A DNA stretch of 58,913 bases. It comes from Paralimibaculum aggregatum (GTDB lineage: Bacteria > Pseudomonadota > Alphaproteobacteria > Rhodobacterales > Rhodobacteraceae). The notes beneath the pieces are model-generated. The model did not search any database and was not told where the DNA came from. It saw only the letters and a list, made by a program, of their open reading frames with translations. Positions 1 to 58,913 of this stretch are shown here, one piece after another. Location: NCBI RefSeq assembly GCF_030270585.1, contig NZ_BSYI01000031.1, positions 1-58,913 of the forward strand. The letters are read 5' to 3'. The position numbers were made by a program, and so were the translations under genes. Every line of letters begins with the position of its first letter. Position 1 is the first letter of the stretch.

Positions 1-104
1 CCGCCCGGCTCCGCCGCCGGCCAGAACACCGCCAGCGCGAGCGCCCCGTGGAGCCCCGCGGCGACCAGCGCGCCGAAGCCGATATGGCGGGCGCCGAGCT
101 CCAT
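1..104 (-). CDS. TonB-family energy transducer, N-terminal fragment
   Basis: Only the first 34 or so codons lie in the window; the gene continues past base 1. The start (MELGARHIGFGALVAAG) overlaps the ExbD stop as ATGA, so it is the last visible gene of the ExbB-ExbD-ExbD operon. What is visible is one hydrophobic segment, roughly residues 8-28, flanked by a polar start and a Pro/Glu stretch. That is the layout of a TonB membrane anchor before its proline-rich periplasmic region. The identity rests mainly on operon position, since the C-terminal domain is not visible. Family knowledge: TonB carries proton-motive energy from ExbBD to outer-membrane receptors. Confidence 0.65.
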   Translation of the reverse strand, partial: MELGARHIGFGALVAAGLHGALALAVFWPAAEPG

Positions 105-544
105 CAGCGCGCGCCCCCGGCCGGCAGGGTCAGGAGCCCGATCCGCGTCGCTCCGGCGGCGCGCAGCTCGGCCATCAGCGCCACCACCGCGGCCGCGTCG
201 GCCCGGCGGTCGGCCCTGATCCGGAGCGGCGCCGCCGCCTCCGCCGCCGCGCGCCCGGCGATCTCGGCGATCAGCGCGGGCCGGGTCAGCCGCCGCCCGT
301 CGAGCGCGAGCTGCCCCTCGGCGCCGACCAGCAGGGTGCGCTCGCCGCCGGGACGCGCCGCCGCCGCCGAGCGCGGCGCCTCGACCTCGAAGGGATCGCC
401 GGGCGCGAGCCGCCCGGCCACCATGAAGAACACCAGCAGCAGGAAGACGATGTTGATCAGCGGCAGCACCGCCTCGTCGGAGGCCGCCGCCCGCCGGTCG
501 CGCCGCGCCCGGCGCGCCGGCCGCCCTGCCGCCCGGCCCCTCAT
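104..544 (-). CDS. ExbD/TolR-family protein with Asp-to-Asn change in the membrane helix
   Basis: 146 residues: a basic N-terminus (about 1-22), one membrane helix (about 25-45, containing VLPLINIVFLLLVFFM), then a periplasmic domain. This is the ExbD layout and size. ExbD and TolR normally have an essential Asp in the motif PLIDVVF, which carries protons with the ExbB channel; here that position, residue 31, is Asn. The gene immediately upstream encodes a second ExbD that keeps the Asp. The two overlap by 4 bases, and the TonB start overlaps this stop, so they are translationally coupled. I infer a subunit that assembles with the Asp-bearing paralogue. Family assignment is secure; the exact substrate system is unknown. 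Confidence 0.88.
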   Translation of the reverse strand: MRGRAAGRPARRARRDRRAAASDEAVLPLINIVFLLLVFFMVAGRLAPGDPFEVEAPRSAAAARPGGERTLLVGAEGQLALDGRRLTRPALIAEIAGRAAAEAAAPLRIRADRRADAAAVVALMAELRAAGATRIGLLTLPAGGAR

Positions 545-981
545 CGCGCGCCGCCCGCCGGGGCCAGCGCGAGATCGCGCACCCCGGCCGCGCGCAGCAG
601 GTCGACCGCCGCCACCAGCCGCTGCATCTCGGCCCCCGGCAGCGCGCGCAGCAGCACCCGCTGCTCCGGCACCGCCGCGAGCCGCTCGGCGAGCCGCCGC
701 CGCAGCGCCGCGCCGCTCACCGGCGCCCCGGCCAGCCGCAGCCCGGCGGGCGCCACCTCGACCAGCATCGCCCCCGCCATCGCCGGGGCCGGCGCCCCCG
801 CCATCGCCGGGGCCGCCGCCAGCGGCAGGCTGCGCCAGTCCTCGAAGCTCGAGGCCAGCATGAAGAAGACCAGCAGGATGAACACCACGTCGATCAGCGG
901 CGTCAGCCCGATCCGCAGGCGCCGGCGCAGGCGGCGCCGGGGCCGAGCGGGCTGCGCCGCGTCACTCCCCCGCCGCGGCAT
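541..981 (-). CDS. exbD: ExbD/TolR-family proton-channel subunit
   Basis: 146 residues from the ATG at 981 (MPRRGSDA). A longer upstream frame exists, but this start gives the usual ExbD size and places the Arg-rich cytoplasmic tail directly before the single membrane helix (about 25-45, motif PLIDVVFILLVFFM, Asp31). That Asp is the conserved protonatable residue of the family. The periplasmic part contains a short Ala/Met/Pro-rich duplication (AMAGAPAPAMAGA) right after the helix. The gene begins inside the 3-prime end of exbB (20-bp overlap) and overlaps the second exbD by 4 bp. Role: stator and proton-conducting partner of ExbB for TonB-dependent outer-membrane transport. Confidence 0.9.
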   Translation of the reverse strand: MPRRGSDAAQPARPRRRLRRRLRIGLTPLIDVVFILLVFFMLASSFEDWRSLPLAAAPAMAGAPAPAMAGAMLVEVAPAGLRLAGAPVSGAALRRRLAERLAAVPEQRVLLRALPGAEMQRLVAAVDLLRAAGVRDLALAPAGGAR

Positions 982-1696
982 GTAGGCTCGGCCCGGCGGG
1001 CGCGTCCTGGCCCGGTCCGGCGCTGCGCTCGGCGGGGAAATCGGTGGCGAAGAGCCCGGCCAGCGCGTTGTCCACCGCATGCTCGGCGCGCTCGATGCGC
1101 CGCTCGAACCAGTTCACCGCGGCGACCACCGGCATCGCCACCGCGAGCCCCGCCGCGGTGGTCAGCAGCGCCTCCCAGATGCCGCCTGAGAGCAGGCCGG
1201 GATCGACCCGGGAGCCCGCCGCCTCGAGCTCGGCGAAGGCCGCGATCATGCCGAGCACCGTGCCGAACAGCCCGAGCAGCGGCGCCAGCCCGGCGATCAC
1301 CTCGAGCGGGCGCATCCAGCCGCGCAGCAGCTCGAAACGGTCGTCGGCGACGCGGTAGCACTCCTCGCGGATCTTGCCGTCGGGCACGCCGCGGGCCTGC
1401 GCCTCGATGGCCAGCGCCAGCGCCTCCGCCGCCGGGCCGCGGCGCCCGCGCACCAGCGCATAGGCCTCGCGCACCGCGCCGGCGCGATAGAGCTCGAGCG
1501 CCCGGCGCGGGGTCTGCCGGTCACCGAGCCCGGCCCGCGACAGCTGCACCAGCTTGGCCAGCACGATGGCGGTGGCGAAGACCGACATCGCCGCCAGCAC
1601 CGCGCCGACCGGGCCGGCGCCGAGCGCCCGCTCGCCGAGCGCGGCGGCCGCCGCCGCGAGCGCGTCTCCCGCCATCGCGATCTCCTCCGTGGCCAT
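962..1696 (-). CDS. exbB: MotA/TolQ/ExbB proton channel protein
   Basis: 244 residues. There is an N-terminal membrane helix (about 28-50), a cytoplasmic region, then two further helices around residues 130-160 (AGLAPLLGLFGTVLGMIAAF) and 170-195. The middle segment carries the GLFGTVLGM signature of TolQ/ExbB channels. Family knowledge: an ExbB oligomer surrounds ExbD helices and converts proton flow into TonB motion. It sits 7 bp after the upstream secreted-protein gene and overlaps exbD, so the order secreted protein-ExbB-ExbD-ExbD-TonB is one operon. No TonB-dependent receptor is visible in the window, so the nutrient served cannot be read here. Confidence 0.92.
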   Translation of the reverse strand: MATEEIAMAGDALAAAAAALGERALGAGPVGAVLAAMSVFATAIVLAKLVQLSRAGLGDRQTPRRALELYRAGAVREAYALVRGRRGPAAEALALAIEAQARGVPDGKIREECYRVADDRFELLRGWMRPLEVIAGLAPLLGLFGTVLGMIAAFAELEAAGSRVDPGLLSGGIWEALLTTAAGLAVAMPVVAAVNWFERRIERAEHAVDNALAGLFATDFPAERSAGPGQDAPAGPSLHAAAGE

Positions 1697-1703
1697 GCCC
1701 GGT

Positions 1704-2195
1704 TCAGTCGAGGAATTCGGCCGAAGCGCGCGAGCGGGTGCGGATCATGCCGGCGCAGTCGTCGCGCGCGCCGGCGCCGGTGTCGCAGGAGACCACGCCG
1801 TTCACCAGGATGCGGCCGATGGCGTCGCAGGCCAGCCCGTCGATGCCGAAGACCTTGACGCGCATCTTCGCCGCCGCCACCGGGCCGAGCTCGACCGCGA
1901 GGCGCCGCACGATGATGCCCTCGGCGTCGAACAGCACGAGGTCGAGCGCCAGGCTCTCGAAGCGCGCATCGGTGCCGTTCTCCATCACCATGTAGGCCTG
2001 GCAGGCGGCCCCCGAGGGCTCGAGCCGGTTCAGCTCGATGCTCAGCGCCGGCGCGTCGGCGGCGCCGGGGGCCGGGACCGCGGCGACCAGCGCGGCGGGC
2101 AGGGCGATCGGCAGGGCGGCGGGCAGAACGGCGGGCAGGCCGAAGGGGACGGCGAGCGCGAGCGCCCGGCAGGCTGCGGCAATGGAACGGGTCAT
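1704..2195 (-). CDS. Secreted protein heading the ExbB-ExbD-TonB operon
   Basis: 163 residues from the ATG at 2195 (MTRSIAAA). The frame is open further upstream through reverse-read acidic repeats, but that part has no coding character. Residues 1-45 are long, Ala/Leu/Pro-rich and hydrophobic, fitting a signal peptide. The mature part has four Cys residues (in GAACQAY, GLACDAI, VVSCDTG and DDCAGM), suggesting two disulfides in the periplasm. It lies 7 bp upstream of exbB. I believe similar small secreted proteins head ExbB-ExbD-TonB operons elsewhere in Rhodobacterales, but I cannot name the family. Function unknown; a periplasmic accessory role is inferred from location only. Confidence 0.75.
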   Translation of the reverse strand: MTRSIAAACRALALAVPFGLPAVLPAALPIALPAALVAAVPAPGAADAPALSIELNRLEPSGAACQAYMVMENGTDARFESLALDLVLFDAEGIIVRRLAVELGPVAAAKMRVKVFGIDGLACDAIGRILVNGVVSCDTGAGARDDCAGMIRTRSRASAEFLD

Positions 2196-2291
2196 GACAT
2201 CCTCGACAGGCTGCGGCTTCGGCGCCTTTTCGCGCGGATCGCCGGCCGCGGCAAGCCGGGGGACGACGGCACCTGACCCGATGGCGACGCC

Positions 2292-2387
2292 GCCGCGCAT
2301 CTGTCCCCGCGCGGCGCCGCGCATCTGTCCCCGCGGGGCGCCGCGCATCAGTCTCCGCGGCGCGCCGCGTCTCTGTCTCCGCGGGGC
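2292..2387. repeat. Four tandem copies of a 24-bp palindrome-containing unit
   Basis: Four imperfect head-to-tail 24-bp copies start at 2292, 2316, 2340 and 2364. Each begins GCCGCG, has a TCTGTC or CAGTCT core, and ends in a CCCCGCGGGGC-like palindrome. They fill the gap between the stop of the 1184-residue gene and the start of the secreted-protein gene, both on the minus strand. Possible roles are a transcript-processing or termination structure separating the giant-gene unit from the ExbB operon, or a slippage-prone minisatellite. No T-run follows on the minus strand. Confidence 0.8.
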
Positions 2388-2424
2388 GGCGGCGCGGTTC
2401 GGGCGGCTGCGGCGGCGGCGTGGC

Positions 2425-5400
2425 TCAGTCCTTGTGCCGGGACTCGGGGTCGGGCTGCTCCTCGGGCTCGCGGAGGGCGAGCTCGGCAACCTCCTCGTCT
2501 TCGTCTTCGTCTTCGTCTTCGTCCTCGTCCTCGTCCAGGTCTTCGTCCTCGTCTTCGTCCGGGTCCTCGTCCTCGTCCCAGTCCTCGTCCTGGTCTTCGT
2601 CTCCGTCCCAGTCTTCGTCCCCGTCCTCGTCCCAGTCTTCGTCCTCGTCCTCGTCTTCGTCCCAGTCCTCGTCCTCGTCGTCGTCGACGGGGGCGGGGGC
2701 CAGCGCCGCCTGGTGCGCCTCGACATCGTAGCCCGCCTCGGCCGACATCATGCCGGCGAGCGCGATCAGGCTGTCGGTGATCGCCTGCATCCCGGCATGC
2801 GCGCTGCCGTCCCCGGCGACCGGCCGGTAGCCCTGCAGCGCCGTCTGCGCCGCCTTCGCCGCCTTTGCCGCGCCCGCGACGAAGGCGCCGTATGCCGGCG
2901 TCGCCGGCGGCTCGCCGAGCGCGTTCAGCGGAAACTTCGCATCGCGCAGCGCGGCATAGCCCCCGGCCGCGTCGGTATAGTCCTTCAGCCCGGCCAGCGC
3001 CGCATCGACCGCCGGCGAGCGGCCCGAGGCCTCGCCGAGCGGCGGATCGGTGCGGGTCATCGCCGCCGCCTTGAAGCGCACCCAGCTCTCGAGCGTCAGC
3101 ACCGGCACGCCGGGATGCCAGTCGGCCGGGATCGGCACCCGGCGCATCACCACCGGGTCGTCGCTGTAGAGCGTCTCGAAATAGCTCACCACGCGGGGGC
3201 AGACATCCTTCTGGTCGGCCAGCACCTCCGGGGTCAGCCCGCAGTTGCGCCCGACCTCCATGGCGATCGGGTCCTTGTCGATCACCACCCCGTAGGCGAT
3301 CACGCATTTCGACAGCGTCGAGTTCCAGCGCATCGCGCTGCGCGCCTTCTTGCGGTTGTTGGGGTGGGCGAGGGCGTCCTTGTAGGTCCGCCAGCCGGCG
3401 ATGATCTCGCCTTCCTTGTGCATCTGGTAGCCGAACTTCTTCAGCGCCCGCAGCAGGTCGTTGGCGATCTCGATGCCGTGCCCGGCCGCGCCCACCGGCG
3501 CGCCGACGCCGCTGGCATCGGCGAGCTTCAGCGCATCGGCGGTCAGCGCCACCGCGTCGAGCAGCACGTCGACGGTCTTCTCGCTGACCTGCACCGCGGC
3601 GAGGCGCAGGCGGTTCTTGATCGCCGGGCCATAGACCGAGTCGTTGCCCCAGGTCAGCACCATGTTCTTGCGCCAGGTGTTGAGCTGCGCCGACTTGCGC
3701 ACGAGGATCGCGATGTCGCAGGCCAGCTTGGTCGCCGAGGCCACGCCGCCGGCCACCGGCAGCGCCGCGGCGATCACGCCGGCGCCCCCGGTGGCGAGGC
3801 CGGTGAACGCCTTCCAGGCCATGTTGCAGCGCTGGGCCTGCTTGATCAGCTTCTCGATCGCGGCCATCGCCGCCCGGGCGCGCTCCTCGTCGGCGAGATC
3901 GGTGGCGGAGGGGGTGGCCTCCTCGATCAGCCTGCGCATCGCCTCGGCCTCGCCCTCGGCCTCGGCATTGACCTCCGCCGCCACCCTGGCACGGAAATCC
4001 GGATCGGTGCGGAGCTTCTCCCGGAAGCCCTTCACCTCGGCCGCGGCCTGCTCCGCCTCGGCCTTCCGATGCGCCTCCATCAGCGCCTTCATGCGCCGGT
4101 CGACGGCGGTCTCGTCGGCGCGGTCGATGAAGCCGTCGAAGGCGGCGCGCAGGGCATCGGCATCCTTCGCCATGGCGGCGAGCGCGGCGCCCTGGCCCTC
4201 CTTGCGCAGCTGCTTCGCATAGGCGTCCTCGGTGAAGGCGTTGCGGTCCTCGGCCTGGCGATCCGTCTCGCCCTCCTGGAACTGGTCGATATCCTTGCGC
4301 ACCACGTCGCCGAGCGGCTCCTGGCTCGCCGCCGCGCCGATCTGGACGATGTCGACGATGCTCTTGCCCGCGATGCCGGCGAGGAACCAGCCGAGATCGG
4401 CCTTGGTGAGGCTCGGGTCCTTGCCCGCCTCGATCCTCGTGATGATGGCGCCGGCCAGCTTGCCGGCATCGGCGCCGCGGCGGATCGCGGCCCCGAAGGC
4501 GGCGCCGACCAGCGCGAACTGGCCCTCGGTGCCGGTGTCGCGCTCGGTCACCTTGTCGCCCTTGCGGTCGTAGACCTGCTTGCCGGTTTCGTCCTTCTTG
4601 TCGACATTGCCGGGCGGCGTGTCGCAGGCCGCGATCGCCTGCTCGATCACGTCGCCGAGGCAGCCGGCCACCTTCTGCAGCGCCGCCTCGCGCTCGGCCC
4701 GGCTCTTGTTGGGCATCATCGCCTCGGCCAGGTGCAGCCCGGCCCGGGTGCCCTTGAGCCCGCCCGTCACCGCGCGGGTGACGATGTTCTGCATCTTCTT
4801 GTGGTCCTGCGTCTTCGCGGTATCGCTGTCGCGCACGGCAAACTCGGCAAAGCCGAGCGCGAGGCCCGACGCCGCCAGCGCCTCGATCTGCCCCAGCGCC
4901 CTCTCGGCAAAGGCGAAGACGTTCCGGTCCTTGCCCTTCTTCGACGCCATGTCGATCGTGGCATCGACCATCTCGAGGCCGCCGTTCAGCGCCAGCACCC
5001 CGAGGCTGATCGCCGCCCGGTCGCGCAGGTTCTCGCGCCCGGCTTCGTAGAAGTCGTCGATCCGGTCCTTGACCGAGGCCGCCTCGATCTTGTCGAGCTG
5101 GCCGTCGATGCCGTCGATCCTGCCCTGGAGCTGCGCGACCTTCGCGGTATCGCCGGCCTTCTTCGCCTCGCCGAGCTGTGCGGTCAGGTCCTTGCGCTCG
5201 TCCTTCAACTCGCCCGCCTTGAGGTCGAGCTGCTTGTTCTTCTTCCAGTCGTCGGCGTCGATGAAGCCGCCATCGGCGAAGCCCTCGACATTCACCGCAA
5301 AAGTCGCCGCGGCGCCGCAGAGCGAGATGCCGGCCTGCGCGATGCGCAGCGCCTGCTTGACGTTCTGGTGCCGCGAGGCGGTCTCGGAGAAGTCCTCGAG

Positions 5401-5979
5401 CTTCTTCCGGTAGAGCTCGCAGGCGCCGTTCCAGACCTGCACCTCCTGGCTGTATTCGTCGGCCACCGCGTTGGAGGGGATCAGCCCGGCCTGCACCAGC
5501 GGCGTCCAGAGCTCGCGCGTGATGTCGCGGGCATCGAAGAGCGGCACCTCGGCCGGCTCGCCCTCCCGCGCATCGGGGTTCGGCATGGTCTGGGCGGCGA
5601 GCTCCTCCTGGATCTGCACCAGCCGCCGGTGGAACCGCTGCACCGCGCGGGCGGCATCCTCGTCCACCTCCATGCGGCCGGTCATCTCGTCGGTGTCGAG
5701 CTCGTCGCCGCGGTCGCCGGACATCCAGTCCACCGTCCTGTCGCGGGCGCCGAACAGGGTGGAGAGGCTGCGCTTGCCCTTGAAGACGATCTGCAGCCGC
5801 TCGTTGGCGGCCACCATCTCGTCGCGCAGCGCGTCGATCCTGGCGCTCATCTTCTCGAGCGCCTCGGTCTTGCGCGCCGCGGCTTCCGAGGCGGCGATCA
5901 GGCTGTCGGCCGAGCCGGGCGCGCCGCCGTCGCCGAGCACCTCGCCGAGCCATTTCTTCTGTTTCGCGGTGAAACCCAT
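2425..5979 (-). CDS. Giant protein of unknown function with Trp-punctuated acidic tail
   Basis: 1184 residues, start MGFTAKQKKWLG, 19 bp after the 992-residue gene. I recognise no family. Most of the chain looks helical and charged, with Ala-rich helices. Around residues 720-765 is a Gly/Ala-rich hydrophobic stretch (GLATGGAGVIAAALPVAGG) that could insert in or contact a membrane. There is no signal peptide. From about residue 1097 to 1163 the chain is almost only Asp and Glu with a regular DWDED pattern (four Trp), followed by a short mixed C-terminus. The tail is encoded by GTCCTCGTCTTC-like repeats, a slippage-prone run. Other frames are also open across the gene because of base composition; amino-acid make-up and context favour this one. 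A structural, membrane-associated or effector role is possible but unproven. Confidence 0.8.
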   Translation of the reverse strand: MGFTAKQKKWLGEVLGDGGAPGSADSLIAASEAAARKTEALEKMSARIDALRDEMVAANERLQIVFKGKRSLSTLFGARDRTVDWMSGDRGDELDTDEMTGRMEVDEDAARAVQRFHRRLVQIQEELAAQTMPNPDAREGEPAEVPLFDARDITRELWTPLVQAGLIPSNAVADEYSQEVQVWNGACELYRKKLEDFSETASRHQNVKQALRIAQAGISLCGAAATFAVNVEGFADGGFIDADDWKKNKQLDLKAGELKDERKDLTAQLGEAKKAGDTAKVAQLQGRIDGIDGQLDKIEAASVKDRIDDFYEAGRENLRDRAAISLGVLALNGGLEMVDATIDMASKKGKDRNVFAFAERALGQIEALAASGLALGFAEFAVRDSDTAKTQDHKKMQNIVTRAVTGGLKGTRAGLHLAEAMMPNKSRAEREAALQKVAGCLGDVIEQAIAACDTPPGNVDKKDETGKQVYDRKGDKVTERDTGTEGQFALVGAAFGAAIRRGADAGKLAGAIITRIEAGKDPSLTKADLGWFLAGIAGKSIVDIVQIGAAASQEPLGDVVRKDIDQFQEGETDRQAEDRNAFTEDAYAKQLRKEGQGAALAAMAKDADALRAAFDGFIDRADETAVDRRMKALMEAHRKAEAEQAAAEVKGFREKLRTDPDFRARVAAEVNAEAEGEAEAMRRLIEEATPSATDLADEERARAAMAAIEKLIKQAQRCNMAWKAFTGLATGGAGVIAAALPVAGGVASATKLACDIAILVRKSAQLNTWRKNMVLTWGNDSVYGPAIKNRLRLAAVQVSEKTVDVLLDAVALTADALKLADASGVGAPVGAAGHGIEIANDLLRALKKFGYQMHKEGEIIAGWRTYKDALAHPNNRKKARSAMRWNSTLSKCVIAYGVVIDKDPIAMEVGRNCGLTPEVLADQKDVCPRVVSYFETLYSDDPVVMRRVPIPADWHPGVPVLTLESWVRFKAAAMTRTDPPLGEASGRSPAVDAALAGLKDYTDAAGGYAALRDAKFPLNALGEPPATPAYGAFVAGAAKAAKAAQTALQGYRPVAGDGSAHAGMQAITDSLIALAGMMSAEAGYDVEAHQAALAPAPVDDDEDEDWDEDEDEDEDWDEDGDEDWDGDEDQDEDWDEDEDPDEDEDEDLDEDEDEDEDEDEDEEVAELALREPEEQPDPESRHKD

Positions 5980-5998
5980 GGCGGTTCTCCCTGACGGT

Positions 5999-8977
5999 TC
6001 AGGCCCCCGGGCCGGTGTGGATCGCGGTCAGCAGCGCCAGCTCGAGCCGCGGCAGGCTGAGGCGCAGCGCACCGAGCGCCGCGGCATCGACGAAGGGCTG
6101 CCGGCGGAACGCGGCCATGCCGGGATGCGACTCGACCGCCAGCTTGAGTTCGCGCACGATGCCGAGCGCGCTGCGCCGGGCATCGAGCCGCTTCGCCTTG
6201 GCCTCGTCGCCATTGACCACGATCCGCACCAGCCCCGGCAGCGTCTTGGCCTGCTCGGCCGGGATCGCCCTGGCCAGCGCATCGGCGATCCGCTTCAGCC
6301 GCGCCTCGCCCTTCGGATAGACCGAGAGATCGCCGGCATCCTTCACCGCGGGCACGAAGGCCTGCACCGCGGCGTGCAGCTTGCGGGCCGCGCGCGCGGC
6401 CTGCCGCGCCTGCTTCAGCGCATCGCCCGAGGCGATCTGCCCGGCGCCGCCGAGCTCGGCCTTCAGCCTGCCGAGCTCGGTCTCGATCTCGGCCAGCGCG
6501 GCCATCCCCGAGGCATAGGTCTCCGAGGCCTTCACCCGGCTGCGCTCGCCCTTCAGCCGGCGCTCGAGCGCCATCGCCTCGGTCGGGTCCATGCGGCGCT
6601 TGCCGAGCTGCTTGACGAGGCTCTTGATATCCTTGCCGAGGCGCCTGGCGATGCGCCCATAGGCCTTCTTCGACGCGAGCTGCTTGCTGCGGTCGGCGTC
6701 GCGGGCGCGCACCTCCTGCAGGCAGGCCTTCAGCATCGCGTCGTTCAGCGCCTGCATCCGCTGCGCAGCGGCCTCGTCGCGCTTCTTCCCGGCGCCGATG
6801 CCGTCCAGCACGGCGTTCAGCGCCTCGGCCTCGTCGCGCAGCCGGTCGAGCATCGGCCCCGCCTCGTACATCGCCGCCTCGGTGCGCTCGTCGAGCTTGG
6901 CGCGGATCTTCCGCGCCTGGTCGGTCAGCGGCAGCAGGTTGACATCCGGCACCGGGTCGAGCGCATGCCGCCCGATGATCTTCCAGAGCCTGTCGAGCCG
7001 CGCCTCCTCGTCCTTGAGCTTCCCGAGCATCGCCTTCCGGGTCGCGCCCACGGCGTGGCATTTGCGGATATGCGCCAGCGTGTCGGCGCGCAGCGCCCTG
7101 TAGGTCTCCCGGCTCTTCTCGAAGGGCTGGGTCTTGCAGGCCGCCTCCAACGCGTCCCAGCGGTCGAGCAGGCGCTTGCGGTCGGGCAGTTCGTAGAGCT
7201 TGACCAAATCCTTGTTCGAGAGCCGCTCGCGCCAGGCCGGGATCAGCCGGCCGAGCGTGTCGAAGAAGGTCTCGGAGAAATGCTTGCCGGCCTCGGCCTT
7301 GACGTCGGCCATCAGCGCGGTGAGCTCCGCCAGCGCCGCGCTGGCCTCGGCCGCCGCCTCGCCCGAGCCGCTCGCCGCCAGCAGCTCGGCCGCGCGGATC
7401 GACAGCTTGAGATGCTCGACGGTCTCGCGGGGCACCGATTTCAGCGGGTCGATCCGCTCCTTCGACGCCTGCGTGCGGCGGTCCGACTGGGTGACGACCT
7501 TGCCGGTCACCGGGTTGTGCAGGAACAGCGCGTCGAGATCCTTCTTCAGCGCGGCGATGTCCCGGCTCACCGCCAGCGGATCGACCTTGGCCTTGCGCAG
7601 CGCCGCGGCGCGGGCCGCGATGGCCGCCCGGTCGGCGGCCGCGACCGCCTTGCCGAGCGCGCCGATGATCGGGTCGACATCCGACCTGCCGAGCGCCGCC
7701 GTCACCGCCGCCTCCAGCCGGTCGGCCTCGGTGCCGGCACCGTTGACCCGCAGCACCCGGCCGATCTCGGCCGCCCGCGCGCAGAGCGCGGCGATGGTCT
7801 CGCGCGCCCCGGCGAGCCGCGCGGTCCGGCCCTCCAGCGCGTCGAGCGCCGCCCGGTTGCGCCGGTGCAGCTCGTCGAAGATCCAGTCCGGCTCGAGATC
7901 CGCCGCGGCGGGCAGGGCGTCGATCGCCGCCCGCGCCGCCACCAGATCGGCGACCGCGGCCCTGCGGTCGGCCTCCAGCGCGTCGGCCGGCTTCGCGATC
8001 AGCGCCTCGCGCAGGCGGTTCACCTCGCCGGCGGCGTCCTGCAGGATCCGGTCGATCCGCGGGCCATGGCCGGCATCGGTGCGGCCCGTGCCGTCGATAT
8101 CGGCGGTGCCGAGCGCGATGCTGGTGCCGGTGCGCGCGGCGATCAGCGCGCCGATCTTCGCCCGCACCGCCTCGAGCTTGTCCATCGCCGGCTTCGGGTC
8201 GCCCCCCGCGGCGTCGCGGAACAGCAGCACCGCGGTGCTCAGCATGGCGTTCAGCAGCACCTGCTCCCGGGTGCCGAGGGCCGGCAGCGTCTCGCTCAGC
8301 TCGGAGCCGTCGGGCAGGGTGTAGCGGGTCTCGTAATAGTCCTCCCCGTAATCCGCGATCTGCCCGCGCAGCCGCTCCACCGCCGCCTGGAACGCCTTGA
8401 ACGCCGCCGGGTCGGCCCGCACCGGCACCGTGCCGCCGCTGTCCTGCGCATCGCGCAGCGCCTTGGCCGCCGCCGCCTCCGCCGCGAGATCGCCGGCGAT
8501 GGCCTGCTCCAGCCGGTCGAACCGCTCCACGCGCTGGCGCAGCTCCCTGCGCGAGTTGCGGCGGAAGTCGCGCAGCTCCACCTCGGCATCCGCGGCATCG
8601 CGCTCCGCGGCGAAGAGATCCTCCATCAGCGCGTCGACCCGGTCGCCGTCCTCCATGACGTCGAAGCCGTGGAGCAGCGCGCCGATCCGGGCGACCTCGG
8701 CGCGCGCCATGTCGCGCCGCCGCTTGAGCTTCCGGCGCCCGGCGCGCCCGGCCTCGCGGAACTCCGCCGCGGCCGCCTTCGGCGTGACCTCATCGGTCCG
8801 CGTCGGGGCCAGGCGGAGCTCGCGCAGCACCGCCTGCGCCCAGGCCTCCTGCGCCTTGCGCTCGGCCTCCTTGGCGGCATCGCCGGTGATACGGTCCCTG
8901 ATCTGGCCGGCGGTCTTCGATGCCTTGTCCTTCGCCCCGTCGAGCTTGCCCTTTGCCGAGCCCAGGAATCCGCTCAT
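5999..8977 (-). CDS. Giant helical/coiled-coil protein of unknown function
   Basis: 992 residues, start MSGFLGSAKGKLDGAKDK. I recognise no family. The sequence is rich in Ala, Arg, Asp, Glu and Leu and looks helical almost throughout, with long likely coiled-coil segments (for example about residues 80-180 and 690-830). There is no signal peptide or membrane helix. The N-terminal 40 residues are a Lys/Ala amphipathic segment. It is the first gene of a two-gene unit: the 1184-residue gene starts 19 bp after its stop. The divergent neighbour is a metabolic enzyme, so context does not reveal function. It may form an extended scaffold or filament with its partner; that is inference from composition only. 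Confidence 0.8.
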   Translation of the reverse strand: MSGFLGSAKGKLDGAKDKASKTAGQIRDRITGDAAKEAERKAQEAWAQAVLRELRLAPTRTDEVTPKAAAAEFREAGRAGRRKLKRRRDMARAEVARIGALLHGFDVMEDGDRVDALMEDLFAAERDAADAEVELRDFRRNSRRELRQRVERFDRLEQAIAGDLAAEAAAAKALRDAQDSGGTVPVRADPAAFKAFQAAVERLRGQIADYGEDYYETRYTLPDGSELSETLPALGTREQVLLNAMLSTAVLLFRDAAGGDPKPAMDKLEAVRAKIGALIAARTGTSIALGTADIDGTGRTDAGHGPRIDRILQDAAGEVNRLREALIAKPADALEADRRAAVADLVAARAAIDALPAAADLEPDWIFDELHRRNRAALDALEGRTARLAGARETIAALCARAAEIGRVLRVNGAGTEADRLEAAVTAALGRSDVDPIIGALGKAVAAADRAAIAARAAALRKAKVDPLAVSRDIAALKKDLDALFLHNPVTGKVVTQSDRRTQASKERIDPLKSVPRETVEHLKLSIRAAELLAASGSGEAAAEASAALAELTALMADVKAEAGKHFSETFFDTLGRLIPAWRERLSNKDLVKLYELPDRKRLLDRWDALEAACKTQPFEKSRETYRALRADTLAHIRKCHAVGATRKAMLGKLKDEEARLDRLWKIIGRHALDPVPDVNLLPLTDQARKIRAKLDERTEAAMYEAGPMLDRLRDEAEALNAVLDGIGAGKKRDEAAAQRMQALNDAMLKACLQEVRARDADRSKQLASKKAYGRIARRLGKDIKSLVKQLGKRRMDPTEAMALERRLKGERSRVKASETYASGMAALAEIETELGRLKAELGGAGQIASGDALKQARQAARAARKLHAAVQAFVPAVKDAGDLSVYPKGEARLKRIADALARAIPAEQAKTLPGLVRIVVNGDEAKAKRLDARRSALGIVRELKLAVESHPGMAAFRRQPFVDAAALGALRLSLPRLELALLTAIHTGPGA

Positions 8978-9198
8978 TCGGCCAGTCTCCCCTTGGTTAC
9001 ACGCCCTGCACGCGGGGGAGTCTTGCCCGACAGGCCGACATTCACAAGAATTTATCCGTATCGCCCGGCCCCCGCCGCGTCACGGGTTGCATGCTGCCAC
9101 CGCACCGGCCGATACTCCGCGCGCGGCGGGCATGACCGCCCCCGCAGGGCCATCATGACAGGCATAACCACAGGCATCAGGACAGGGGGAGGAGAGCG
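8978..9198. promoter_or_regulatory. Divergent promoter region of the giant-gene unit and an oxidoreductase gene
   Basis: 221 bp between two divergent starts. Around 9040-9062 is an AT-rich island (CACAAGAATTTATCCGTATC) that stands out from the G+C-rich surroundings and is the best place for a minus-strand promoter of the giant genes. Near the plus-strand gene, ACAGGCAT occurs twice (about 9160-9180), followed by a strong AGGGGGAGGAGAG ribosome-binding site just before 9199. No specific sigma-factor boxes can be assigned with confidence. Confidence 0.4.
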
Positions 9199-10491
9199 AT
9201 GAATCTCGCAAGGCTCGCGGCGGCCCGCGCCGATCAGGGGAGCCCGGTGCGCGCCGGGCTGATCGGTGCCGGCAAGTTCGGCTCGATGTTCCTGGCGCAG
9301 GTGCCGCATATCGCCGGGCTCGAGGTCGCCGCCATCGCCGACCTGTCGCCCGACCGGGCCCGCGCCGCCTGCGCCGCCACCGGCTGGGACGAGGCCCGCA
9401 TCGGCGCCACCGCCTTCCTCGAGGACGGCCGCGCGCTGGCCGCCCGCGACGATGTCGACGTGGTGATCGAGGCCACCGGCAACCCGGCCGCCGGCATCGC
9501 CCATGCGCTCGCCGCCATCGCCGCGGGCAAGCATGTGGTGATGGTCAATGTCGAGGCCGACGTGCTGGCCGGGCCGGCGCTGGCGGCGGAGGCGGCGCGC
9601 GCCGGGGTGGTGATCTCGATGGCCTATGGCGACCAGCCGGCGCTGGTCTCGGAGATGGTCGACTGGGCCCGCGCCACCGGCTTCCGGGTGATGGCGGCGG
9701 GCAAGGGCACGAAATATCTCCCGGCCTATCACCAGGTCACGCCGGACGATGTCTGGAGCCATTACGGCATGACCCCGGAGGCGGCGCAGGCCGCCGGCAT
9801 GAACCCGCAGATGTTCAACTCCTTCCTCGACGGCACCAAGAGCGCCATCGAGATGGCCGCCATCGCCAATGCCTGCGATCTCGCGGTGCCGGAGGCCGGG
9901 CTCGGCTTCCCGCCCTGCGGCGTCGACGACCTCGCCCACCTGCTGCGGCCGCGGGCGCTCGGCGGGGTGCTCGAGGGGCCCGGCATGGTCGAGGTGGTCT
10001 CGAGCCTCGAGCGCGACGGCCGGCCGGTGTTCCGCGACCTGCGCTGGGGCGTCTACGTGGTGCTGGAGGCGCCGTCCGACTATGCCGCCGCCTGCTTCCG
10101 GCAATATGGCCTCTCGACCGACGGCTCGGGGCGCTTCGCGGCGATGTACAAGCCCTATCACCTGATCGGCCTCGAGCTTTCGGTCTCGGTGCTCAGCGCG
10201 GCGCTGCGCGGCGAGCCCACCGGCTGCGCGCGGGCCTGGCGGGGCAATGTCGCGGCGGTGGCCAAGCGCGATCTCAGGGCCGGCGAGATGCTCGACGGGG
10301 AGGGCGGCTACACCGTCTGGGGCAAGCTGATGCCGGCCGGCGCGGCGGCCGGGGCGCTGCCGATCGGGCTCGCCCATGGCGTGGCGCTGACCCGCGACGT
10401 GCCGGCGGGCACCGCGCTCGGCATGGCCGACGTGGCGCTCGGCGAGAGCGAGGCGCTGACCTGGCACCGCAAGGCGGCGGCGATGGCCTGA
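9199..10491 (+). CDS. NAD(P)-binding oxidoreductase with C-terminal SAF domain
   Basis: 430 residues with a strong Shine-Dalgarno (GGGGGAGGAGAG) before the ATG. Residues about 18-150 form a Rossmann domain: GLIGAGKFG near residue 20, then DVVIEATGNP and GKHVVMVNVEAD, the homoserine-dehydrogenase-like pattern. A central catalytic-type region follows. About residues 350-425 (AKRDLRAGEMLDGEGGYTVWG ... LTRDVPAGTALG) form a SAF domain, a sugar-acid or antifreeze-like fold. This two-domain family is often found with sugar-acid or tetronate catabolism, but the substrate is not visible here. It stands alone on the plus strand, convergent with the GrdB-like gene. Broad class secure; reaction uncertain. 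Confidence 0.8.
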   Translation: MNLARLAAARADQGSPVRAGLIGAGKFGSMFLAQVPHIAGLEVAAIADLSPDRARAACAATGWDEARIGATAFLEDGRALAARDDVDVVIEATGNPAAGIAHALAAIAAGKHVVMVNVEADVLAGPALAAEAARAGVVISMAYGDQPALVSEMVDWARATGFRVMAAGKGTKYLPAYHQVTPDDVWSHYGMTPEAAQAAGMNPQMFNSFLDGTKSAIEMAAIANACDLAVPEAGLGFPPCGVDDLAHLLRPRALGGVLEGPGMVEVVSSLERDGRPVFRDLRWGVYVVLEAPSDYAAACFRQYGLSTDGSGRFAAMYKPYHLIGLELSVSVLSAALRGEPTGCARAWRGNVAAVAKRDLRAGEMLDGEGGYTVWGKLMPAGAAAGALPIGLAHGVALTRDVPAGTALGMADVALGESEALTWHRKAAAMA

Positions 10492-10552
10492 GGCGCCCGG
10501 CCCGGCGGTTCCCGCGGCGCCGCCGGCCGGAGATCCGGTGCGAACCGGGCTT

Positions 10553-10577
10553 GCGAACCTCCGCTGCGGAGGTTCGC
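10553..10577. terminator. Perfect 12-bp palindrome between convergent genes
   Basis: Two perfect 12-bp arms (GCGAACCTCCGC and its reverse complement) surround a single T at 10565. It lies between the convergent oxidoreductase (ends 10491) and GrdB-like gene (ends 10707). A one-base centre means an RNA hairpin would open a few pairs to form a loop. Position fits a bidirectional terminator, but no T-run follows, so a protein-binding site or extragenic palindrome is an alternative. The rest of 10492-10706 shows no gene. Confidence 0.5.
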
Positions 10578-10706
10578 GGGAACCTTCGGGCCGGCTTCAG
10601 GCCTTCGGAACAAACGCCTGGAAAACGGACATTCCTGCCGCCGAACATTCCTGCCCCCGAAACCGGACCGCGCGGCGCCCGGCGCCCACCGGATCAGGTT
10701 GGCGGA

Positions 10707-11627
10707 TCAGGCTGGCGGGGTCTCCTCGCGCAGCCGCTTCGCCTCCCGCTTGCCGGCGTCGAAGGCCGCCCGCCGGGCCGCGATCTCCTCGGCGGAGAGC
10801 CGCTCGATGTTGCAATAGTCGCGCTTCCAGCCCGGATCGCCGGGCCAGCGCAGCGGGCTGGCGACGGTGCTGCGCGGCCCCGTCGCCGTCTCCAGCAGCC
10901 CGAGCGCCAGCGCCAGCGTCGCGTCCTGCCCGGCCGGATCATGCGGCGGCCCGGCGGCATTGCCAAGCGGGAAATCGCTGAAGACAAAACGGCTTACGCC
11001 GACTATCTCGACGATGTCGCGGGCGCAGCCGAGCACCGCCGCGGGGATCCCGCCGGCCTCCAGCGCCCGCGCCGCCAGCGCGGTGGACTGGTGGCAGACC
11101 GGGCAGTTGGCCACCAGCAGCACCGCGTCGAGCCGGTCCTCGCGGCAGCGGGCGAGGAGCTCCGGGCAGTCCACCTCCATCGTCGTCGCCTGCGAGCGGT
11201 TGGTCGGCAGCCCGTGAAACCGCGGCCCCACCGCGCCGATCCGCCCCGCCGCGGCGGCCCGCCGAAGCGCCGCCAGCGGGAAATAGCTCCCGAGATCTTC
11301 GGCGGTGGTATGGTCCCGGTCTATCGCCAGGTGGGAGATCCGCAGATCCGGCAGAGGCCCATCGGCCGGGCCGGAATAAACCTTATAGAACTTGGCCTTG
11401 GCGTTGTAAGCTGCACCGGGACCCTGGTCTCCGGCGCCCGGCTTCACCGGCGCGGCGGTGGTCACCAGCCCGATCCGGCACGCCGCGAGGGGCCTGCCGA
11501 CCGGCAGGAAGGGCACCGTCTCGAACCGCGCCCAGCGATAGGGCGCGCCATAGCCGAGGGCGGCGTAGTAGCTCCGCGTCCGCTCGATGTAACGGATCGG
11601 CTCCCCGGACATCGGCTCCCCGGGCAT
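10707..11627 (-). CDS. GrdB-like (glycine/sarcosine/betaine reductase component B family) protein
   Basis: 306 residues (an internal Met at residue 6 is an alternative start). The region around residues 172-235 matches the GrdB layout: a Cys motif NCPVCHQ (Cys175, Cys178), then GIPAAVLG and the PLGN motif in FSDFPLGNAAG. True GrdB enzymes have selenocysteine in this part; here both positions are ordinary TGC Cys codons and no in-frame TGA is present. Family knowledge: GrdB belongs to anaerobic reductive amino-acid deamination, yet Cys-containing homologues occur in aerobes with unknown roles. It starts 4 bp after the aldo/keto reductase stop, so the two are probably co-transcribed. Substrate unknown. 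Confidence 0.7.
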   Translation of the reverse strand: MPGEPMSGEPIRYIERTRSYYAALGYGAPYRWARFETVPFLPVGRPLAACRIGLVTTAAPVKPGAGDQGPGAAYNAKAKFYKVYSGPADGPLPDLRISHLAIDRDHTTAEDLGSYFPLAALRRAAAAGRIGAVGPRFHGLPTNRSQATTMEVDCPELLARCREDRLDAVLLVANCPVCHQSTALAARALEAGGIPAAVLGCARDIVEIVGVSRFVFSDFPLGNAAGPPHDPAGQDATLALALGLLETATGPRSTVASPLRWPGDPGWKRDYCNIERLSAEEIAARRAAFDAGKREAKRLREETPPA

Positions 11628-11631
11628 CGGC

Positions 11632-12501
11632 TCAGAGGATCTCGAGCGGCTCGCGCCGCCGCGGCGGCGGGCAGGCCTCGTCGACCGCCGCCATCACCTC
11701 GTCCGGCAGCCGCATCACCGCCGCCGCGGCCAGCGCGTCGACATGCGCCGGCGTCGCGGATTTCGGGATCGGGCAGGCGCCGCTGCGGGTCATGTGCCAG
11801 GCCAGCGCGAGCCGTGCCGGGCTCAGCCCGGCGCCGCGCGCCACCTCGGCGAAGCCCCGGTTCGCGCCGAGGCGGCCGGGCTCGATCGGGGAATAGGCGA
11901 CGCAGGCGATCCCGGCCTTCCCGAGGAAGGGCAGAAGGTCGAACTCGATGCCCCGCCGCCCCGGATTGTAGAGCACCTGGTTGACATCGACGAGCCGGTC
12001 CGCGTCGTCCGAGACCGCCGCGGCGATGTCCTCGATGTCGAAATTGCTGACCCCGAAGGCGCGGATCTTGCCGGCCGCGCGCAGCCGCTCGGCGCCGCGC
12101 AGCGTCTCCTCGAGCGGCGTGCTGCCCGGCCAGTGCAGCAGGTAGAGGTCGAGGCACTCGATCCCGAGCCGCCTCAGCGAGCGCTCGCAGGCCCGCTCCA
12201 TCTGGTCGGCGCGGGCATGGTGGGGGTAGAATTTCGAGGTGATGAAGAGCGCCTCGCGCGGCCAGCCGGCGATCGCCTGGCCGAGCAGCGTCTCGCTGCC
12301 GCCTTCGCCATACATCTCCGCGGTGTCGAAATGGCGGAAGCCGCGGGCCAGCGCATGGCGCAGGGCGGCAAGCTCGGCCTCGGCCTGAGACCGGCTCTCG
12401 CCGATCCGCCAGGTGCCGAAGCCGATGCCGGGCATGACGGTGCCGGAGCGCAGCCGGATGGGCGGAATGTCGAGGGGCGGGTCGTCCGGAAGATTGGGCA
12501 T
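11632..12501 (-). CDS. Aldo/keto reductase
   Basis: 289 residues from the ATG at 12501 (MPNLPDDPP). The frame continues upstream, but that part overlaps the next gene and lacks coding sense. Aldo/keto reductase marks are clear: GIGFGTWRIGE, then FDTAEMYGEGGSE with the Asp and Tyr of the catalytic tetrad, ITSKFY with the Lys, and LYLLHWPG with the His. Near the C-terminus, PIPKSATPAHV matches the NADP(H)-phosphate-binding segment. It is a cytosolic NADPH-dependent carbonyl reductase of unknown substrate. It lies between the EamA exporter and the GrdB-like gene on the same strand, with gaps of about 44 and 4 bp, suggesting one transcript. Confidence 0.92.
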   Translation of the reverse strand: MPNLPDDPPLDIPPIRLRSGTVMPGIGFGTWRIGESRSQAEAELAALRHALARGFRHFDTAEMYGEGGSETLLGQAIAGWPREALFITSKFYPHHARADQMERACERSLRRLGIECLDLYLLHWPGSTPLEETLRGAERLRAAGKIRAFGVSNFDIEDIAAAVSDDADRLVDVNQVLYNPGRRGIEFDLLPFLGKAGIACVAYSPIEPGRLGANRGFAEVARGAGLSPARLALAWHMTRSGACPIPKSATPAHVDALAAAAVMRLPDEVMAAVDEACPPPRRREPLEIL

Positions 12502-12545
12502 GGCTCCGAGCCTAGCCGCGGCGGGGCGGCGCGACAACTCCCCGC

Positions 12546-13430
12546 TCAGGCCCGGCGCGCCGCGCGGCGCAGGTGCAGCAGATAGAGCGTCAGGCTGCCG
12601 ACCACGATGGCGCCGCCGGCGAGCATCGGCCAGGTCGGCGCCTCGCCGGTGCCGAGCCAGACCCAGACCGGGCCGAGCACCGTCTCGAGCAGCATCAGCA
12701 GGCTGACATTGGAGGCATGGGTGTGCCGGGTCGCCGCGGTCAGCGCGAAGAACGACACCGGCAGGATCACCGCGCCGCTCACCGCGATCGCCCAGACCTC
12801 GCCCTCGAGCAGCGCCGCCGGCCCGGCCAGCGCCAGCCCGATCAGCCCGGAGCAGAGCGCGCCGAGCCCGATCACCGGCAGGATCGGGATGCCGCGGGCA
12901 TGGCGCATCACCACGAAGCCGAAGGCCAGCGCCAGCGCCACGCCGAGCCCCGCGGCGGCGCCGGTGAGGGCGGCGAGGTCGAGCGCAAGGCCGCCCTCGG
13001 CGCCGCCGAGCACCGCCAGCGCGATGCCCGAGAGCACCGCGGCGATGGCGATCCAGGTCGCCGGGCTGGTCGGCTCGCCGGCGATCAGCCGCGCCAGCAG
13101 CGCCGAGAACACCGGCACCGTGGCGACGCCGAACAGCACCACCGCCACCGGCGCATTGGCGATGCCATAGCTGAACAGCAGCGAGTTGCCCGCCTGGCAG
13201 AGGATCACCACGGCGCAGATCGGCGCCGCCAGCGCGCGGAGCTCGGCGCCGAGCCGCGGCCCGGCGACGAGCGGCCAGGCCAGCAGCAGCGCGCCGCCCA
13301 TCAGCAGCCCGCGCCAGGCCACCATCTGGCTGCCATCCATGCCGGAGAGCCGCATGAACAGCGCATCCGGCGTGAGCAGCAGCGCGCCGGCGGTGGCCAG
13401 CGCGAGGCCGTGGAGGGGGTGGGATCGCAT
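12546..13430 (-). CDS. EamA/DMT-family permease
   Basis: 294 residues from the ATG at 13430 (MRSHPLHGLALA); a start 16 codons upstream is possible but adds only polar residues. Ten hydrophobic segments in two five-helix halves match the drug/metabolite transporter (EamA) repeat. Typical features are ALFMRLSGMDGSQMVAWRG near the N-terminus and SNVSLLMLLETVLGPVWVW in the second half. Located in the inner membrane, members export amino acids, metabolites or drugs; specificity cannot be read from sequence. It probably heads the minus-strand run EamA-AKR-GrdB-like. Confidence 0.9.
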   Translation of the reverse strand: MRSHPLHGLALATAGALLLTPDALFMRLSGMDGSQMVAWRGLLMGGALLLAWPLVAGPRLGAELRALAAPICAVVILCQAGNSLLFSYGIANAPVAVVLFGVATVPVFSALLARLIAGEPTSPATWIAIAAVLSGIALAVLGGAEGGLALDLAALTGAAAGLGVALALAFGFVVMRHARGIPILPVIGLGALCSGLIGLALAGPAALLEGEVWAIAVSGAVILPVSFFALTAATRHTHASNVSLLMLLETVLGPVWVWLGTGEAPTWPMLAGGAIVVGSLTLYLLHLRRAARRA

Positions 13431-13525
13431 CGGGCGGGTCCGTCGCTCGCAGGTGGCGGGGTCGGCCGGTTGTGGCACGGGCCGGGCCGGCGATCCAGCG
13501 ATCCCTGCGCCATTGCCGGGGCGGC

Positions 13526-13610
13526 GCCCCGCCCGGCCGCGCCATCGCCGCGGGCCGGCGCCCGCCCGCCCACCCCGCCGGCCCGCGGCGATGGCGCGGC
13601 CGGGCGGGGC
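13526..13610. repeat. 35-bp perfect inverted repeat with G-quadruplex/i-motif loop
   Basis: Left arm 13526-13560 and right arm 13576-13610 are perfect reverse complements over 35 bp. The 15-bp loop at 13561-13575 is CCCGCCCGCCCACCC, whose complement has four GGG runs with one-base spacers. It lies between divergent genes (EamA starts at 13430, the 438-residue protein at 13709), so it is not an ordinary terminator. Similar elements are at 15078, 31289 and, in variant form, 21068. Confidence 0.9.
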
Positions 13611-13708
13611 ACGGGGGGCCGCGGTGGCGGGTGCAGCGGCGAAGGCACTGGCCGGCGGCGCGCGCCGGGGATAGGGTCGCGCGCGCAGGCTTGTCGAGGG
13701 AGGGCGCG

Positions 13709-15025
13709 ATGCTGAGATGGCTTGGCCGGCTGCTGCTGCTGGCGCTCGTCGCGGTGCCGGTCTGGCTCGCCGCGGCGATGGTGGAGCCGGCGCCGCTGGT
13801 GCCCGTGCCCACCGAGGCGACGCCGGAGGACGCCCATGCCGCGCGGGCGCTGGTGCGCCGGCTGCGCGCGGTGACCGAGAACCCGGATGCCGATCCGCGG
13901 CTGCAGGTCGGCCTCGGCGAGGTGAACGGCGCCATGGCCTTCGGCGCGCGGCTGGTGCCGGGCCTGCGCGGCGAGGCGCGCATCCGCGCCGCGGCGGGCG
14001 GCGGGCGGGCGCTGCAGCTGGCGCTCTCCTGGCCGCTGCCGGCGGGGCTCGGATGGCTCAATGCCGAGGCGGTGGTGCCGGAGTTCGGCGCCGGCCCGCG
14101 GCTCGAGCGGGTGCGGCTCGGGGCGCTGGCGCTGCCGCCGGCCTTCACGCTCCGGGTCGGCGCGGCGCTGGCCGACCTGGTGCTCGGCGGCGATGCCGGG
14201 CAGACCATGCTGGCCGCGGTGCCGGAGCTGGCGATCGGCGAGGACACGCTGCAGATGGCGCTGCGCATGGACGGCGACATGCGGCGCGGGCTGACCCGGC
14301 GGGTCTCGGCGCTGCTGCGCGGCGAGGAGATGCCGACCGGGGCGGAGATCCAGGCGCATTACGTCGCGCTGCGCGACGCGGTGGACGACGGGCGGCTGCC
14401 GGACAGCGGCTCGCTGGTGCCGCTGCTGCGCTTCGCCGCCGAGCGCGTGCTGGCGACCGCGCCGCCGGGGCGCGAGGCGCATGGCTTCACCGCGGCGCTG
14501 TTCGCGCTGACCAAGTTCTGCGGCGCCAAGGAGTTCCGCCTGGTGGTCGGGCGGCTGGCCGAGGGCATCGTGCCGGAGGACGGCCGCAGCTGGACCCGGA
14601 GCTGCGACGGCATCAGCCTGGCCGGGCGCATCGACACGCGGCGCCATTTCATCACCGCGGCGGCGATCAAGGCGGCGAGCACGATCCATGTCAGCTTCAC
14701 CATCGGCGAGTTCAAGGAGCTCTTCGACGCGGCGCGGCGCACCGGCGGCTTCGATTTCACCGATATCGTGGCGAACAGCTCGGGCATCCGCTTCGCCGCG
14801 ACGATGATGGCGGCGCCGCGCGCCGACTGGCCGGCGCTGATCGCCCGGCTGGACGGCGAGGCGGCGGTGATCCCCGGCTTCGCGGGCATCCCGCCGAAGC
14901 TGTCGCGGGCGGAGTTCGAGACCCGCTTCGGCGATGTCGAGAGCGCCGCCTATCGCGCGATGCTGGCCGAGATCGAGGCGCGGATCGACCGGCTGGCGCT
15001 GCACGCCCCGGCGCCCGGCGGCTGA
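13709..15025 (+). CDS. Membrane-anchored/periplasmic protein of unknown function
   Basis: 438 residues from the ATG at 13709, preceded by GAGGGAGGG; the open frame extends further back only through the palindrome. An N-terminal helix (residues 4-24, [21 protein letters not shown]) is a signal anchor or signal peptide. The rest is soluble with no motif I can name. The most distinctive C-terminal part has [28 protein letters not shown] and [18 protein letters not shown], which I believe recur in uncharacterised proteobacterial proteins. Only two Cys are present (in KFCGAKEF and RSCDGIS), close enough to form a disulfide. It is flanked on both sides by G-quadruplex-loop palindromes. Function unknown. 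Confidence 0.7.
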
Positions 15026-15077
15026 GGCCGGCCCGGGCAGGGGGCTTTTCCGGCGGCCGGGCGCAGGCTAAGAGGGC

Positions 15078-15162
15078 GCCCCCGGGGTGCGGGCACGGGG
15101 CCGGGCCGACGCCCACCCGCCCACCCCGTCGCCCCGCCCCCGTGGCCGCGCCCCCCGGGGGC
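15078..15162. repeat. Imperfect long palindrome with G-quadruplex/i-motif loop
   Basis: Arms 15078-15111 and 15127-15162 pair along about 34 bp with a few mismatches (outer GCCCCCGGGG, inner CCGACG/CGTCG). The 15-bp loop, 15112-15126, is CCCACCCGCCCACCC: again four C-triplets with one-base spacers and one base different from the loop at 13561. It lies between two plus-strand genes, upstream of hisA. A further GGGGTGGGCGG follows at about 15177. Confidence 0.8.
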
Positions 15163-15216
15163 TGGTCTCCGGTCGCGGGGTGGGCGGCTCACGGATGCGC
15201 GGAAGGACAGGCGGCG

Positions 15217-15954
15217 ATGAACCTCTACCCGGCGATCGATCTCAAGGACGGGGCCTGCGTGCGGCTCCTGCGCGGCGACATGGCGGCCGCCACGGTGTTC
15301 AGCGAGGACCCCGGCGCCCAGGCCCGCGCCTTTGCCGAGGCCGGCTGCCGCTGGCTGCACATCGTCGATCTCAACGGCGCCTTCGCCGGGCGGCCGGTGA
15401 ACGGCGCGGCGGTGGACGCGATCCTCGATGCGGTGACGGTGCCGGTGCAGCTCGGCGGCGGCATCCGCGACCGGGCGGTGCTGGAGCACTGGCTGGAGCG
15501 CGGGCTGCGCCGGGCGATCCTCGGCACCGCGGCGGTGCGGGACCCGGATTTCGTGCGCGCCGCGGCGGCGGCGCATCCGGGCCGCGTGGCGGTGGGGATC
15601 GACGCCCGCGGCGGCCGCGTCGCGGTGGCCGGCTGGGCCGAGGCGACCGAGATCGAGGCGGTCGAGCTCGCGAAACGCTTCGAGGATGCCGGGGTCGCGG
15701 CGATCATCTATACCGACATCGACCGCGACGGCGCCATGCAGGGCCCCAACCTGGCCGCCACCGCGGCGCTGGCGCGGGCGGTCTCGATCCCGGTGATCGC
15801 CTCGGGCGGGGTCTCCTCGCTCGACGACCTGCGCGCGCTGAAGGCCTGCGGCGCGCCGCTCGACGGGGTGATCTCGGGCCGCGCGCTCTATGACGGGCGG
15901 ATCGACCTCGCCGAGGCGGTGGCGCTGCTGGACGGCCCCGACGACGCGGCATGA
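15217..15954 (+). CDS. hisA: HisA, ProFAR isomerase
   Basis: 245 residues from the ATG at 15217 ([12 protein letters not shown]). It catalyses the Amadori rearrangement of ProFAR to PRFAR in histidine synthesis, in the cytosol. The (beta-alpha)8 barrel is complete: Asp8 in PAIDLKDG is the catalytic base, GGGIR near residue 78 binds phosphate, YTDIDRDG carries the second catalytic region, and IASGGV is the C-terminal phosphate site. Length matches the family. The next gene overlaps its stop by 4 bp, and hisF lies about 940 bp downstream. hisH is not in the window. Confidence 0.96.
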
Positions 15955-16268
15955 GCCGGCGCTGGCGCTGGCGGGTGGCGGGGCTGCTGCTCGTCGTCGC
16001 CGTCTCGCCCTGGCTGAGCCTGATCGTGCTGGCCCCGCTGGCGGCGATCGGCGACTGCACGATCACCGAGGCGGGGGTGAACCCGTGCCGCATCCTCGGC
16101 CGCGACATCGGCGCGGCGATGACGCATCTCGGGCTCTTCGCGGCCTGGGGGGTGCTGCTGACCGGGCCGCTGGCGCTGGCGCTGGCGGCGCTCTGGGGGG
16201 CGGCGGAGCTGGCGCTCTGGCTGCTCCGCCGCCGCGGCGTCATTCCGCCGCGATCGCCGCGTCCGTGA
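15951..16268 (+). CDS. Small two-helix membrane protein
   Basis: 105 residues. The ATG overlaps the hisA stop (ATGA), so it is translationally coupled to hisA. Two hydrophobic stretches (about 9-33 and 58-92) predict membrane helices. Between them is a loop with two Cys ([12 protein letters not shown]), which may form a disulfide outside the cytoplasm. It ends in basic residues ([15 protein letters not shown]). Its last 29 bp overlap the convergent DUF302 gene. I do not recognise the family; the coupling to hisA need not mean a role in histidine synthesis. Confidence 0.75.
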
Positions 16269-16695
16269 GCTTGTCGAGCGCGCCCGCGGCCTTGGCCACC
16301 GTCGGCACGTCGACCTCGTATTCCGCCGCCATCAGCCGCACGTCGCGGTAGACCACGTGCACCACGTCTTCGGCATCGCGATAGGCGACGACGCGCAGCG
16401 GCAGGTCGAGCCCGATGGCGCCGTTGGCCTGCATCATCGGCGTGCCGATCAGCGGGTTGCCGAAGAGCAGCGTGGTGGTCGGGCGGAGCGTCATGCCGGC
16501 GCGGGCGGCGCCCTCGGCATGGTTGATCCGGGCGAAGACCCTGGCGCCGGCCTTCTCCACCGCCGCGGCGAGGCGGTCGATGGTGACCTCCACCGTATGC
16601 GGGCTGGTCTTGCGCACGAAGGTCTCGGCGGCGGCGGCGGGCAGGGCGGCGAGGCCGAGGGCGAGGATCGAGGCGGCGAGGGCGATGCGGCGCAT
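16240..16695 (-). CDS. DUF302 family secreted protein
   Basis: 151 residues from the ATG at 16695 ([14 protein letters not shown]); upstream in-frame codons have no signal character. Residues 1-23 are a signal peptide ending near AAAAE. The rest matches DUF302: [30 protein letters not shown], then [18 protein letters not shown] and the conserved [11 protein letters not shown]. Family function is not well defined, but members are often small periplasmic proteins. It is divergent from hisF and convergent with the small membrane gene, overlapping it by 29 bp at the 3-prime end. Confidence 0.88.
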
Positions 16696-16730
16696 GGGGT
16701 CTCCTTCGGGTTGCACGGGGTGTCTGGGCT

Positions 16731-16755
16731 CCCGCGGGACCATAGCGCCCGCGGG
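16731..16755. promoter_or_regulatory. Paired CCCGCGGG palindromes between divergent DUF302 and hisF genes
   Basis: CCCGCGGG occurs at 16731-16738 and 16748-16755. Each is its own reverse complement, and they are 17 bp apart start to start, between divergent genes. The layout suits either a hairpin or a tandem binding site for a dimeric regulator. High G+C makes such octamers common, so support is weak. Confidence 0.3.
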
Positions 16756-16895
16756 CCGGCGGTGCCACTTCTTGCACGCCGCCTGCCGGGCGACTATCAC
16801 GACCCCGTGCGCGGCCGCCGCGCCCGCACGCGTTGCGCGGCCCCCGCGCCAGACGAGATGCGCGCCCCCGCGCGGAGCGAGAGAGGACCGGCCCG

Positions 16896-17660
16896 ATGCT
16901 CAAGACCCGCGTGATCCCCTGCCTCGACGTGAAGGACGGCCGGGTGGTGAAGGGCGTCAACTTCGTCGGCCTGCGCGATGCCGGCGACCCGGTCGAGCAG
17001 GCGCAGATCTACGACGCCGCCGGGGCCGACGAGCTCTGCTTCCTCGACATCACCGCGAGCCACGAGAAGCGCGGCATCCTGCTCGACGTGGTGCAGCGCA
17101 CCGCCGAGCACTGCTTCATGCCGCTGACGGTGGGCGGCGGGGTGCGCACGCTGGAGGACATCCGCGCGCTGCTGCTGGCCGGGGCCGACAAGGTCTCGAT
17201 CAACACCGCCGCGGTGCGCGACCCGGATTTCGTCGCCCGCGCGGCGGAGAAGGTCGGCAGCCAGTGCATCACCGTGGCGATCGACGCGAAATCCACCGGC
17301 GCGACGCCCTCCGGCTTCGAGATCTTCACCCATGGCGGGCGCGAGGCCACCGGCATCGACGCGCTCGACTTCGCGCGCGAGATGGAGGCGCGCGGGGCCG
17401 GCGAGATCCTGCTGACCTCGATGGACCGCGACGGCACCCGCGCCGGCTTCAACATCCCGCTCACCCGGGCGGTCTCGCGCGCCGTCGGCATCCCGGTGAT
17501 CGCCTCGGGCGGCGTCGGCACGCTCGACCATCTCGTCGAGGGGGTGCGCGAGGGCCATGCCTCGGCGGTGCTGGCGGCCTCGATCTTCCATTTCGGCGAG
17601 CACTCGATCCGCGAGGCCAAGCAGCACATGGCCGCGGCCGGCATCCCGGTGCGGCTGTGA
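16896..17660 (+). CDS. hisF: HisF, cyclase subunit of imidazole glycerol phosphate synthase
   Basis: 254 residues from the ATG at 16896 ([15 protein letters not shown]), preceded by GAGAGGA. It closes the imidazole ring from PRFAR using ammonia delivered by HisH. Catalytic Asp11 (CLDVKDG) is present, and the second catalytic Asp lies in VAIDAKS near residue 130. Phosphate-binding GGGVR and IASGGVG are intact, as is LLTSMDRDG. Length is normal. The stop overlaps the GTG start of the hisE fusion gene, giving hisF-hisE coupling. The partner HisH must be elsewhere. Confidence 0.97.
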
Positions 17661-18409
17661 GCGTCATGGGGCAGGGCGGCGTGCTCGGGCGGCTGGCGAG
17701 GACCGTCGCGGCGCGCCGGGGCGCCGACCCGGAGAGCTCGCACACCGCGCGGCTGTTCTCCAGGGGGCCGGAGAAATGCGCCGAGAAGTTCGGCGAGGAG
17801 GCCATCGAGGCGATCATCGAGGCGGTGAAGGGAGACCGGGCGAAGCTCACCGCCGAGGCGGCGGACGTGCTCTATCACCTGCTGGTGATGCTGGCGGCGC
17901 GCGACGTCTCGCTCGACGACGTGCTGGCCGAGCTGGCGCGGCGCGAGGGCACCTCGGGGATCGCCGAGAAGGCGGCGCGGCCGCAGATCCGCCGCGCCGA
18001 CTGGGCGACCGAGGGCGCGCTCTGCACCGAGATCCGCCACCGCGTCTTCGTCGAGGAACAGAGGGTGCCGAAGGCGCTGGAGATCGACGGCGAGGACCCA
18101 AGCTGCCGGCACTGGCTGGTGTTTCTCGGCGGCGCGCCGGTGGCCACCGCACGGGTCAGGCTGGCCGATGGCCGGGCCAAGATCCAGCGCGTCGCGGTGG
18201 CGGCGGAGGCCCGCGGCACCGGCATCGGGGCGGCGCTGATGCAGGCGATCCTGGCCGAGCTCGCCGCCGATCCCGCGGTCTCCGAGGCCTGGCTCGAGAG
18301 CCAGACCCATGCGCTCGCCTTCTACGAGCGGCTCGGCTTCGTGGCCGAGGGGCCGGAGTTTCTCGATGCCGGGCTGCCGCACCGCCGGATGCGCCGCGCG
18401 CTGCGCTGA
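17657..18409 (+). CDS. hisE: HisE-GNAT fusion: phosphoribosyl-ATP pyrophosphatase plus N-acetyltransferase
   Basis: One open frame of about 250 residues (GTG at 17657 overlapping the hisF stop; ATG at 17666 is an alternative). Residues about 1-105 are a complete His[23 protein letters not shown] and [15 protein letters not shown], ending SGIAEKA where free-standing HisE normally ends. Without a stop, residues about 110-250 form a GNAT domain of the ElaA-like type: [11 protein letters not shown], then [17 protein letters not shown] (acetyl-CoA loop), then [11 protein letters not shown] and GLPHRRMRR at the end. HisE hydrolyses phosphoribosyl-ATP in histidine synthesis. The GNAT substrate is unknown. 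Either a genuine fusion or a sequencing error removing a stop; both halves look intact. Confidence 0.85.
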
Positions 18410-18416
18410 GGCAGGC

Positions 18417-19334
18417 TCAGGCCAGCCGCTCCGCGAGGAAGCCGCCGGCCTCCGCCACGGTCCGGTCGGCCGCCGCGAGCAGCCCGACAAAGGCCGGCCA
18501 GGCATGCGGCGCCTCCGGCTCGATCCGCAGCGTGACCGCGCCCCCCGCCGCGCGCAGGCGCTCGGCCAGCGCCGTCGCATCGTCGCGCACGATCTCGCGC
18601 CGGCTCGCCGAGATCCAGGCCGGCGGCGGCGCCTCGAACGCCGCCAGCGCCGGCGAGGCCAGCGGGTCCGCCGGGTCCGCGCCCTGCAGGATCATCGCCA
18701 CCACCTCGGCCATCCGGTGCGCCGGCAGCATGGCATCGGTGCGGGCGTTCTCGGCAAGGCTCGCCCCGCGCATCGTCATGTCGGCCCAGGGCGAGAAGGC
18801 GACGAGCGCGGCGGGCTGCGGCAGGCCGGCGCGGCCGGCGGCGAGCAGCAGCGCCGCCGCCAGCCCGCCGCCGGCGCTGTCGCCCGCCACGGCGATGCGC
18901 GCCGCCGGGGTGCCGGCCTCGAGCAGCGCGCGATAGGCGGTGAGCGCATCCTCGGGCGCCGCCGGGAACGGGTGCTCGGGCGCGAGGCGATAATCCGGCA
19001 GCACCGCCACCGCCCCGGCCCGCGCCCCGAGATGCGCCGCGAGATGGGCATGGGTGCACGGCGAGCCGGCGAGATAGGCCCCTCCATGCAGATAGAGCAG
19101 CACGCGGGCCTCCGAGACCCCGGCGGCGGCCACGCGCAGCGCCGGCACCGCGCGCCCGCCGGCGGCCAGCGCCAGCGGCGCGGTCGCGGTGCCCTTCGGC
19201 AGGCGGAACAGCCGCCCGGCGCTGCGCTCGAAATTGGCGCGCAGCGCGACCGGGCTGTCCTGCCGCGCCAGCGAGCGCTTGACGAGGAGACGCAGCGCCA
19301 GATCGAGCACCGCCCGCGGCAGCCTCAGCGCCAT
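18417..19334 (-). CDS. Alpha/beta hydrolase (hormone-sensitive-lipase-like esterase)
   Basis: 305 residues, start [17 protein letters not shown]. The oxyanion-hole motif [13 protein letters not shown] and the nucleophile elbow AGDSAGGG mark the bacterial HSL family (esterase family IV), which cleaves short-chain esters. The catalytic acid and His are expected in the C-terminal part (ADPADPL and PHAWPAF regions). There is no clear signal peptide. The N-terminal about 60 residues form the family cap. It converges with the hisE fusion, with only 7 bp between stops, and lies just downstream of gshB. Natural substrate unknown. Confidence 0.87.
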
Positions 19335-19367
19335 CGCCCGCCCCCCCGGCTCAGCCCCGCGGCCGGC

Positions 19368-20306
19368 TCAGCGCCGGGCCTCGATCGCATCCCAGATCAG
19401 CCCCGCGACATTGGTGCCGTCGAAGCGCTCCATCTCCTGGATGCCGGTCGGCGAGGTGACGTTGATCTCGGTCAGCCAGGGGCCGATCACGTCGATGCCG
19501 GTGAAGATCAGCCCGCGCTCCTTCAGCACCGGGCCGAGGCGGGCGCAGATCTCGCGGTCGCGGTCGCTCAGCGCCACCTTCTCCGGCCGCCCGCCGACAT
19601 GCATGTTGGAGCGCGTCTCGCCGGGCTGCGGCACCCGGTTGATCGCGCCCACCACCTCGCCGTCGACGAGGATCACCCGCTTGTCGCCGGCGGCGACGTC
19701 GGGCAGGAACTTCTGCACCATCAGCGGCTCGCGGCTCTGCATCGAGAACATCTCGTGCAGCGAGGCGAGGTTGCCGTCCTCGGGCCGCAGCCGGAACACC
19801 CCGGCGCCGCCATTGCCGTAGAGCGGCTTGACCACGATGTCGCCATGCTCGGCGCGGAACCGGCGGATCTCCTCGAGCGAGCGCGCCACCATGGTCGGCG
19901 GCATCAGGTCGAGGAAGTCGAGCACCAGCAGCTTCTCGGGCGAGTTGCGCACCCAGAACGGGTCGTTGACCACCAGGGTCTTCGGATGGATGCGCTCGAG
20001 CAGATGGGTGTTGGTGATGTAGGACATATCGAAGGGCGGGTCCTGGCGCAGCAGCACCACATCCGCCTCGGCGAGGTCGCGCCGCTCGCGCGGGCCGAAG
20101 CCGACATGGTTGCCGGCCTCGGCGCGGACCTCGATGGCATGGCCGGTGGCGAGCACGCGCCCGGCCTCCCAGGCCAGGTCCGGCACCAGGTAGTAGAACA
20201 GCCGGTGACCCCGCGCCTGCGCCTCGAGCGCCAGGCGGAAGGTGCTGTCGGCGCGGATGTCCACCGCCTCGATCGGGTCCATCTGGATGGCGACGTCGAG
20301 TGCCAT
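19368..20306 (-). CDS. gshB: Glutathione synthetase
   Basis: 312 residues from the ATG at 20306 ([15 protein letters not shown]). It joins gamma-glutamylcysteine and glycine using ATP, in the cytosol. The N-terminal domain has the usual IQMDPIEAV and [19 protein letters not shown]. The ATP-grasp domain shows [14 protein letters not shown] and the metal/ATP site [12 protein letters not shown]. Length is typical of bacterial GshB. It is followed by the hydrolase gene (34-bp gap) and preceded by the BON lipoprotein gene on the same strand, the start of a familiar gshB-yraN-rsmI neighbourhood. Confidence 0.96.
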
Positions 20307-20356
20307 GGCGCGGTCCTTTCCTCGTCCTGTCGCGCCGGCAGAACGAGGCCGGGCGT

Positions 20357-20983
20357 TCAGCCGCCGCGGGCGATGCGGGCCACGCGGCGGGGGTCGTCGA
20401 TGGTCAGCACATGGCTGACGACACGGCGCACGCCCTCGACCTCGCGGGCGTGGTCGATGACGCGCTGAAGCTCCTTGGCCGAGCGCGCCAGCCCGGTCAA
20501 GTGGACAGTGCGGTCCACCGTGGTCACGTTGTAGTTGATCGAGCGGATGTCCGGATCGGTCAGCAGCACGAAGCGCAGCCGGTTGGAGATCGAGACATCG
20601 CCGAAATAGGCGTTGGTGCCGCCGTCGCCGGCGACCTCGAGCGCATCCTCGACCGAGACCACGCCCGGCGTCGCCCAGGCCGCCTCGGTGGCGGCGACCC
20701 GGTCCTCGGGCCGCGGCACCGAGCCGGTCAGCACCACGGCGCCCTCGGTGACGTCGACGAAGACGTCGCGGTAGAGCTCGCCGGAATGGTTGCCGAGCCG
20801 GTTGGCGATGCCGAGCTCGATATCGGTGTCGTTGAGCGCGGCCAGCGTGGTGCGCTCCTCGAAGACGGCGGTGCCCAGCACCGCGCTGCCGCCGATCACC
20901 GGAACCACCGGGGCGCAGCCCGCGGCCACGGCGAGAACCGCTCCGCCGGCAAGCCAGGCCGGCGCCTTCATTCGCTTGATCAT
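20357..20983 (-). CDS. BON-domain lipoprotein (OsmY/DolP-like)
   Basis: 208 residues from the ATG at 20983 ([14 protein letters not shown]). Residues 1-23 are a lipoprotein signal with lipobox AVAAGC (Cys23). Two BON repeats follow (about 48-115 and 125-195): [20 protein letters not shown] and [18 protein letters not shown] carry the domain hallmark, a beta strand then LTG. BON domains bind phospholipid, and dual-BON lipoproteins such as DolP help outer-membrane integrity; that role is inferred. It lies between yraN and gshB, separated from yraN by a variant G-quadruplex-type palindrome. Confidence 0.9.
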
Positions 20984-21067
20984 CTGCTCTGCCTCGTAGC
21001 TGGGGCGCTCTCGGCGGCGCCCTGATGCGCCGAGGATACACGGATCGGCCGCGAATCGCCAGTGCGG

Positions 21068-21165
21068 CCGCGCATCGGGCCTGCCGCGGGCCCCGCCCAC
21101 CCTGCTGCCGTCGGCCCGGGCTGCGCCGCCGTGCCCCCCTTCGCCCGCGGCAGGCCCGATGCGCG
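21068..21165. repeat. 24-bp perfect inverted repeat with C-triplet-rich 50-bp loop
   Basis: Arms 21068-21091 and 21142-21165 are perfect reverse complements over 24 bp. The loop starts with CCCGCCCACCC, the same core as the loops at 13.5, 15.1 and 31.3 kb, but it is 50 bp long and the fourth C-triplet is not adjacent. It lies between yraN (ends 21177) and the BON lipoprotein start (20983), both minus strand. Confidence 0.8.
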
Positions 21166-21176
21166 GACGCCGCGCC

Positions 21177-21536
21177 TCAGCCGCCGCCGGGCCGCCAGGC
21201 ATCGGCGACGAGCTCGAGCCGGCCGGCGCCGTCGATCAGCGCCGCGTCGAAGCGGTAGCCGGTGACCGCAGGATCGGGATGCGCGGCGATCCAGCGGCTC
21301 GCGGCAGCGGCGATGCGGGCCCATTGCCGCGGGCTGACCGGGCTGTCCGGGCCGGACCGGCGGCGCTGCTTGACCTCGACGAAGACGGTGAGCGTGCCGA
21401 GCCGCACCACGAGGTCGATCTCGCCCTCCGGCACGCGCCAGCGGCTGGCCAGCACCTCGCCGCCCTCGGCCGCATAGCGGGCGGCGGCGATCTCCTCCGC
21501 CGCCAGCCCGGCATGGAAGCGCCGCCCGTCCGTCAC
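21177..21536 (-). CDS. yraN: YraN family (UPF0102) nuclease-fold protein
   Basis: 119 residues. The core matches UPF0102: AAARYAAEGGEVLASRWRVPEGEIDLVVRLGTLTVFVEVKQR. The Glu-Ile-Asp and Glu-Val-Lys are the E-x-D / E-x-K pattern of restriction-endonuclease-like folds, and SPVSPRQWARI follows. Its cellular role is not established, though homologues may act on nucleic acid. It follows rsmI by 3 bp on the minus strand, a neighbourhood conserved in many proteobacteria. Confidence 0.92.
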   Translation of the reverse strand: MTDGRRFHAGLAAEEIAAARYAAEGGEVLASRWRVPEGEIDLVVRLGTLTVFVEVKQRRRSGPDSPVSPRQWARIAAAASRWIAAHPDPAVTGYRFDAALIDGAGRLELVADAWRPGGG

Positions 21537-21539
21537 CGC

Positions 21540-22457
21540 TCAGTCCTCGCGGCCGAGCTCGAGGGCGCGGGCATAGACCTGCTTGCGCGGCAGCCCGAGG
21601 CGCTCGGCGGTCTGCTTCACCGCGTCCTTCAGGCTGGCGTGCGCCATCGCCTCGGCCAGCGCGCCGTCGAGCGAGAGCGCCGCCTCGGCCGCTTGGGCCG
21701 CGCGGTCCGGCGGGCCGATCACCACGACGATCTCGCCGCGCGGGTCCGCTGCCGCATAGCGTGCGGCGAGATCGGGCAGGGCGCCGCGCACCACCTCCTC
21801 GTGCAGCTTGGTGAGCTCGCGCGCCACCGCCGCCGGGCGGGCGCCCAGCACCTCGGCCATCTCGGCCAGCGCGGCGCCGAGCCGGCGCGGGCTTTCGTAG
21901 AACACCAGCGTCGCCGGCACCGCGGCGAGCTCGGCCAGCGCGGCGCGCCGGGCGCCGGCCTTCGGCGGCAGGAAGCCGGCGAACAGGAACCGGTCGCTCG
22001 GCAGCCCGGAGACGCTGAGCGCCGCCAGCACCGCGCTCGCCCCCGGCACCGCGGTGAGCCCGTGCCCGGCCGCCAGCGCCGCCTCGGCCAGCCGGTAGCC
22101 CGGATCGGCGACCAGCGGCGTGCCGGCATCGGAGCAGTAGGCGACCGAGCGGCCCTCGGCCAGCCAGCCCATGATCTGCGGCCGCCGGGCCGGGCCGTTC
22201 TGGTCGTGATAGCTGACGATCGGCCGTTCCCCGAGGGCGATGCCGTGGATCTGCATCAGCTTGCGGGTGCGGCGCGTGTCCTCGGCGGCCAGCACCTCGG
22301 CCCGCGCCAGAATGTCCAGCGCGCGCAGCGAGATGTCGGCGGCATTGCCGATCGGCGTCGCGACCAGGTAGAGCCCCGGCGCGAGTGACCCGGCCGCGAC
22401 AGGAGCCCCGGCGGGGGCCAATGTCGGGGGGTCAGTCCGTTTACTTTCCTCGCGCAT
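21540..22457 (-). CDS. rsmI: 16S rRNA 2'-O-methyltransferase RsmI
   Basis: 305 residues from the ATG at 22457 (MREESKRTD); a start 16 codons earlier is possible. RsmI methylates C1402 of 16S rRNA using S-adenosylmethionine. The tetrapyrrole-methylase fold is plain: GLYLVATPIGNAADISLRALD, AAEDTRRTRKL, SDAGTPLVADPGYRL and VPGASAVLAALSVSG. The C-terminal helical part ends with LPRKQVYARALEL, normal for the family. It diverges from the LppC-like lipoprotein gene, with a 74-bp gap, and is followed by yraN. Confidence 0.96.
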   Translation of the reverse strand: MREESKRTDPPTLAPAGAPVAAGSLAPGLYLVATPIGNAADISLRALDILARAEVLAAEDTRRTRKLMQIHGIALGERPIVSYHDQNGPARRPQIMGWLAEGRSVAYCSDAGTPLVADPGYRLAEAALAAGHGLTAVPGASAVLAALSVSGLPSDRFLFAGFLPPKAGARRAALAELAAVPATLVFYESPRRLGAALAEMAEVLGARPAAVARELTKLHEEVVRGALPDLAARYAAADPRGEIVVVIGPPDRAAQAAEAALSLDGALAEAMAHASLKDAVKQTAERLGLPRKQVYARALELGRED

Positions 22458-22531
22458 GCTCCTAGTTTCCGCTTCGTGAAAGAATGAAGGCGGGGGCGTC
22501 ACCACCCCGCCGGGCAGGGAGAGGGGACCTC

Positions 22532-23758
22532 ATGCGCGCCTGTTTGTCAAAAGCCCGGAGCCGGTTGCACCTTCTGGCGGCCGCCTGCGCGTTCCTCGTC
22601 TCGGCCTGTGCCAGCGGCCCGGAGCCGCAGCCGGTGGCCTCGGGCTTCAGCGGCGGCGGCAGCGGCGGCCGGGCGGTCGCGCCGGCGCCCGAGGGGCACC
22701 GCATCGCCCCCGGCAGCCCGGTGACGCTGGCGCTGCTGGTGCCGCAGACCGCCAGCGCCGAGGGCGCCGCGCGGCTCGGCCGCGCCATCGCCAACGCCGC
22801 GCAGCTCGGCCTCGAGGATCTGCGTAACCCGAACATCTCGCTGCGCGTCTACAACACCGGCGGCCAGCCGCAGACCGCCCGCGCCGTCGCCGAGCAGGCG
22901 CTGCGCGAGGGGGCGGACCTCTTCCTCGGGCCGCTCTTCGCCGCCAATACCGAGGCGGTGGGCGCCGTCGCCGCCGCCTCCGACCGCAAGGTGATCTCGT
23001 TTTCCACGATCACCGCGGTGGCCGGCGACCCGGTCAGCCTGATCGGCTACAGCCCGGAGGCCGAGGCCCGGCGCGTGCTCTCCTATGCCGCGGCGCAGGG
23101 CCGGCGCGACGTGGCGGTGTTCTACCCTGGCAACGATTACGGCGAGGCCGCGGTGCGCGGGGCGCAGTCGGTGCCCGGCGTGCAGATCACCGCGGTCGGC
23201 GACTACGAGCGCAGCTTCAAGAGCATCGAGGAGAACTCCCGGCCCTTCGCGCAGGCGGCGCGCGAGCTCGGCGCCACCTCGGTGTTCCTGCCCGCCGGCG
23301 GCAAGGAGCTGCAGGCGGTGGCGAGCTTCGTCAACTATCACGGGCTCGACCCGCAGCGGGTGCAGTATGTCGGCCTCGGCCAGTGGAACAGCCGCGCCAC
23401 CCTGCAGGAGCCCTCGCTGCAGGGCGGCTGGTTCCCGGCGCCGGACCCGGATGCCTTCGCCCGCTTCGCCGGGCGCTATCGCGACCGCTTCGGCGAGGAG
23501 CCGCCGCTGCTCGCCACCCTCGGCCACACCGCGGTGCAGGTCGCCGGGCAGCTGCTCGCCAGCGCCGCCGCCGAGGGCCGTGACGATCCCTTCTCGGCCG
23601 CGCGGATCGTGCGGCCGCAGGGCTTCCGCGGCACGCTCGGCCCGCTGCGCATCCTGCCCGACGGCACCAGCGAGCACGCCATGGCGATTCTCGAGGTGAG
23701 CGCCGGCCGCTTCGTCACCCGCGACCCCGCGCCGCTGGCCATCGGTGCCGGCTCGTGA
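22532..23758 (+). CDS. LpoA/LppC-like penicillin-binding-protein activator lipoprotein
   Basis: 408 residues from the ATG at 22532, after GAGAGGGGA. Residues 1-26 form a lipoprotein signal with lipobox LVSAC. A Gly/Ser-rich linker follows, then a periplasmic-binding fold (about 60-400) starting VTLALLVPQTASAEGAA. YNTGGQPQTARAVAEQAL, GPLFAANTEAV and PGNDYGEAAVRGA match the ABC-substrate-binding-like domain of LppC. In gamma-proteobacteria LpoA activates PBP1A; alphaproteobacterial members have only this C-terminal-type domain. It lies 7 bp before glnD and opposite rsmI, the usual arrangement. Confidence 0.88.
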   Translation: MRACLSKARSRLHLLAAACAFLVSACASGPEPQPVASGFSGGGSGGRAVAPAPEGHRIAPGSPVTLALLVPQTASAEGAARLGRAIANAAQLGLEDLRNPNISLRVYNTGGQPQTARAVAEQALREGADLFLGPLFAANTEAVGAVAAASDRKVISFSTITAVAGDPVSLIGYSPEAEARRVLSYAAAQGRRDVAVFYPGNDYGEAAVRGAQSVPGVQITAVGDYERSFKSIEENSRPFAQAARELGATSVFLPAGGKELQAVASFVNYHGLDPQRVQYVGLGQWNSRATLQEPSLQGGWFPAPDPDAFARFAGRYRDRFGEEPPLLATLGHTAVQVAGQLLASAAAEGRDDPFSAARIVRPQGFRGTLGPLRILPDGTSEHAMAILEVSAGRFVTRDPAPLAIGAGS

Positions 23759-23765
23759 GGCGCGC

Positions 23766-26627
23766 ATGAACCACGCCCCCGAGGCCTTCGCCGCCGGGAT
23801 CGACAAGCGCGACATGGCGACACGCACCGCCGCGGGCCTCGCCCATCTGGTGGCCCCGGCCGAGACGCTTGCCGACGGCCCCGCCGTGATCGCCGAGATC
23901 GACCGGCTGGCCGGGGCGCATCCCGAGCCCGACGCGCTGCGCCCGGCGGTGCTGGCGCTGCTGTCCGAGACACTGGCCACCGGGCGCGAGCGGGTCCGCG
24001 CCGCGCTGCTGGCGCATCCGGCGGCCGGCCTGCGGGTCGCGCGCAGCTATGCCCATGTCACCGACGTGGTGGTGCAGGGGGCGGTGCATGTCTGCCAGCG
24101 CTGGCTGCACGATGCGCCGATCCGCACCACCGGCGAGCACCTCGCTGTGGTCGCCGTCGGCGGCTATGGCCGCGGCGAGATGGCGGCGTTCTCGGATGTC
24201 GACCTGCTGTTCCTGTTTCCCTACAAGGCCACCGCCTGGTCCGAGAGCGTTGTGGAGAGCACGCTCTACCTGCTCTGGGACCTGCGGCTGAAGGTCGGCC
24301 AGTCGGTGCGCTCGGTGGCCGACTGCATGCGCTATGCGCGCGAGGACCTGACGATCCGCACCTCGCTCCTGGAGATGCGCTTCATCGCCGGCGACCGCGG
24401 CCCCTACGAGACCCTCGAGGAGAAGCTCTGGGACGATCTCTTCTCCCGCACCGGGGCGGAGTTCGTCGAGGCCAAGCTCGCCGAGCGCGACGGCCGGCAC
24501 GAGCGCCATGGCGGCTCGCGCTACCTGCTCGAGCCCAACATCAAGGAGGGCAAGGGCGGGCTGCGCGACCTGCAGACGCTGCACTGGGTCTCGAAATACC
24601 TGCACCGCTGCGAGACCGCCTGGGATCTCGTCTCGCGCGGCATCTTCCTGCGCGAGGAGGTGCAGCGCTTCGCCGACGCCTCGAAGTTCATCTGGGCGGT
24701 GCGCTGCCACCTGCACGACCTCGCCGGCCGCGCGCAGGACCAGCTCACCTTCGACCGGCAGGTCGAGATCGCCGAGCGCATGGGCTTCGCCGAGAGCAAC
24801 GGGCGCCAGGCGGTCGAGCATTTCATGCATTGCTACTTCCGCCATGCCAAGAATGTCGGCGACCTGACGCGGATCTTCTCGGCCGCCCTCGAGGCGCAGC
24901 ACGCCAAGAAGCCGCCGCGGCTCTCGCTGCTGCTGCGCAGCCTCTCCTTCGCGCCGGATGCCGGGGTGCAGGGGCCGTTCCGGATCTCCGAGGGGCGGCT
25001 CACGGTGCGCGACGACGAGGTGTTTGCCGAGGACCCGGTGAACCTGCTGCGGCTGTTCCACGAGGCCGCAAGGCTCGATGCCCGCATCCACCCGCAGGCG
25101 ATGCGCCTCGTCACCCAGAACCTCGACCTGATCGACGAGGCCATGCGCCAGGACCCGGAGGCCAACCGCATCTTCCTCGAGATGCTGACCGACCGGCTCC
25201 ATTCCGAATGGCTGCTGCGGCTTCTCAACGAGACCGACGTGCTCGGCCGCTTCCTGCCGGAATTCGGGCGCATCGTGGCGATGATGCAGTTCAACATGTA
25301 CCACCACTACACGGTGGACGAGCACATCATCCGCTGCATCGGGGTGTTGAACGAGATCGACCGGCTGGAGGCGCGCGAGGCGCATCCGGTGGCCTCGGAG
25401 ATCCTCAAGGCCAAGCTCAACCGCCGGGTGCTCTATGTCGCGCTGCTGCTGCACGACATCGGCAAGGGCACGCGGCAGGACCATTCGGAGCTCGGCGCCG
25501 AGATCGCGGCGCAGGTCTGCCCGCGCCTCGGCCTCACCGAGGCGGAGACCGAGACCGTGGTCTGGCTGGTGCGCCACCACCTGCTGATGTCCGACACCGC
25601 GCAGAAGCGCGACATCGCCGACCCGGTGACGGTGCGCGACTTCGCCAACCTGGTGCAGAGCCCGGAGCGGCTGCGCCTGCTGCTGGTGCTCACGGTCTGC
25701 GACATCCGCGGCGTCGGGCCGAATGTCTGGAACAACTGGAAGGCGCAGCTGCTGCGCAGCCTCTACTGGGAGACCCGCGACCTGCTGACCGGCAGCTTCG
25801 ACGTCCGCTCGCGCCAGCACCGGATCGACGAGGCCCGCGCGGCGGTGGCCGAGGCGCTGTCCGACTGGACGCCGGAGGCGCGCGAGCGCGAGCTCGGCCG
25901 GCACTATCCGCACTACTGGCTCGGGCTCGACACCGAGACCCAGCGGATCTTCGCCGAGATGGCCCGCGAGCCCGCCGAGCCGCCGATCAAGAGCCGCCTG
26001 ATGGCCGACGAGAGCCGCGACGCGACCAAGGCCTGCCTCTACATGGCCGACCATCCGGGCATCTTCTCGCGCATGGCCGGGGCCTTCGCGCTGGCCGGGG
26101 CGGATGTGAAGGACGCGCGCACCTACACCACCTCCGACGGCATGGCCTGCTCGACCTTCTGGATCCAGGACGACGAGGGCCACCCCTTCGACCCGATGCG
26201 CTTCGACCGGCTGAAGCGCCATATCGACCGCATCCTCGGCGGCAAGCTGGTGGCCCGCGAGGCGATCCGCGAGAAGGAGCGGGTGCGCCCGCGCGAGCTC
26301 TCATTCACGGTGCCGACCCGCATCCATTTCGACAATGACGGCTCCGAGCTCTACACCATCATCGAGGTCAACGCGCGCGACCGGCTCGGCCTGCTGCACG
26401 CGCTGACCCGGACCCTGGCGGCGCTCAACCTCAACATCTTCTCGGCGATCATCGCCACCTATGGCGAGCATGCGGTGGATGTCTTCTACGTGAAGGACCT
26501 CTTCGGGCTGAAGATCCGCGGCGAGGCCAAGCAGCGGCTGATCGAGGAGCGGCTCGCCGCCGCCATCGAGGCGATCGACCCCGAGCATGGGGGGCAGGGC
26601 GCTTCCCCGGCGCGGCGCGGCAGGTGA
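23766..26627 (+). CDS. glnD: GlnD, bifunctional uridylyltransferase/uridylyl-removing enzyme
   Basis: 953 residues from the ATG at 23766 (MNHAPEAF). GlnD senses glutamine and adds or removes UMP on PII proteins. Domains in order: nucleotidyltransferase (about 125-260) with GGYGRGEMAAFSDVDLL; GlnE/GlnD linker with NIKEGKGGLRDLQTL; HD phosphohydrolase (about 520-640) with LLLHDIGKG (His563-Asp564) and the earlier HHYTVDEH; and two C-terminal ACT domains (MADHPGIFSRMAGAFALAGA and NARDRLGLLHALTRTLA). All catalytic motifs are intact and length is normal. It follows the LppC-like gene by 7 bp and precedes murJ by 7 bp, so one transcript is likely. Confidence 0.97.
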   Translation: MNHAPEAFAAGIDKRDMATRTAAGLAHLVAPAETLADGPAVIAEIDRLAGAHPEPDALRPAVLALLSETLATGRERVRAALLAHPAAGLRVARSYAHVTDVVVQGAVHVCQRWLHDAPIRTTGEHLAVVAVGGYGRGEMAAFSDVDLLFLFPYKATAWSESVVESTLYLLWDLRLKVGQSVRSVADCMRYAREDLTIRTSLLEMRFIAGDRGPYETLEEKLWDDLFSRTGAEFVEAKLAERDGRHERHGGSRYLLEPNIKEGKGGLRDLQTLHWVSKYLHRCETAWDLVSRGIFLREEVQRFADASKFIWAVRCHLHDLAGRAQDQLTFDRQVEIAERMGFAESNGRQAVEHFMHCYFRHAKNVGDLTRIFSAALEAQHAKKPPRLSLLLRSLSFAPDAGVQGPFRISEGRLTVRDDEVFAEDPVNLLRLFHEAARLDARIHPQAMRLVTQNLDLIDEAMRQDPEANRIFLEMLTDRLHSEWLLRLLNETDVLGRFLPEFGRIVAMMQFNMYHHYTVDEHIIRCIGVLNEIDRLEAREAHPVASEILKAKLNRRVLYVALLLHDIGKGTRQDHSELGAEIAAQVCPRLGLTEAETETVVWLVRHHLLMSDTAQKRDIADPVTVRDFANLVQSPERLRLLLVLTVCDIRGVGPNVWNNWKAQLLRSLYWETRDLLTGSFDVRSRQHRIDEARAAVAEALSDWTPEARERELGRHYPHYWLGLDTETQRIFAEMAREPAEPPIKSRLMADESRDATKACLYMADHPGIFSRMAGAFALAGADVKDARTYTTSDGMACSTFWIQDDEGHPFDPMRFDRLKRHIDRILGGKLVAREAIREKERVRPRELSFTVPTRIHFDNDGSELYTIIEVNARDRLGLLHALTRTLAALNLNIFSAIIATYGEHAVDVFYVKDLFGLKIRGEAKQRLIEERLAAAIEAIDPEHGGQGASPARRGR

Positions 26628-26634
26628 CGCGCGC

Positions 26635-28209
26635 ATGATCGCCCGCCCGGTGCGGCTTGTCGCCGGCTTCGCCACCGTCGGGGCCTGGACCATGGCGAGC
26701 CGCGTGCTCGGCTTCCTGCGCGACATCCTGATCGCCGCCAGCCTCGGCGCCGGGCCGGTGGCGGAGGCCTTCTTCGTCGCCTTCACGCTGCCCAACATGT
26801 TCCGCCGGCTGTTCGCCGAGGGCGCCTTCAACACCGCCTTCGTGCCGCTCTTCGCCAAGCGCCTCGAGGGCGAGGGGCCGGAGGAGGCCCGCGCCTTCGC
26901 CGAGGCCGCCTTCGCCGGGCTCGCGAGCCTTCTGGTGGTGTTCACGCTGGCGGCGCAGATCGCCATGCCGGCCATGGTGCTGCTGCTGGCCAGCGGCTTC
27001 GCCGGCGACGCGCGCTTTGCGCTGACGGTGGAGTTCGGGCGGATCGTCTTCCCCTACATCGTGTTCATCTCGCTGGCGGCGCTGGTCTCGGGGGTGCTGA
27101 ACGCGCTCGGGCGCTTCGCCGCCGCCGCCGCCGCGCCGGTGGTGCTCAACCTCGTGTTGATCGCGGCGCTGCTGCTTGCCGGGCTGCCGGGGGTGGATGC
27201 CGGCGGCACCCCGCTGGCCGGCACGATCCTGAGCTGGGGGGTGATCCTCGCCGGGATCGGACAGCTCGCGCTGGTCTGGTTCGCCGCCTCGCGCGCCGGG
27301 ATGCGGATCGCGCTGCGCCGGCCGCGGCTGACCCCGGGCCTCCGGCGCCTCGCGGTGATCGCGCTGCCGGCGGCGCTGGCCGCCGGGGTGATGCAGATCA
27401 ACCTCGTGGTGGGGCGGCAGGTCGCGAGCTATTTCGAGGGCTCGGTGGCCTGGCTCTGGCTGGCCGACCGGATCTACCAGCTGCCGCTCGGCGTGGTCGG
27501 CGTCGCGGTCGGCGTGGTGCTGCTGCCGGAGCTCGCGCGGCGCCTGCGCGCCGACGACGCCCCCGGCGCGCAGCACGCGGTGAGCCGGGCGGCGGAGTTC
27601 GCGCTCTTCCTGACGCTGCCGGCCACGGTTGCGCTCGTCGCGATCCCGGCCCCGATCACCGCGCTGCTGTTCGAGCGCGGCGCCTTCGGCCCGGCCGACA
27701 CCGCCGCTACCGCCGCGGCGCTGGTGATCTACACCCTCGGCCTGCCCGCCTTCGTGCTGCAGAAGGTCGTCCAGCCGGTCTATTTCGCGCGGGAGGACAC
27801 CGCGACGCCGCTGCGTTTCGCCATCGTCGCGATGGCGGTCAACGCGGTCGTGGCTGTGGGCCTTGCCGGCGTGATCGGTTATCTTGCTGCTCCGCTCGGC
27901 ACCACGCTGGCGGCCTGGGCCAATCTCTGGCTGCTCTGGCGCGGCGCCCGGCGGGTCGGGGCGGAGCTCGCGCCGGATGCGCGCTTTGCCCGGCGGCTGC
28001 CGCGAATCGGGCTCGCCGCGCTCGGCATGGGCGCGGTGCTGCTGGCCGGCGCGGCGGCGGGCGAGGCGGTGCTGCCGGGGCTTCCGGCGGCGCTGACGGT
28101 TGCGCTGGTCTGCCTCGGCCTCGGCGCCTATGGCGGGCTGGCGCTGGCACTCGGAGCGGTGACGCGCGCGGATCTGCGCGACGCCGTGCGGCGCAAGCGG
28201 AGGTCCTGA
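26635..28209 (+). CDS. murJ: Lipid II flippase MurJ
   Basis: 524 residues from the ATG at 26635 (MIARPVRLVAGFAT). MurJ flips lipid II across the inner membrane for peptidoglycan synthesis. Family features: MASRVLGFLRDILIAASLGAG near the N-terminus, AFFVAFTLPNMFRRLFAEGAFNTAFVP, and about 14 hydrophobic helices. The Arg residues needed for lipid II binding (RVLGFLRD, NMFRR) are present. It is 7 bp after glnD; its stop shares one base with the next ATG (TGATG), so the patatin gene is coupled to it. Confidence 0.96.
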   Translation: MIARPVRLVAGFATVGAWTMASRVLGFLRDILIAASLGAGPVAEAFFVAFTLPNMFRRLFAEGAFNTAFVPLFAKRLEGEGPEEARAFAEAAFAGLASLLVVFTLAAQIAMPAMVLLLASGFAGDARFALTVEFGRIVFPYIVFISLAALVSGVLNALGRFAAAAAAPVVLNLVLIAALLLAGLPGVDAGGTPLAGTILSWGVILAGIGQLALVWFAASRAGMRIALRRPRLTPGLRRLAVIALPAALAAGVMQINLVVGRQVASYFEGSVAWLWLADRIYQLPLGVVGVAVGVVLLPELARRLRADDAPGAQHAVSRAAEFALFLTLPATVALVAIPAPITALLFERGAFGPADTAATAAALVIYTLGLPAFVLQKVVQPVYFAREDTATPLRFAIVAMAVNAVVAVGLAGVIGYLAAPLGTTLAAWANLWLLWRGARRVGAELAPDARFARRLPRIGLAALGMGAVLLAGAAAGEAVLPGLPAALTVALVCLGLGAYGGLALALGAVTRADLRDAVRRKRRS

Positions 28210-29495
28210 TGCTGAGGCTCGCAAGTATCCTGATGGTGGCGCTGGTGCTTGCCGGATGCACCGGCGTGCGCAACCTGCCGGCGCCGCCCCGGGAGCTCTA
28301 CCGCAGCGCCGAGATCCCCGGCTATCCCGGCGCCCGCGACTGGGGCGACACCCCGATCGCCGACGGCCGCGAACGGCTCGACGAGTTCATCCGGCAGATC
28401 CGCGCCCGCCGCCGCGCCGAGGGCGCGATGCCCAACGACAACCGGCTCGACACGCTGATCCTCTCGGGCGGCGGCTCCGACGGGCCGTTCGGCGCCGGGC
28501 TCCTGGTGGGCTGGACCGCGGCCGGCACGCGGCCCGAGTTCACCGTGGTCACCGGCATCTCGGCCGGCGCGCTGATCGCGCCCTTCGCCTTTCTCGGGCC
28601 GGAATACGATGACGCGCTGCGCAGCTTCACCGTGGAGAACTCGACCGACACGCTGGTCACCGTCACGCTGCTGCGCGGGGTGCTCGACGGCGTCGGGCTG
28701 GTGGACAACTCCAAGCTCCGGCAGAAGCTGCGCGGCCTGATCACCAACGACATGGTCCGGCGCCTCGCCGAGGAACATGCCCGCGGCCGGCGCCTGCTGA
28801 TCGGCACCACCAATCTCGACGCGCAGGCCCCGGTCTACTGGCGGGTCAGCCGCATCGCCTGGCTCGGCCGCGACCGGCCCGGCAAGACCGCCGACCTGAT
28901 CACCAAGATCATGATCGCCTCGGCCTCGATCCCCGGCGCCTTCTCGCCGCAGTTCTTCACCGTGGAGGCGAACGGCGAGCAGTACAGCGAGCTGCATGTC
29001 GATGGCGGCGTCACCAACCAGCTGTTCTTCCTGCCGCGCACCACGCGGATCGAGAACCTGCCGGGCGACATCTCGCGCTTCGCCCGCCGCGGCACCATGT
29101 ACATCATCCGCAACACCAAGCTGACGCCGAGCTACGACCCGCTGCCGCTCGGGCTCTTTCACATCGCCAGCCGGTCGATCTCCACGATGATCAAGTTCGG
29201 CGGCCGCTCGGACATCTTCGCGCTCTCCGACCAGGCGCGGCGGACCGGCTTCGGCATGAAGGTGACGGCGGTGCCGGAGAGCTTCTCGCTGGAGGAGCGC
29301 GAGCTCTTCGACCCGGCCTACATGCAGGCGCTGTTCGAGATCGGCTACCGGCTCGGGCGCGACGAGAACGCCTGGACGGTGGAGATCCTGCCCGGCGGCA
29401 AGGAGCTCGACGAACCGATCAGGCCCGACCCGATAGAGGCTGCCGTGTCGTCCATGGTGCGCGCGGAGGACGTGGCCGGATCCGCTGCGCAATGA
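28209..29495 (+). CDS. Patatin-like phospholipase lipoprotein
   Basis: 428 residues. Start MLRLASILMVALVLAGC: lipobox LAGC at Cys17 predicts a lipid anchor. The patatin domain (about 80-310) has the oxyanion loop SGGGSDGPFGAG, the nucleophile in GISAG (Ser118) and the catalytic Asp in DGG (Asp265), so the Ser-Asp dyad is complete. Members hydrolyse acyl esters of phospholipids. The first base of the ATG is the last base of the murJ stop, which suggests coupled translation and possibly envelope-lipid work linked to cell-wall synthesis (inference). The 3-prime 77 bp overlap the convergent rhomboid gene. Confidence 0.93.
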   Translation: MLRLASILMVALVLAGCTGVRNLPAPPRELYRSAEIPGYPGARDWGDTPIADGRERLDEFIRQIRARRRAEGAMPNDNRLDTLILSGGGSDGPFGAGLLVGWTAAGTRPEFTVVTGISAGALIAPFAFLGPEYDDALRSFTVENSTDTLVTVTLLRGVLDGVGLVDNSKLRQKLRGLITNDMVRRLAEEHARGRRLLIGTTNLDAQAPVYWRVSRIAWLGRDRPGKTADLITKIMIASASIPGAFSPQFFTVEANGEQYSELHVDGGVTNQLFFLPRTTRIENLPGDISRFARRGTMYIIRNTKLTPSYDPLPLGLFHIASRSISTMIKFGGRSDIFALSDQARRTGFGMKVTAVPESFSLEERELFDPAYMQALFEIGYRLGRDENAWTVEILPGGKELDEPIRPDPIEAAVSSMVRAEDVAGSAAQ

Positions 29496-30108
29496 TCCAG
29501 CCGGCGACGAAGCCGCCGAGATGGGCCTGCCAGGCGAGCATGCCGCCCATGCCGAAATCCAGCAGCGCGTTGATCGCGATCAGCCCGAGGATGCGCCCCC
29601 AGATCGGCGAGCGGTCGAGCCCGCGGCGGCGCAGATAGCGCTCCTGCCAGGCGGTCACCACGCCGAGGAAGCCGAACACCACCCCCGAGGCGCCGACCAT
29701 CGGCCCGCGGAAATCCGCCAGCAGCCCGTAGGCGAGCGCGCCGCCCGCCGCCGTGCCGAGAAAGATCCAGAGCAGCGCGCGGATGCCGACGCTCTGCGAG
29801 ATCAGGTGGCCGAGGCCGAGGAAGGCCGCGCCGTTCATCGCCAGATGCAGCCAGCCGCCATGCAGGAAGGCATGCGTCACCGGCGTCCAGAGCAGCTCGA
29901 GCGGAAAGCCGTAGCCCTGCCGGGCATGCTCGAAGACCGGGTCCCAGAAGCCGAAACGGACATAGGCCGCCTCGCGCCCGGCCTCGCGGCCAACATAGCC
30001 GAGATCGACCGCGGCGAACAGCAGCTCCGGCAGCACCATGGCGCCGAGCAGGATCCAGAGCAGCGGATGCACCGGGCGGTGCGTCACACCGCGATCAAGC
30101 ATGTTCAT
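29419..30108 (-). CDS. Rhomboid family intramembrane serine protease
   Basis: 229 residues, start [18 protein letters not shown]. Six or so hydrophobic segments. The motifs are those of rhomboid: [18 protein letters not shown] (helix 2 His/Asn), [11 protein letters not shown] with the catalytic Ser, and the catalytic His in [12 protein letters not shown] near the end. All active-site residues are present, so it is probably an active protease that cuts membrane-anchored proteins; target unknown. The C-terminal 77 bp overlap the patatin gene on the other strand. Confidence 0.92.
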
Positions 30109-30242
30109 CCGCCCCAGATAGTCGGTTGCCGGCGCCGCCGCCAGTCCTGCCTCGTGCGGCGACCGCTTTGCCGCGGCCCCGGCTTGACTGCGCCCCGGCC
30201 GCGCGCCAAGACAGGGCCCCGACGAAAAGAGGGAGCAGGCCC

Positions 30243-31271
30243 ATGCCAGCCCATACGCCCCGCGTGTTCTCCGGCGTGCAGCCGACCGGCAAGCTGACGC
30301 TCGGCAACTATCTCGGCGCGGTCAAGCGCTTCGACGAGCTCCAGGGCTCGGGGATGGAGACGATCTACTGCGTCGTCGACATGCATGCGATCACGCAGTG
30401 GCAGGACCCGGCCGAGCTGACCCGCGCCACCCGGCTGGTGACCGCGAGCTTCCTCGCCTGCGGGCTCGACCCGAAGCGCTCGATCCTGTTCAACCAGTCC
30501 GCCGTGCCGGGCCATGCCGAGCTCGCCTGGATCCTGTCCTGCGTGATCCGCATCGGCTGGCTGAACCGGATGACCCAGTTCAAGGACAAGGCGGGCAAGA
30601 ACCGCGAGGCCGCCTCGGCCGGGCTCTACACCTATCCGGCGCTGATGGCGGCCGACATCCTGCTCTACAAGGCAACCCATGTGCCGGTCGGCGACGACCA
30701 GAAGCAGCATCTCGAGCTCGCCCGCGACACCGCGGCGAAGTTCAACCTCGACTACGGCGCGCCGGGCGGGGCGGCTGATTTCTTCCCGCTGCCCGAGCCG
30801 CTGATCGAGGGCACGGTGACGCGGGTGATGAGCCTGCGCGACGGCTCCAAGAAGATGTCGAAATCCGACCCCTCCGACATGAGCCGGATCAACCTCACCG
30901 ACGATGCCGACACCATCGCGCAGAAGATCCGCAAGGCGAAGACCGATCCGGAGCCGCTGCCGGAGACGGCGGAGGGGCTGGCCGAGCGGCCGGAGGCGAG
31001 GAACCTCGTCGGCATCTTCGCGGCGCTGACCGGGCGCGGCGTGGCGGATGTGCTCGGCGAGTTCGCCGGGCAGGGCTTCAGCGCCTTCAAGCCGGCGCTC
31101 GCGGAGGTCGCGGTCTCGGTGCTGGCGCCGATCGGCGCGGAGATGGCGCGGCTGATGGACGACCCGGCGGAGATCGACCGGGTGCTGGCCGACGGCGCGG
31201 CGCGGGCGCGGGCGGTCTCCGAGCCGCTCCTCGAGGAGACGCGGCGGCTGGTCGGCTTCCTGCCGCGCTAG
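30243..31271 (+). CDS. trpS: Tryptophanyl-tRNA synthetase
   Basis: 342 residues from the ATG at 30243 ([14 protein letters not shown]), after AGAGGGAGCAGG; the frame is open upstream but that part is intergenic. Class I synthetase marks: the HIGH-like GNYLG in [15 protein letters not shown], the adenylate loop VGDDQKQH, and KMSKS near residue 205. Length is normal. It charges tRNA-Trp in the cytosol. It is separated from radC by a G-quadruplex-loop palindrome between the two convergent stops. Confidence 0.97.
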
Positions 31272-31288
31272 GCGCCCGGCCGGCGGGG

Positions 31289-31363
31289 CCCGCCGGTGCG
31301 CGCCGGCCTGCGCGCGCCCCGCCCGCCCACCCGCGCGCGCAGCCCCGGCGGCGCACCGGCGGG
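31289..31363. repeat. Bulged 27-bp palindrome with G-quadruplex/i-motif loop
   Basis: Arms about 31289-31316 and 31333-31363 pair in blocks of 12, 6 and 9 bp (outer CCCGCCGGTGCG, inner CTGCGCGCG) with small bulges. The loop at 31317-31332 is CCCCGCCCGCCCACCC, nearly identical to the loop at 13561. It lies between convergent trpS and radC and could also act as a bidirectional terminator. Confidence 0.85.
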
Positions 31364-31366
31364 CGG

Positions 31367-32224
31367 TCAGAGCAGGCCGAGCGCGCGGAAGCTCGCATCC
31401 TCCGCCTTGCCGACCACCACATGGTCGTGGACCACGACGCCGACCGCCCTGGCCGCCTGCTCGATGCGCCGGGTCATCTCGACATCGGCCTGGCTCGGCG
31501 TCGGGTCGCCCGAGGGGTGGTTGTGCACCAGGATGACCGCCGAGGCGTTGAGCTCGAGCGCGCGCTTGACCACCTCGCGGGGATAGACCGGCACGTGATC
31601 GACGGTGCCGCGGGCCTGTTCCTCGTCGGCCACCAGGACATTCTTGCGATCGAGGAACAGGATGCGGAACTGCTCGGTGTCGCGATGCGCCATGGTGGTC
31701 TTGCAGTACTCCATCAGCGCCGACCAGGAGGACAGCGCCGGGCGGCCGATCACCCGGGCGCGGGCCAGCCGGTGCGCCGCCGCCTCGACGATCTTGAGCT
31801 CGCAGATCACCGCCGGGCCGACGCCCTGCACCTCGGCGAGCCGGGCCGGCGGCGCCGAGATCACCGCGTTGACATCGCCGAAGCGCTCCAGCAGGCGCTT
31901 GGCCAGCGGCTTGACGTCGCGCCGCGGGATCGCCCGGAAGAGCACCAGCTCGAGGATCTCGTAATCGGCGATCCCGGCCGGCCCGGCCCCGAGCAGGCGC
32001 TGGCGCAGCCGTGTCCGGTGATCGTGGAAATGCGGGCGCTGCGCCGCCGGCGCCCGCGCCGCGGCGCCCGTGCCCGTGCCCGTGCCCGGCGCGCCCGGCT
32101 CCGGCTCCCGGCGCACCCGCCTGCCGGGCCTTGCGGCCGGCGCCGTCTCCGCCCCGAACAGACCCGGAGCGGCGCTCTCGTCAAAGGCCGGGCCATCCGC
32201 ACCCGGCTCGTCGTCCTCACGCAT
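31367..32224 (-). CDS. radC: RadC/JAB-domain protein
   Basis: 285 residues from the ATG at 32224 (MREDDEPG), chosen because GGGA lies at a good spacing upstream; earlier Met codons at 32257 or 32332 are possible. After a Gly/Thr/Ala-rich linker (about 10-65), HDHRTRLRQRLL begins the RadC N-terminal helix-hairpin-helix part. The C-terminal metalloprotease-like domain has the JAMM motif: VILVHNHPSGDPTPSQAD. RadC was once linked to DNA repair, but that role is doubtful and the true function is unclear. Confidence 0.93.
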   Translation of the reverse strand: MREDDEPGADGPAFDESAAPGLFGAETAPAARPGRRVRREPEPGAPGTGTGTGAAARAPAAQRPHFHDHRTRLRQRLLGAGPAGIADYEILELVLFRAIPRRDVKPLAKRLLERFGDVNAVISAPPARLAEVQGVGPAVICELKIVEAAAHRLARARVIGRPALSSWSALMEYCKTTMAHRDTEQFRILFLDRKNVLVADEEQARGTVDHVPVYPREVVKRALELNASAVILVHNHPSGDPTPSQADVEMTRRIEQAARAVGVVVHDHVVVGKAEDASFRALGLL

Positions 32225-32303
32225 CTCGACCAATCCCGCAACGAACCGCGCAAGCATCGTCGCGGCGGATGGTGACCAAATCGTTAACGCCGCACCGGCC
32301 GCG

Positions 32304-35273
32304 TCAGAAGAACGCGATCTCCGCCGCGACATCGGCGAAATCGTCGAACCCGAGCCCGCCGAAGCGGATCACGTCGGCCGGGTCGTCGCTGTAGGCGATG
32401 GTGAGCCGGCCGCCGGAATCGCTGCCCGCCACCAGATCGCCGACCTCCCCGGCGATGCCGGTGATCCGGATGCTGTCGGTGCCCGGCGTAAAGTCGAAGA
32501 TCAGGTCGGTGCCGTCGCCATCGGCGAAGACGAAGACATCCGCCCCGGCATCGCCGCCCATGCGGTCGTTGCCGGTGCCGCCCTCGATGGTGTCGTCGCC
32601 GCCCTGGCCGCGCAGCACGTCGACGCCGGCGCCGCCGGCGATCGCGTCGTTGCCGGTGCCGCCGAAGAGCGTGTCCTCGCCATCGCCGCCGGCGAGCCGG
32701 TCGTCATCGGCGCTGCCGTCGATCAGGTCGTCGCCGGCGCCGCCGTCGATGCTGTCGTCGCCGCTGCCGCCGACGGCCCGGTCGTCGCCGCCGCCGCCGG
32801 CGATGGTGTCGGCGCCGGCATCGCCCTTGAGGATGTCGTCGCCGTCGTCGCCGGCGAGCAGGTCGTCGCCGGCATTGCCGAAGATCATGTCGTTGCCCGC
32901 CCCGCCGCCGACAGTATCGGCGCCGTCCTGGCCGTAGATCCGGTCGCCGCCGTCGCCGCCGAGGATCGAATCGTCGCCGAGATCGCCGCGCAGGGTGTCG
33001 TTGCCGGCGCCGCCATCCATCGTGTCGGCACCGTCGCCGGCAAGCAGGATGTCGGCCCCCTCGCCGCCGGAGAGGTCGTCGTCGCCGGCGCCGCCGTCGA
33101 TGCGGTCGTTGCCGGTGCCGCCGGAGACGGTGTCGTGCCCGTCGCCGCCGTTGAGGACATCGTTGCCGCCGTCGCCGGAGAGCAGGTCGTCGCCGGCATG
33201 GCCGCTCAGGGTGTCGCGGTCGTCGCCGCCGAGCAGGCTGTCGTCGCCCTCGTTGCCGTTGAGCACGTCGACGCCGGCGCCGCCGTGGATGGTGTCGTTG
33301 CCGAGCTCGCCATGCAGCGTGTCGGCGCCGCCATTGCCGGAGAGCAGGTCGTCGCCGGCGCCGCCGTTCAGCACGTCGTTCTGGCCGGTCGCCGGGTCGC
33401 CGCCGTCGCCGATCAGGACATCGTCGCCGTCCTGCCCGAGCAGGGTGTCGCGCCCGGCGCCGCCGGTGAGGGTGTCGGCGCCGGTGCCGCCGTTGATCCG
33501 GTCGTGGTCGCCGCCGCCGTCGATGGCATCGGCGCCGCCGCCGCCGGTGAGCGTGTCGTCGCCGCGCCGGCCGAAGATCGTGTCGGCGCCGTCGCCGGTG
33601 GTGAGGCTGTCGGCGCCATCGGTGCCCTCGACCACGGCATCGGCCGCGGTGACGGTGACGCTGACGAAGGAGCCGCTGGCGCCGCCGCGCCCGTCGGCGA
33701 TGGCGTAGTCGAACTGGTCGAGCCCGCTGAAGCCGGCATCGGCGGTGTAGACCAGCCGGCCCTCGACGATCTCCACGGTTCCGCCCGAGGGCGTGCCGAG
33801 CGCCGAGATCGCCAGCGCATCGGCATCCGGGTCGCTGTCGTTCGCCAGCACGTCGATCACCACGCTCTGCCCGCTGGCGACGGTCGCGGTGTCCGGCGCC
33901 GCGGTCGGCGCGGCATTGGCGGCATCGACCGCCTCGATCGCGATGTTGGCCGCGGTCAGCGGCGTGCCGGACTGGCTGGCATGGAAGATGTCGATGCTCG
34001 TCGTCTGGTCGAGCTGGAGGCGCGTGACGTTGGCGAACGGCTTGCTCGCGGTCGCCAGCACCGCGGCGGCATCGGCGAGGCCGAAATCCGGCGAGATCAG
34101 CAGGGTCTCGGCGGCGATGTCGAAATCCGAGATGGTCGCGGTGCCGTCGCCCGGCGCGAAGACGAAGCGGTCGACCCCGGCATCGCCGTAGAGCGTGTCG
34201 CTGCCGCCGCCGCCGTCGATCAGGTCGGCGCCGTCGCCGCCGAGGATGATGTCGCCGCCGGCGCCGCCGATCAGGCGGTCGTCGCCGGCCTGGCCAAAGA
34301 GCGTGTCGGCGCCGCCGCCGCCCTCGATGGTGTCGTTGCCGGCATTGCCCTGGATCTGGTCGTCGCCGCCGAGGCCCGCGATGGCATCCGCCACGATGGT
34401 GCCGAAGACCGGGCCGTCGTCGCCCTCGGTGGTGATCGCGAAGGGCGTGCCCTGGGTGGTGTAGCCGTCGATCTCGTAGCCGATATCGGCCAGCAGCGCC
34501 TTGTCGATCTCGGAGAGCGACACCCGCTGGTTCGAACTGATCGAGGGGTCCATCACCACGCTGTTGTCGTTGTGCCCGGCGGCGACATGGGCGCTGTCGC
34601 CATGCACCGGCAGCGCCTGCCCGCCATTCGCCGCGGTGGCGTTGGGGCCGGTGAAGCTGCCGCCGGAGATCCAGTCGCCGAAGGCCCCGGCGGTGCCGAT
34701 GCCGAGCACATGGCCGATCTCGTGCAGCGCGACGGTGAGGAAGTCGTAGGTGCCGGCGCTCGGCCCGGCGAGGTCGTAGTTCCAGCTGTAGGAGGTGTTG
34801 AACCCCATCACCCCGGCATAGGGCTCGAAATCGCTCGCCGCGCCCTGGCCGCGGAAGTTGGTCGAGATCCGGGCGTTCAGCGCATCCCCCGCGGCGCCGT
34901 AGCCGGAATAGCCCGCCCGCGCCAGCGCCCCGGCCTCGGCGGTGACCGCGGGGTTGCCGCAGCAGAGCGCGCAGGAACAGGCATAGCCCTCCGGCAGCAG
35001 CGCCTCGGCCTCGTGCGCGATGCCGAAGGGCGCGGCGCTGGCGCCGACGAAGATCAGCAGGTCGTCGATCTCCGCATCGAGCACCACCTGTTCGGCGGTT
35101 CCGTCCACCGGGTTGCTGACCCAGAAGGCGACGCCGGCGGGCACGGCCTCGAACTCGTCGCCGATCACGCCCTCCCAGATCGCGGCGGCAGCCTCCAGCG
35201 CGGCCACCGCATCGGGATTGTCGAAGAAGCCCGCCGTGTCGAAGCGGTAGTCGAAACTGATATCGAAGGACAT
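32304..35273 (-). CDS. RTX zinc metalloprotease, probable type I secretion substrate
   Basis: 989 residues from the ATG at 35273 (MSFDISFDYRF); Met codons at 35288 and 35348 are alternatives. Residues about 1-280 are a zincin domain with HEIGHVLGIG (His184, Glu185, His188) in the HExxHxxG form. A Cys-rich insert (Cys99, 101, 104, 105) precedes it, unusual for RTX exoproteins. About 290-365: a first RTX block (GGNDT-like nonapeptides that bind calcium). About 450-550: a cadherin-like beta-sandwich (DVLANDSDPDADAL). About 550-920: a long second RTX block, then a secretion-type C-terminus. No N-terminal signal peptide, as expected for type I export; no exporter genes are in the window. Diverges from another RTX protease. 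Confidence 0.9.
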   Translation of the reverse strand: MSFDISFDYRFDTAGFFDNPDAVAALEAAAAIWEGVIGDEFEAVPAGVAFWVSNPVDGTAEQVVLDAEIDDLLIFVGASAAPFGIAHEAEALLPEGYACSCALCCGNPAVTAEAGALARAGYSGYGAAGDALNARISTNFRGQGAASDFEPYAGVMGFNTSYSWNYDLAGPSAGTYDFLTVALHEIGHVLGIGTAGAFGDWISGGSFTGPNATAANGGQALPVHGDSAHVAAGHNDNSVVMDPSISSNQRVSLSEIDKALLADIGYEIDGYTTQGTPFAITTEGDDGPVFGTIVADAIAGLGGDDQIQGNAGNDTIEGGGGADTLFGQAGDDRLIGGAGGDIILGGDGADLIDGGGGSDTLYGDAGVDRFVFAPGDGTATISDFDIAAETLLISPDFGLADAAAVLATASKPFANVTRLQLDQTTSIDIFHASQSGTPLTAANIAIEAVDAANAAPTAAPDTATVASGQSVVIDVLANDSDPDADALAISALGTPSGGTVEIVEGRLVYTADAGFSGLDQFDYAIADGRGGASGSFVSVTVTAADAVVEGTDGADSLTTGDGADTIFGRRGDDTLTGGGGADAIDGGGDHDRINGGTGADTLTGGAGRDTLLGQDGDDVLIGDGGDPATGQNDVLNGGAGDDLLSGNGGADTLHGELGNDTIHGGAGVDVLNGNEGDDSLLGGDDRDTLSGHAGDDLLSGDGGNDVLNGGDGHDTVSGGTGNDRIDGGAGDDDLSGGEGADILLAGDGADTMDGGAGNDTLRGDLGDDSILGGDGGDRIYGQDGADTVGGGAGNDMIFGNAGDDLLAGDDGDDILKGDAGADTIAGGGGDDRAVGGSGDDSIDGGAGDDLIDGSADDDRLAGGDGEDTLFGGTGNDAIAGGAGVDVLRGQGGDDTIEGGTGNDRMGGDAGADVFVFADGDGTDLIFDFTPGTDSIRITGIAGEVGDLVAGSDSGGRLTIAYSDDPADVIRFGGLGFDDFADVAAEIAFF

Positions 35274-35512
35274 TGGCTCATACCCCATGCGGTTCGTTGC
35301 CGCCAATCTCCCCGAGTTCCGTAGAAATAAACTCTCCAATTTCGGCAAAGCGGGGTGAAATATATCTGGTAAACCGGGCGTTACGTATTTCGTGTGTACT
35401 TCTTGTTAATCAAGACAGGTCGAACATCGTAAAGTATGGAACGGGCAACCAAGGCGGCGGCGGCGGCGTGCCGCGGGGCCGGGCAGGGCGCCGCGTTAAT
35501 CGAAGCGAAACC
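35274..35512. promoter_or_regulatory. AT-rich divergent control region of two RTX protease genes
   Basis: 239 bp between divergent starts. About 35315-35440 is markedly AT-rich for this genome (for example GTAGAAATAAACTCTCC, GAAATATATCTGG, CTTGTTAATCAAG), so promoters in both directions are likely. CTTGTTAATCAAG at 35402-35414 is close to palindromic (CTTG...CAAG) and could bind a regulator. Exact -35/-10 boxes cannot be set with confidence. The arrangement implies common control of both proteases. Confidence 0.5.
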
Positions 35513-38413
35513 ATGATCGGTGGAGTGTCCGAGGCATCCATTCGAGGCACGGGAGCGGCAATGGCGGGCGCAGCGCAGGCGGAGGCGGGGCCGGGGCTCA
35601 CGCAGGACGAGAGCGTCTTCGGCAGCGACGACCGTGTCCGCGTCGGCGACACCACCGCCTTCCCCTGGCGCAGCATCGGCAAGGTCACGATCACCGCCGA
35701 GGCCGGCATCTTCGTCGGCACCGGCTTCCTGGTCGGCGCCTATCACATGCTGACCGCGGGCCATGTCGTGCACAGCGGCGAGTTCGGCAGCGATCCCTGG
35801 GCACAGTCGATCACCGTCGCCTTCGGCAAGGACGGCGCGCTCGAGCCCTTCGCCCGCGCCGAGGCGGCGGCGATGCGCGCGCCGGCGGGCTGGACCGGCG
35901 CCGCCGACACCGGGGCGGACTGGGCGCTGGTCACGCTCGACCGCAGCATCGGCGCGGTGCTGGGATACATGGATCTGGCGGCGCCGCCGGAGCCGGCCGG
36001 CGCCAATGTCACGCTCGCCGGCTATCCCGGCGATCTGTCCGGCGGCGCCGCGCAATATGCCGCCGCCGGCACCCTGAGCGGCGCCTCCGACGACCGGCTG
36101 TTCTATGGCGGCACGCTCGACACCGCCGGCGGCATGAGCGGCGCGCCGGTCTGGCAGTATTACGAGGCCAGCGGCCGGCGCGAGGTGATCGGCATCCACA
36201 CCACCGGCGCCGCCGATCCGCAGGCGCCCGGCGCCAGCAATGGCGCGACCCGGCTCACCGCCGCCACCATCGGGCTGATCGAGGAGTGGATCGGGCAGGA
36301 CGCGATCCTCAACCCGCCGACCGACCTGCCGGACCTCACCGATGCCGTCACCGCCTTCGGCAGCGGGACGGCGGCGATCTCCAGGGCCGAGCTCGGCGCC
36401 GGCGAAAGCGCGACGCTGACGGTGGACCTGGCCAATATCGGCACCGCGGCGGCGGCGGGCACGATCACCGTCTACGCCTCCACCAACGCCACCATCACGG
36501 AATACGACACGCCCCTCGGCAGCGCCGCGATCCCCGCGCTCGCCCCCTTCGCGCAGGCCGAGATCACGGTGCCGCTGGAGATCCCCGCGGCGATGCCCGC
36601 CGGCAGCTACCGCCTCGGCTGGGCGCTCGAGGCGGCGGGCGGGCAGGCGGAGTTCGGCACCACCAACAACACCGGGCTGATCGCGCAGAGCATCACCGTC
36701 TCGGCGCGGCCGGATCTGCTGGCCGAGGCGCTCAGCCTCTCCGCCACGGCCTGGCAGGCGGGGCAGGCCATCGGCGTCTCCTGGACCGTGCGCAATGCCG
36801 GCGGCGCCGCGGCCCCCGCCGTCGGCTCGGCGCTGCATCTCTCGCCGGACCCGGTGGTGGACGCGGCCGACACGCTGCTGCTGGCCGATCCGCAGGGCAC
36901 GCTGCTCGCCGCCGGGGGCGCCGCCACCGAGGGCGCGCCGTTCGTCTTCACCGTGCCGGCCGAGCTGCCCTCGGGCACCTACCATGTCGCCGCGCTGGCC
37001 GACAGCGACGGGCAGGTGGCGGAGGCCAGCGAGGGCAACAACGCCTCCGCCGCCATCGTCATCGAGATCGGCGCGCCGGGGATCTCCGAGACCGGCACCG
37101 CCGGCGCCGACCTCATGCTCGGCGGCGCGCTCGACGACACGCTGCGCGGCGCCGGCGGCGACGACACGCTGCGCGGCGGCGGCGGCGCCGACCGGCTCGA
37201 GGGCGGCGCCGATGCCGACCTGCTCTACGGCGAGGCGCAGCAGGACAGCCTGCGCGGCGATGCCGGCGCCGACACCCTGCTGGGCCAGGCCGGCAACGAT
37301 CTGCTCGAGGGCGATCTCGGCGACCGCATCTCCGGCCAGGGCGATCTGCTCAACGGCGGCCCGGGCAACGACACGCTGCATGGCGAGGGCGGCCCCGACA
37401 CGCTCTACGGCGAGGATGGCGACGACAGCATGGAGGGCGGCCCCGGCATCGACCTGATGATCGGCAATGCCGGCAACGACACGCTCCGCGGCGGCGACAA
37501 GCGCGACACCGTCGACGGTGCCGAGGGCGATGACAGCCTGTTCGGCGACGACGGCAACGATGCCGTCTATGGCGGCCCGGGGGACGACACGATCTGGGCC
37601 GGCACCGGGCCGGATTTCGTCGATGGCGAGGATGGCGACGATCTCGCGATGGCGGGCGAGGATGCCGACATCCTGCTCGGCGGCGCCGGCCGCGACACGC
37701 TGCTGGGCGAGGCCGGCAACGACACGCTGCGCGGCGGCGATGACGGCGATCTCCTGCAGGGCGGGGCGGGCGCCGACCGGGTCTATGGCGAGGCCGGCGA
37801 CGACAGCCTCGAGGGCGGGGCGGACAACGACTTCCTCAACGGCAACGAGGGCGACGACAGCCTCGACGGCGGCCCGGGCGACGACACGCTGCGCGGCGGC
37901 GACGGCGCCGATCTGCTGGCCGGCGGCGACGGCGAGGATGCCGTCGCGGGCCGCGCCGGCGACGACACGCTGCTCGGCGGCGCGGGCGCGGATGCTCTCG
38001 ATGGCGAGCAGGGCGACGACGTGCTCGACGGCGGCACCGGCAACGACGCGCTCCGCGGCAAGGCCGGGCGCGACAGTCTCGACGGCGGCCCGGGCGACGA
38101 CAGCCTCTTCGGCGGCAACGAGGCCGATACCCTGGCGGGCGGCACCGGCGCCGACCGCATCGCCGGCGAGGCGGGGATCGACGTGTTCCACTTCACCGCC
38201 GGCGATGGCGACGACCTGATCTTCGACTTCCAGCCGGGGCTGGAGACGCTGCTGCTCGCCGGCGGCATGCAAAGCTTCGGCGCGCTCGATCTCGGCACCT
38301 CGGCGGATGGCTGGCTGACGCTCGGCTACAGCGCCGATCCGGGCGACCTGATCACCCTGCAGGGCGTGCTGCCCGGGGAGCTGACCGATGACGGCACCGT
38401 CGTCTTCGCCTGA
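35513..38413 (+). CDS. RTX serine protease (trypsin/V8-like), probable type I secretion substrate
   Basis: 966 residues from the ATG at 35513 (MIGGVSEASIRG); ATG at 35561 is an alternative, and the frame upstream is intergenic. A chymotrypsin-fold protease domain occupies about 40-265. The triad is complete: His84 in LTAGHVV, Asp136 in DWALVTLD, Ser209 in GGMSGAPV. Two CARDB-like beta-sandwich domains follow (about 276-395 and 400-520), then an RTX calcium-binding block (about 526-886) and a short C-terminal region (FDFQPGLETLLLAGG). No signal peptide, so type I secretion is inferred. Divergent from the RTX metalloprotease and probably co-regulated with it. Confidence 0.9.
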   Translation: MIGGVSEASIRGTGAAMAGAAQAEAGPGLTQDESVFGSDDRVRVGDTTAFPWRSIGKVTITAEAGIFVGTGFLVGAYHMLTAGHVVHSGEFGSDPWAQSITVAFGKDGALEPFARAEAAAMRAPAGWTGAADTGADWALVTLDRSIGAVLGYMDLAAPPEPAGANVTLAGYPGDLSGGAAQYAAAGTLSGASDDRLFYGGTLDTAGGMSGAPVWQYYEASGRREVIGIHTTGAADPQAPGASNGATRLTAATIGLIEEWIGQDAILNPPTDLPDLTDAVTAFGSGTAAISRAELGAGESATLTVDLANIGTAAAAGTITVYASTNATITEYDTPLGSAAIPALAPFAQAEITVPLEIPAAMPAGSYRLGWALEAAGGQAEFGTTNNTGLIAQSITVSARPDLLAEALSLSATAWQAGQAIGVSWTVRNAGGAAAPAVGSALHLSPDPVVDAADTLLLADPQGTLLAAGGAATEGAPFVFTVPAELPSGTYHVAALADSDGQVAEASEGNNASAAIVIEIGAPGISETGTAGADLMLGGALDDTLRGAGGDDTLRGGGGADRLEGGADADLLYGEAQQDSLRGDAGADTLLGQAGNDLLEGDLGDRISGQGDLLNGGPGNDTLHGEGGPDTLYGEDGDDSMEGGPGIDLMIGNAGNDTLRGGDKRDTVDGAEGDDSLFGDDGNDAVYGGPGDDTIWAGTGPDFVDGEDGDDLAMAGEDADILLGGAGRDTLLGEAGNDTLRGGDDGDLLQGGAGADRVYGEAGDDSLEGGADNDFLNGNEGDDSLDGGPGDDTLRGGDGADLLAGGDGEDAVAGRAGDDTLLGGAGADALDGEQGDDVLDGGTGNDALRGKAGRDSLDGGPGDDSLFGGNEADTLAGGTGADRIAGEAGIDVFHFTAGDGDDLIFDFQPGLETLLLAGGMQSFGALDLGTSADGWLTLGYSADPGDLITLQGVLPGELTDDGTVVFA

Positions 38414-38443
38414 GCCCGGCGCGCGGGCCGGGGGCGCGGGCTG

Positions 38444-38932
38444 ATGTCGGTCGCCGCCGGGCTCCCGCTGGTCCTGCCGATCGCCGTGCTGGCGGCGGCG
38501 ATCGGCGCCGTGGCGGCCGTCGCGCTCTCTGGCCTCCTCCGCGCGCGCGGCGCCGCCGCCCGCGCCGGGGCCGCCGCCGGGATCGAAACCGGGGACGCCA
38601 CCGGGCTCGCCGCCCGCCTCGCGGTTGCCGAGCGGCGCCTCGCCGATCTCGAGCGGCAGGGCCGGCGCCAGGAGGACGAGATCGCGCGCCGCTGCGGCCA
38701 GCTCGCGGCGCAGATGCGGGAGATCGCCGATATCCTCGCCCGGCTGTCGCGGGAGAGCCGGCAGGCCGAGGGCGCCGCGGCGCGCCGGGCCGAGCTCGTG
38801 ACCCGCCGGCTGACCGACCAGGTGGAGACCCTGGCCGACCGGGTGTTCGACATCGACACCCGGCTCGGGCAGCTCCTGCCGCCGGACGATCCGGCCAGCG
38901 CGCCGCAGGACCGCCCCGCGCGGGACGACTGA
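38444..38932 (+). CDS. Single-pass membrane protein with coiled coil
   Basis: 162 residues, 30 bp after the RTX serine protease. Residues about 5-32 form one membrane helix (LPLVLPIAVLAAAIGAVAAV). The remainder, about 55-145, is charged and helical with heptad-like Leu/Ala spacing (LAVAERRLADLERQGRRQED, VTRRLTDQVETLADRVF), so a coiled coil is likely. The C-terminus is Pro/Asp-rich. I do not recognise the family. It is not obviously related to secretion, but could share a transcript with the protease. Confidence 0.6.
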   Translation: MSVAAGLPLVLPIAVLAAAIGAVAAVALSGLLRARGAAARAGAAAGIETGDATGLAARLAVAERRLADLERQGRRQEDEIARRCGQLAAQMREIADILARLSRESRQAEGAAARRAELVTRRLTDQVETLADRVFDIDTRLGQLLPPDDPASAPQDRPARDD

Positions 38933-39048
38933 GCCCCGCCACCCCCGAAGCAGCGCCACTCCCCGCAGCACCGCCGCCCCAGCCAGCACCGCCCTGCCGC
39001 CCCGCAGTCGCCCGGCCGCGGGCGTCAACCATGCCGCACCCCCTCCGA

Positions 39049-39064
39049 TTGGCACTTCGCTTGC
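39049..39064 (+). promoter_or_regulatory. Near-consensus sigma-54 promoter upstream of the G8 gene
   Basis: TTGGCACTTCGCTTGC: the -24 GG (39051-39052) and -12 GC (39063-39064) are 10 bp apart, and flanking bases match the TGGCAC-N5-TTGC consensus of RpoN promoters. Transcription would start near 39075, about 100 bp before the G8-domain gene. An enhancer-binding activator would be required; none is identified in the window. Confidence 0.6.
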
Positions 39065-39092
39065 TCCTGCCCGCTCAAGGCGTGCGCCGCAG

Positions 39093-39156
39093 CCCCGTTT
39101 CGGGTCGAAAGCGCCGCCCCGGGCGGGAGGCCGGCTTGGCCCCGCCCCGTTTCGGG
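39093..39156 (+). promoter_or_regulatory. Duplicated CCCCGTTTCGGG element in the G8 gene leader
   Basis: CCCCGTTTCGGG occurs at 39093-39104 and again at 39145-39156, 52 bp apart, in the same direction. Each is an interrupted palindrome (CCCG-TTT-CGGG). They lie between the predicted sigma-54 start and the ribosome-binding site (AAGGGGAGAG), so they could be repressor sites or RNA hairpins affecting translation. The rest of 38933-39173 contains no gene. Confidence 0.45.
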
Positions 39157-39173
39157 ACAAGGGGAGAGCCGGG

Positions 39174-42100
39174 ATGCTCGAGGACTGGATCGGCGAGGTC
39201 GGGGAACTGGAGCTGTCGCAGGGCGCGGCCGAGAGCTGGCAGCGCGTCGCGTTCGACCGCGAGATCGAGGACCCGGTGGTGGTCGCCGGCAGCCAGTCGG
39301 CCAATGGCGCGCATCCCTTCACGCTGGCGATCCGCGGCGTCGACGAGACCGGCTTCGAGATCCGCATCGACGAGTGGGACTATCTCGATGGCGCGCACGG
39401 GGCCGAGACGGTGAGCTGGATTGCCGTCTCCGAGGGGCGGCACGCGCTGGCCGATGGCCGCGTGATCGAGGCCGGTGCGGCGACGCTGGCCGCGGTGGAC
39501 GGGCCGCGCTTTGCCGGGATCGGCTTCGCGGCGGAATACGGGACGGCGCCGGTGGTGCTCGGCCAGATCCAGTCCGAGACCGATGGCGCGGCCACCACGC
39601 GGCTGCACGCGGTGACGGCGGAGGGCTTCGCCGCCTCGCTGCAGGCCGAGGAGGCCGCCACCGGCGCGGTCGCCGCGAGCTTCGGCTGGATCGCGGTCGC
39701 GGGCGCGGCAGTCGAGCAGGCTTCGGGGCAGGCCTCGGGGCAGGTCGCCGGCGTCACCCATGTGCCGGGCGGCTTCGAGGCCGAGGCCGGGGCGATCTTC
39801 GCCCAGGCGCAGACCGCGAACGGCCCGGACACCGCCACCGTCGCCCTCGACCTCGCCGGCGACCGGATCTGGATCGCCGAGGAAGCCTCGGCCGATGCCG
39901 AGACCACCCATGCCGCCGAGACCGTCGGCTTCGCCGGCTTCGATCTCGGCGGGCTCGCCGCGATCGGGCTGGACGCGGCCCCCGCCGCCGCCGATCTCGC
40001 CGCCGACGGCCCGGTCGAGCGCTGGTCCGACCCCGCCACCTGGGGCGGCGCACTGCCCGGCCCCGGCGACGTGGTGGTGATCGAGGCCGGCCGCACCGTG
40101 CTGCTCGACACCGATGTCGCGCTGGCCGGGCTGATGGTGCACGGCACGCTGGTCGCCGAGGACAGCCGCGACCTCGCCCTCGCGACCGACTGGATGATGG
40201 TGATGGACGGCGGCGACTTCATCGTCGGCACCGCGGATGCGCCCTTCGTCCATGAATTCACGCTGACCCTCACCGGCGACCCGGAGGACCGCACCGACTG
40301 GGCCTCGCTCCACGACGACCACGCGGATGCCTGCCCGGTGACCGGCGGCGTCTGCAAATGCGCGCTGGCGGCGCTCGAGGCCGACGAGACCGGCTTCCTG
40401 ATGGCGATGGGCGAGGGCTCCACCATCGCGCTGCATTCCGCCGATGCCGCCAAGACCGACTGGACGCGCCTCGCCGCCACGGTCGAGGCCGGCAGCCGGA
40501 TGCTCCGGCTCGAGGCGGATGCCGGCTGGGAGGTCGGCGACGCGATCGTCATCGCCTCCACCGATTTCGACATGGAGCAGGCCGAGACCGCGACCATCGC
40601 CGCGATCAGCGCCGACGGCACCCGGATCGAGCTCGACCGGGCGCTCGCCCACATGCATTTCGGCGCGCTTCAGACCTATGCCGACGGCAGCCTGCTCGAC
40701 ACCCGCGCCGAGGTCGGCCTGCTGTCGCGCAACATCGTGATCCGCGGCGACGAGGATGCCCATCTCGACGGTTTTGGCGGCCATACCATGGTGATGCAGG
40801 GCGCCGAGATGCGCATCGCGGGCGTCGAGTTCACCCGCATGGGCCAGGCCGGCGCGCTCGGGAAATACCCCGCGCACTGGCACCAGATCGGCGATGCCGC
40901 GGGCCAGTGGATCACCGATTCGAGCTTCCACGAGACCTACAACCGCGCGATCACCGTGCACGGCACCGACAATGCCCGCATCGAGGACAATGTCGCCCAT
41001 GACGTGATCGGCCATACCTTTTTCCTCGAGGACGGCAGCGAGACCGGCAACCGCTTCGAGGGCAATCTCGGGCTGGTCACCCGCGCCGCCGCGCCGGGCG
41101 AGGGCACGACCCCTACCGACGAGACCCATGTCGCGACCTTCTGGATCACCAACCCGGACAACACCTTCCTCGGCAATGTCGCGGGCGGCGCCGAGCATGG
41201 CGGCTTCTGGTTCGCCCCGGCGCCGGGCGAGGCGACGCTGGCGCTCGGCCGCTTCGAGGGCAATGTCGCGCATTCCAACGCCTTCGCCAACCTCGCCTTC
41301 GACGGCCATGCCGACCCGGAGACCGGCGTCTTCGTCGAGAGCGAGTACCACCCCGCCGGCGATGCCGTGGTGCGGGACTTCACCTCCTACAAGTCCGCCG
41401 ACCGGGCGATCTGGGTGCGCGCCGAGGGCATCGAGTTCCACGACGTGAAATCCGCCGACAACGCCCGCGCGACCTTCTTCTCCTACAACCAGGTGATCTA
41501 TGACAGCCTGATCGTCGGGCGCTCGGCCAATATCGGCACGCCGGAGACGGCGGAGGAGATCGCCCAGGGCCGCTCGCTGCCGGAGCCCTACAACGGCCGC
41601 TATTTCCGCGGGCATTCGATCTATGACGGCCCCTCCGGCGTGATCGACAGCCATTTCGCCGGCTTCACCGATCTCGACGCGGCCTTCCAGAGCAACGGCG
41701 CGGCGCAGAAGAGCCCGGCGCATTTCGTCTCCGGCCTCGGCTTCGAGGATGTGAGCGCGGCGGGCCGGGTGGATTTCGCGCCGCAGACCCATGTCGGGCA
41801 CATGTGGTCCTCCGGCATCCTCGATGTCGATGGCAGCCTGAGCGGCACCGCCGGCGCGCGGCTGATGCCGATCCTGGCCGATACCGCGGGCGGCGAGAGC
41901 CGGCTGCACGTCCCCGATGGCGGCATCCGCCGCGAGGACTGGGGCGCCTGGGTGCTGGCGGAGGCCGATATCGGCCTGCTGCGGGCCGATACCGATATCG
42001 CGCCGGGCACCGCGGATGTGGTGCGCTGGACCCGCTCGGACGGCGAGACGATCGCCGATGGCGGCACCTTCGACACCTATCACCAGAGCGCGGCGGTGCT

Positions 42101-43199
42101 GAACTCCGATCTGAGCTACCGGCTGCAATATCCCGAAATTCCCGGGGAAATCACCCTGTCGCTCCGCTTTGCCGAGGCCGGGGACACGGTGCTGGTGGAG
42201 CTGCCGGGGATGCCCTCCGATGCCGCGCTGACCGGCGCGGTCGAGGTCGCGGGGCGCGCCGCGCTGGCCGCGGCCGACGGCTCCGCCTTCACCCGCGAGG
42301 GCGACCTGCTGGTGCTCCGCCTCGTCGCCGATACCGAGGAGGCCGACCCGCGCTTCCGCGCCAACACCGCACTCGGGGCCGCCGCCGCCAGTCGCTTCGT
42401 CGCCGGCGTGCGGATCGAGACCGGCGCGCCGGGCAACCCGGTGGTGGCGGATTTCGACGGCGGCGCCGATCCGCGCCTCGTCGCCTCGGGCCGCTCGGCC
42501 GCGGTCTCCGCGCCGACCCCCGCCTGGCAGGACCAGCCCGACAGCATCGTGTTCTGGGACGTCGTCTCCGACGGCGACGGCAGCGCCGGGCATGGCGACA
42601 TGTCGATCCTGCTCGACGGCGCCGACTGGTCCGGCGCCGACACGCTCGACATCCGCGCCGCCACCCAGGCGCTCGGCGGCGGCACCGTGGCGGGCTACAA
42701 GGTGTTCATCCGCGATGCCGGCGACGGCGTGAGCTATCTCGGGCAGCACGACGGCCATGCCGCGGTCGATCTCTCGGGCCTCGCGCCGGAGCTGCGCGAC
42801 GAGGTGGACCAGCTGCTGTTCCGCGTGGCCGAGACCGCGGTGGCACCGGATATCGCCGCCGCCGGCGACGGCCAGCGGCTGATCCTCTTCGACGTGACGC
42901 TCGGCGCCGGCTTCGCGGCCCGGGCGGTCGACCTGCCGGCGCTGATCCCGGCGGGCGAGAGCTTCGGCATCGTCAGCGCCGCGATCACCGGCGCGCAGGG
43001 CGGGCAGGCCGGGCTCGCGGTGGCGGGCGTCTCCGACCCGGTGGGCGGCCGCGTGCGCACCGGCGTGCCGGGGCAGGGCGACAATGTCTTCTTCGACACC
43101 GATGCGGATTTCCGCGGCATCGCCAGCTTCACCGTCACCCTGCGCGATGCCGCGGGCCGCGAGGACACGGCGCGGGTCAGCTTCGAGGTGACCGCCTGA
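39174..43199 (+). CDS. G8-domain, parallel beta-helix extracellular protein (CEMIP-like)
   Basis: 1341 residues, ATG preceded by AAGGGGAGAG. The N-terminus (about 1-170) is a beta-rich region resembling the H-type-lectin-like repeats of marine exoproteins (WQRVAFDREIEDPVVVAGSQ, DEWDYLDGAHGAE). About 280-400 is a G8 domain (WSDPATWGGALPGPGDVVVI, then VLLDTDVALAGLMVHGTL). About 420-760 is a parallel beta-helix with YPAHWHQ (residues 565-571), like the YPxHFH motif of vertebrate CEMIP/TMEM2. A C-terminal beta-sandwich ends the chain. CEMIP-type proteins act on hyaluronan; the bacterial function is unknown. No signal peptide or RTX repeats are visible, so its export route is unclear. Confidence 0.82.
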   Translation: MLEDWIGEVGELELSQGAAESWQRVAFDREIEDPVVVAGSQSANGAHPFTLAIRGVDETGFEIRIDEWDYLDGAHGAETVSWIAVSEGRHALADGRVIEAGAATLAAVDGPRFAGIGFAAEYGTAPVVLGQIQSETDGAATTRLHAVTAEGFAASLQAEEAATGAVAASFGWIAVAGAAVEQASGQASGQVAGVTHVPGGFEAEAGAIFAQAQTANGPDTATVALDLAGDRIWIAEEASADAETTHAAETVGFAGFDLGGLAAIGLDAAPAAADLAADGPVERWSDPATWGGALPGPGDVVVIEAGRTVLLDTDVALAGLMVHGTLVAEDSRDLALATDWMMVMDGGDFIVGTADAPFVHEFTLTLTGDPEDRTDWASLHDDHADACPVTGGVCKCALAALEADETGFLMAMGEGSTIALHSADAAKTDWTRLAATVEAGSRMLRLEADAGWEVGDAIVIASTDFDMEQAETATIAAISADGTRIELDRALAHMHFGALQTYADGSLLDTRAEVGLLSRNIVIRGDEDAHLDGFGGHTMVMQGAEMRIAGVEFTRMGQAGALGKYPAHWHQIGDAAGQWITDSSFHETYNRAITVHGTDNARIEDNVAHDVIGHTFFLEDGSETGNRFEGNLGLVTRAAAPGEGTTPTDETHVATFWITNPDNTFLGNVAGGAEHGGFWFAPAPGEATLALGRFEGNVAHSNAFANLAFDGHADPETGVFVESEYHPAGDAVVRDFTSYKSADRAIWVRAEGIEFHDVKSADNARATFFSYNQVIYDSLIVGRSANIGTPETAEEIAQGRSLPEPYNGRYFRGHSIYDGPSGVIDSHFAGFTDLDAAFQSNGAAQKSPAHFVSGLGFEDVSAAGRVDFAPQTHVGHMWSSGILDVDGSLSGTAGARLMPILADTAGGESRLHVPDGGIRREDWGAWVLAEADIGLLRADTDIAPGTADVVRWTRSDGETIADGGTFDTYHQSAAVLNSDLSYRLQYPEIPGEITLSLRFAEAGDTVLVELPGMPSDAALTGAVEVAGRAALAAADGSAFTREGDLLVLRLVADTEEADPRFRANTALGAAAASRFVAGVRIETGAPGNPVVADFDGGADPRLVASGRSAAVSAPTPAWQDQPDSIVFWDVVSDGDGSAGHGDMSILLDGADWSGADTLDIRAATQALGGGTVAGYKVFIRDAGDGVSYLGQHDGHAAVDLSGLAPELRDEVDQLLFRVAETAVAPDIAAAGDGQRLILFDVTLGAGFAARAVDLPALIPAGESFGIVSAAITGAQGGQAGLAVAGVSDPVGGRVRTGVPGQGDNVFFDTDADFRGIASFTVTLRDAAGREDTARVSFEVTA

Positions 43200-43263
43200 T
43201 TCCGGCCGCGGCGTCGGAAACGTCGGCAGATCGTCATCGGAACGCGAATTCCCCTGTGCTATA

Positions 43264-43306
43264 GCGGGGCGGAAGAGCCAGACCAGAGGCCAGCAGGCCG
43301 CCCCGC
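43264..43306. terminator. Stem-loop between the G8 gene and phoR
   Basis: Arms GCGGGGCGG (43264-43272) and CCGCCCCGC (43298-43306) are perfect complements over 9 bp with a 25-bp loop. It sits just before the phoR start and immediately after TGTGCTATAG (about 43255-43264), which resembles an extended -10 box. It may therefore be a leader structure of phoR rather than a terminator of the G8 gene. Confidence 0.35.
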
Positions 43307-43318
43307 AGGACCGCGCCC

Positions 43319-44674
43319 ATGTCGATCGCCACCGCCCTCGCGCCGGCACTTCTCGCAGGCGCCGCAGGCGCCGCCGCCCAGTTCGGCTGGCAGGACCCGA
43401 CCTCGACCATCATCGCCGCCGCCGCCGGGGCGCTGGCGGGCGGCGCGATGCTGCCGGGGCACGGGCCGTCGCTGGGGCGCCATGCCAGGGCCGCCGCGGC
43501 CGCAGCCGCAGCCGCATCCGGCAGGGCCGCCCCGGCCCGGGCGGGGACCGGCGAGATGGCGATGCCGGCACCCTCGGGCAAGCTGCTGCTCGAGCGGCTG
43601 CCGCTCGCCGTGCTGATGATCGACGAACGCGACGTGGTGCGCTTTGCCAACCCGATGGCGAGCGAGCTGTTCGGCCGGCTGCCGGAGGCGGGCTTCCATG
43701 TCGCGGCGCTGCGGGCGCCGAAGCTGCTCGCCGGGATCGGCGCGGCGCGCGCCGGCGCCGGTGCCGTCTCGGTCGATTTCGCGGTGATGCGCAAATGCGA
43801 GATCCATCTCCGCGCGCATCTGCGCCTGCTCGACGACGTGCCGAAGGACGCGCAGGCCGACACCGCCGGCTCGGTGATCGCGGTGATCGAGGACATCACC
43901 CAGAACCGGCGGACCGAGACGCTCTATCGCGACTTCGTGGCCAATGCGAGCCACGAGCTGAAGACCCCGCTGGCCAGCATCAGCGGCATCATCGAGACCC
44001 TGCAGGGCCATGCGCGCGACGATCCGGAGGCCGCCGAGCGCTTTCTCGGGATCATGGCGACCCAGGCCGAGCGCATGCGCCGGCTGATCAACGACATGCT
44101 CTCGCTCAGCCGCATCGAGCAGAACGAGCGCGTGCCGCCGCGCAACCCGCAGCCGCTGCGCGAGATCGTCGGCGAGACGGTGGAGGCGATGCAGCCGATC
44201 GCCGATGCCGCCGGGGTCGCCCTCGCCGCCGCGCTGCCGGATGCCGAGACCGTGGTGCTCGGCAGCCGCGAGGAGCTGTCGCAGGTGTTCCAGAACCTGA
44301 TCGACAACGCGATCAAGTATGCCCGGCCGGAGGATCGGGTCTGGGTCGAGCCGGTCGCGACGCCGGAGGAGCGCCGCGGCATGATCGGCGTGGTGATCGG
44401 CGACACCGGCCCCGGCATCCCGCGCACCGACCTGCCGCGGCTGACCGAGCGGTTCTACCGCGTCTCGGTGCCGAAATCGCGCGCCCGCGGCGGCACCGGG
44501 CTGGGGCTGGCGATCGTCAAGCACGTGCTGAGCCGGCACCGGGGCGATCTCGAGATCGAGAGCGAGCTGGGGCAGGGCTCGCGCTTCACCGTCTGGCTGC
44601 CGGTGGTGGCGGTGTCGGCGGAGGTGTCGGCGGCGGAGCCGGCCGAGGCTGTCACCCCGCCGGCAGGCCGCTGA
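43319..44674 (+). CDS. phoR: PhoR-type sensor histidine kinase
   Basis: 451 residues. Two short hydrophobic stretches at the N-terminus (about 5-20 and 30-45) form a membrane anchor, followed by an Ala-rich linker. A PAS-like domain starts LLERLPLAVLMIDERDVVRFAN. The HisKA box is FVANASHELKTPLASI with His212; the ATP-binding domain shows NLIDNAIKYA (N box), GDTGPGIP (G1) and GGTGLGLAIVKH (G2). The short-loop membrane anchor plus PAS resembles PhoR, the phosphate-starvation kinase, but no phoB or pst gene is in the window. Its last 23 bp overlap the convergent deacetylase gene. Confidence 0.85.
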   Translation: MSIATALAPALLAGAAGAAAQFGWQDPTSTIIAAAAGALAGGAMLPGHGPSLGRHARAAAAAAAAASGRAAPARAGTGEMAMPAPSGKLLLERLPLAVLMIDERDVVRFANPMASELFGRLPEAGFHVAALRAPKLLAGIGAARAGAGAVSVDFAVMRKCEIHLRAHLRLLDDVPKDAQADTAGSVIAVIEDITQNRRTETLYRDFVANASHELKTPLASISGIIETLQGHARDDPEAAERFLGIMATQAERMRRLINDMLSLSRIEQNERVPPRNPQPLREIVGETVEAMQPIADAAGVALAAALPDAETVVLGSREELSQVFQNLIDNAIKYARPEDRVWVEPVATPEERRGMIGVVIGDTGPGIPRTDLPRLTERFYRVSVPKSRARGGTGLGLAIVKHVLSRHRGDLEIESELGQGSRFTVWLPVVAVSAEVSAAEPAEAVTPPAGR

Positions 44675-45674
44675 GGAAGCTCTCGAGATTGGCGCCGAGC
44701 TCCGCGCAGAGATAGCCGCCCTCCTGCACGATCACCAGCGGCAGGCCGAGCCTGCCGATGGCCTCGGCGATGCGCGCGAACCCCGGCGTCGTGACCGCCA
44801 GCCCGCCGAAGGGGTCGCCCTCGAAGGCATCGAGGCCGAGCGCCAGCACCAACACATCCGGCCCGAAGGCGGCGATGCGCTCGAGCCCGCGCTCCAGCGC
44901 ATCGAGAAAGCCGGCATCGGCGGTGCCGCGCGGGATCGGCAGGTTGAGATTGGCGCCGAGGCCCGGCCCCTCGCCGCGCTCCTGCGCATGGCCCCAGAAG
45001 AAGGGGTAGTAGCGCGCCGGGTCGGCATGGATCGAGACGGTGAGCACGTCGCCGCGGGCATAGAAGATCCCCTGCGTGCCGTTGCCGTGATGCAGGTCGA
45101 CGTCGAGGATCGCCGGGCGCCGGCCGCCGCGCAGGCAGTGGTCGGCGGCGATGGCGGTGTTGTTGAGGAAGCAGAAGCCGCCGGCGAGGTCGGCGAAGGC
45201 GTGGTGCCCCGGCGGGCGGCAGAGCGCATAGGCCGCGCGCGCCCCGCCCAGCACGAGATCGGCGGCGCCGAGCGCGGTCTGCGCGCTCCAGTAGGCCGAT
45301 CCCCAGGTCTCGGCGGAGATCGGGCAGGCGGTGTCGGCCTGGTGATAGCCGGCCTGACCGACCGCCGAGAGCGGGTAGCTGGCGCTGCGCCGGTCCGGGT
45401 GGATGTTGGGGATCACCTCCTCTGAGGCGCCCTCGATGCGCCGCCAGCGGGCGTGGATGGTCTGCAGGAAGCGCAGGTATTCCGCCGTGTGCACCCGCGC
45501 GATCGGGCCGAGGCCGCGATCCGCCGGCGCCGCCGGCGCGATGCCGCGGCGCTCGAGCGCGCCGAGCAGGGCATCGACGCGGGCCGGCTGCTCCGGATTG
45601 GGCTGCGGCGCGCCGGAGGACAGGAAGTGCTTCGGGTCATGCGCGCGCTGCGCCGGGTGATAGACGGCCTTCAT
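44652..45674 (-). CDS. Acetylpolyamine amidohydrolase-like (HDAC family) deacetylase
   Basis: 340 residues, start MKAVYHPAQRAHDP. The histone-deacetylase fold is complete: RPPGHHA, DVDLHHGNGTQGIFY with zinc ligands Asp and His, and LGLDAFEGDPFGG with the second Asp ligand. The FLSSGAPQPNPEQPARVDALL start is typical of bacterial acetylpolyamine amidohydrolases, which remove acetyl groups from acetylated putrescine, cadaverine or spermidine. Its ATG overlaps the stop of the acetyltransferase gene (4 bp), which overlaps livF in turn, so it is the last gene of the liv operon. Exact substrate unproven. Confidence 0.88.
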   Translation of the reverse strand: MKAVYHPAQRAHDPKHFLSSGAPQPNPEQPARVDALLGALERRGIAPAAPADRGLGPIARVHTAEYLRFLQTIHARWRRIEGASEEVIPNIHPDRRSASYPLSAVGQAGYHQADTACPISAETWGSAYWSAQTALGAADLVLGGARAAYALCRPPGHHAFADLAGGFCFLNNTAIAADHCLRGGRRPAILDVDLHHGNGTQGIFYARGDVLTVSIHADPARYYPFFWGHAQERGEGPGLGANLNLPIPRGTADAGFLDALERGLERIAAFGPDVLVLALGLDAFEGDPFGGLAVTTPGFARIAEAIGRLGLPLVIVQEGGYLCAELGANLESFLSGLPAG

Positions 45675-46165
45675 GTGCTCTCCCCGAGGCGGTCGAACGC
45701 CTCGCCGCCGATGAAGCAGGGTTTCTCGCGGTCGTCGATGCGGAAGCCGAGGCGGCGATAGAAGGCGAGCGCGCGGGCGTTGTCGGCATAGGCGGTGAGC
45801 TTGAGATAGCCCGCGCCCCAGCCCCGCGCCTCCGCCGCCACACCGCCGAGCAGCCGCGCGGCCAGCCCCGAGCCGCGATGGGCCGGCGCGACATAGAGAT
45901 CCTGGACATAGACCCCGGGCGCGCCGCGCAGGGTGGAGAACTCGGGGAAGAACACCGCCGCCCCCGCGGTCTCCGCGCCGGCCTCGGCGATCAGCGCATG
46001 GAACCGCGGCGCCGCGCCGAAACCGTGGCGCGCGAGATCCTCCGGCCGCGCGCGGAAGGCCGCGCCGTCGCCGATCTCCGCCGCCATCGCGGCGAGGCAG
46101 GCATGGAGCGCGGGCACGTCCTGCCGCGCCGCCCGGCGGATCGCCGCCACCCCGGCGCCGCTCAT
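45671..46165 (-). CDS. GNAT acetyltransferase resembling spermidine/spermine acetyltransferase
   Basis: 164 residues, start MSGAGVAAIRRAARQDV. The fold has PRFHALIAEAGAET, FFPEFSTLRGAPGVYVQDLYV, then the acetyl-CoA loop HRGSGLAARLL and NARALAFYRRLGF. The order LxxxGFG-P-FH-LIAE followed by YVQDLYV is that of SSAT-like (diamine) acetyltransferases. Its start overlaps the livF stop and its stop overlaps the deacetylase start, each by 4 bp. Opposing acetylation and deacetylation in one operon suggest control of an imported amine. Substrate unproven. Confidence 0.85.
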   Translation of the reverse strand: MSGAGVAAIRRAARQDVPALHACLAAMAAEIGDGAAFRARPEDLARHGFGAAPRFHALIAEAGAETAGAAVFFPEFSTLRGAPGVYVQDLYVAPAHRGSGLAARLLGGVAAEARGWGAGYLKLTAYADNARALAFYRRLGFRIDDREKPCFIGGEAFDRLGEST

Positions 46166-46878
46166 GTCACCCAGAACGCCTTCTCGAGATCGCGGAACTC
46201 GTCCACCGGCCCCTCGAACTTGTTCCGCCCGAGCTCGAGCACATAGACATAGTCGGCGATCTTCAGCGCCTGGCGGATCTCCTGATCGACCAGCAGGATG
46301 GTCAGCCGGTCGCGCCGCGCGAGGTCGGTGAGCATGGCATAGACCTCCGCCGCCAGCATCTTCGAAAGCCCCGCGGTCGGCTCGTCCACCAGCAGCATCT
46401 TCGGCTCCGACATCAGCGTGCGGCCGATCTCCACCATGCGCTGCTGGCCGCCGGAGAGCTCGCCGGTGATCTGCCGGCGCTTGTCGCGCAGCGCCGGGAA
46501 GCGCTCGTAGTTCGCCTCGACCTTCTCCCGCACCCGGCGCCGGTCGCCGCGGAAGGTCCAGCCGCCGAGCTGCAGGTTCTCCTCCACCGTCATGTCCTTG
46601 AAGACGCCGGGGTTCTGCGGGATGTAGGCCAGCCCCTTCAGGATCTTCTCGTGCGGCGGGATGTCGAGGATGCTCTCGCCATGCAGCAGGATGTCGCCGG
46701 CATTGGGCGCGAGAAAGCCGAAGGCCGCCTTCAGCGCGGTCGACTTGCCGACCCCGTTGGCGCCGAGGATCGTGGTGATCTGCCCCGGCATCGCCTTGAT
46801 GTCGAGCGCCTGCAGGATGTTGAGGTCGCGGTAGTAGCCGACCGAGAGGTTGCGCATCTCGAGAACCGGTTCGCTCAT
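46162..46878 (-). CDS. livF: Branched-chain-type amino acid ABC transporter ATPase LivF
   Basis: 238 residues. ABC ATPase: Walker A GANGVGKST near residue 41, signature LSGGQQRMVEIGR, Walker B MLLVDEPTAGLS, and the switch His region. YIPQNPGVFKDMTVEENL is typical of LivF. It energises uptake across the inner membrane with LivG. It overlaps livG and the acetyltransferase by 4 bp each, so translation is coupled. Confidence 0.95.
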   Translation of the reverse strand: MSEPVLEMRNLSVGYYRDLNILQALDIKAMPGQITTILGANGVGKSTALKAAFGFLAPNAGDILLHGESILDIPPHEKILKGLAYIPQNPGVFKDMTVEENLQLGGWTFRGDRRRVREKVEANYERFPALRDKRRQITGELSGGQQRMVEIGRTLMSEPKMLLVDEPTAGLSKMLAAEVYAMLTDLARRDRLTILLVDQEIRQALKIADYVYVLELGRNKFEGPVDEFRDLEKAFWVT

Positions 46879-47609
46879 GCCTCCTCCTCCTCGTCGCTGC
46901 CGAGATAGGCCTCGATCACCGCCGGGTCGCGCTTCACCGCCTCGGGCGGGCCGTCGGCGATCAGGTCGCCGAAGTTCAGCACCAGCAGCCGCTCGGAGAG
47001 GGAGAAGATCGAGTCCATCTGGTGGCTGATGATGATGATCGCCTTGCCCGCCTCGTTCACCCGGCGGATATAGGCATAGATGATCTCCATCAGCTTCGGA
47101 TGCACCCCGGCGAAGGGCTCGTCGAGGATGATCACGTCCGGGTCGAGCATCAGCAGGCGCCCGAGCTCGAGCAGCTTCTGCTGCCCGCCGGAGAGCGCCT
47201 GGGCGAACTCGTTGCGCAGGTGCTCCATTGTCAGGAACTCGAGCACGTCATGGGCCTTGTCGCGCATCTCGGCGCGGCTCTCGCCCCGGTCCATCGCCAG
47301 CGCCGGCACCTGGAGGTTCTCCAGCACCGTCATCCGGCGGAACGAGCGGGTCACCTGGAAGGTGCGGCCGAGCCCGGCGCGCGCCACCTCGTAGGGCTCG
47401 AGCTGGTCGATCCGCTCGCCGTTGAGATAGACCGTGCCGCTGGTCGGCTTGATGGCGCCGTCGAGGATGTTGGTCAGCGTCGTCTTGCCGGCGCCGTTGG
47501 GGCCGATCAGGCCGATCAGCTCGGCGCCCTTGACCTCGAAGCCGACGCCCTTCAGCACGTGGTTGCCGCCGAAGTGCTTGTGCAGGTTGCGCACCGTGAG
47601 ATGGATCAT
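46875..47609 (-). CDS. livG: Branched-chain-type amino acid ABC transporter ATPase LivG
   Basis: 244 residues. Walker A GPNGAGKTT near residue 36, signature ALSGGQQKLLELGR, Walker B VIILDEPFAGVHP, and the LivG-type NGERIDQLEPYEVARAGLGR, then TFQVTRSFRRMTVLENL. The C-terminal GLSDEEEEA-like end is acidic. It partners LivF under the LivH/LivM membrane pair. The start overlaps the livM stop by 4 bp. The ligand need not be a branched-chain amino acid; the family also carries amides, urea and amino-acid derivatives. Confidence 0.94.
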   Translation of the reverse strand: MIHLTVRNLHKHFGGNHVLKGVGFEVKGAELIGLIGPNGAGKTTLTNILDGAIKPTSGTVYLNGERIDQLEPYEVARAGLGRTFQVTRSFRRMTVLENLQVPALAMDRGESRAEMRDKAHDVLEFLTMEHLRNEFAQALSGGQQKLLELGRLLMLDPDVIILDEPFAGVHPKLMEIIYAYIRRVNEAGKAIIIISHQMDSIFSLSERLLVLNFGDLIADGPPEAVKRDPAVIEAYLGSDEEEEA

Positions 47610-48826
47610 CGGCCCGCCTCCCGCCCGGCCTCGAAGGCCGCCTCGGCCGCCTGCCGGCGCGCCACCGTCTCCTTCGCGACATGGCCGCGGGTGAAGTACT
47701 CGATCATCGGCGCCAGCAGCCCGTTGCGGAAGAACCGCAGCGTGATCATCAGCAGCAGGCCGAAGAAGACCAGCCGCCAGATCGTCATGTCGATCTCGTA
47801 GCCGCCGACCTCGAAGCTGTTGCGCAGCAGCTCGAGCATCACCTGCAGGATGATCGCCCCGACCGCCGCGGCGAAGAAGTTCTCCACCCCGCCGATCACC
47901 GCCATCGCCACCACGAGGCTCATCTGCAGCAGGAACAGGAGGTTCGGCGTGATGATCCCGATGTAATGCGCCTGCACCGCACCCGCCGCCGCCGCCATGG
48001 CGCAGGTGATGGTGAAGACCAGCACCTTGTAGCGCGTGGTGTTGACGCCGAGCGCCGCCGCCGCGTCCTGGTCCTCGCGCAGCGCCCGCACGAAGAGCCC
48101 GAAGCGCGAGCGCGCCAGCCAGGTCAGGATGCCGAGGCAGAGCAGCAGCAGCCCCAGCATGGTGAAATAGGGCGGCAGCTTGGCGGTCTTGTCGTAGGTC
48201 GTGCCGAGGAGGGTGATGCCGCTCTCGTAGAGCGAGGGCAGCTCGAGCCCGGCCTGGCCGCGGGTGACCTCGATCTCGGCCGAGATCGTGGCCTTCAGGA
48301 TCTCCGAGAAGCCGAGGGTGAAGAGCGCCAGATAGGCCGCCCGCAGCCGCAGCACCAGCAGCCCGATCAGGAAGCCGGCGAGCCCGCCCATCACCGTGCC
48401 GAGGACGATCCCGAGCAGCACCGGCATCCGCCCCACCGAGAGCGCGGGGTCGGCCGCCAGCGCCTCGCGCAGGCAGTCCTGCGTCAGTGTCGAGGAGGTG
48501 ACCCCGATCGCGTCCACCACGATGAACCAGGTGCCGAAGATCTCCACCTCGTCGCAGAGCCCGGTCGGCGCGTCCGCGACCCAGAGATAATGGCAGAACA
48601 GCGCCGTGGTATAGGCGCCGATCCCCATGAAGCCCATGTGCCCGAACGAGAACTGCCCGGCATAGCCGGCCAGCATCGACCAGCTCGAGGCCAGGATCGC
48701 ATAGAAGAAGGCGGTGATCAGGACATGCATCACATAGTCGTAGTCGCCCGCCGTGTAGACGAAGGGGAAGGCGACCAGCACGCCGAGGAACAGCACCGCC
48801 GCGATGTTGGGAACCTGACGCATCAT
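47606..48826 (-). CDS. livM: Branched-chain-type ABC transporter permease LivM
   Basis: 406 residues, longer than typical LivM (about 320-360). About ten hydrophobic segments; the family motif SFGHMGFMGIGAYTTAL and the coupling helix region VRALREDQDAAAALGVNTTRYK are present. Between the early helices there is an insert of about 60 residues (about 85-145, containing LCDEVEIFG and DCLREALAADP) with two Cys, probably periplasmic. It lies 1 bp from livH and overlaps livG. The insert may shape ligand selection. Confidence 0.93.
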   Translation of the reverse strand: MMRQVPNIAAVLFLGVLVAFPFVYTAGDYDYVMHVLITAFFYAILASSWSMLAGYAGQFSFGHMGFMGIGAYTTALFCHYLWVADAPTGLCDEVEIFGTWFIVVDAIGVTSSTLTQDCLREALAADPALSVGRMPVLLGIVLGTVMGGLAGFLIGLLVLRLRAAYLALFTLGFSEILKATISAEIEVTRGQAGLELPSLYESGITLLGTTYDKTAKLPPYFTMLGLLLLCLGILTWLARSRFGLFVRALREDQDAAAALGVNTTRYKVLVFTITCAMAAAAGAVQAHYIGIITPNLLFLLQMSLVVAMAVIGGVENFFAAAVGAIILQVMLELLRNSFEVGGYEIDMTIWRLVFFGLLLMITLRFFRNGLLAPMIEYFTRGHVAKETVARRQAAEAAFEAGREAGR

Positions 48827-48827
48827 G

Positions 48828-50096
48828 TCAGAACTTCCCGTGGGTGCCGGCGGCGAAGCGCCGTCCGAACATGCCGGTGGGGCGCAGCAGCAGGGTGAGC
48901 GTCAGCACGATCATGCCATAGGCCGGGATGTAGGAGGCGGCCTTCTGCGCATCGGGGATGCAGCCGGTGCCGGCGGCCTCGACGAGGCCCACCATGATCC
49001 CGCCGAGGAAGGCCCCGGGCAGCGAGCCGAGCCCGCCGAGCACCACGATCACGAAGCTGCGCATCGCCGGGATGTTGCCGACCTGCGGCAGCCAGGAGAA
49101 GGCCTGCACCAGCAGCGCTCCGGCCAGCGCCGCGATCATGCCGCCGAGGGCGAAGGCCAGCATGTTCATCCGGTCCGGGTTGATGCCGGCGATGGCGGCG
49201 GCGTCGCGGTCCTGGCTGACCGCGCGCAGGGCCTTGCCGGTCCATGTCCGGTGCAGCAGGTACATCAGCGCCAGCAGCACCAGCACGCAGGTCACCGCCG
49301 CGATCAGCCGCGGGTTGGAGACCGAGACCTGCTCGAAGAGCGTGACCCCGCCGCGGCTGGTCTTGACCCAGATCGGGTCGCTGTCTTCCGGCCAGCGCAT
49401 CCGCGGGAAGTCGATGAAGCGCTGCGCCTTCACCGGGTTGGCGCCGGCCACCGCCTGCACGAAATACTGCATGGTGAAGGCGAGGCCGAAGGTGACGAGG
49501 ATGCCGTATTCCACCGGCCGGTCGATCTTGCCGCGATACATCGGCGTCAGCATCAGCCGCTCGAAGACCGCGCCGATCAGGAACGCGATGGCGCAGGCCC
49601 CCATCACCGCGACCAGCGGCGGCACCCCCGGCAGCCAGACCGCCGAGATGAAATAGACCAGCATCCCGCCGACCATGTAGAACTCGCCATGCGCGAAGCT
49701 GACGATGCCGAGGATCGAGAAGATCAGCGTGAGCCCGAGCGCCATGAAGCCGTAGATGATGCCGATGATCAGCCCGTTCACCGCCTGGCTGGCGACGAAG
49801 CCCGAGCTGGTCACGCAGATGTTGTCCGGGTCGGCGAAGGAGAAGGCCACCGCGATCAGGAACACCGTCAGCAGCGCCGGCGCGATGATCAGCAGGTTGC
49901 CGAGCTTCGGCGTGGTCAGCCAGAGCGGCGCCAGCCCGACGGGCCCGAGCGCGGCGCCGGACATCGCGCCGACGAAGACGGTGTTGGTGGTATCGAGATC
50001 GCGGTGCAGGTAGCGCCGGCGCAGCACCACGCTGCCGACAGCACCCCAGACGATCATCCAGAGGATGACGCCCCAGAAGAGAAGAGGAGACTCCAC
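48828..50096 (-). CDS. livH: Branched-chain-type ABC transporter permease LivH with N-terminal extension
   Basis: 422 residues, well above the usual 290-310. The canonical LivH core starts near residue 105 (QAVNGLIIGIIYGFMALGLT) and has SFAHGEFYMVGGM and AVSQDRDAAAIAGIN. The first about 105 residues add three hydrophobic segments (FWGVILWMIVWGAVGSVV, FVGAMSGAALGPVGLAP and LLIIAPALLTVFLIAVAF). Start chosen at MESPLLFWG, the first Met of the frame. It follows livK, separated by a stem-loop, and precedes livM by 1 bp. Confidence 0.92.
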   Translation of the reverse strand: MESPLLFWGVILWMIVWGAVGSVVLRRRYLHRDLDTTNTVFVGAMSGAALGPVGLAPLWLTTPKLGNLLIIAPALLTVFLIAVAFSFADPDNICVTSSGFVASQAVNGLIIGIIYGFMALGLTLIFSILGIVSFAHGEFYMVGGMLVYFISAVWLPGVPPLVAVMGACAIAFLIGAVFERLMLTPMYRGKIDRPVEYGILVTFGLAFTMQYFVQAVAGANPVKAQRFIDFPRMRWPEDSDPIWVKTSRGGVTLFEQVSVSNPRLIAAVTCVLVLLALMYLLHRTWTGKALRAVSQDRDAAAIAGINPDRMNMLAFALGGMIAALAGALLVQAFSWLPQVGNIPAMRSFVIVVLGGLGSLPGAFLGGIMVGLVEAAGTGCIPDAQKAASYIPAYGMIVLTLTLLLRPTGMFGRRFAAGTHGKF

Positions 50097-50141
50097 GTCA
50101 CGCCCCGCTCGCTTGCCGGCTCAAGCCGGGAGGAAATGGGC

Positions 50142-50171
50142 GCGCCGCACCGGGGATGCCCGGCGCGGCGC
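50142..50171 (-). terminator. Stem-loop between livK and livH
   Basis: Arms 50142-50154 and 50159-50171 pair over 13 bp with one mismatch and a 4-base loop (GCGCCGCGCCGGG on the minus strand). It lies in the 86-bp gap after livK. There is no T-run. In such operons a stem-loop after the binding-protein gene usually lowers transcription of, or stabilises mRNA before, the permease genes. Confidence 0.55.
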
Positions 50172-50182
50172 GGTTCGGGCGC

Positions 50183-51427
50183 TCACTGATGCACGTAGAC
50201 CGGGTCGCCGGTGCGATAGGCCTCGGGCCAGACGATGGTCGCGCCGCCGGAGCTCTCGCCCTCGGTCTGGTACTGGATCACCGTCAGCGCCACGTCGGGC
50301 CACTGGTGCCACCACTCGTCGCCCTTGCCGTCCTCGGAGGGGTCCTTCTTGGTGCCGTAGGGGAAGTAGATCTTGCCGAGCGTGCCGTGGTGCTCGATGT
50401 TCTCGAGCGCCGCGACGATGGCCTCGCCATCCGTCGAGCCGGCCTCGGCGATCGCCTGCGCGATGATGGCGATCGAGTCATAGGCCTCCATGGCATAGCT
50501 CTCGACCGCGTCCTTGCCGGTGCGCTCCTTGTACTTCGCGGCAAAGGCCTTGCCCTCGTCGGTGAACAGGGTCTCGGGCACGCCGATGCGCTGCACGAAG
50601 GCATAGTTCCCGTCCGGCACGTTCTCCCAGTAGGCCTTCGATTCGAGCGAGACCTGGCCGGCATGGAAGGGGATGTCGAGCGAGCCGATGCCGGCATCCG
50701 AGGCCTGCTGCTGGAAGTTGTAGCCCGCCTCGCCGGTGGCCAGCACGATGATCATGTCGGGGTCGCCCGCCTTCATGCGCTGCACGATGCCGGCATAGTC
50801 CTGCGTGCCGATATCCACCGAGAAGGTCTCGACCTCCTTGCCGCCGCCCTCGAGGCCCTTGGTGGTCTCCTGCGCGGCGGGGATGCCGTAATCGGTGTTC
50901 TCGGTGAGGATCGCGACCTTCTGCACGCCGGGCACCTCGAGGGTGTGCTTCCAGATCGTCGAGGAGGCCCAGGAGGAGAGCGGCGCGATGCGGAAGATGA
51001 ACTTCTGCTTGTCGCCGGTGATGGTGTCGTTCCAGGTCTCGGCAAAGACCACGGGCACGCCGCGGGCCTCGGCGACATCCTTCGAGGCGACGCCGACCGA
51101 GCTGTGATAGCCGCCGCCGACCGCGACCACGCCGTCCTGCGTGATGAACTTCTCCATCAGCGCCGCGCCCTTCTCGGGCAGGCCCTCGGTGTCGCCGATC
51201 ACCACCTCGACCTCGCAGCCGAGCACCCCGCCGGCGGCGTTGATGTCCTCCTCGGCAATCAGCATGGCGTCGCGCATCGCCTCGCCGCCGACCACCGTGC
51301 CCGGCGCCGAGAGCGGGGCCATGCCGCCGATCTTGATCGGGCAATCCGCGGCGAAGGCGGCGCCGCTGGTGAGCGCCAACGCCATTGCCGAGGCGCCCAG
51401 CAGGCTGCGTCGCGTGAAACTTGTCAT
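50183..51427 (-). CDS. livK: Periplasmic substrate-binding protein of the Liv-type transporter
   Basis: 414 residues from the ATG at 51427 (MTSFTRRSLLGASAMALALT). The signal peptide ends near AAFAADCP; Arg-Arg-Ser-Leu-Leu resembles a Tat signal, so either Tat or Sec export is possible. The binding fold begins IKIGGMAPLSAPGTVVGGEAM, then AEEDINAAGGVLGCEVEVV, typical of type I LivK/amide-binding proteins. First gene of the operon livK-livH-livM-livG-livF-GNAT-deacetylase. Ligand unknown; see the operon finding. Confidence 0.92.
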   Translation of the reverse strand: MTSFTRRSLLGASAMALALTSGAAFAADCPIKIGGMAPLSAPGTVVGGEAMRDAMLIAEEDINAAGGVLGCEVEVVIGDTEGLPEKGAALMEKFITQDGVVAVGGGYHSSVGVASKDVAEARGVPVVFAETWNDTITGDKQKFIFRIAPLSSWASSTIWKHTLEVPGVQKVAILTENTDYGIPAAQETTKGLEGGGKEVETFSVDIGTQDYAGIVQRMKAGDPDMIIVLATGEAGYNFQQQASDAGIGSLDIPFHAGQVSLESKAYWENVPDGNYAFVQRIGVPETLFTDEGKAFAAKYKERTGKDAVESYAMEAYDSIAIIAQAIAEAGSTDGEAIVAALENIEHHGTLGKIYFPYGTKKDPSEDGKGDEWWHQWPDVALTVIQYQTEGESSGGATIVWPEAYRTGDPVYVHQ

Positions 51428-51618
51428 GATGAACTCCCTGTTCGGTCTCGCAGCCCGGCGGATAAGTCTTTCTGTGTTCTGGCCCGCGCAATGGCGGAGG
51501 CTTGCGGCCACCAATTCCCCCGAGCCTAAGTGACGCATCCTTGCCAGCACAACAGGCAGGGTGAATTATCTCCGACAAATCCGGATCGCGGCGGGCCGGG
51601 GCAGGGAGGACGGATGCG

Positions 51619-52557
51619 ATGACGGCACGCAACAGGAAGGTGATCGTGAGCTGCGCGATCACCGGCTCGATCCACACGCCCAGCATGTCGCCGCATCTGC
51701 CGGTGACGCCCGAGCAGATCGCCGCCTCGGCGATCGGCGCGGCGGAGGCCGGGGCGGCGATCCTGCATCTCCATGCGCGCGAGCCCGAGACCGGCCGGCC
51801 CTCGCCGAACCCGGCGCTGTTCCTGCGCTTCCTGCCGGCGATCCGCGAGGCCACCGACGCGGTGCTCAACATCACCACCGGCGGCGGGCAGGGCATGAGC
51901 GTGGACGAGCGCATCGCCGCCGCCCGCCGCGCCAGCCCCGAGATGGCCTCGCTCAACATGGGCAGCATGAATTTCGGGCTCTATCCGCTGCTCGGGCGCT
52001 ACGAAACCTTCCGGCACGACTGGGAGCGCGCGCATCTCGAGAACTCGCGCGACTTCATCTTCCGCAACACATTCGCCGATATCGAGCGCATCCTCGCGGC
52101 GCTGGGCGAGGGCTGCGGCACCCGCTTCGAGTTCGAGTGCTACGATGTCGGGCATCTCTACACGCTGGCGCATTTCCTCGACCGCGGCCTGGTGCGCCCG
52201 CCGCTTTTCGTGCAGACGATCTTCGGCATCCTCGGCGGCATCGGGCCGGACCCGGAGAACGTCGCGCATATGCGCCGGATCGCCGACAAGCTGTTCGGCC
52301 GCGACTATCTCTGGTCGATCCTGGCCGGCGGGCGCCACCAGATGCCGCTCTGCACGATGGCCGCGACCATGGGCGCCAACATCCGCGTCGGGCTTGAGGA
52401 CAGCCTCTATCTCGGCAAGGGTGAGCTGGCGCCGTCGAACGCGGCGCAGGTGAGCCGCATCCGGCGCATTCTCGCGGAACTGTCGCTCGAGGCCGCGACC
52501 CCCGCCGAGGCCCGCGCCATGCTCGATCTCAAGGGCGCCGACCAGGTCGCCTTCTGA
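51619..52557 (+). CDS. BKACE family beta-keto acid cleavage enzyme
   Basis: 312 residues, start MTARNRKVIVSCAITGSIH. The DUF849/Kce TIM barrel is clear: CAITGSIHTPSMSPHLPVTPEQIA, the zinc-binding HLHAREPETGRPSPNP, NITTGGG, and the substrate-site segment SMNFGLYPLL. The C-terminal VRVGLEDSLYLGKG motif (here IRVGLEDSLYLGKG) is intact. The family transfers acetyl-CoA to a beta-keto acid; lysine-fermentation Kce uses 3-keto-5-aminohexanoate, while other members accept betaine- or amino-derived keto acids. Divergent from the liv operon and 17 bp before an aminotransferase gene, so a catabolic pair is likely. Confidence 0.92.
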   Translation: MTARNRKVIVSCAITGSIHTPSMSPHLPVTPEQIAASAIGAAEAGAAILHLHAREPETGRPSPNPALFLRFLPAIREATDAVLNITTGGGQGMSVDERIAAARRASPEMASLNMGSMNFGLYPLLGRYETFRHDWERAHLENSRDFIFRNTFADIERILAALGEGCGTRFEFECYDVGHLYTLAHFLDRGLVRPPLFVQTIFGILGGIGPDPENVAHMRRIADKLFGRDYLWSILAGGRHQMPLCTMAATMGANIRVGLEDSLYLGKGELAPSNAAQVSRIRRILAELSLEAATPAEARAMLDLKGADQVAF

Positions 52558-52574
52558 CGCCGGGGGAGAATCGC

Positions 52575-53534
52575 ATGGACGACCGAACAGATGTCCGCAC
52601 GAACCAAGGTTCGACCGAACGTTCCAACGAGCGAACCGTCTGGTTCAACGGAAAGTTCGTGCCGGAAAGCCGTGCGCTGGTGCCCTATCGCGACCGGAGC
52701 TTCCTCTTCGGCGACGGCGCCTTCGACCTCACGCGCACCTTCAACCACCGCATCTTCAAGCTCGACGAGCATGTCGACCGCCTCTACGCCTCGCTGCGCG
52801 CGCTGCGCCTCGACCCGACGATGGAGCCCGAGGCGATGAAGGCGATCACCCGCGAGGTGGTGGAGCGCAACCGCCACCTGCTGGCCGAGGGCGAGGACTG
52901 GTGGGTCGGCCAGCGCATCAGCCGCGGCGTGATGAAGGTGGCGGGCGACAACTGGGACCATTACGGCCCCACGGTGGTCGTCGAATGCCTGCCGATGCCG
53001 GTGGCCGAGCGCGCGCACCTGTTCGAGAGCGGCGTCCAGGTGGTGACGCCCTCGGTGCGCCGCACGCCGCCCGAGGCGCTGACCCCGCGCACCAAGAGCC
53101 ACAACTATCTCAACCTGATCATGGGCGATCTCGAGGTCCGCGCGCAGAACCCGGACGGCTGGGCGATCCTGCTCGACATGCAGGGCAATTTCTGCGAGGG
53201 GCTCGGCTCCAACATCTTCCTGGTGCGCGGGGGCGAGGTCCTGACCCCGCGCGCGAAGAACGTCCTGCCGGGGGTGAGCCGCGAGACCGCGATGGAGCTC
53301 GCCCGCGGCCTCGGGCTCCCGGTGCGCGAGACCGATCTCGACCTCTACGACGCCTACAACGCCGACGAGGCCTTCATCACCTCCACCAGCCTCTGCATCT
53401 GCCCGGTGGCCAGCATCAACGGCGTGGCCCCGGCGGCCGGCGCCTATGGCCCGGTGACCCGGCGCCTGATCGCCGCCTATGTCGATTTCGTCGGCTGCGA
53501 TTTCGTCGCGCAGTATCTGGCGAAGCTCGGCTGA
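52575..53534 (+). CDS. Fold-type IV aminotransferase (BCAT/D-amino-acid transaminase family)
   Basis: 319 residues; GGGGGAGAA precedes the ATG at 52575. After about 20 hydrophilic residues the class-IV domain starts VWFNGKFVPES. PLP binds Lys174 in TPRTKSHNYLN, and NFCEGLGSNIFLV holds the conserved Glu. AYNADEAFITSTSLCICPV completes the cofactor pocket. BCAT, D-amino-acid and (R)-amine transaminases share this fold, so the substrate cannot be named. It is 17 bp after the BKACE gene. The first 40 codons contain repeated CGAACC/GGTTCG half-sites (palindrome 52600-52613). Confidence 0.88.
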   Translation: MDDRTDVRTNQGSTERSNERTVWFNGKFVPESRALVPYRDRSFLFGDGAFDLTRTFNHRIFKLDEHVDRLYASLRALRLDPTMEPEAMKAITREVVERNRHLLAEGEDWWVGQRISRGVMKVAGDNWDHYGPTVVVECLPMPVAERAHLFESGVQVVTPSVRRTPPEALTPRTKSHNYLNLIMGDLEVRAQNPDGWAILLDMQGNFCEGLGSNIFLVRGGEVLTPRAKNVLPGVSRETAMELARGLGLPVRETDLDLYDAYNADEAFITSTSLCICPVASINGVAPAAGAYGPVTRRLIAAYVDFVGCDFVAQYLAKLG

Positions 53535-53540
53535 CCCCCC

Positions 53541-54090
53541 GAGCGGCGGGGCGGGAGCGACAGGGCCGTAGCGATTGGGCCAAAGCGGCGGCCCCGCCGC
53601 GGCGGGGCCTGAGCAGCAGGGCCGGTGCCACAAGACCGGAACGGCAGGGTCAGGGCGGAAGGGCCAGAGCGGCGGAGCCGGCGCGGCGAGGCCGGTGCGA
53701 CAACGCCAGAGCGGCAGGACCGAAGCGGCGGGGCCGGTGCGACAGCGCCAGAGCGGCAGGACCGGTGCGACGGGGCCAGTGCGGCGGGGCCAGTGCGACA
53801 TGGCCGGAGCGGCAGGGCCAGTGCGACATGGCCGGAGCGGCAGGGCCAGTGCGACATGGCCGGAGCGGCAGGGCCGGAACGGCTGGGCCGGTGCAGCAGT
53901 GCCGTAGCGACGGGGCCGATGCGGCGGGGCTGGTACGAAAGGGTCGGTGCGGCAGGCCCGGAGCGGCGGAGCCGGTGCGGCGGGGTCGGTGCGACAGGGC
54001 CAGAACGGCAGGCCCGAAGCGGCAGGACCAGAGCGGCGGGGCCGGAGCAACGGGGTCGGTGCGCCAGGGCCGGAGTGGCGGGGCCGGAGG
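53541..54090. repeat. Degenerate 15-bp tandem array, about 36 units
   Basis: From the end of the aminotransferase gene to about 54090 the DNA repeats every 15 bp with a consensus near GCGGCAGGGCCGGTG (variants: GCGACAGGGCCAGAG, GCGGCGGGGCCGGAG). In 53789-53878 a 30-bp double unit (CCAGTGCGACATGGCC...) occurs three times without change, so some duplication is recent. Because 15 is a multiple of 3, nearly all six frames stay open, producing artefactual reading frames. I see no ribosome-binding site or convincing gene inside the 672-bp gap 53535-54206. Confidence 0.85.
53590..53609. terminator. Perfect 20-bp palindrome after the aminotransferase gene
   Basis: GGCCCCGCCG at 53590-53599 is followed directly by its reverse complement. 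It is 56 bp after the aminotransferase stop, at the start of the 15-bp array, and breaks the array rhythm. It may stop transcription of the BKACE-aminotransferase pair. No T-run follows, and loop formation would need a few pairs opened. Confidence 0.4.
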
Positions 54091-54139
54091 GGGCAGGCGC
54101 CTTCCCGCTGCCGGGCCGGGCGGCGCGGCCATCCGCACC

Positions 54140-54180
54140 TCGAAATGACACATATGAATATATACATGTATCATGGATCA
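54140..54180 (+). promoter_or_regulatory. AT-rich promoter/operator before the YeeE/YedE pair
   Basis: An abrupt AT-rich island (ACACATATGAATATATACATG) follows the 15-bp array. It contains the perfect palindrome ATACATGTAT at 54162-54171. It lies 26 bp or more upstream of the first YeeE/YedE gene and is the obvious promoter site. Family knowledge: BigR/ArsR-type sulfide sensors bind AT-rich palindromes overlapping the -10 box of similar sulfur-transport operons; that link is inference only. Confidence 0.45.
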
Positions 54181-54206
54181 CCCGATGATGCAGCGAGGAT
54201 TGCCCC

Positions 54207-54647
54207 ATGCCGCTTGACCCGACCCCCTTCACCCCGTGGATGTCGCTGCTCGGCGGCGTCCTGATCGGCATCGCCAGCCTGATGGTGCTCGGCCTGCTCG
54301 GCCGCATCGCCGGCATCTCCGGCATCACGCTCGCCGCCATGCGCCCGGGCGGCGACCGCGGCTGGCGCATCGGCTTCCTGCTCGGCCTCGTCGCCGCGCC
54401 GCTGGCCTGGGCCGCCCTCGGCAACGGCGCGGTCGCGCAGTCGGTGCCCGGCAACCTGCCGGCGATGGCGCTCGCCGGGCTGCTGGTCGGCGCCGGCAGC
54501 ATCCTCGGCGCGGGCTGCACCTCGGGGCACGGCGTCTGCGGGCTCTCGCGCCTCTCGCCGCGCTCGATGGTCGCGGTGCCGCTGTTCATGGCGGTGGCGG
54601 CGGCGACGGTGTTCGCCATCCGCCACCTGCTCGGGGGCGGGGCATGA
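54207..54647 (+). CDS. YeeE/YedE family sulfur transporter, N-terminal half protein
   Basis: 146 residues, GCGAGGA before the ATG at 54207. Four hydrophobic segments. The family Cys motif is in GAGCTSGHGVCGLSRLSPRS (near residues 95-115). YeeE/YedE (TsuA-like) proteins bring thiosulfate or other sulfur compounds into the cell; in many alphaproteobacteria they are split into two half-size proteins, as here with the next gene, the stop and start overlapping (ATGA). An AT-rich operator-like site precedes it. Confidence 0.88.
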   Translation: MPLDPTPFTPWMSLLGGVLIGIASLMVLGLLGRIAGISGITLAAMRPGGDRGWRIGFLLGLVAAPLAWAALGNGAVAQSVPGNLPAMALAGLLVGAGSILGAGCTSGHGVCGLSRLSPRSMVAVPLFMAVAAATVFAIRHLLGGGA

Positions 54648-55099
54648 GCGCCGCGGCGCTGCGCCCGCTGGCGGGGCTGGCGGCCGGGCTGGTGTTCGGG
54701 CTCGGGCTGGTCATCTCCGGCATGGCGGACCCGGCGAAGGTGCTGGCCTTCCTCGACATCGCCGGCGCCTGGGACCCGAGCCTCGCCTTCGTGATGGGCG
54801 GCGCCATCGCGGTGGCGCTGCCCGGCTTCCTGCTGCTGCCGCGCCGCGGCGCGCCGGCGCTCGGCGGGCGCTTCGAGCTGCCGACGGCGCGCGCGATCGA
54901 CCGCAACCTGCTGCTCGGCGCGGCGCTGTTCGGCCTCGGCTGGGGCATCGGCGGCTTCTGCCCGGGCCCGGCCTTCACCGCGCTGACGCTGGCCGCGCCG
55001 GGCACGCTGGTCTTCGTGCCGGCGATGCTGGCCGGGATGTGGCTCGGGCACCGGCTGCGCGGCGGCCGGCTCGCCGGGCCGGCGGCGCCCGCCCGCTAG
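54644..55099 (+). CDS. YeeE/YedE family sulfur transporter, C-terminal half protein
   Basis: 151 residues from the ATG at 54644, overlapping the previous stop. Four hydrophobic segments and the conserved GIGGFCPGPAFTAL, whose Cys is expected to handle sulfur; also FGLGLVISGMADPAKV, the standard start of the second half. It should pair with the upstream protein to form one complete transporter. A stem-loop 19 bp after the stop probably ends the transcript. Confidence 0.88.
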   Translation: MSAAALRPLAGLAAGLVFGLGLVISGMADPAKVLAFLDIAGAWDPSLAFVMGGAIAVALPGFLLLPRRGAPALGGRFELPTARAIDRNLLLGAALFGLGWGIGGFCPGPAFTALTLAAPGTLVFVPAMLAGMWLGHRLRGGRLAGPAAPAR

Positions 55100-55117
55100 C
55101 CGCCCGGCCAGGCCGCC

Positions 55118-55140
55118 CGGCCCGGCGCGACGCCGGGCCG
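55118..55140 (+). terminator. Stem-loop after the YeeE/YedE pair
   Basis: CGGCCCGGCG (55118-55127), loop CGA, then the perfect complement CGCCGGGCCG (55131-55140). Only a broken T-run follows (GTTTCTT about 18 bp later). Position 19 bp after the stop supports a terminator. Confidence 0.6.
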
Positions 55141-55224
55141 CGGGCGCGGCCTGCGGCGTTTCTTCCGGTTGGTGCCGCGCCGGACAAATCCATGTTAAGC
55201 ATATCGCGAGAGGACCGACGGTCC

Positions 55225-55250
55225 GCCCGCCGGCCGCTCCGCCGGCGGGC
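55225..55250 (+). promoter_or_regulatory. Leader stem-loop of the cioAB operon
   Basis: GCCCGCCGGC (55225-55234) and GCCGGCGGGC (55241-55250) are perfect 10-bp arms with a 6-base loop, 45 bp before the cydA/cioA start. Upstream are GACCGACGGTC (a short palindrome) and the AT-rich CATGTTAAGCATATCG (about 55190-55205), the likely promoter. The stem may be a transcript leader or regulator site. Confidence 0.4.
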
Positions 55251-55294
55251 CGCGCGGGGCCCTGCCGGCCCGGCTGACAGAATGGGAGAGGTGC

Positions 55295-56713
55295 ATGCTC
55301 CTCGGCTACGAAGCGATCGACCTCGCGCGCTTCCAGTTCGCCTTCACGGTCGCCTTCCACATCATCTTCCCCTCCTTCTCCATCGGGCTGGCGAGCTATC
55401 TCGCGGTGCTCGAGGCGCTGGACCTGAAGACCGGGAACCCGGTCTATCGCCGGCTGTTCGACTACTGGAAGAAGATCTTCGCGGTGGCCTTCGGCATGGG
55501 CGTGGTCTCGGGGCTGGTGATGTCCTACCAGTTCGGCACCAACTGGTCGGTGTTCTCCGACCGGGCCGGGCCCATCGTCGGCCCGCTGATGGGCTACGAG
55601 GTGCTCTCAGCCTTCTTCCTCGAGGCCGGCTTCCTCGGGGTGATGCTGTTCGGCCGCGACAAGGTCGGCCCGGGGCTGCATTTCTTCGCGACGCTGATGG
55701 TCGCCGCCGGCACGCTGTTCTCGGCGTTCTGGATCCTCAGCGTGAACAGCTGGATGCAGACCCCGGCGGGCTACGCGCTCAACGAGGCCGGGCAATACGT
55801 GCCGGCGGACTGGTGGGCGGTGGTGTTCAACCCCTCCTTCCCCTACCGGCTCGTGCACATGGTGCTGGCGGCCTATCTCACCACCGCCTTCGTGGTGGGG
55901 GCGGTCGGCGCCTGGCACCTGCTGCGCGACCGGCGCGACCGGGCGGCGCAGGTGATGTTCTCGATGGCGATGTGGATGGCGCTGATCGTCTCGCCGCTGC
56001 AGATCGTCGCGGGCGACCAGCACGGGCTCAACACGCTCGCGCACCAGCCCGAGAAGATCGCGGCGATGGAGGGGCATTACGAGACCCGCTCCGGCGCGCC
56101 GCTGGTGCTGTTCGGCATTCCCGACGACGAGAACGCCCGCATCGACCACGTGATCGAGATCCCGCATCTCGGCTCGCTGATCCTCACCCACAGCTGGGAC
56201 GGCGAGGTCAAGGGGCTGAAGGCCTGGCCCGCGGAGGACCGCCCGCCGGCGGAGATCGTGTTCTGGTCGTTCCGGGTGATGGTGGCGGTGGGCTTCGCGA
56301 TGCTGGCGATCGGGCTCTGGTCCGGGCTCGGGCGGCTGCGCGGCTGGCTGCACGAGGCGCCCTGGCTGCACCGCGCCGCGGTGGCGATGGGGCCGAGCGG
56401 CTTCGTCGCGGTGCTGGCGGGCTGGATCACCACCGAGGTCGGCCGCCAGCCCTGGGTGATCCACGGGCTGCTGCGCACCGCGGATGCCGCCTCGCCGCTC
56501 GACGCACCGGCGGTGGAGGCCTCGCTGATCGCCTTCATCGTGGTCTATTTCGCGGTGTTCGGCGCCGGCACCTTCTACATCCTGCGGCTGATGAACAAGC
56601 GCCCCGAGGGCGGCGAGAGCGCGGACGGCGGCGCCGGCGAGGGGCCGATCCGCACCGGCGGCGTCGCGCAGGCGCTGTCGCTCGACGCCGGGCGCGCAAC
56701 CACGGCCAAGTGA
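55295..56713 (+). CDS. cioA: Cytochrome bd/cyanide-insensitive quinol oxidase subunit I
   Basis: 472 residues; GGGAGAGG precedes the ATG. It forms the haem-bearing subunit of a bd-type quinol oxidase in the inner membrane. Family features: RFQFAFTVAFHIIFPSFSIG with the b595 ligand His, the b558 His in LVHMVLAAYLTT, GDQHGLNTLAHQP and WITTEVGRQPWVIHGLLRT. The Q-loop after GWITTEVGRQPW is short, so this is the CioA (short-Q-loop) type, associated with cyanide resistance. The C-terminus is hydrophilic. cioB follows by 7 bp. Confidence 0.94.
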   Translation: MLLGYEAIDLARFQFAFTVAFHIIFPSFSIGLASYLAVLEALDLKTGNPVYRRLFDYWKKIFAVAFGMGVVSGLVMSYQFGTNWSVFSDRAGPIVGPLMGYEVLSAFFLEAGFLGVMLFGRDKVGPGLHFFATLMVAAGTLFSAFWILSVNSWMQTPAGYALNEAGQYVPADWWAVVFNPSFPYRLVHMVLAAYLTTAFVVGAVGAWHLLRDRRDRAAQVMFSMAMWMALIVSPLQIVAGDQHGLNTLAHQPEKIAAMEGHYETRSGAPLVLFGIPDDENARIDHVIEIPHLGSLILTHSWDGEVKGLKAWPAEDRPPAEIVFWSFRVMVAVGFAMLAIGLWSGLGRLRGWLHEAPWLHRAAVAMGPSGFVAVLAGWITTEVGRQPWVIHGLLRTADAASPLDAPAVEASLIAFIVVYFAVFGAGTFYILRLMNKRPEGGESADGGAGEGPIRTGGVAQALSLDAGRATTAK

Positions 56714-56720
56714 GGACATC

Positions 56721-57725
56721 ATGCCCTTCGATCTCGCCTTCATCTGGGCCGGCCTGATCGCCTTCGCGGTGCTGGCCTACATCCTGCTCGACGGCTTCGA
56801 TCTCGGCGTCGGCATCCTCTTTCCCTTCGTGCGCGGGGAGCAGCACCGCTCGCTGATGATGAACTCGGTGGCGCCGGTCTGGGACGGCAACGAGACCTGG
56901 CTGGTGCTCGGCGGCGGCGGCCTCTTCGCGGTGTTTCCGCTGGCCTATGCGGTGGTGATGCCGGCGCTCTACGCGCCGATCATCGCGATGCTGCTGGGGC
57001 TGGTGTTCCGCGGCGTCGCCTTCGAGTTCCGCTGGCGCACGACGCGGGGCAAATGGCTCTGGGATCTCTCCTTCGCCGCCGGCTCGACCGTCGCGGCCTT
57101 CGCGCAGGGGGTGGCGCTGGGCGCGCTGGTGCAGGGCATCCCGGTGGCCGGCCGCGCCTATGCCGGCGGCTGGTGGGACTGGCTGACCCCGTTCTCGCTG
57201 ATGACCGGGGCGGCGCTGGTGGTCGGCTATGCGCTGCTCGGCGCGACCTGGCTGGTGATGAAGACCGAGGGCCATGTCGCCGAGCGCTGCCGGCGATACG
57301 CCCGCTCCACCGGGCTGGCGACGCTGGCGCTGATCGCCGCGGCGAGCCTCGCCACGCCGTTCCTCAACGAGGTCTACCTGACCCGCTGGTTCGCCTGGCC
57401 GAGCGTGATCTTCAGCCTCGCGGTGCCGGCGCTGGTGGCGCTCTGCGCCTGGCTGCTGTTCGACGGGCTGCGCAAGGGCCGCGACACCCAGCCCTTCCTC
57501 GCCGCGCAGGCGATCTTCACGCTCTGCTATGTCGGCATCGGGATCAGCTTCTATCCCTATATCGTGCCGCCGAGCCTGACGATCTGGGAGGCCGCCGCGC
57601 CGGATGACAGCCTCTCGTTCCTGCTGGTCGGGGCGGCGGTGCTGGTGCCGCTGATCCTCGGCTATACCGCCTTCGCCTACTGGGTGTTCCGCGGCAAGGT
57701 CGATCCCGAGAAGGGCTATCACTGA
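56721..57725 (+). CDS. cioB: Cytochrome bd/cyanide-insensitive quinol oxidase subunit II
   Basis: 334 residues, start MPFDLAFIWAGLIAF. Eight or nine hydrophobic helices and the CydB motifs YILLDGFDLGVGILFPF and WDGNETWLVLGGGGLFAVFPLAY near the N-terminus, plus GVAFEFRWRT. It pairs with CioA. Its stop shares a base with the next ATG (TGATG), so a small third gene is co-translated. Confidence 0.95.
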   Translation: MPFDLAFIWAGLIAFAVLAYILLDGFDLGVGILFPFVRGEQHRSLMMNSVAPVWDGNETWLVLGGGGLFAVFPLAYAVVMPALYAPIIAMLLGLVFRGVAFEFRWRTTRGKWLWDLSFAAGSTVAAFAQGVALGALVQGIPVAGRAYAGGWWDWLTPFSLMTGAALVVGYALLGATWLVMKTEGHVAERCRRYARSTGLATLALIAAASLATPFLNEVYLTRWFAWPSVIFSLAVPALVALCAWLLFDGLRKGRDTQPFLAAQAIFTLCYVGIGISFYPYIVPPSLTIWEAAAPDDSLSFLLVGAAVLVPLILGYTAFAYWVFRGKVDPEKGYH

Positions 57726-57841
57726 TGGCGGCGGAGCGGCGCGGGACCTGGCGCCGGCTCGGCTGGTTCGTGCTGCTCTGGGCCGGCGGCGTCGCGGCGG
57801 TCGCGGCGCTCGGCGGGCTGCTGCGCGCGGTGCTGCTCTGA
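57725..57841 (+). CDS. Small DUF2474/CydX-like membrane subunit of the oxidase
   Basis: 38 residues, ATG at 57725 overlapping the cioB stop by one base. Sequence: basic N-terminus (MAAERRGTWRRLG), then one membrane helix of about 22 residues (WFVLLWAGGVAAVAALGG). This matches the position, size and layout of DUF2474 proteins found after cydB/cioB in alphaproteobacteria, functional analogues of CydX/CbdX that stabilise the oxidase. Assignment rests on context and topology. Confidence 0.8.
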   Translation: MAAERRGTWRRLGWFVLLWAGGVAAVAALGGLLRAVLL

Positions 57842-57845
57842 GCCG

Positions 57846-57872
57846 CGCGGCCCGGGGCGCGCCCGGGCCGCG
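57846..57872. terminator. Stem-loop between the oxidase operon and ridA
   Basis: CGCGGCCCGGG (57846-57856), a 5-base loop, then its perfect complement (57862-57872). It is 4 bp after the DUF2474 stop and 21 bp before the convergent ridA stop, suiting a bidirectional terminator. No T-run is visible. Confidence 0.6.
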
Positions 57873-57893
57873 GGATCGCTCCTGCCGCCGGCC

Positions 57894-58244
57894 TCAGCCG
57901 CGCGCGGCGGTGACGATCAGCTCGACGCGGTAGTCCGGGGTCGCCAGCCTGGCCTCGCCGCAGGCCCGGGCCGGGGCGGCGCCCTCGGCAACCCAGGCGT
58001 CCCAGACCTCGTTCATCTCGGCGAAATCGGCCATGTCGGCGAGCCAGATCACCGTCTGCAGGATCCGCGTCTTGTCGGAGCCGGCCTCGGCCAGCAGCGC
58101 CTCGACCTTCTCGAGACAGTCCCGCGTCTGCTGCGCGACGCTGGCGCCGGCGGTGCCGACCTGTCCCGCGAGATAGACGGTGTCGCCATGGACAACGATC
58201 TGCGACATGCGCTTGCCGGTGTGGTGGCGGGTGATTTCGGCCAT
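57894..58244 (-). CDS. RidA family (YjgF/YER057c/UK114) deaminase
   Basis: 116 residues, start MAEITRHHTGKRMSQIVV. The RidA trimer fold is evident: GDTVYLAGQVGTAGASVAQQTRDCLEKVEALL, ILQTVIWLADMADFAEMNEVWDAWV, and the C-terminal YRVELIVTAA. In classic RidA an Arg in the motif CARAAVEV-like segment (here TPDYRVELIV) binds the carboxylate of an enamine/imine; Arg is kept. It removes reactive enamine intermediates or serves a related role. It is 48 bp after the SMR gene on the same strand. Confidence 0.92.
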   Translation of the reverse strand: MAEITRHHTGKRMSQIVVHGDTVYLAGQVGTAGASVAQQTRDCLEKVEALLAEAGSDKTRILQTVIWLADMADFAEMNEVWDAWVAEGAAPARACGEARLATPDYRVELIVTAARG

Positions 58245-58292
58245 TTCCTGCTCCTGATGGGTGATGCGGTTTGAGGGGTCCGGGCGGGCGCT

Positions 58293-58613
58293 TCAGGGCC
58301 CGCCGAACAGCTTGAGCCCGACGATGCCGGCAAGGATCAGCCCGGCCGAGACCAGGCGCGCCACCGTTGCCGGCTCGGCGAGCACGAGAATGCCGAAGGC
58401 CAGCGTGCCGACGGTGCCGATCCCGGTCCAGACCGCGTAACCGGTGCCGAGCGGGATGCTGCGCAGCGCCAGGCCGAGCAGCACGAGGCTCACCACCATC
58501 GAGCCCGCGGTCAGCAGCGTCGGCACGAGCCGGGTGAAGCCGTCGGTGTATTTCAGCCCGACCGCCCAGCCGATCTCGAAGAGACCGGCGAGCACGAGCA
58601 CGACCCAGGCCAT
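58293..58613 (-). CDS. Small multidrug resistance family exporter, Gdx/SugE type
   Basis: 106 residues from the ATG at 58613 ([17 protein letters not shown]). Four membrane helices; Glu13 is the proton/substrate site. The sequence [17 protein letters not shown] and the later [18 protein letters not shown], then LVLAEP, match the Gdx (guanidinium exporter) branch more than EmrE. Gdx proteins export guanidinium in exchange for protons as antiparallel dimers. I saw no guanidine riboswitch upstream. Followed by ridA. Confidence 0.9.
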
Positions 58614-58913
58614 GTGGCGATCCTCCTGCCGGGAACGATGCAGCCGCGCCGGCATATGGCGCGCCGCAGCCCCGGCTGGCAAGGGGCGGACATGCGGCGG
58701 CGGGCCTGCCGCCGCCGGCCGGCAGCCGCATCGGCGCACCGCCGGTGCCACCGCCCCGACGCGGCCGGCGCAATGACTGCCCGGCCGCGGCCCCCGGTCC
58801 TGCCGGCGGCGCCGGTCCCGGCCCTCCGGTCCCCGGGCCTGTCCGTGTGTTGCGGTGGGGTGCGGGTTCTCCCGGGGCCCTGTCGGGGGCCCCGGGCGGT
58901 TTGCGCGCCTCAA
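58614..58913. other. Right-end 300 bp with no recognisable gene
   Basis: Very G+C-rich; open frames run through but none has recognisable protein character. One stem-loop is clear: GCGGCGGC (58694-58701), 6-base loop, GCCGCCGC (58708-58715). It may contain the SMR promoter and the end or start of a gene beyond the window. Nothing else can be supported. Confidence 0.6.

Follow-up and report, generated by a model that had tools for sequence, protein, structure and literature searches.

What kind of element keeps its loop and leaves its stem free is the question raised by three hairpins in the window, a stretch of 58,913 nucleotides on contig NZ_BSYI01000031.1 of Paralimibaculum aggregatum. Hairpin 1 carries the C-rich loop CCCGCCCGCCCACCC (13561..13575, forward strand), whose complement has four G runs joined by one-base linkers, on a perfect 35-bp stem formed by the arms 13526..13560 and 13576..13610 (35 of 35 pairs), as an earlier note on this DNA had described. 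Folded as DNA it reaches -62.3 kcal/mol (z -9.9), a value equalled by none of 200 shuffled sequences. It separates an EamA-like transporter gene (12546..13430, reverse strand) from a divergent gene without Pfam match (13709..15025, forward strand), which is followed by hairpin 2, with loop CCCACCCGCCCACCC (15112..15126, forward strand) on an imperfect 28-bp stem (15084..15111 and 15127..15154), and by a co-directional His_biosynth gene, hisA by sequence (15217..15954, forward strand). Hairpin 3, again with loop CCCGCCCGCCCACCC (31318..31332, forward strand), lies between convergent genes for a class I W/Y tRNA synthetase (trpS-like, 30264..31271, forward strand) and a RadC-family protein (31367..32116, reverse strand); its stem is bulged, and the limits of its arms (31288..31317 and 31333..31364) are set by the gapped pairing score. 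Both of the near-identical loops that the note had placed on other stems are real, and its divergent, co-directional and convergent gene contexts agree with ours; a perfect stem is found in hairpin 1 only, and the third loop starts one base beyond the position given (31317). The C-rich strand is the same in all three copies, a concordance that extends along contigs (see below).

A dispersed family in the genome of Paralimibaculum aggregatum

A covariance model detected 49 matches (E ≤ 1) dispersed over the genome of P. aggregatum, about one copy per 110 kb. The sequence CCCRCCCGCCCACCC occurs 40 times in these 5.5 Mb (19 forward and 21 reverse), and 11 times when read backwards. Around 36 of the 40 sites the flanks form 10 or more of 16 ungapped pairs, as do those of 0.9% of random positions, and the remaining four (L001, L023, L025 and L031) pair with an offset, at gapped scores of 23.5-30. 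Together with two sites that carry another linker variant, all 42 inspected sites have a long stem around CCC-R-CCC-R-CCC-A-CCC, with a gapped stem score of at least 13.5; random positions, scored with a shorter arm, gave 12.5 at the 99.9th percentile and a maximum of 19 (20,000 positions). Thirty-eight of the 42 are located between called genes and four were called inside genes.

The frequency of the loop and its association with inverted repeats, the two points on which the note could have been refuted, were both checked, and neither outcome refutes it. Counted on both strands of a 456,429-base survey, CCCNCCCNCCCNCCC was seen 10 times with 0.2 expected (mean of five second-order Markov simulations), and all 10 sites, with stem scores of 13-25, exceed the 99.9th percentile of random positions. 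A hairpin survey of the same 456,429 bases that was blind to the loop returned the family loop on nine of its 11 strongest hairpins. The whole genome holds 53 occurrences of CCCNCCCNCCCNCCC, of which 49 match the covariance model, a recovery that is partly circular as the model was built mostly from own sites; those at C2:88372, C2:199532, C9:113489 and C15:51098 do not match. With all linkers allowed, the third linker is A in 49 of the 53, which is tighter than a quadruplex alone requires, and the integrity of the C runs is partly set by the search patterns. The repeat family proposed in the note, extragenic and with a conserved loop on differing stems, is supported.

Distribution across genomes

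Rhodobacteraceae genomes contain from 0 to 93 model matches, and eight of 41 relatives have any. With cut-offs that differ by genome and a limited number of candidates scored per scan, the counts are 93 for G057, 35 for G090, 25 for G259, 21 for G261 and 19 for G116 (E ≤ 0.01), and 40 for Pseudoroseicyclus tamaricis CLL3-39 (G022, E ≤ 0.1), next to the 49 of P. aggregatum. A search of 84,980 species genomes for a 19-base version of the motif gave 114 stretches, and 76 of the 80 matches listed carry the name of Rhodobacteraceae, Paracoccaceae or Rhodobacterales, or of genera assigned to this group. The stem score is at least 9 in 75 of these 76 (8 in L201); L259, among the matches listed, is interrupted by a contig end. 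A good stem was lacking in the four listed outsiders (score 2.5 in Verrucomicrobia, 3 in Fibrobacteres, 8.5 in Ilumatobacteraceae and 1 in Streptomyces), and none of 17 loops in viral contigs is surrounded by more than 7 of 16 pairs, by which a phage-borne origin was rejected. No match was found in 16 genomes of other families of the class, and the pattern R1 matched one of 289 genomes of the class, the own one, in a scan that is insensitive (it recovers 19 of the 49 own matches). Within the collections scanned, the family is restricted to Rhodobacteraceae. Three of four congeners lack an R1 match and one has a single match, so the element is dispensable.

In genome G008, copies are part of a composite repeat of approximately 300 bp (L043, L046, L048, L050, L052, L054, L056 and L058); other hairpins of this repeat are better conserved, and the inner stem of its C-loop hairpin is hypervariable.

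Conserved loop and variable stem

This family conserves the loop CCC-R-CCC-R-CCC-A-CCC, the pairing of the arms and, frequently, an open mismatch at a distance of 4-9 pairs from the loop, whereas the sequence of the stem is free. For the alignment, 66 hairpins were found, 57 of which had at least 12 of 18 pairs, and 51 of these were aligned. Paired cells amount to 90.4%, a percentage inflated because the set was selected for pairing, versus 49.3% in shuffled controls and 41-46% in slid ones; covariation scored 0.879 versus 0.206 after shuffling, and cells changed on both sides number 344 versus 132 in shuffled sets, with G.T in only three of 918 cells. Change on both sides at all 18 pairs was left unused as evidence, because shuffles equal it (17.9). 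G-C and C-G are both frequent at all 18 pairs, no stem column is invariant, and the invariant columns are confined to the loop; sub-families have parts of their stems in common.

Orthologous loci provide more independent evidence than the alignment. Upstream of betA, the loci L102, L107, L235 (Pelagimonas phthalicica) and L255 (Pseudorhodobacter ferrugineus) carry the same loop type on unrelated stems between flanks that are homologous on both sides, and L116 has the same loop type on a likewise unrelated stem with homology on the betA side only (gene names at these loci were read from protein sequences). The relatives L303 and L304 differ at this locus by one change from a C-G to a T-A pair. 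Paired stem changes were also found between L111 and L198 at an agmatinase-like gene, and between L189 (an uncultured Rhodobacteraceae) and L207 (Salipiger bermudensis), and at L193 (S. bermudensis AmN7-7) an outer arm is reduced by the loss of eight bases. At L121, a locus of 48% GC, the loop is kept on an AT-rich stem. Loop variants among orthologs are the linkers AAG in L303 and L304 and one broken run in L313; invariance of the loop in the pattern-based sets is partly by construction, and the unbiased evidence is that of the loop-blind survey and of these ortholog variants. A universal betB-betA element was rejected: among 70 betA genomes read over about 200-450 bases upstream (the gene start was missed in one, and the spacer limits were uncertain in many), L303, L304 and the degenerate L313 carry a copy in addition to the five starting loci.

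Mismatches near the loop were counted in 164 stems, those with scores below the threshold having been dropped. A T.C mismatch closes 113 of them, 59 of which are forced by the 19-base pattern; outside this pattern it closes 15 of 16 stems in G022, six of seven in G008 and three of 38 own stems. Pairs 4-9 include one or more mismatches in 83 of the 113 T.C-closed stems and in 23 of 48 stems with a paired closing position, and pairs 9-16 of the T.C-closed stems are nearly perfect. At mismatched positions of the inner stem, G is avoided on the C strand (A.C 62 versus G.T 9, C.C 51 versus G.G 3, C.T 40 versus A.G 7), in pattern-based and remaining data alike; over whole gapped stems the bias is weaker (A.C 47 versus G.T 27). 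This choice of mismatches points to a folded single strand with the C-rich loop; the bias can equally be read as stable G.T, G.G and G.A contacts on the G strand.

Placement behind genes

Genes were called with a simple codon model, not taken from annotation, and placement is given relative to the C-rich strand: +C- is convergent, -C+ divergent, and -C- follows a G-sense gene and lacks a C-sense gene on its upstream side. The 42 own copies comprise 19 +C+, 10 -C-, eight +C-, one -C+ and the four called inside genes. The single divergent copy is hairpin 1, and the other 37 of 38 lie behind at least one gene; divergent placement is rare compared with the survey gaps of at least 60 bases (53 of 195, counted without weighting by length; p 0.0005), and for convergent placement the own genome shows no significant excess (p 0.22).

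Among 93 copies in other genomes (103 sites minus nine at locus ends and one called inside a gene), 36 are +C+, 31 +C-, 13 -C- and 13 -C+. A C-sense gene lies upstream of 67 of these 93, and in 59 of the 67 its stop codon is at most 50 nt away. By genome, G022 has five +C-, four +C+, four -C- and no divergent copies (n=13), with a C-sense gene upstream of nine (p 0.27), and G008 has four +C-, two -C-, one +C+ and one -C+ (n=8). A C-sense gene precedes 16 of 17 copies in G090, where three of 20 loci were dropped, an intact loop being absent at their centre, and 14 of 20 in G259 (alone p 0.12); divergent copies number one of 17 in G090 and one of 20 in G259, the latter with five of 20 in -C- position. 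Of 36 convergent junctions from five genomes, 28 have the C-sense stop closer to the hairpin than the opposing one (p 9e-5), an effect carried by G022, G008 and G090, the own genome (5 of 8) and G259 (5 of 9) showing nothing alone. Spacers of co-directional genes also hold copies, as in betB-betA and, at L121, livF-livH (names from sequence).

Strand polarity and replication

Polarity was counted within contigs holding more than one copy, contig 2 of G022 being split at a dif-like site. The majority strand carries 31 of 35 own copies (p 0.0009) and 36 of 39 in G022 (p 5e-6). All 24 copies counted in G090 are on one strand per contig (25 of 35 matches listed), and concordance is likewise complete in G261 (13 of 13; 13 of 21 matches listed) and G116 (14 of 14; 17 of 19 listed), two genomes examined for strand concordance only. 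Around the 5.56 Mb contig of G259, treated as circular, the sign changes four times with 10.1 changes expected (p 0.007; 20 of 25 matches listed). Polarity is thus present in most multicopy genomes tested; it is not significant in G057, which has 93 model matches (29 of 36 among the matches listed, p 0.10). Exceptions in the own genome arise in part because neighbouring copies are oppositely oriented (G000:C2:112719/112926, G000:C60:6484/6605 and G000:C1:203507/204772), and close pairs in opposite orientation were also observed in G057, for instance C117:137945 and 138070.

On contig 2 of G022 the GC skew passes from positive to negative near 350 kb, and the orientation of the copies is reversed somewhere from 241 to 450 kb; a dif-like site at about 333,448 (L145:13448) matches the E. 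coli dif consensus at 19 positions. In the flanks of own and G022 copies the CCC strand is richer in G than in C; its flank skew is +0.107 in G090 and +0.044 in G259, and in these last two genomes third-codon skew on both gene strands agrees. The C-rich strand is accordingly taken as the leading strand in the own genome, G022, G090 and G259. On this assignment by skew, to which the dif-like site adds in G022, it is the lagging strand that bears the G runs, and they oppose the skew. Gene-strand bias was rejected as the cause of polarity, as coding bases near copies are about even between the C and G strands (28,578 versus 29,778 in G090; 32,682 versus 37,011 in G259); in samples, the C-strand share is 63% on contig 1, 49% on contig 3 and 31% on contig 4 of G022, and approximately 56% in the own stretches.

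Ordinary bacterial G4 motifs resemble the family in their four G runs and in a strand bias relative to replication; they generally favour the leading strand, along the GC skew, according to the available part of PMC12581993, whereas the preference is reversed here. G4-seq of Rhodobacter sphaeroides revealed neither enrichment nor depletion in any genomic region (PMC6486626), and the Paracoccus nasT G4 (PMC5123632) differs in sequence from the family loop.

Comparison with known systems

The note had suggested an extragenic palindromic repeat, for which a REP-associated transposase might be sought, or a cruciform-G4/i-motif site with its own binding protein. The family is like REP/BIME elements in being short, extragenic, palindromic, multicopy and mostly behind genes; unlike them it has its consensus in the loop and not in the stem, displays strand polarity and lacks the Y1 (RAYT) transposase, as PF01797 was found in none of eight genomes (the control was positive in five of 14 known genomes). 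A REP/RAYT origin was rejected on this absence together with the lack of a stem consensus. The 15-nt loop exceeds the default maximum of 11 stated for RepRanger in the available text of PMC12306157.

Intrinsic terminators share with the family a stable hairpin shortly past stop codons, often at convergent junctions, and differ from it in that here the T tract is missing, the 15-nt loop is conserved, the strand follows the contig, and copies are found also in spacers of co-directional genes. A T tract directly past the stem was seen in none of 163 stems in C sense and three of 163 in G sense, compared with 76 of 3260 random positions, and terminator scans of the window, with a loop limit of 8, found none. 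The canonical intrinsic terminator is therefore unlikely and was rejected; the note's exclusion of a simple terminator stands to that extent, and its argument from gene context is weakened, since only hairpin 1 is divergent and 37 of 38 own copies lie behind at least one gene.

KOPS and Chi are dispersed, replication-polar short duplex words whose G-rich strand is leading; the family is likewise dispersed and replication-polar, but consists of hairpins with the C-rich strand leading. TMECO/BoxC elements are also G/C-rich structured intergenic repeats in bacteria, and the available part of PMC4666352 describes a triplex motif with a fixed purine stem and a third strand, whereas the family has an arbitrary stem and a fixed loop. 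Identity with an Rfam family was rejected: the window gave no gathering match, and five other loci gave eight sub-threshold matches only, three of which are microRNA models over the hairpin of L114. As for MITE or transposon features, the arms are not conserved, and no precise empty site was found, the hisA spacers of congeners being too diverged. Among titles and abstract beginnings of the open PMC literature we found no description of a loop-conserved hairpin family, nor of the combination of fixed loop, free stem and replication orientation.

Possible origin and function

The best explanation of these results is a vertically maintained hairpin family of Rhodobacteraceae, in which position indicates the gene end and orientation indicates replication. 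That the host maintains it as a gene-end hairpin, with recognition through the loop and an orientation set by replication, is a reading we favour tentatively, with somewhat less than even confidence. The folded C strand would be the active form: present in transcripts of leading-strand genes, at the 3' end or in an operon spacer, it may act as a transcript-end or transcript-insulating structure, with the C-rich loop bound by a putative family-specific nucleic-acid-binding factor. In a reversed copy the G-rich complement would become the lagging-strand template and be exposed single-stranded, where it could fold into a hairpin capped by a quadruplex, and copies in this orientation would be lost; action at the RNA level, the binding factor, quadruplex formation and selection against reversed copies are the steps that we infer. 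The -C- copies are unexplained by a C-sense RNA role and are accounted for by strand polarity; they constitute the main difficulty of an RNA-only view and the main support of a replication signal. A further reading, which we consider doubtful, is a new class of chromosomal signal, a single-stranded hairpin that can be read only from the lagging-strand template (and from leading-strand transcripts) and by which a Rhodobacteraceae-specific factor would couple gene ends to fork passage. The candidate factor would bind the fixed C-rich loop together with the open stem mismatch, a reversed copy would not be tolerated, and the stem would be free in sequence, its shape alone being what counts.

A polar DNA signal of the chromosome that acts on the lagging-strand template while this is exposed, such as a priming, restart or translocase site with secondary placement at gene ends, would account for strand concordance in five genomes with the flip at the dif-like site of G022, for the polarity that -C- copies obey too, and for the folded-strand architecture; copy numbers of 0-93 between genera and the non-significant polarity of G057 are odd for a core signal, however, and the tight spacing to C-sense stops is left unexplained, which makes this alternative rather improbable. 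Strand polarity speaks also for a mobile or copied REP-like hairpin, inserted as a single strand into the lagging-strand template by non-Y1 machinery and tolerated mainly behind genes, as do the patchy copy number (0-93), the avoidance of divergent gaps, and the partly shared stems and long common flanks inside G008. Most stems, however, are not copies of each other, orthologous copies persist with paired stem changes, a turnover in place that mobility does not explain, PF01797 is missing from all eight genomes and none of the 17 viral-contig loops has a stem, and we regard such mobility as unlikely, if a little less so than the polar signal.

Still less probable is a mutational by-product, in which template switching at a hard-to-copy G run remakes perfect arms with a strand bias. 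It agrees with the paired changes, among which one-sided G.T intermediates are nearly absent; template switching perfects quasipalindromes in a strand-biased manner (PMC7202029), and arm homogenisation is a known process (PMC8604942). It does not explain the third-linker A (49 of 53 own sites), the positions of stem mismatches, the placement at gene ends, or the same loop standing without a good stem in four non-family genomes and 17 viral contigs. Template switching may nevertheless supply the paired changes under any of the readings, that of a host-maintained hairpin included.

Bacterial palindrome families are usually recognised by a common stem. In this family identity resides in the loop, and the stem changes its sequence without losing its pairing, so that similarity-based searches for repeats and RNAs can miss it. 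Its orientation follows the replichores, runs opposite to the GC skew and has no counterpart in the strand distribution of genes. Whether replication constrains G4-capable hairpins, usually a statistical matter, can in this way be tested directly, each genome offering tens of natural sites, e.g. in Pseudoroseicyclus tamaricis.

Other elements at gene ends

A second class of element was observed near position 1501 of the loci L041, L044, L104, L108, L110, L112 and L124, mostly close behind stop codons. A G-rich run like GGGTGGGTGGG directly abuts the CCC motif, a separate loop being absent, and GGGGGCGCTGCCCCC follows next in several of them. Another palindrome type, similar to GGTGGGTTATAGGCCCACCC, is located at convergent gene ends in G022 (L086:5321 and L085:3624).
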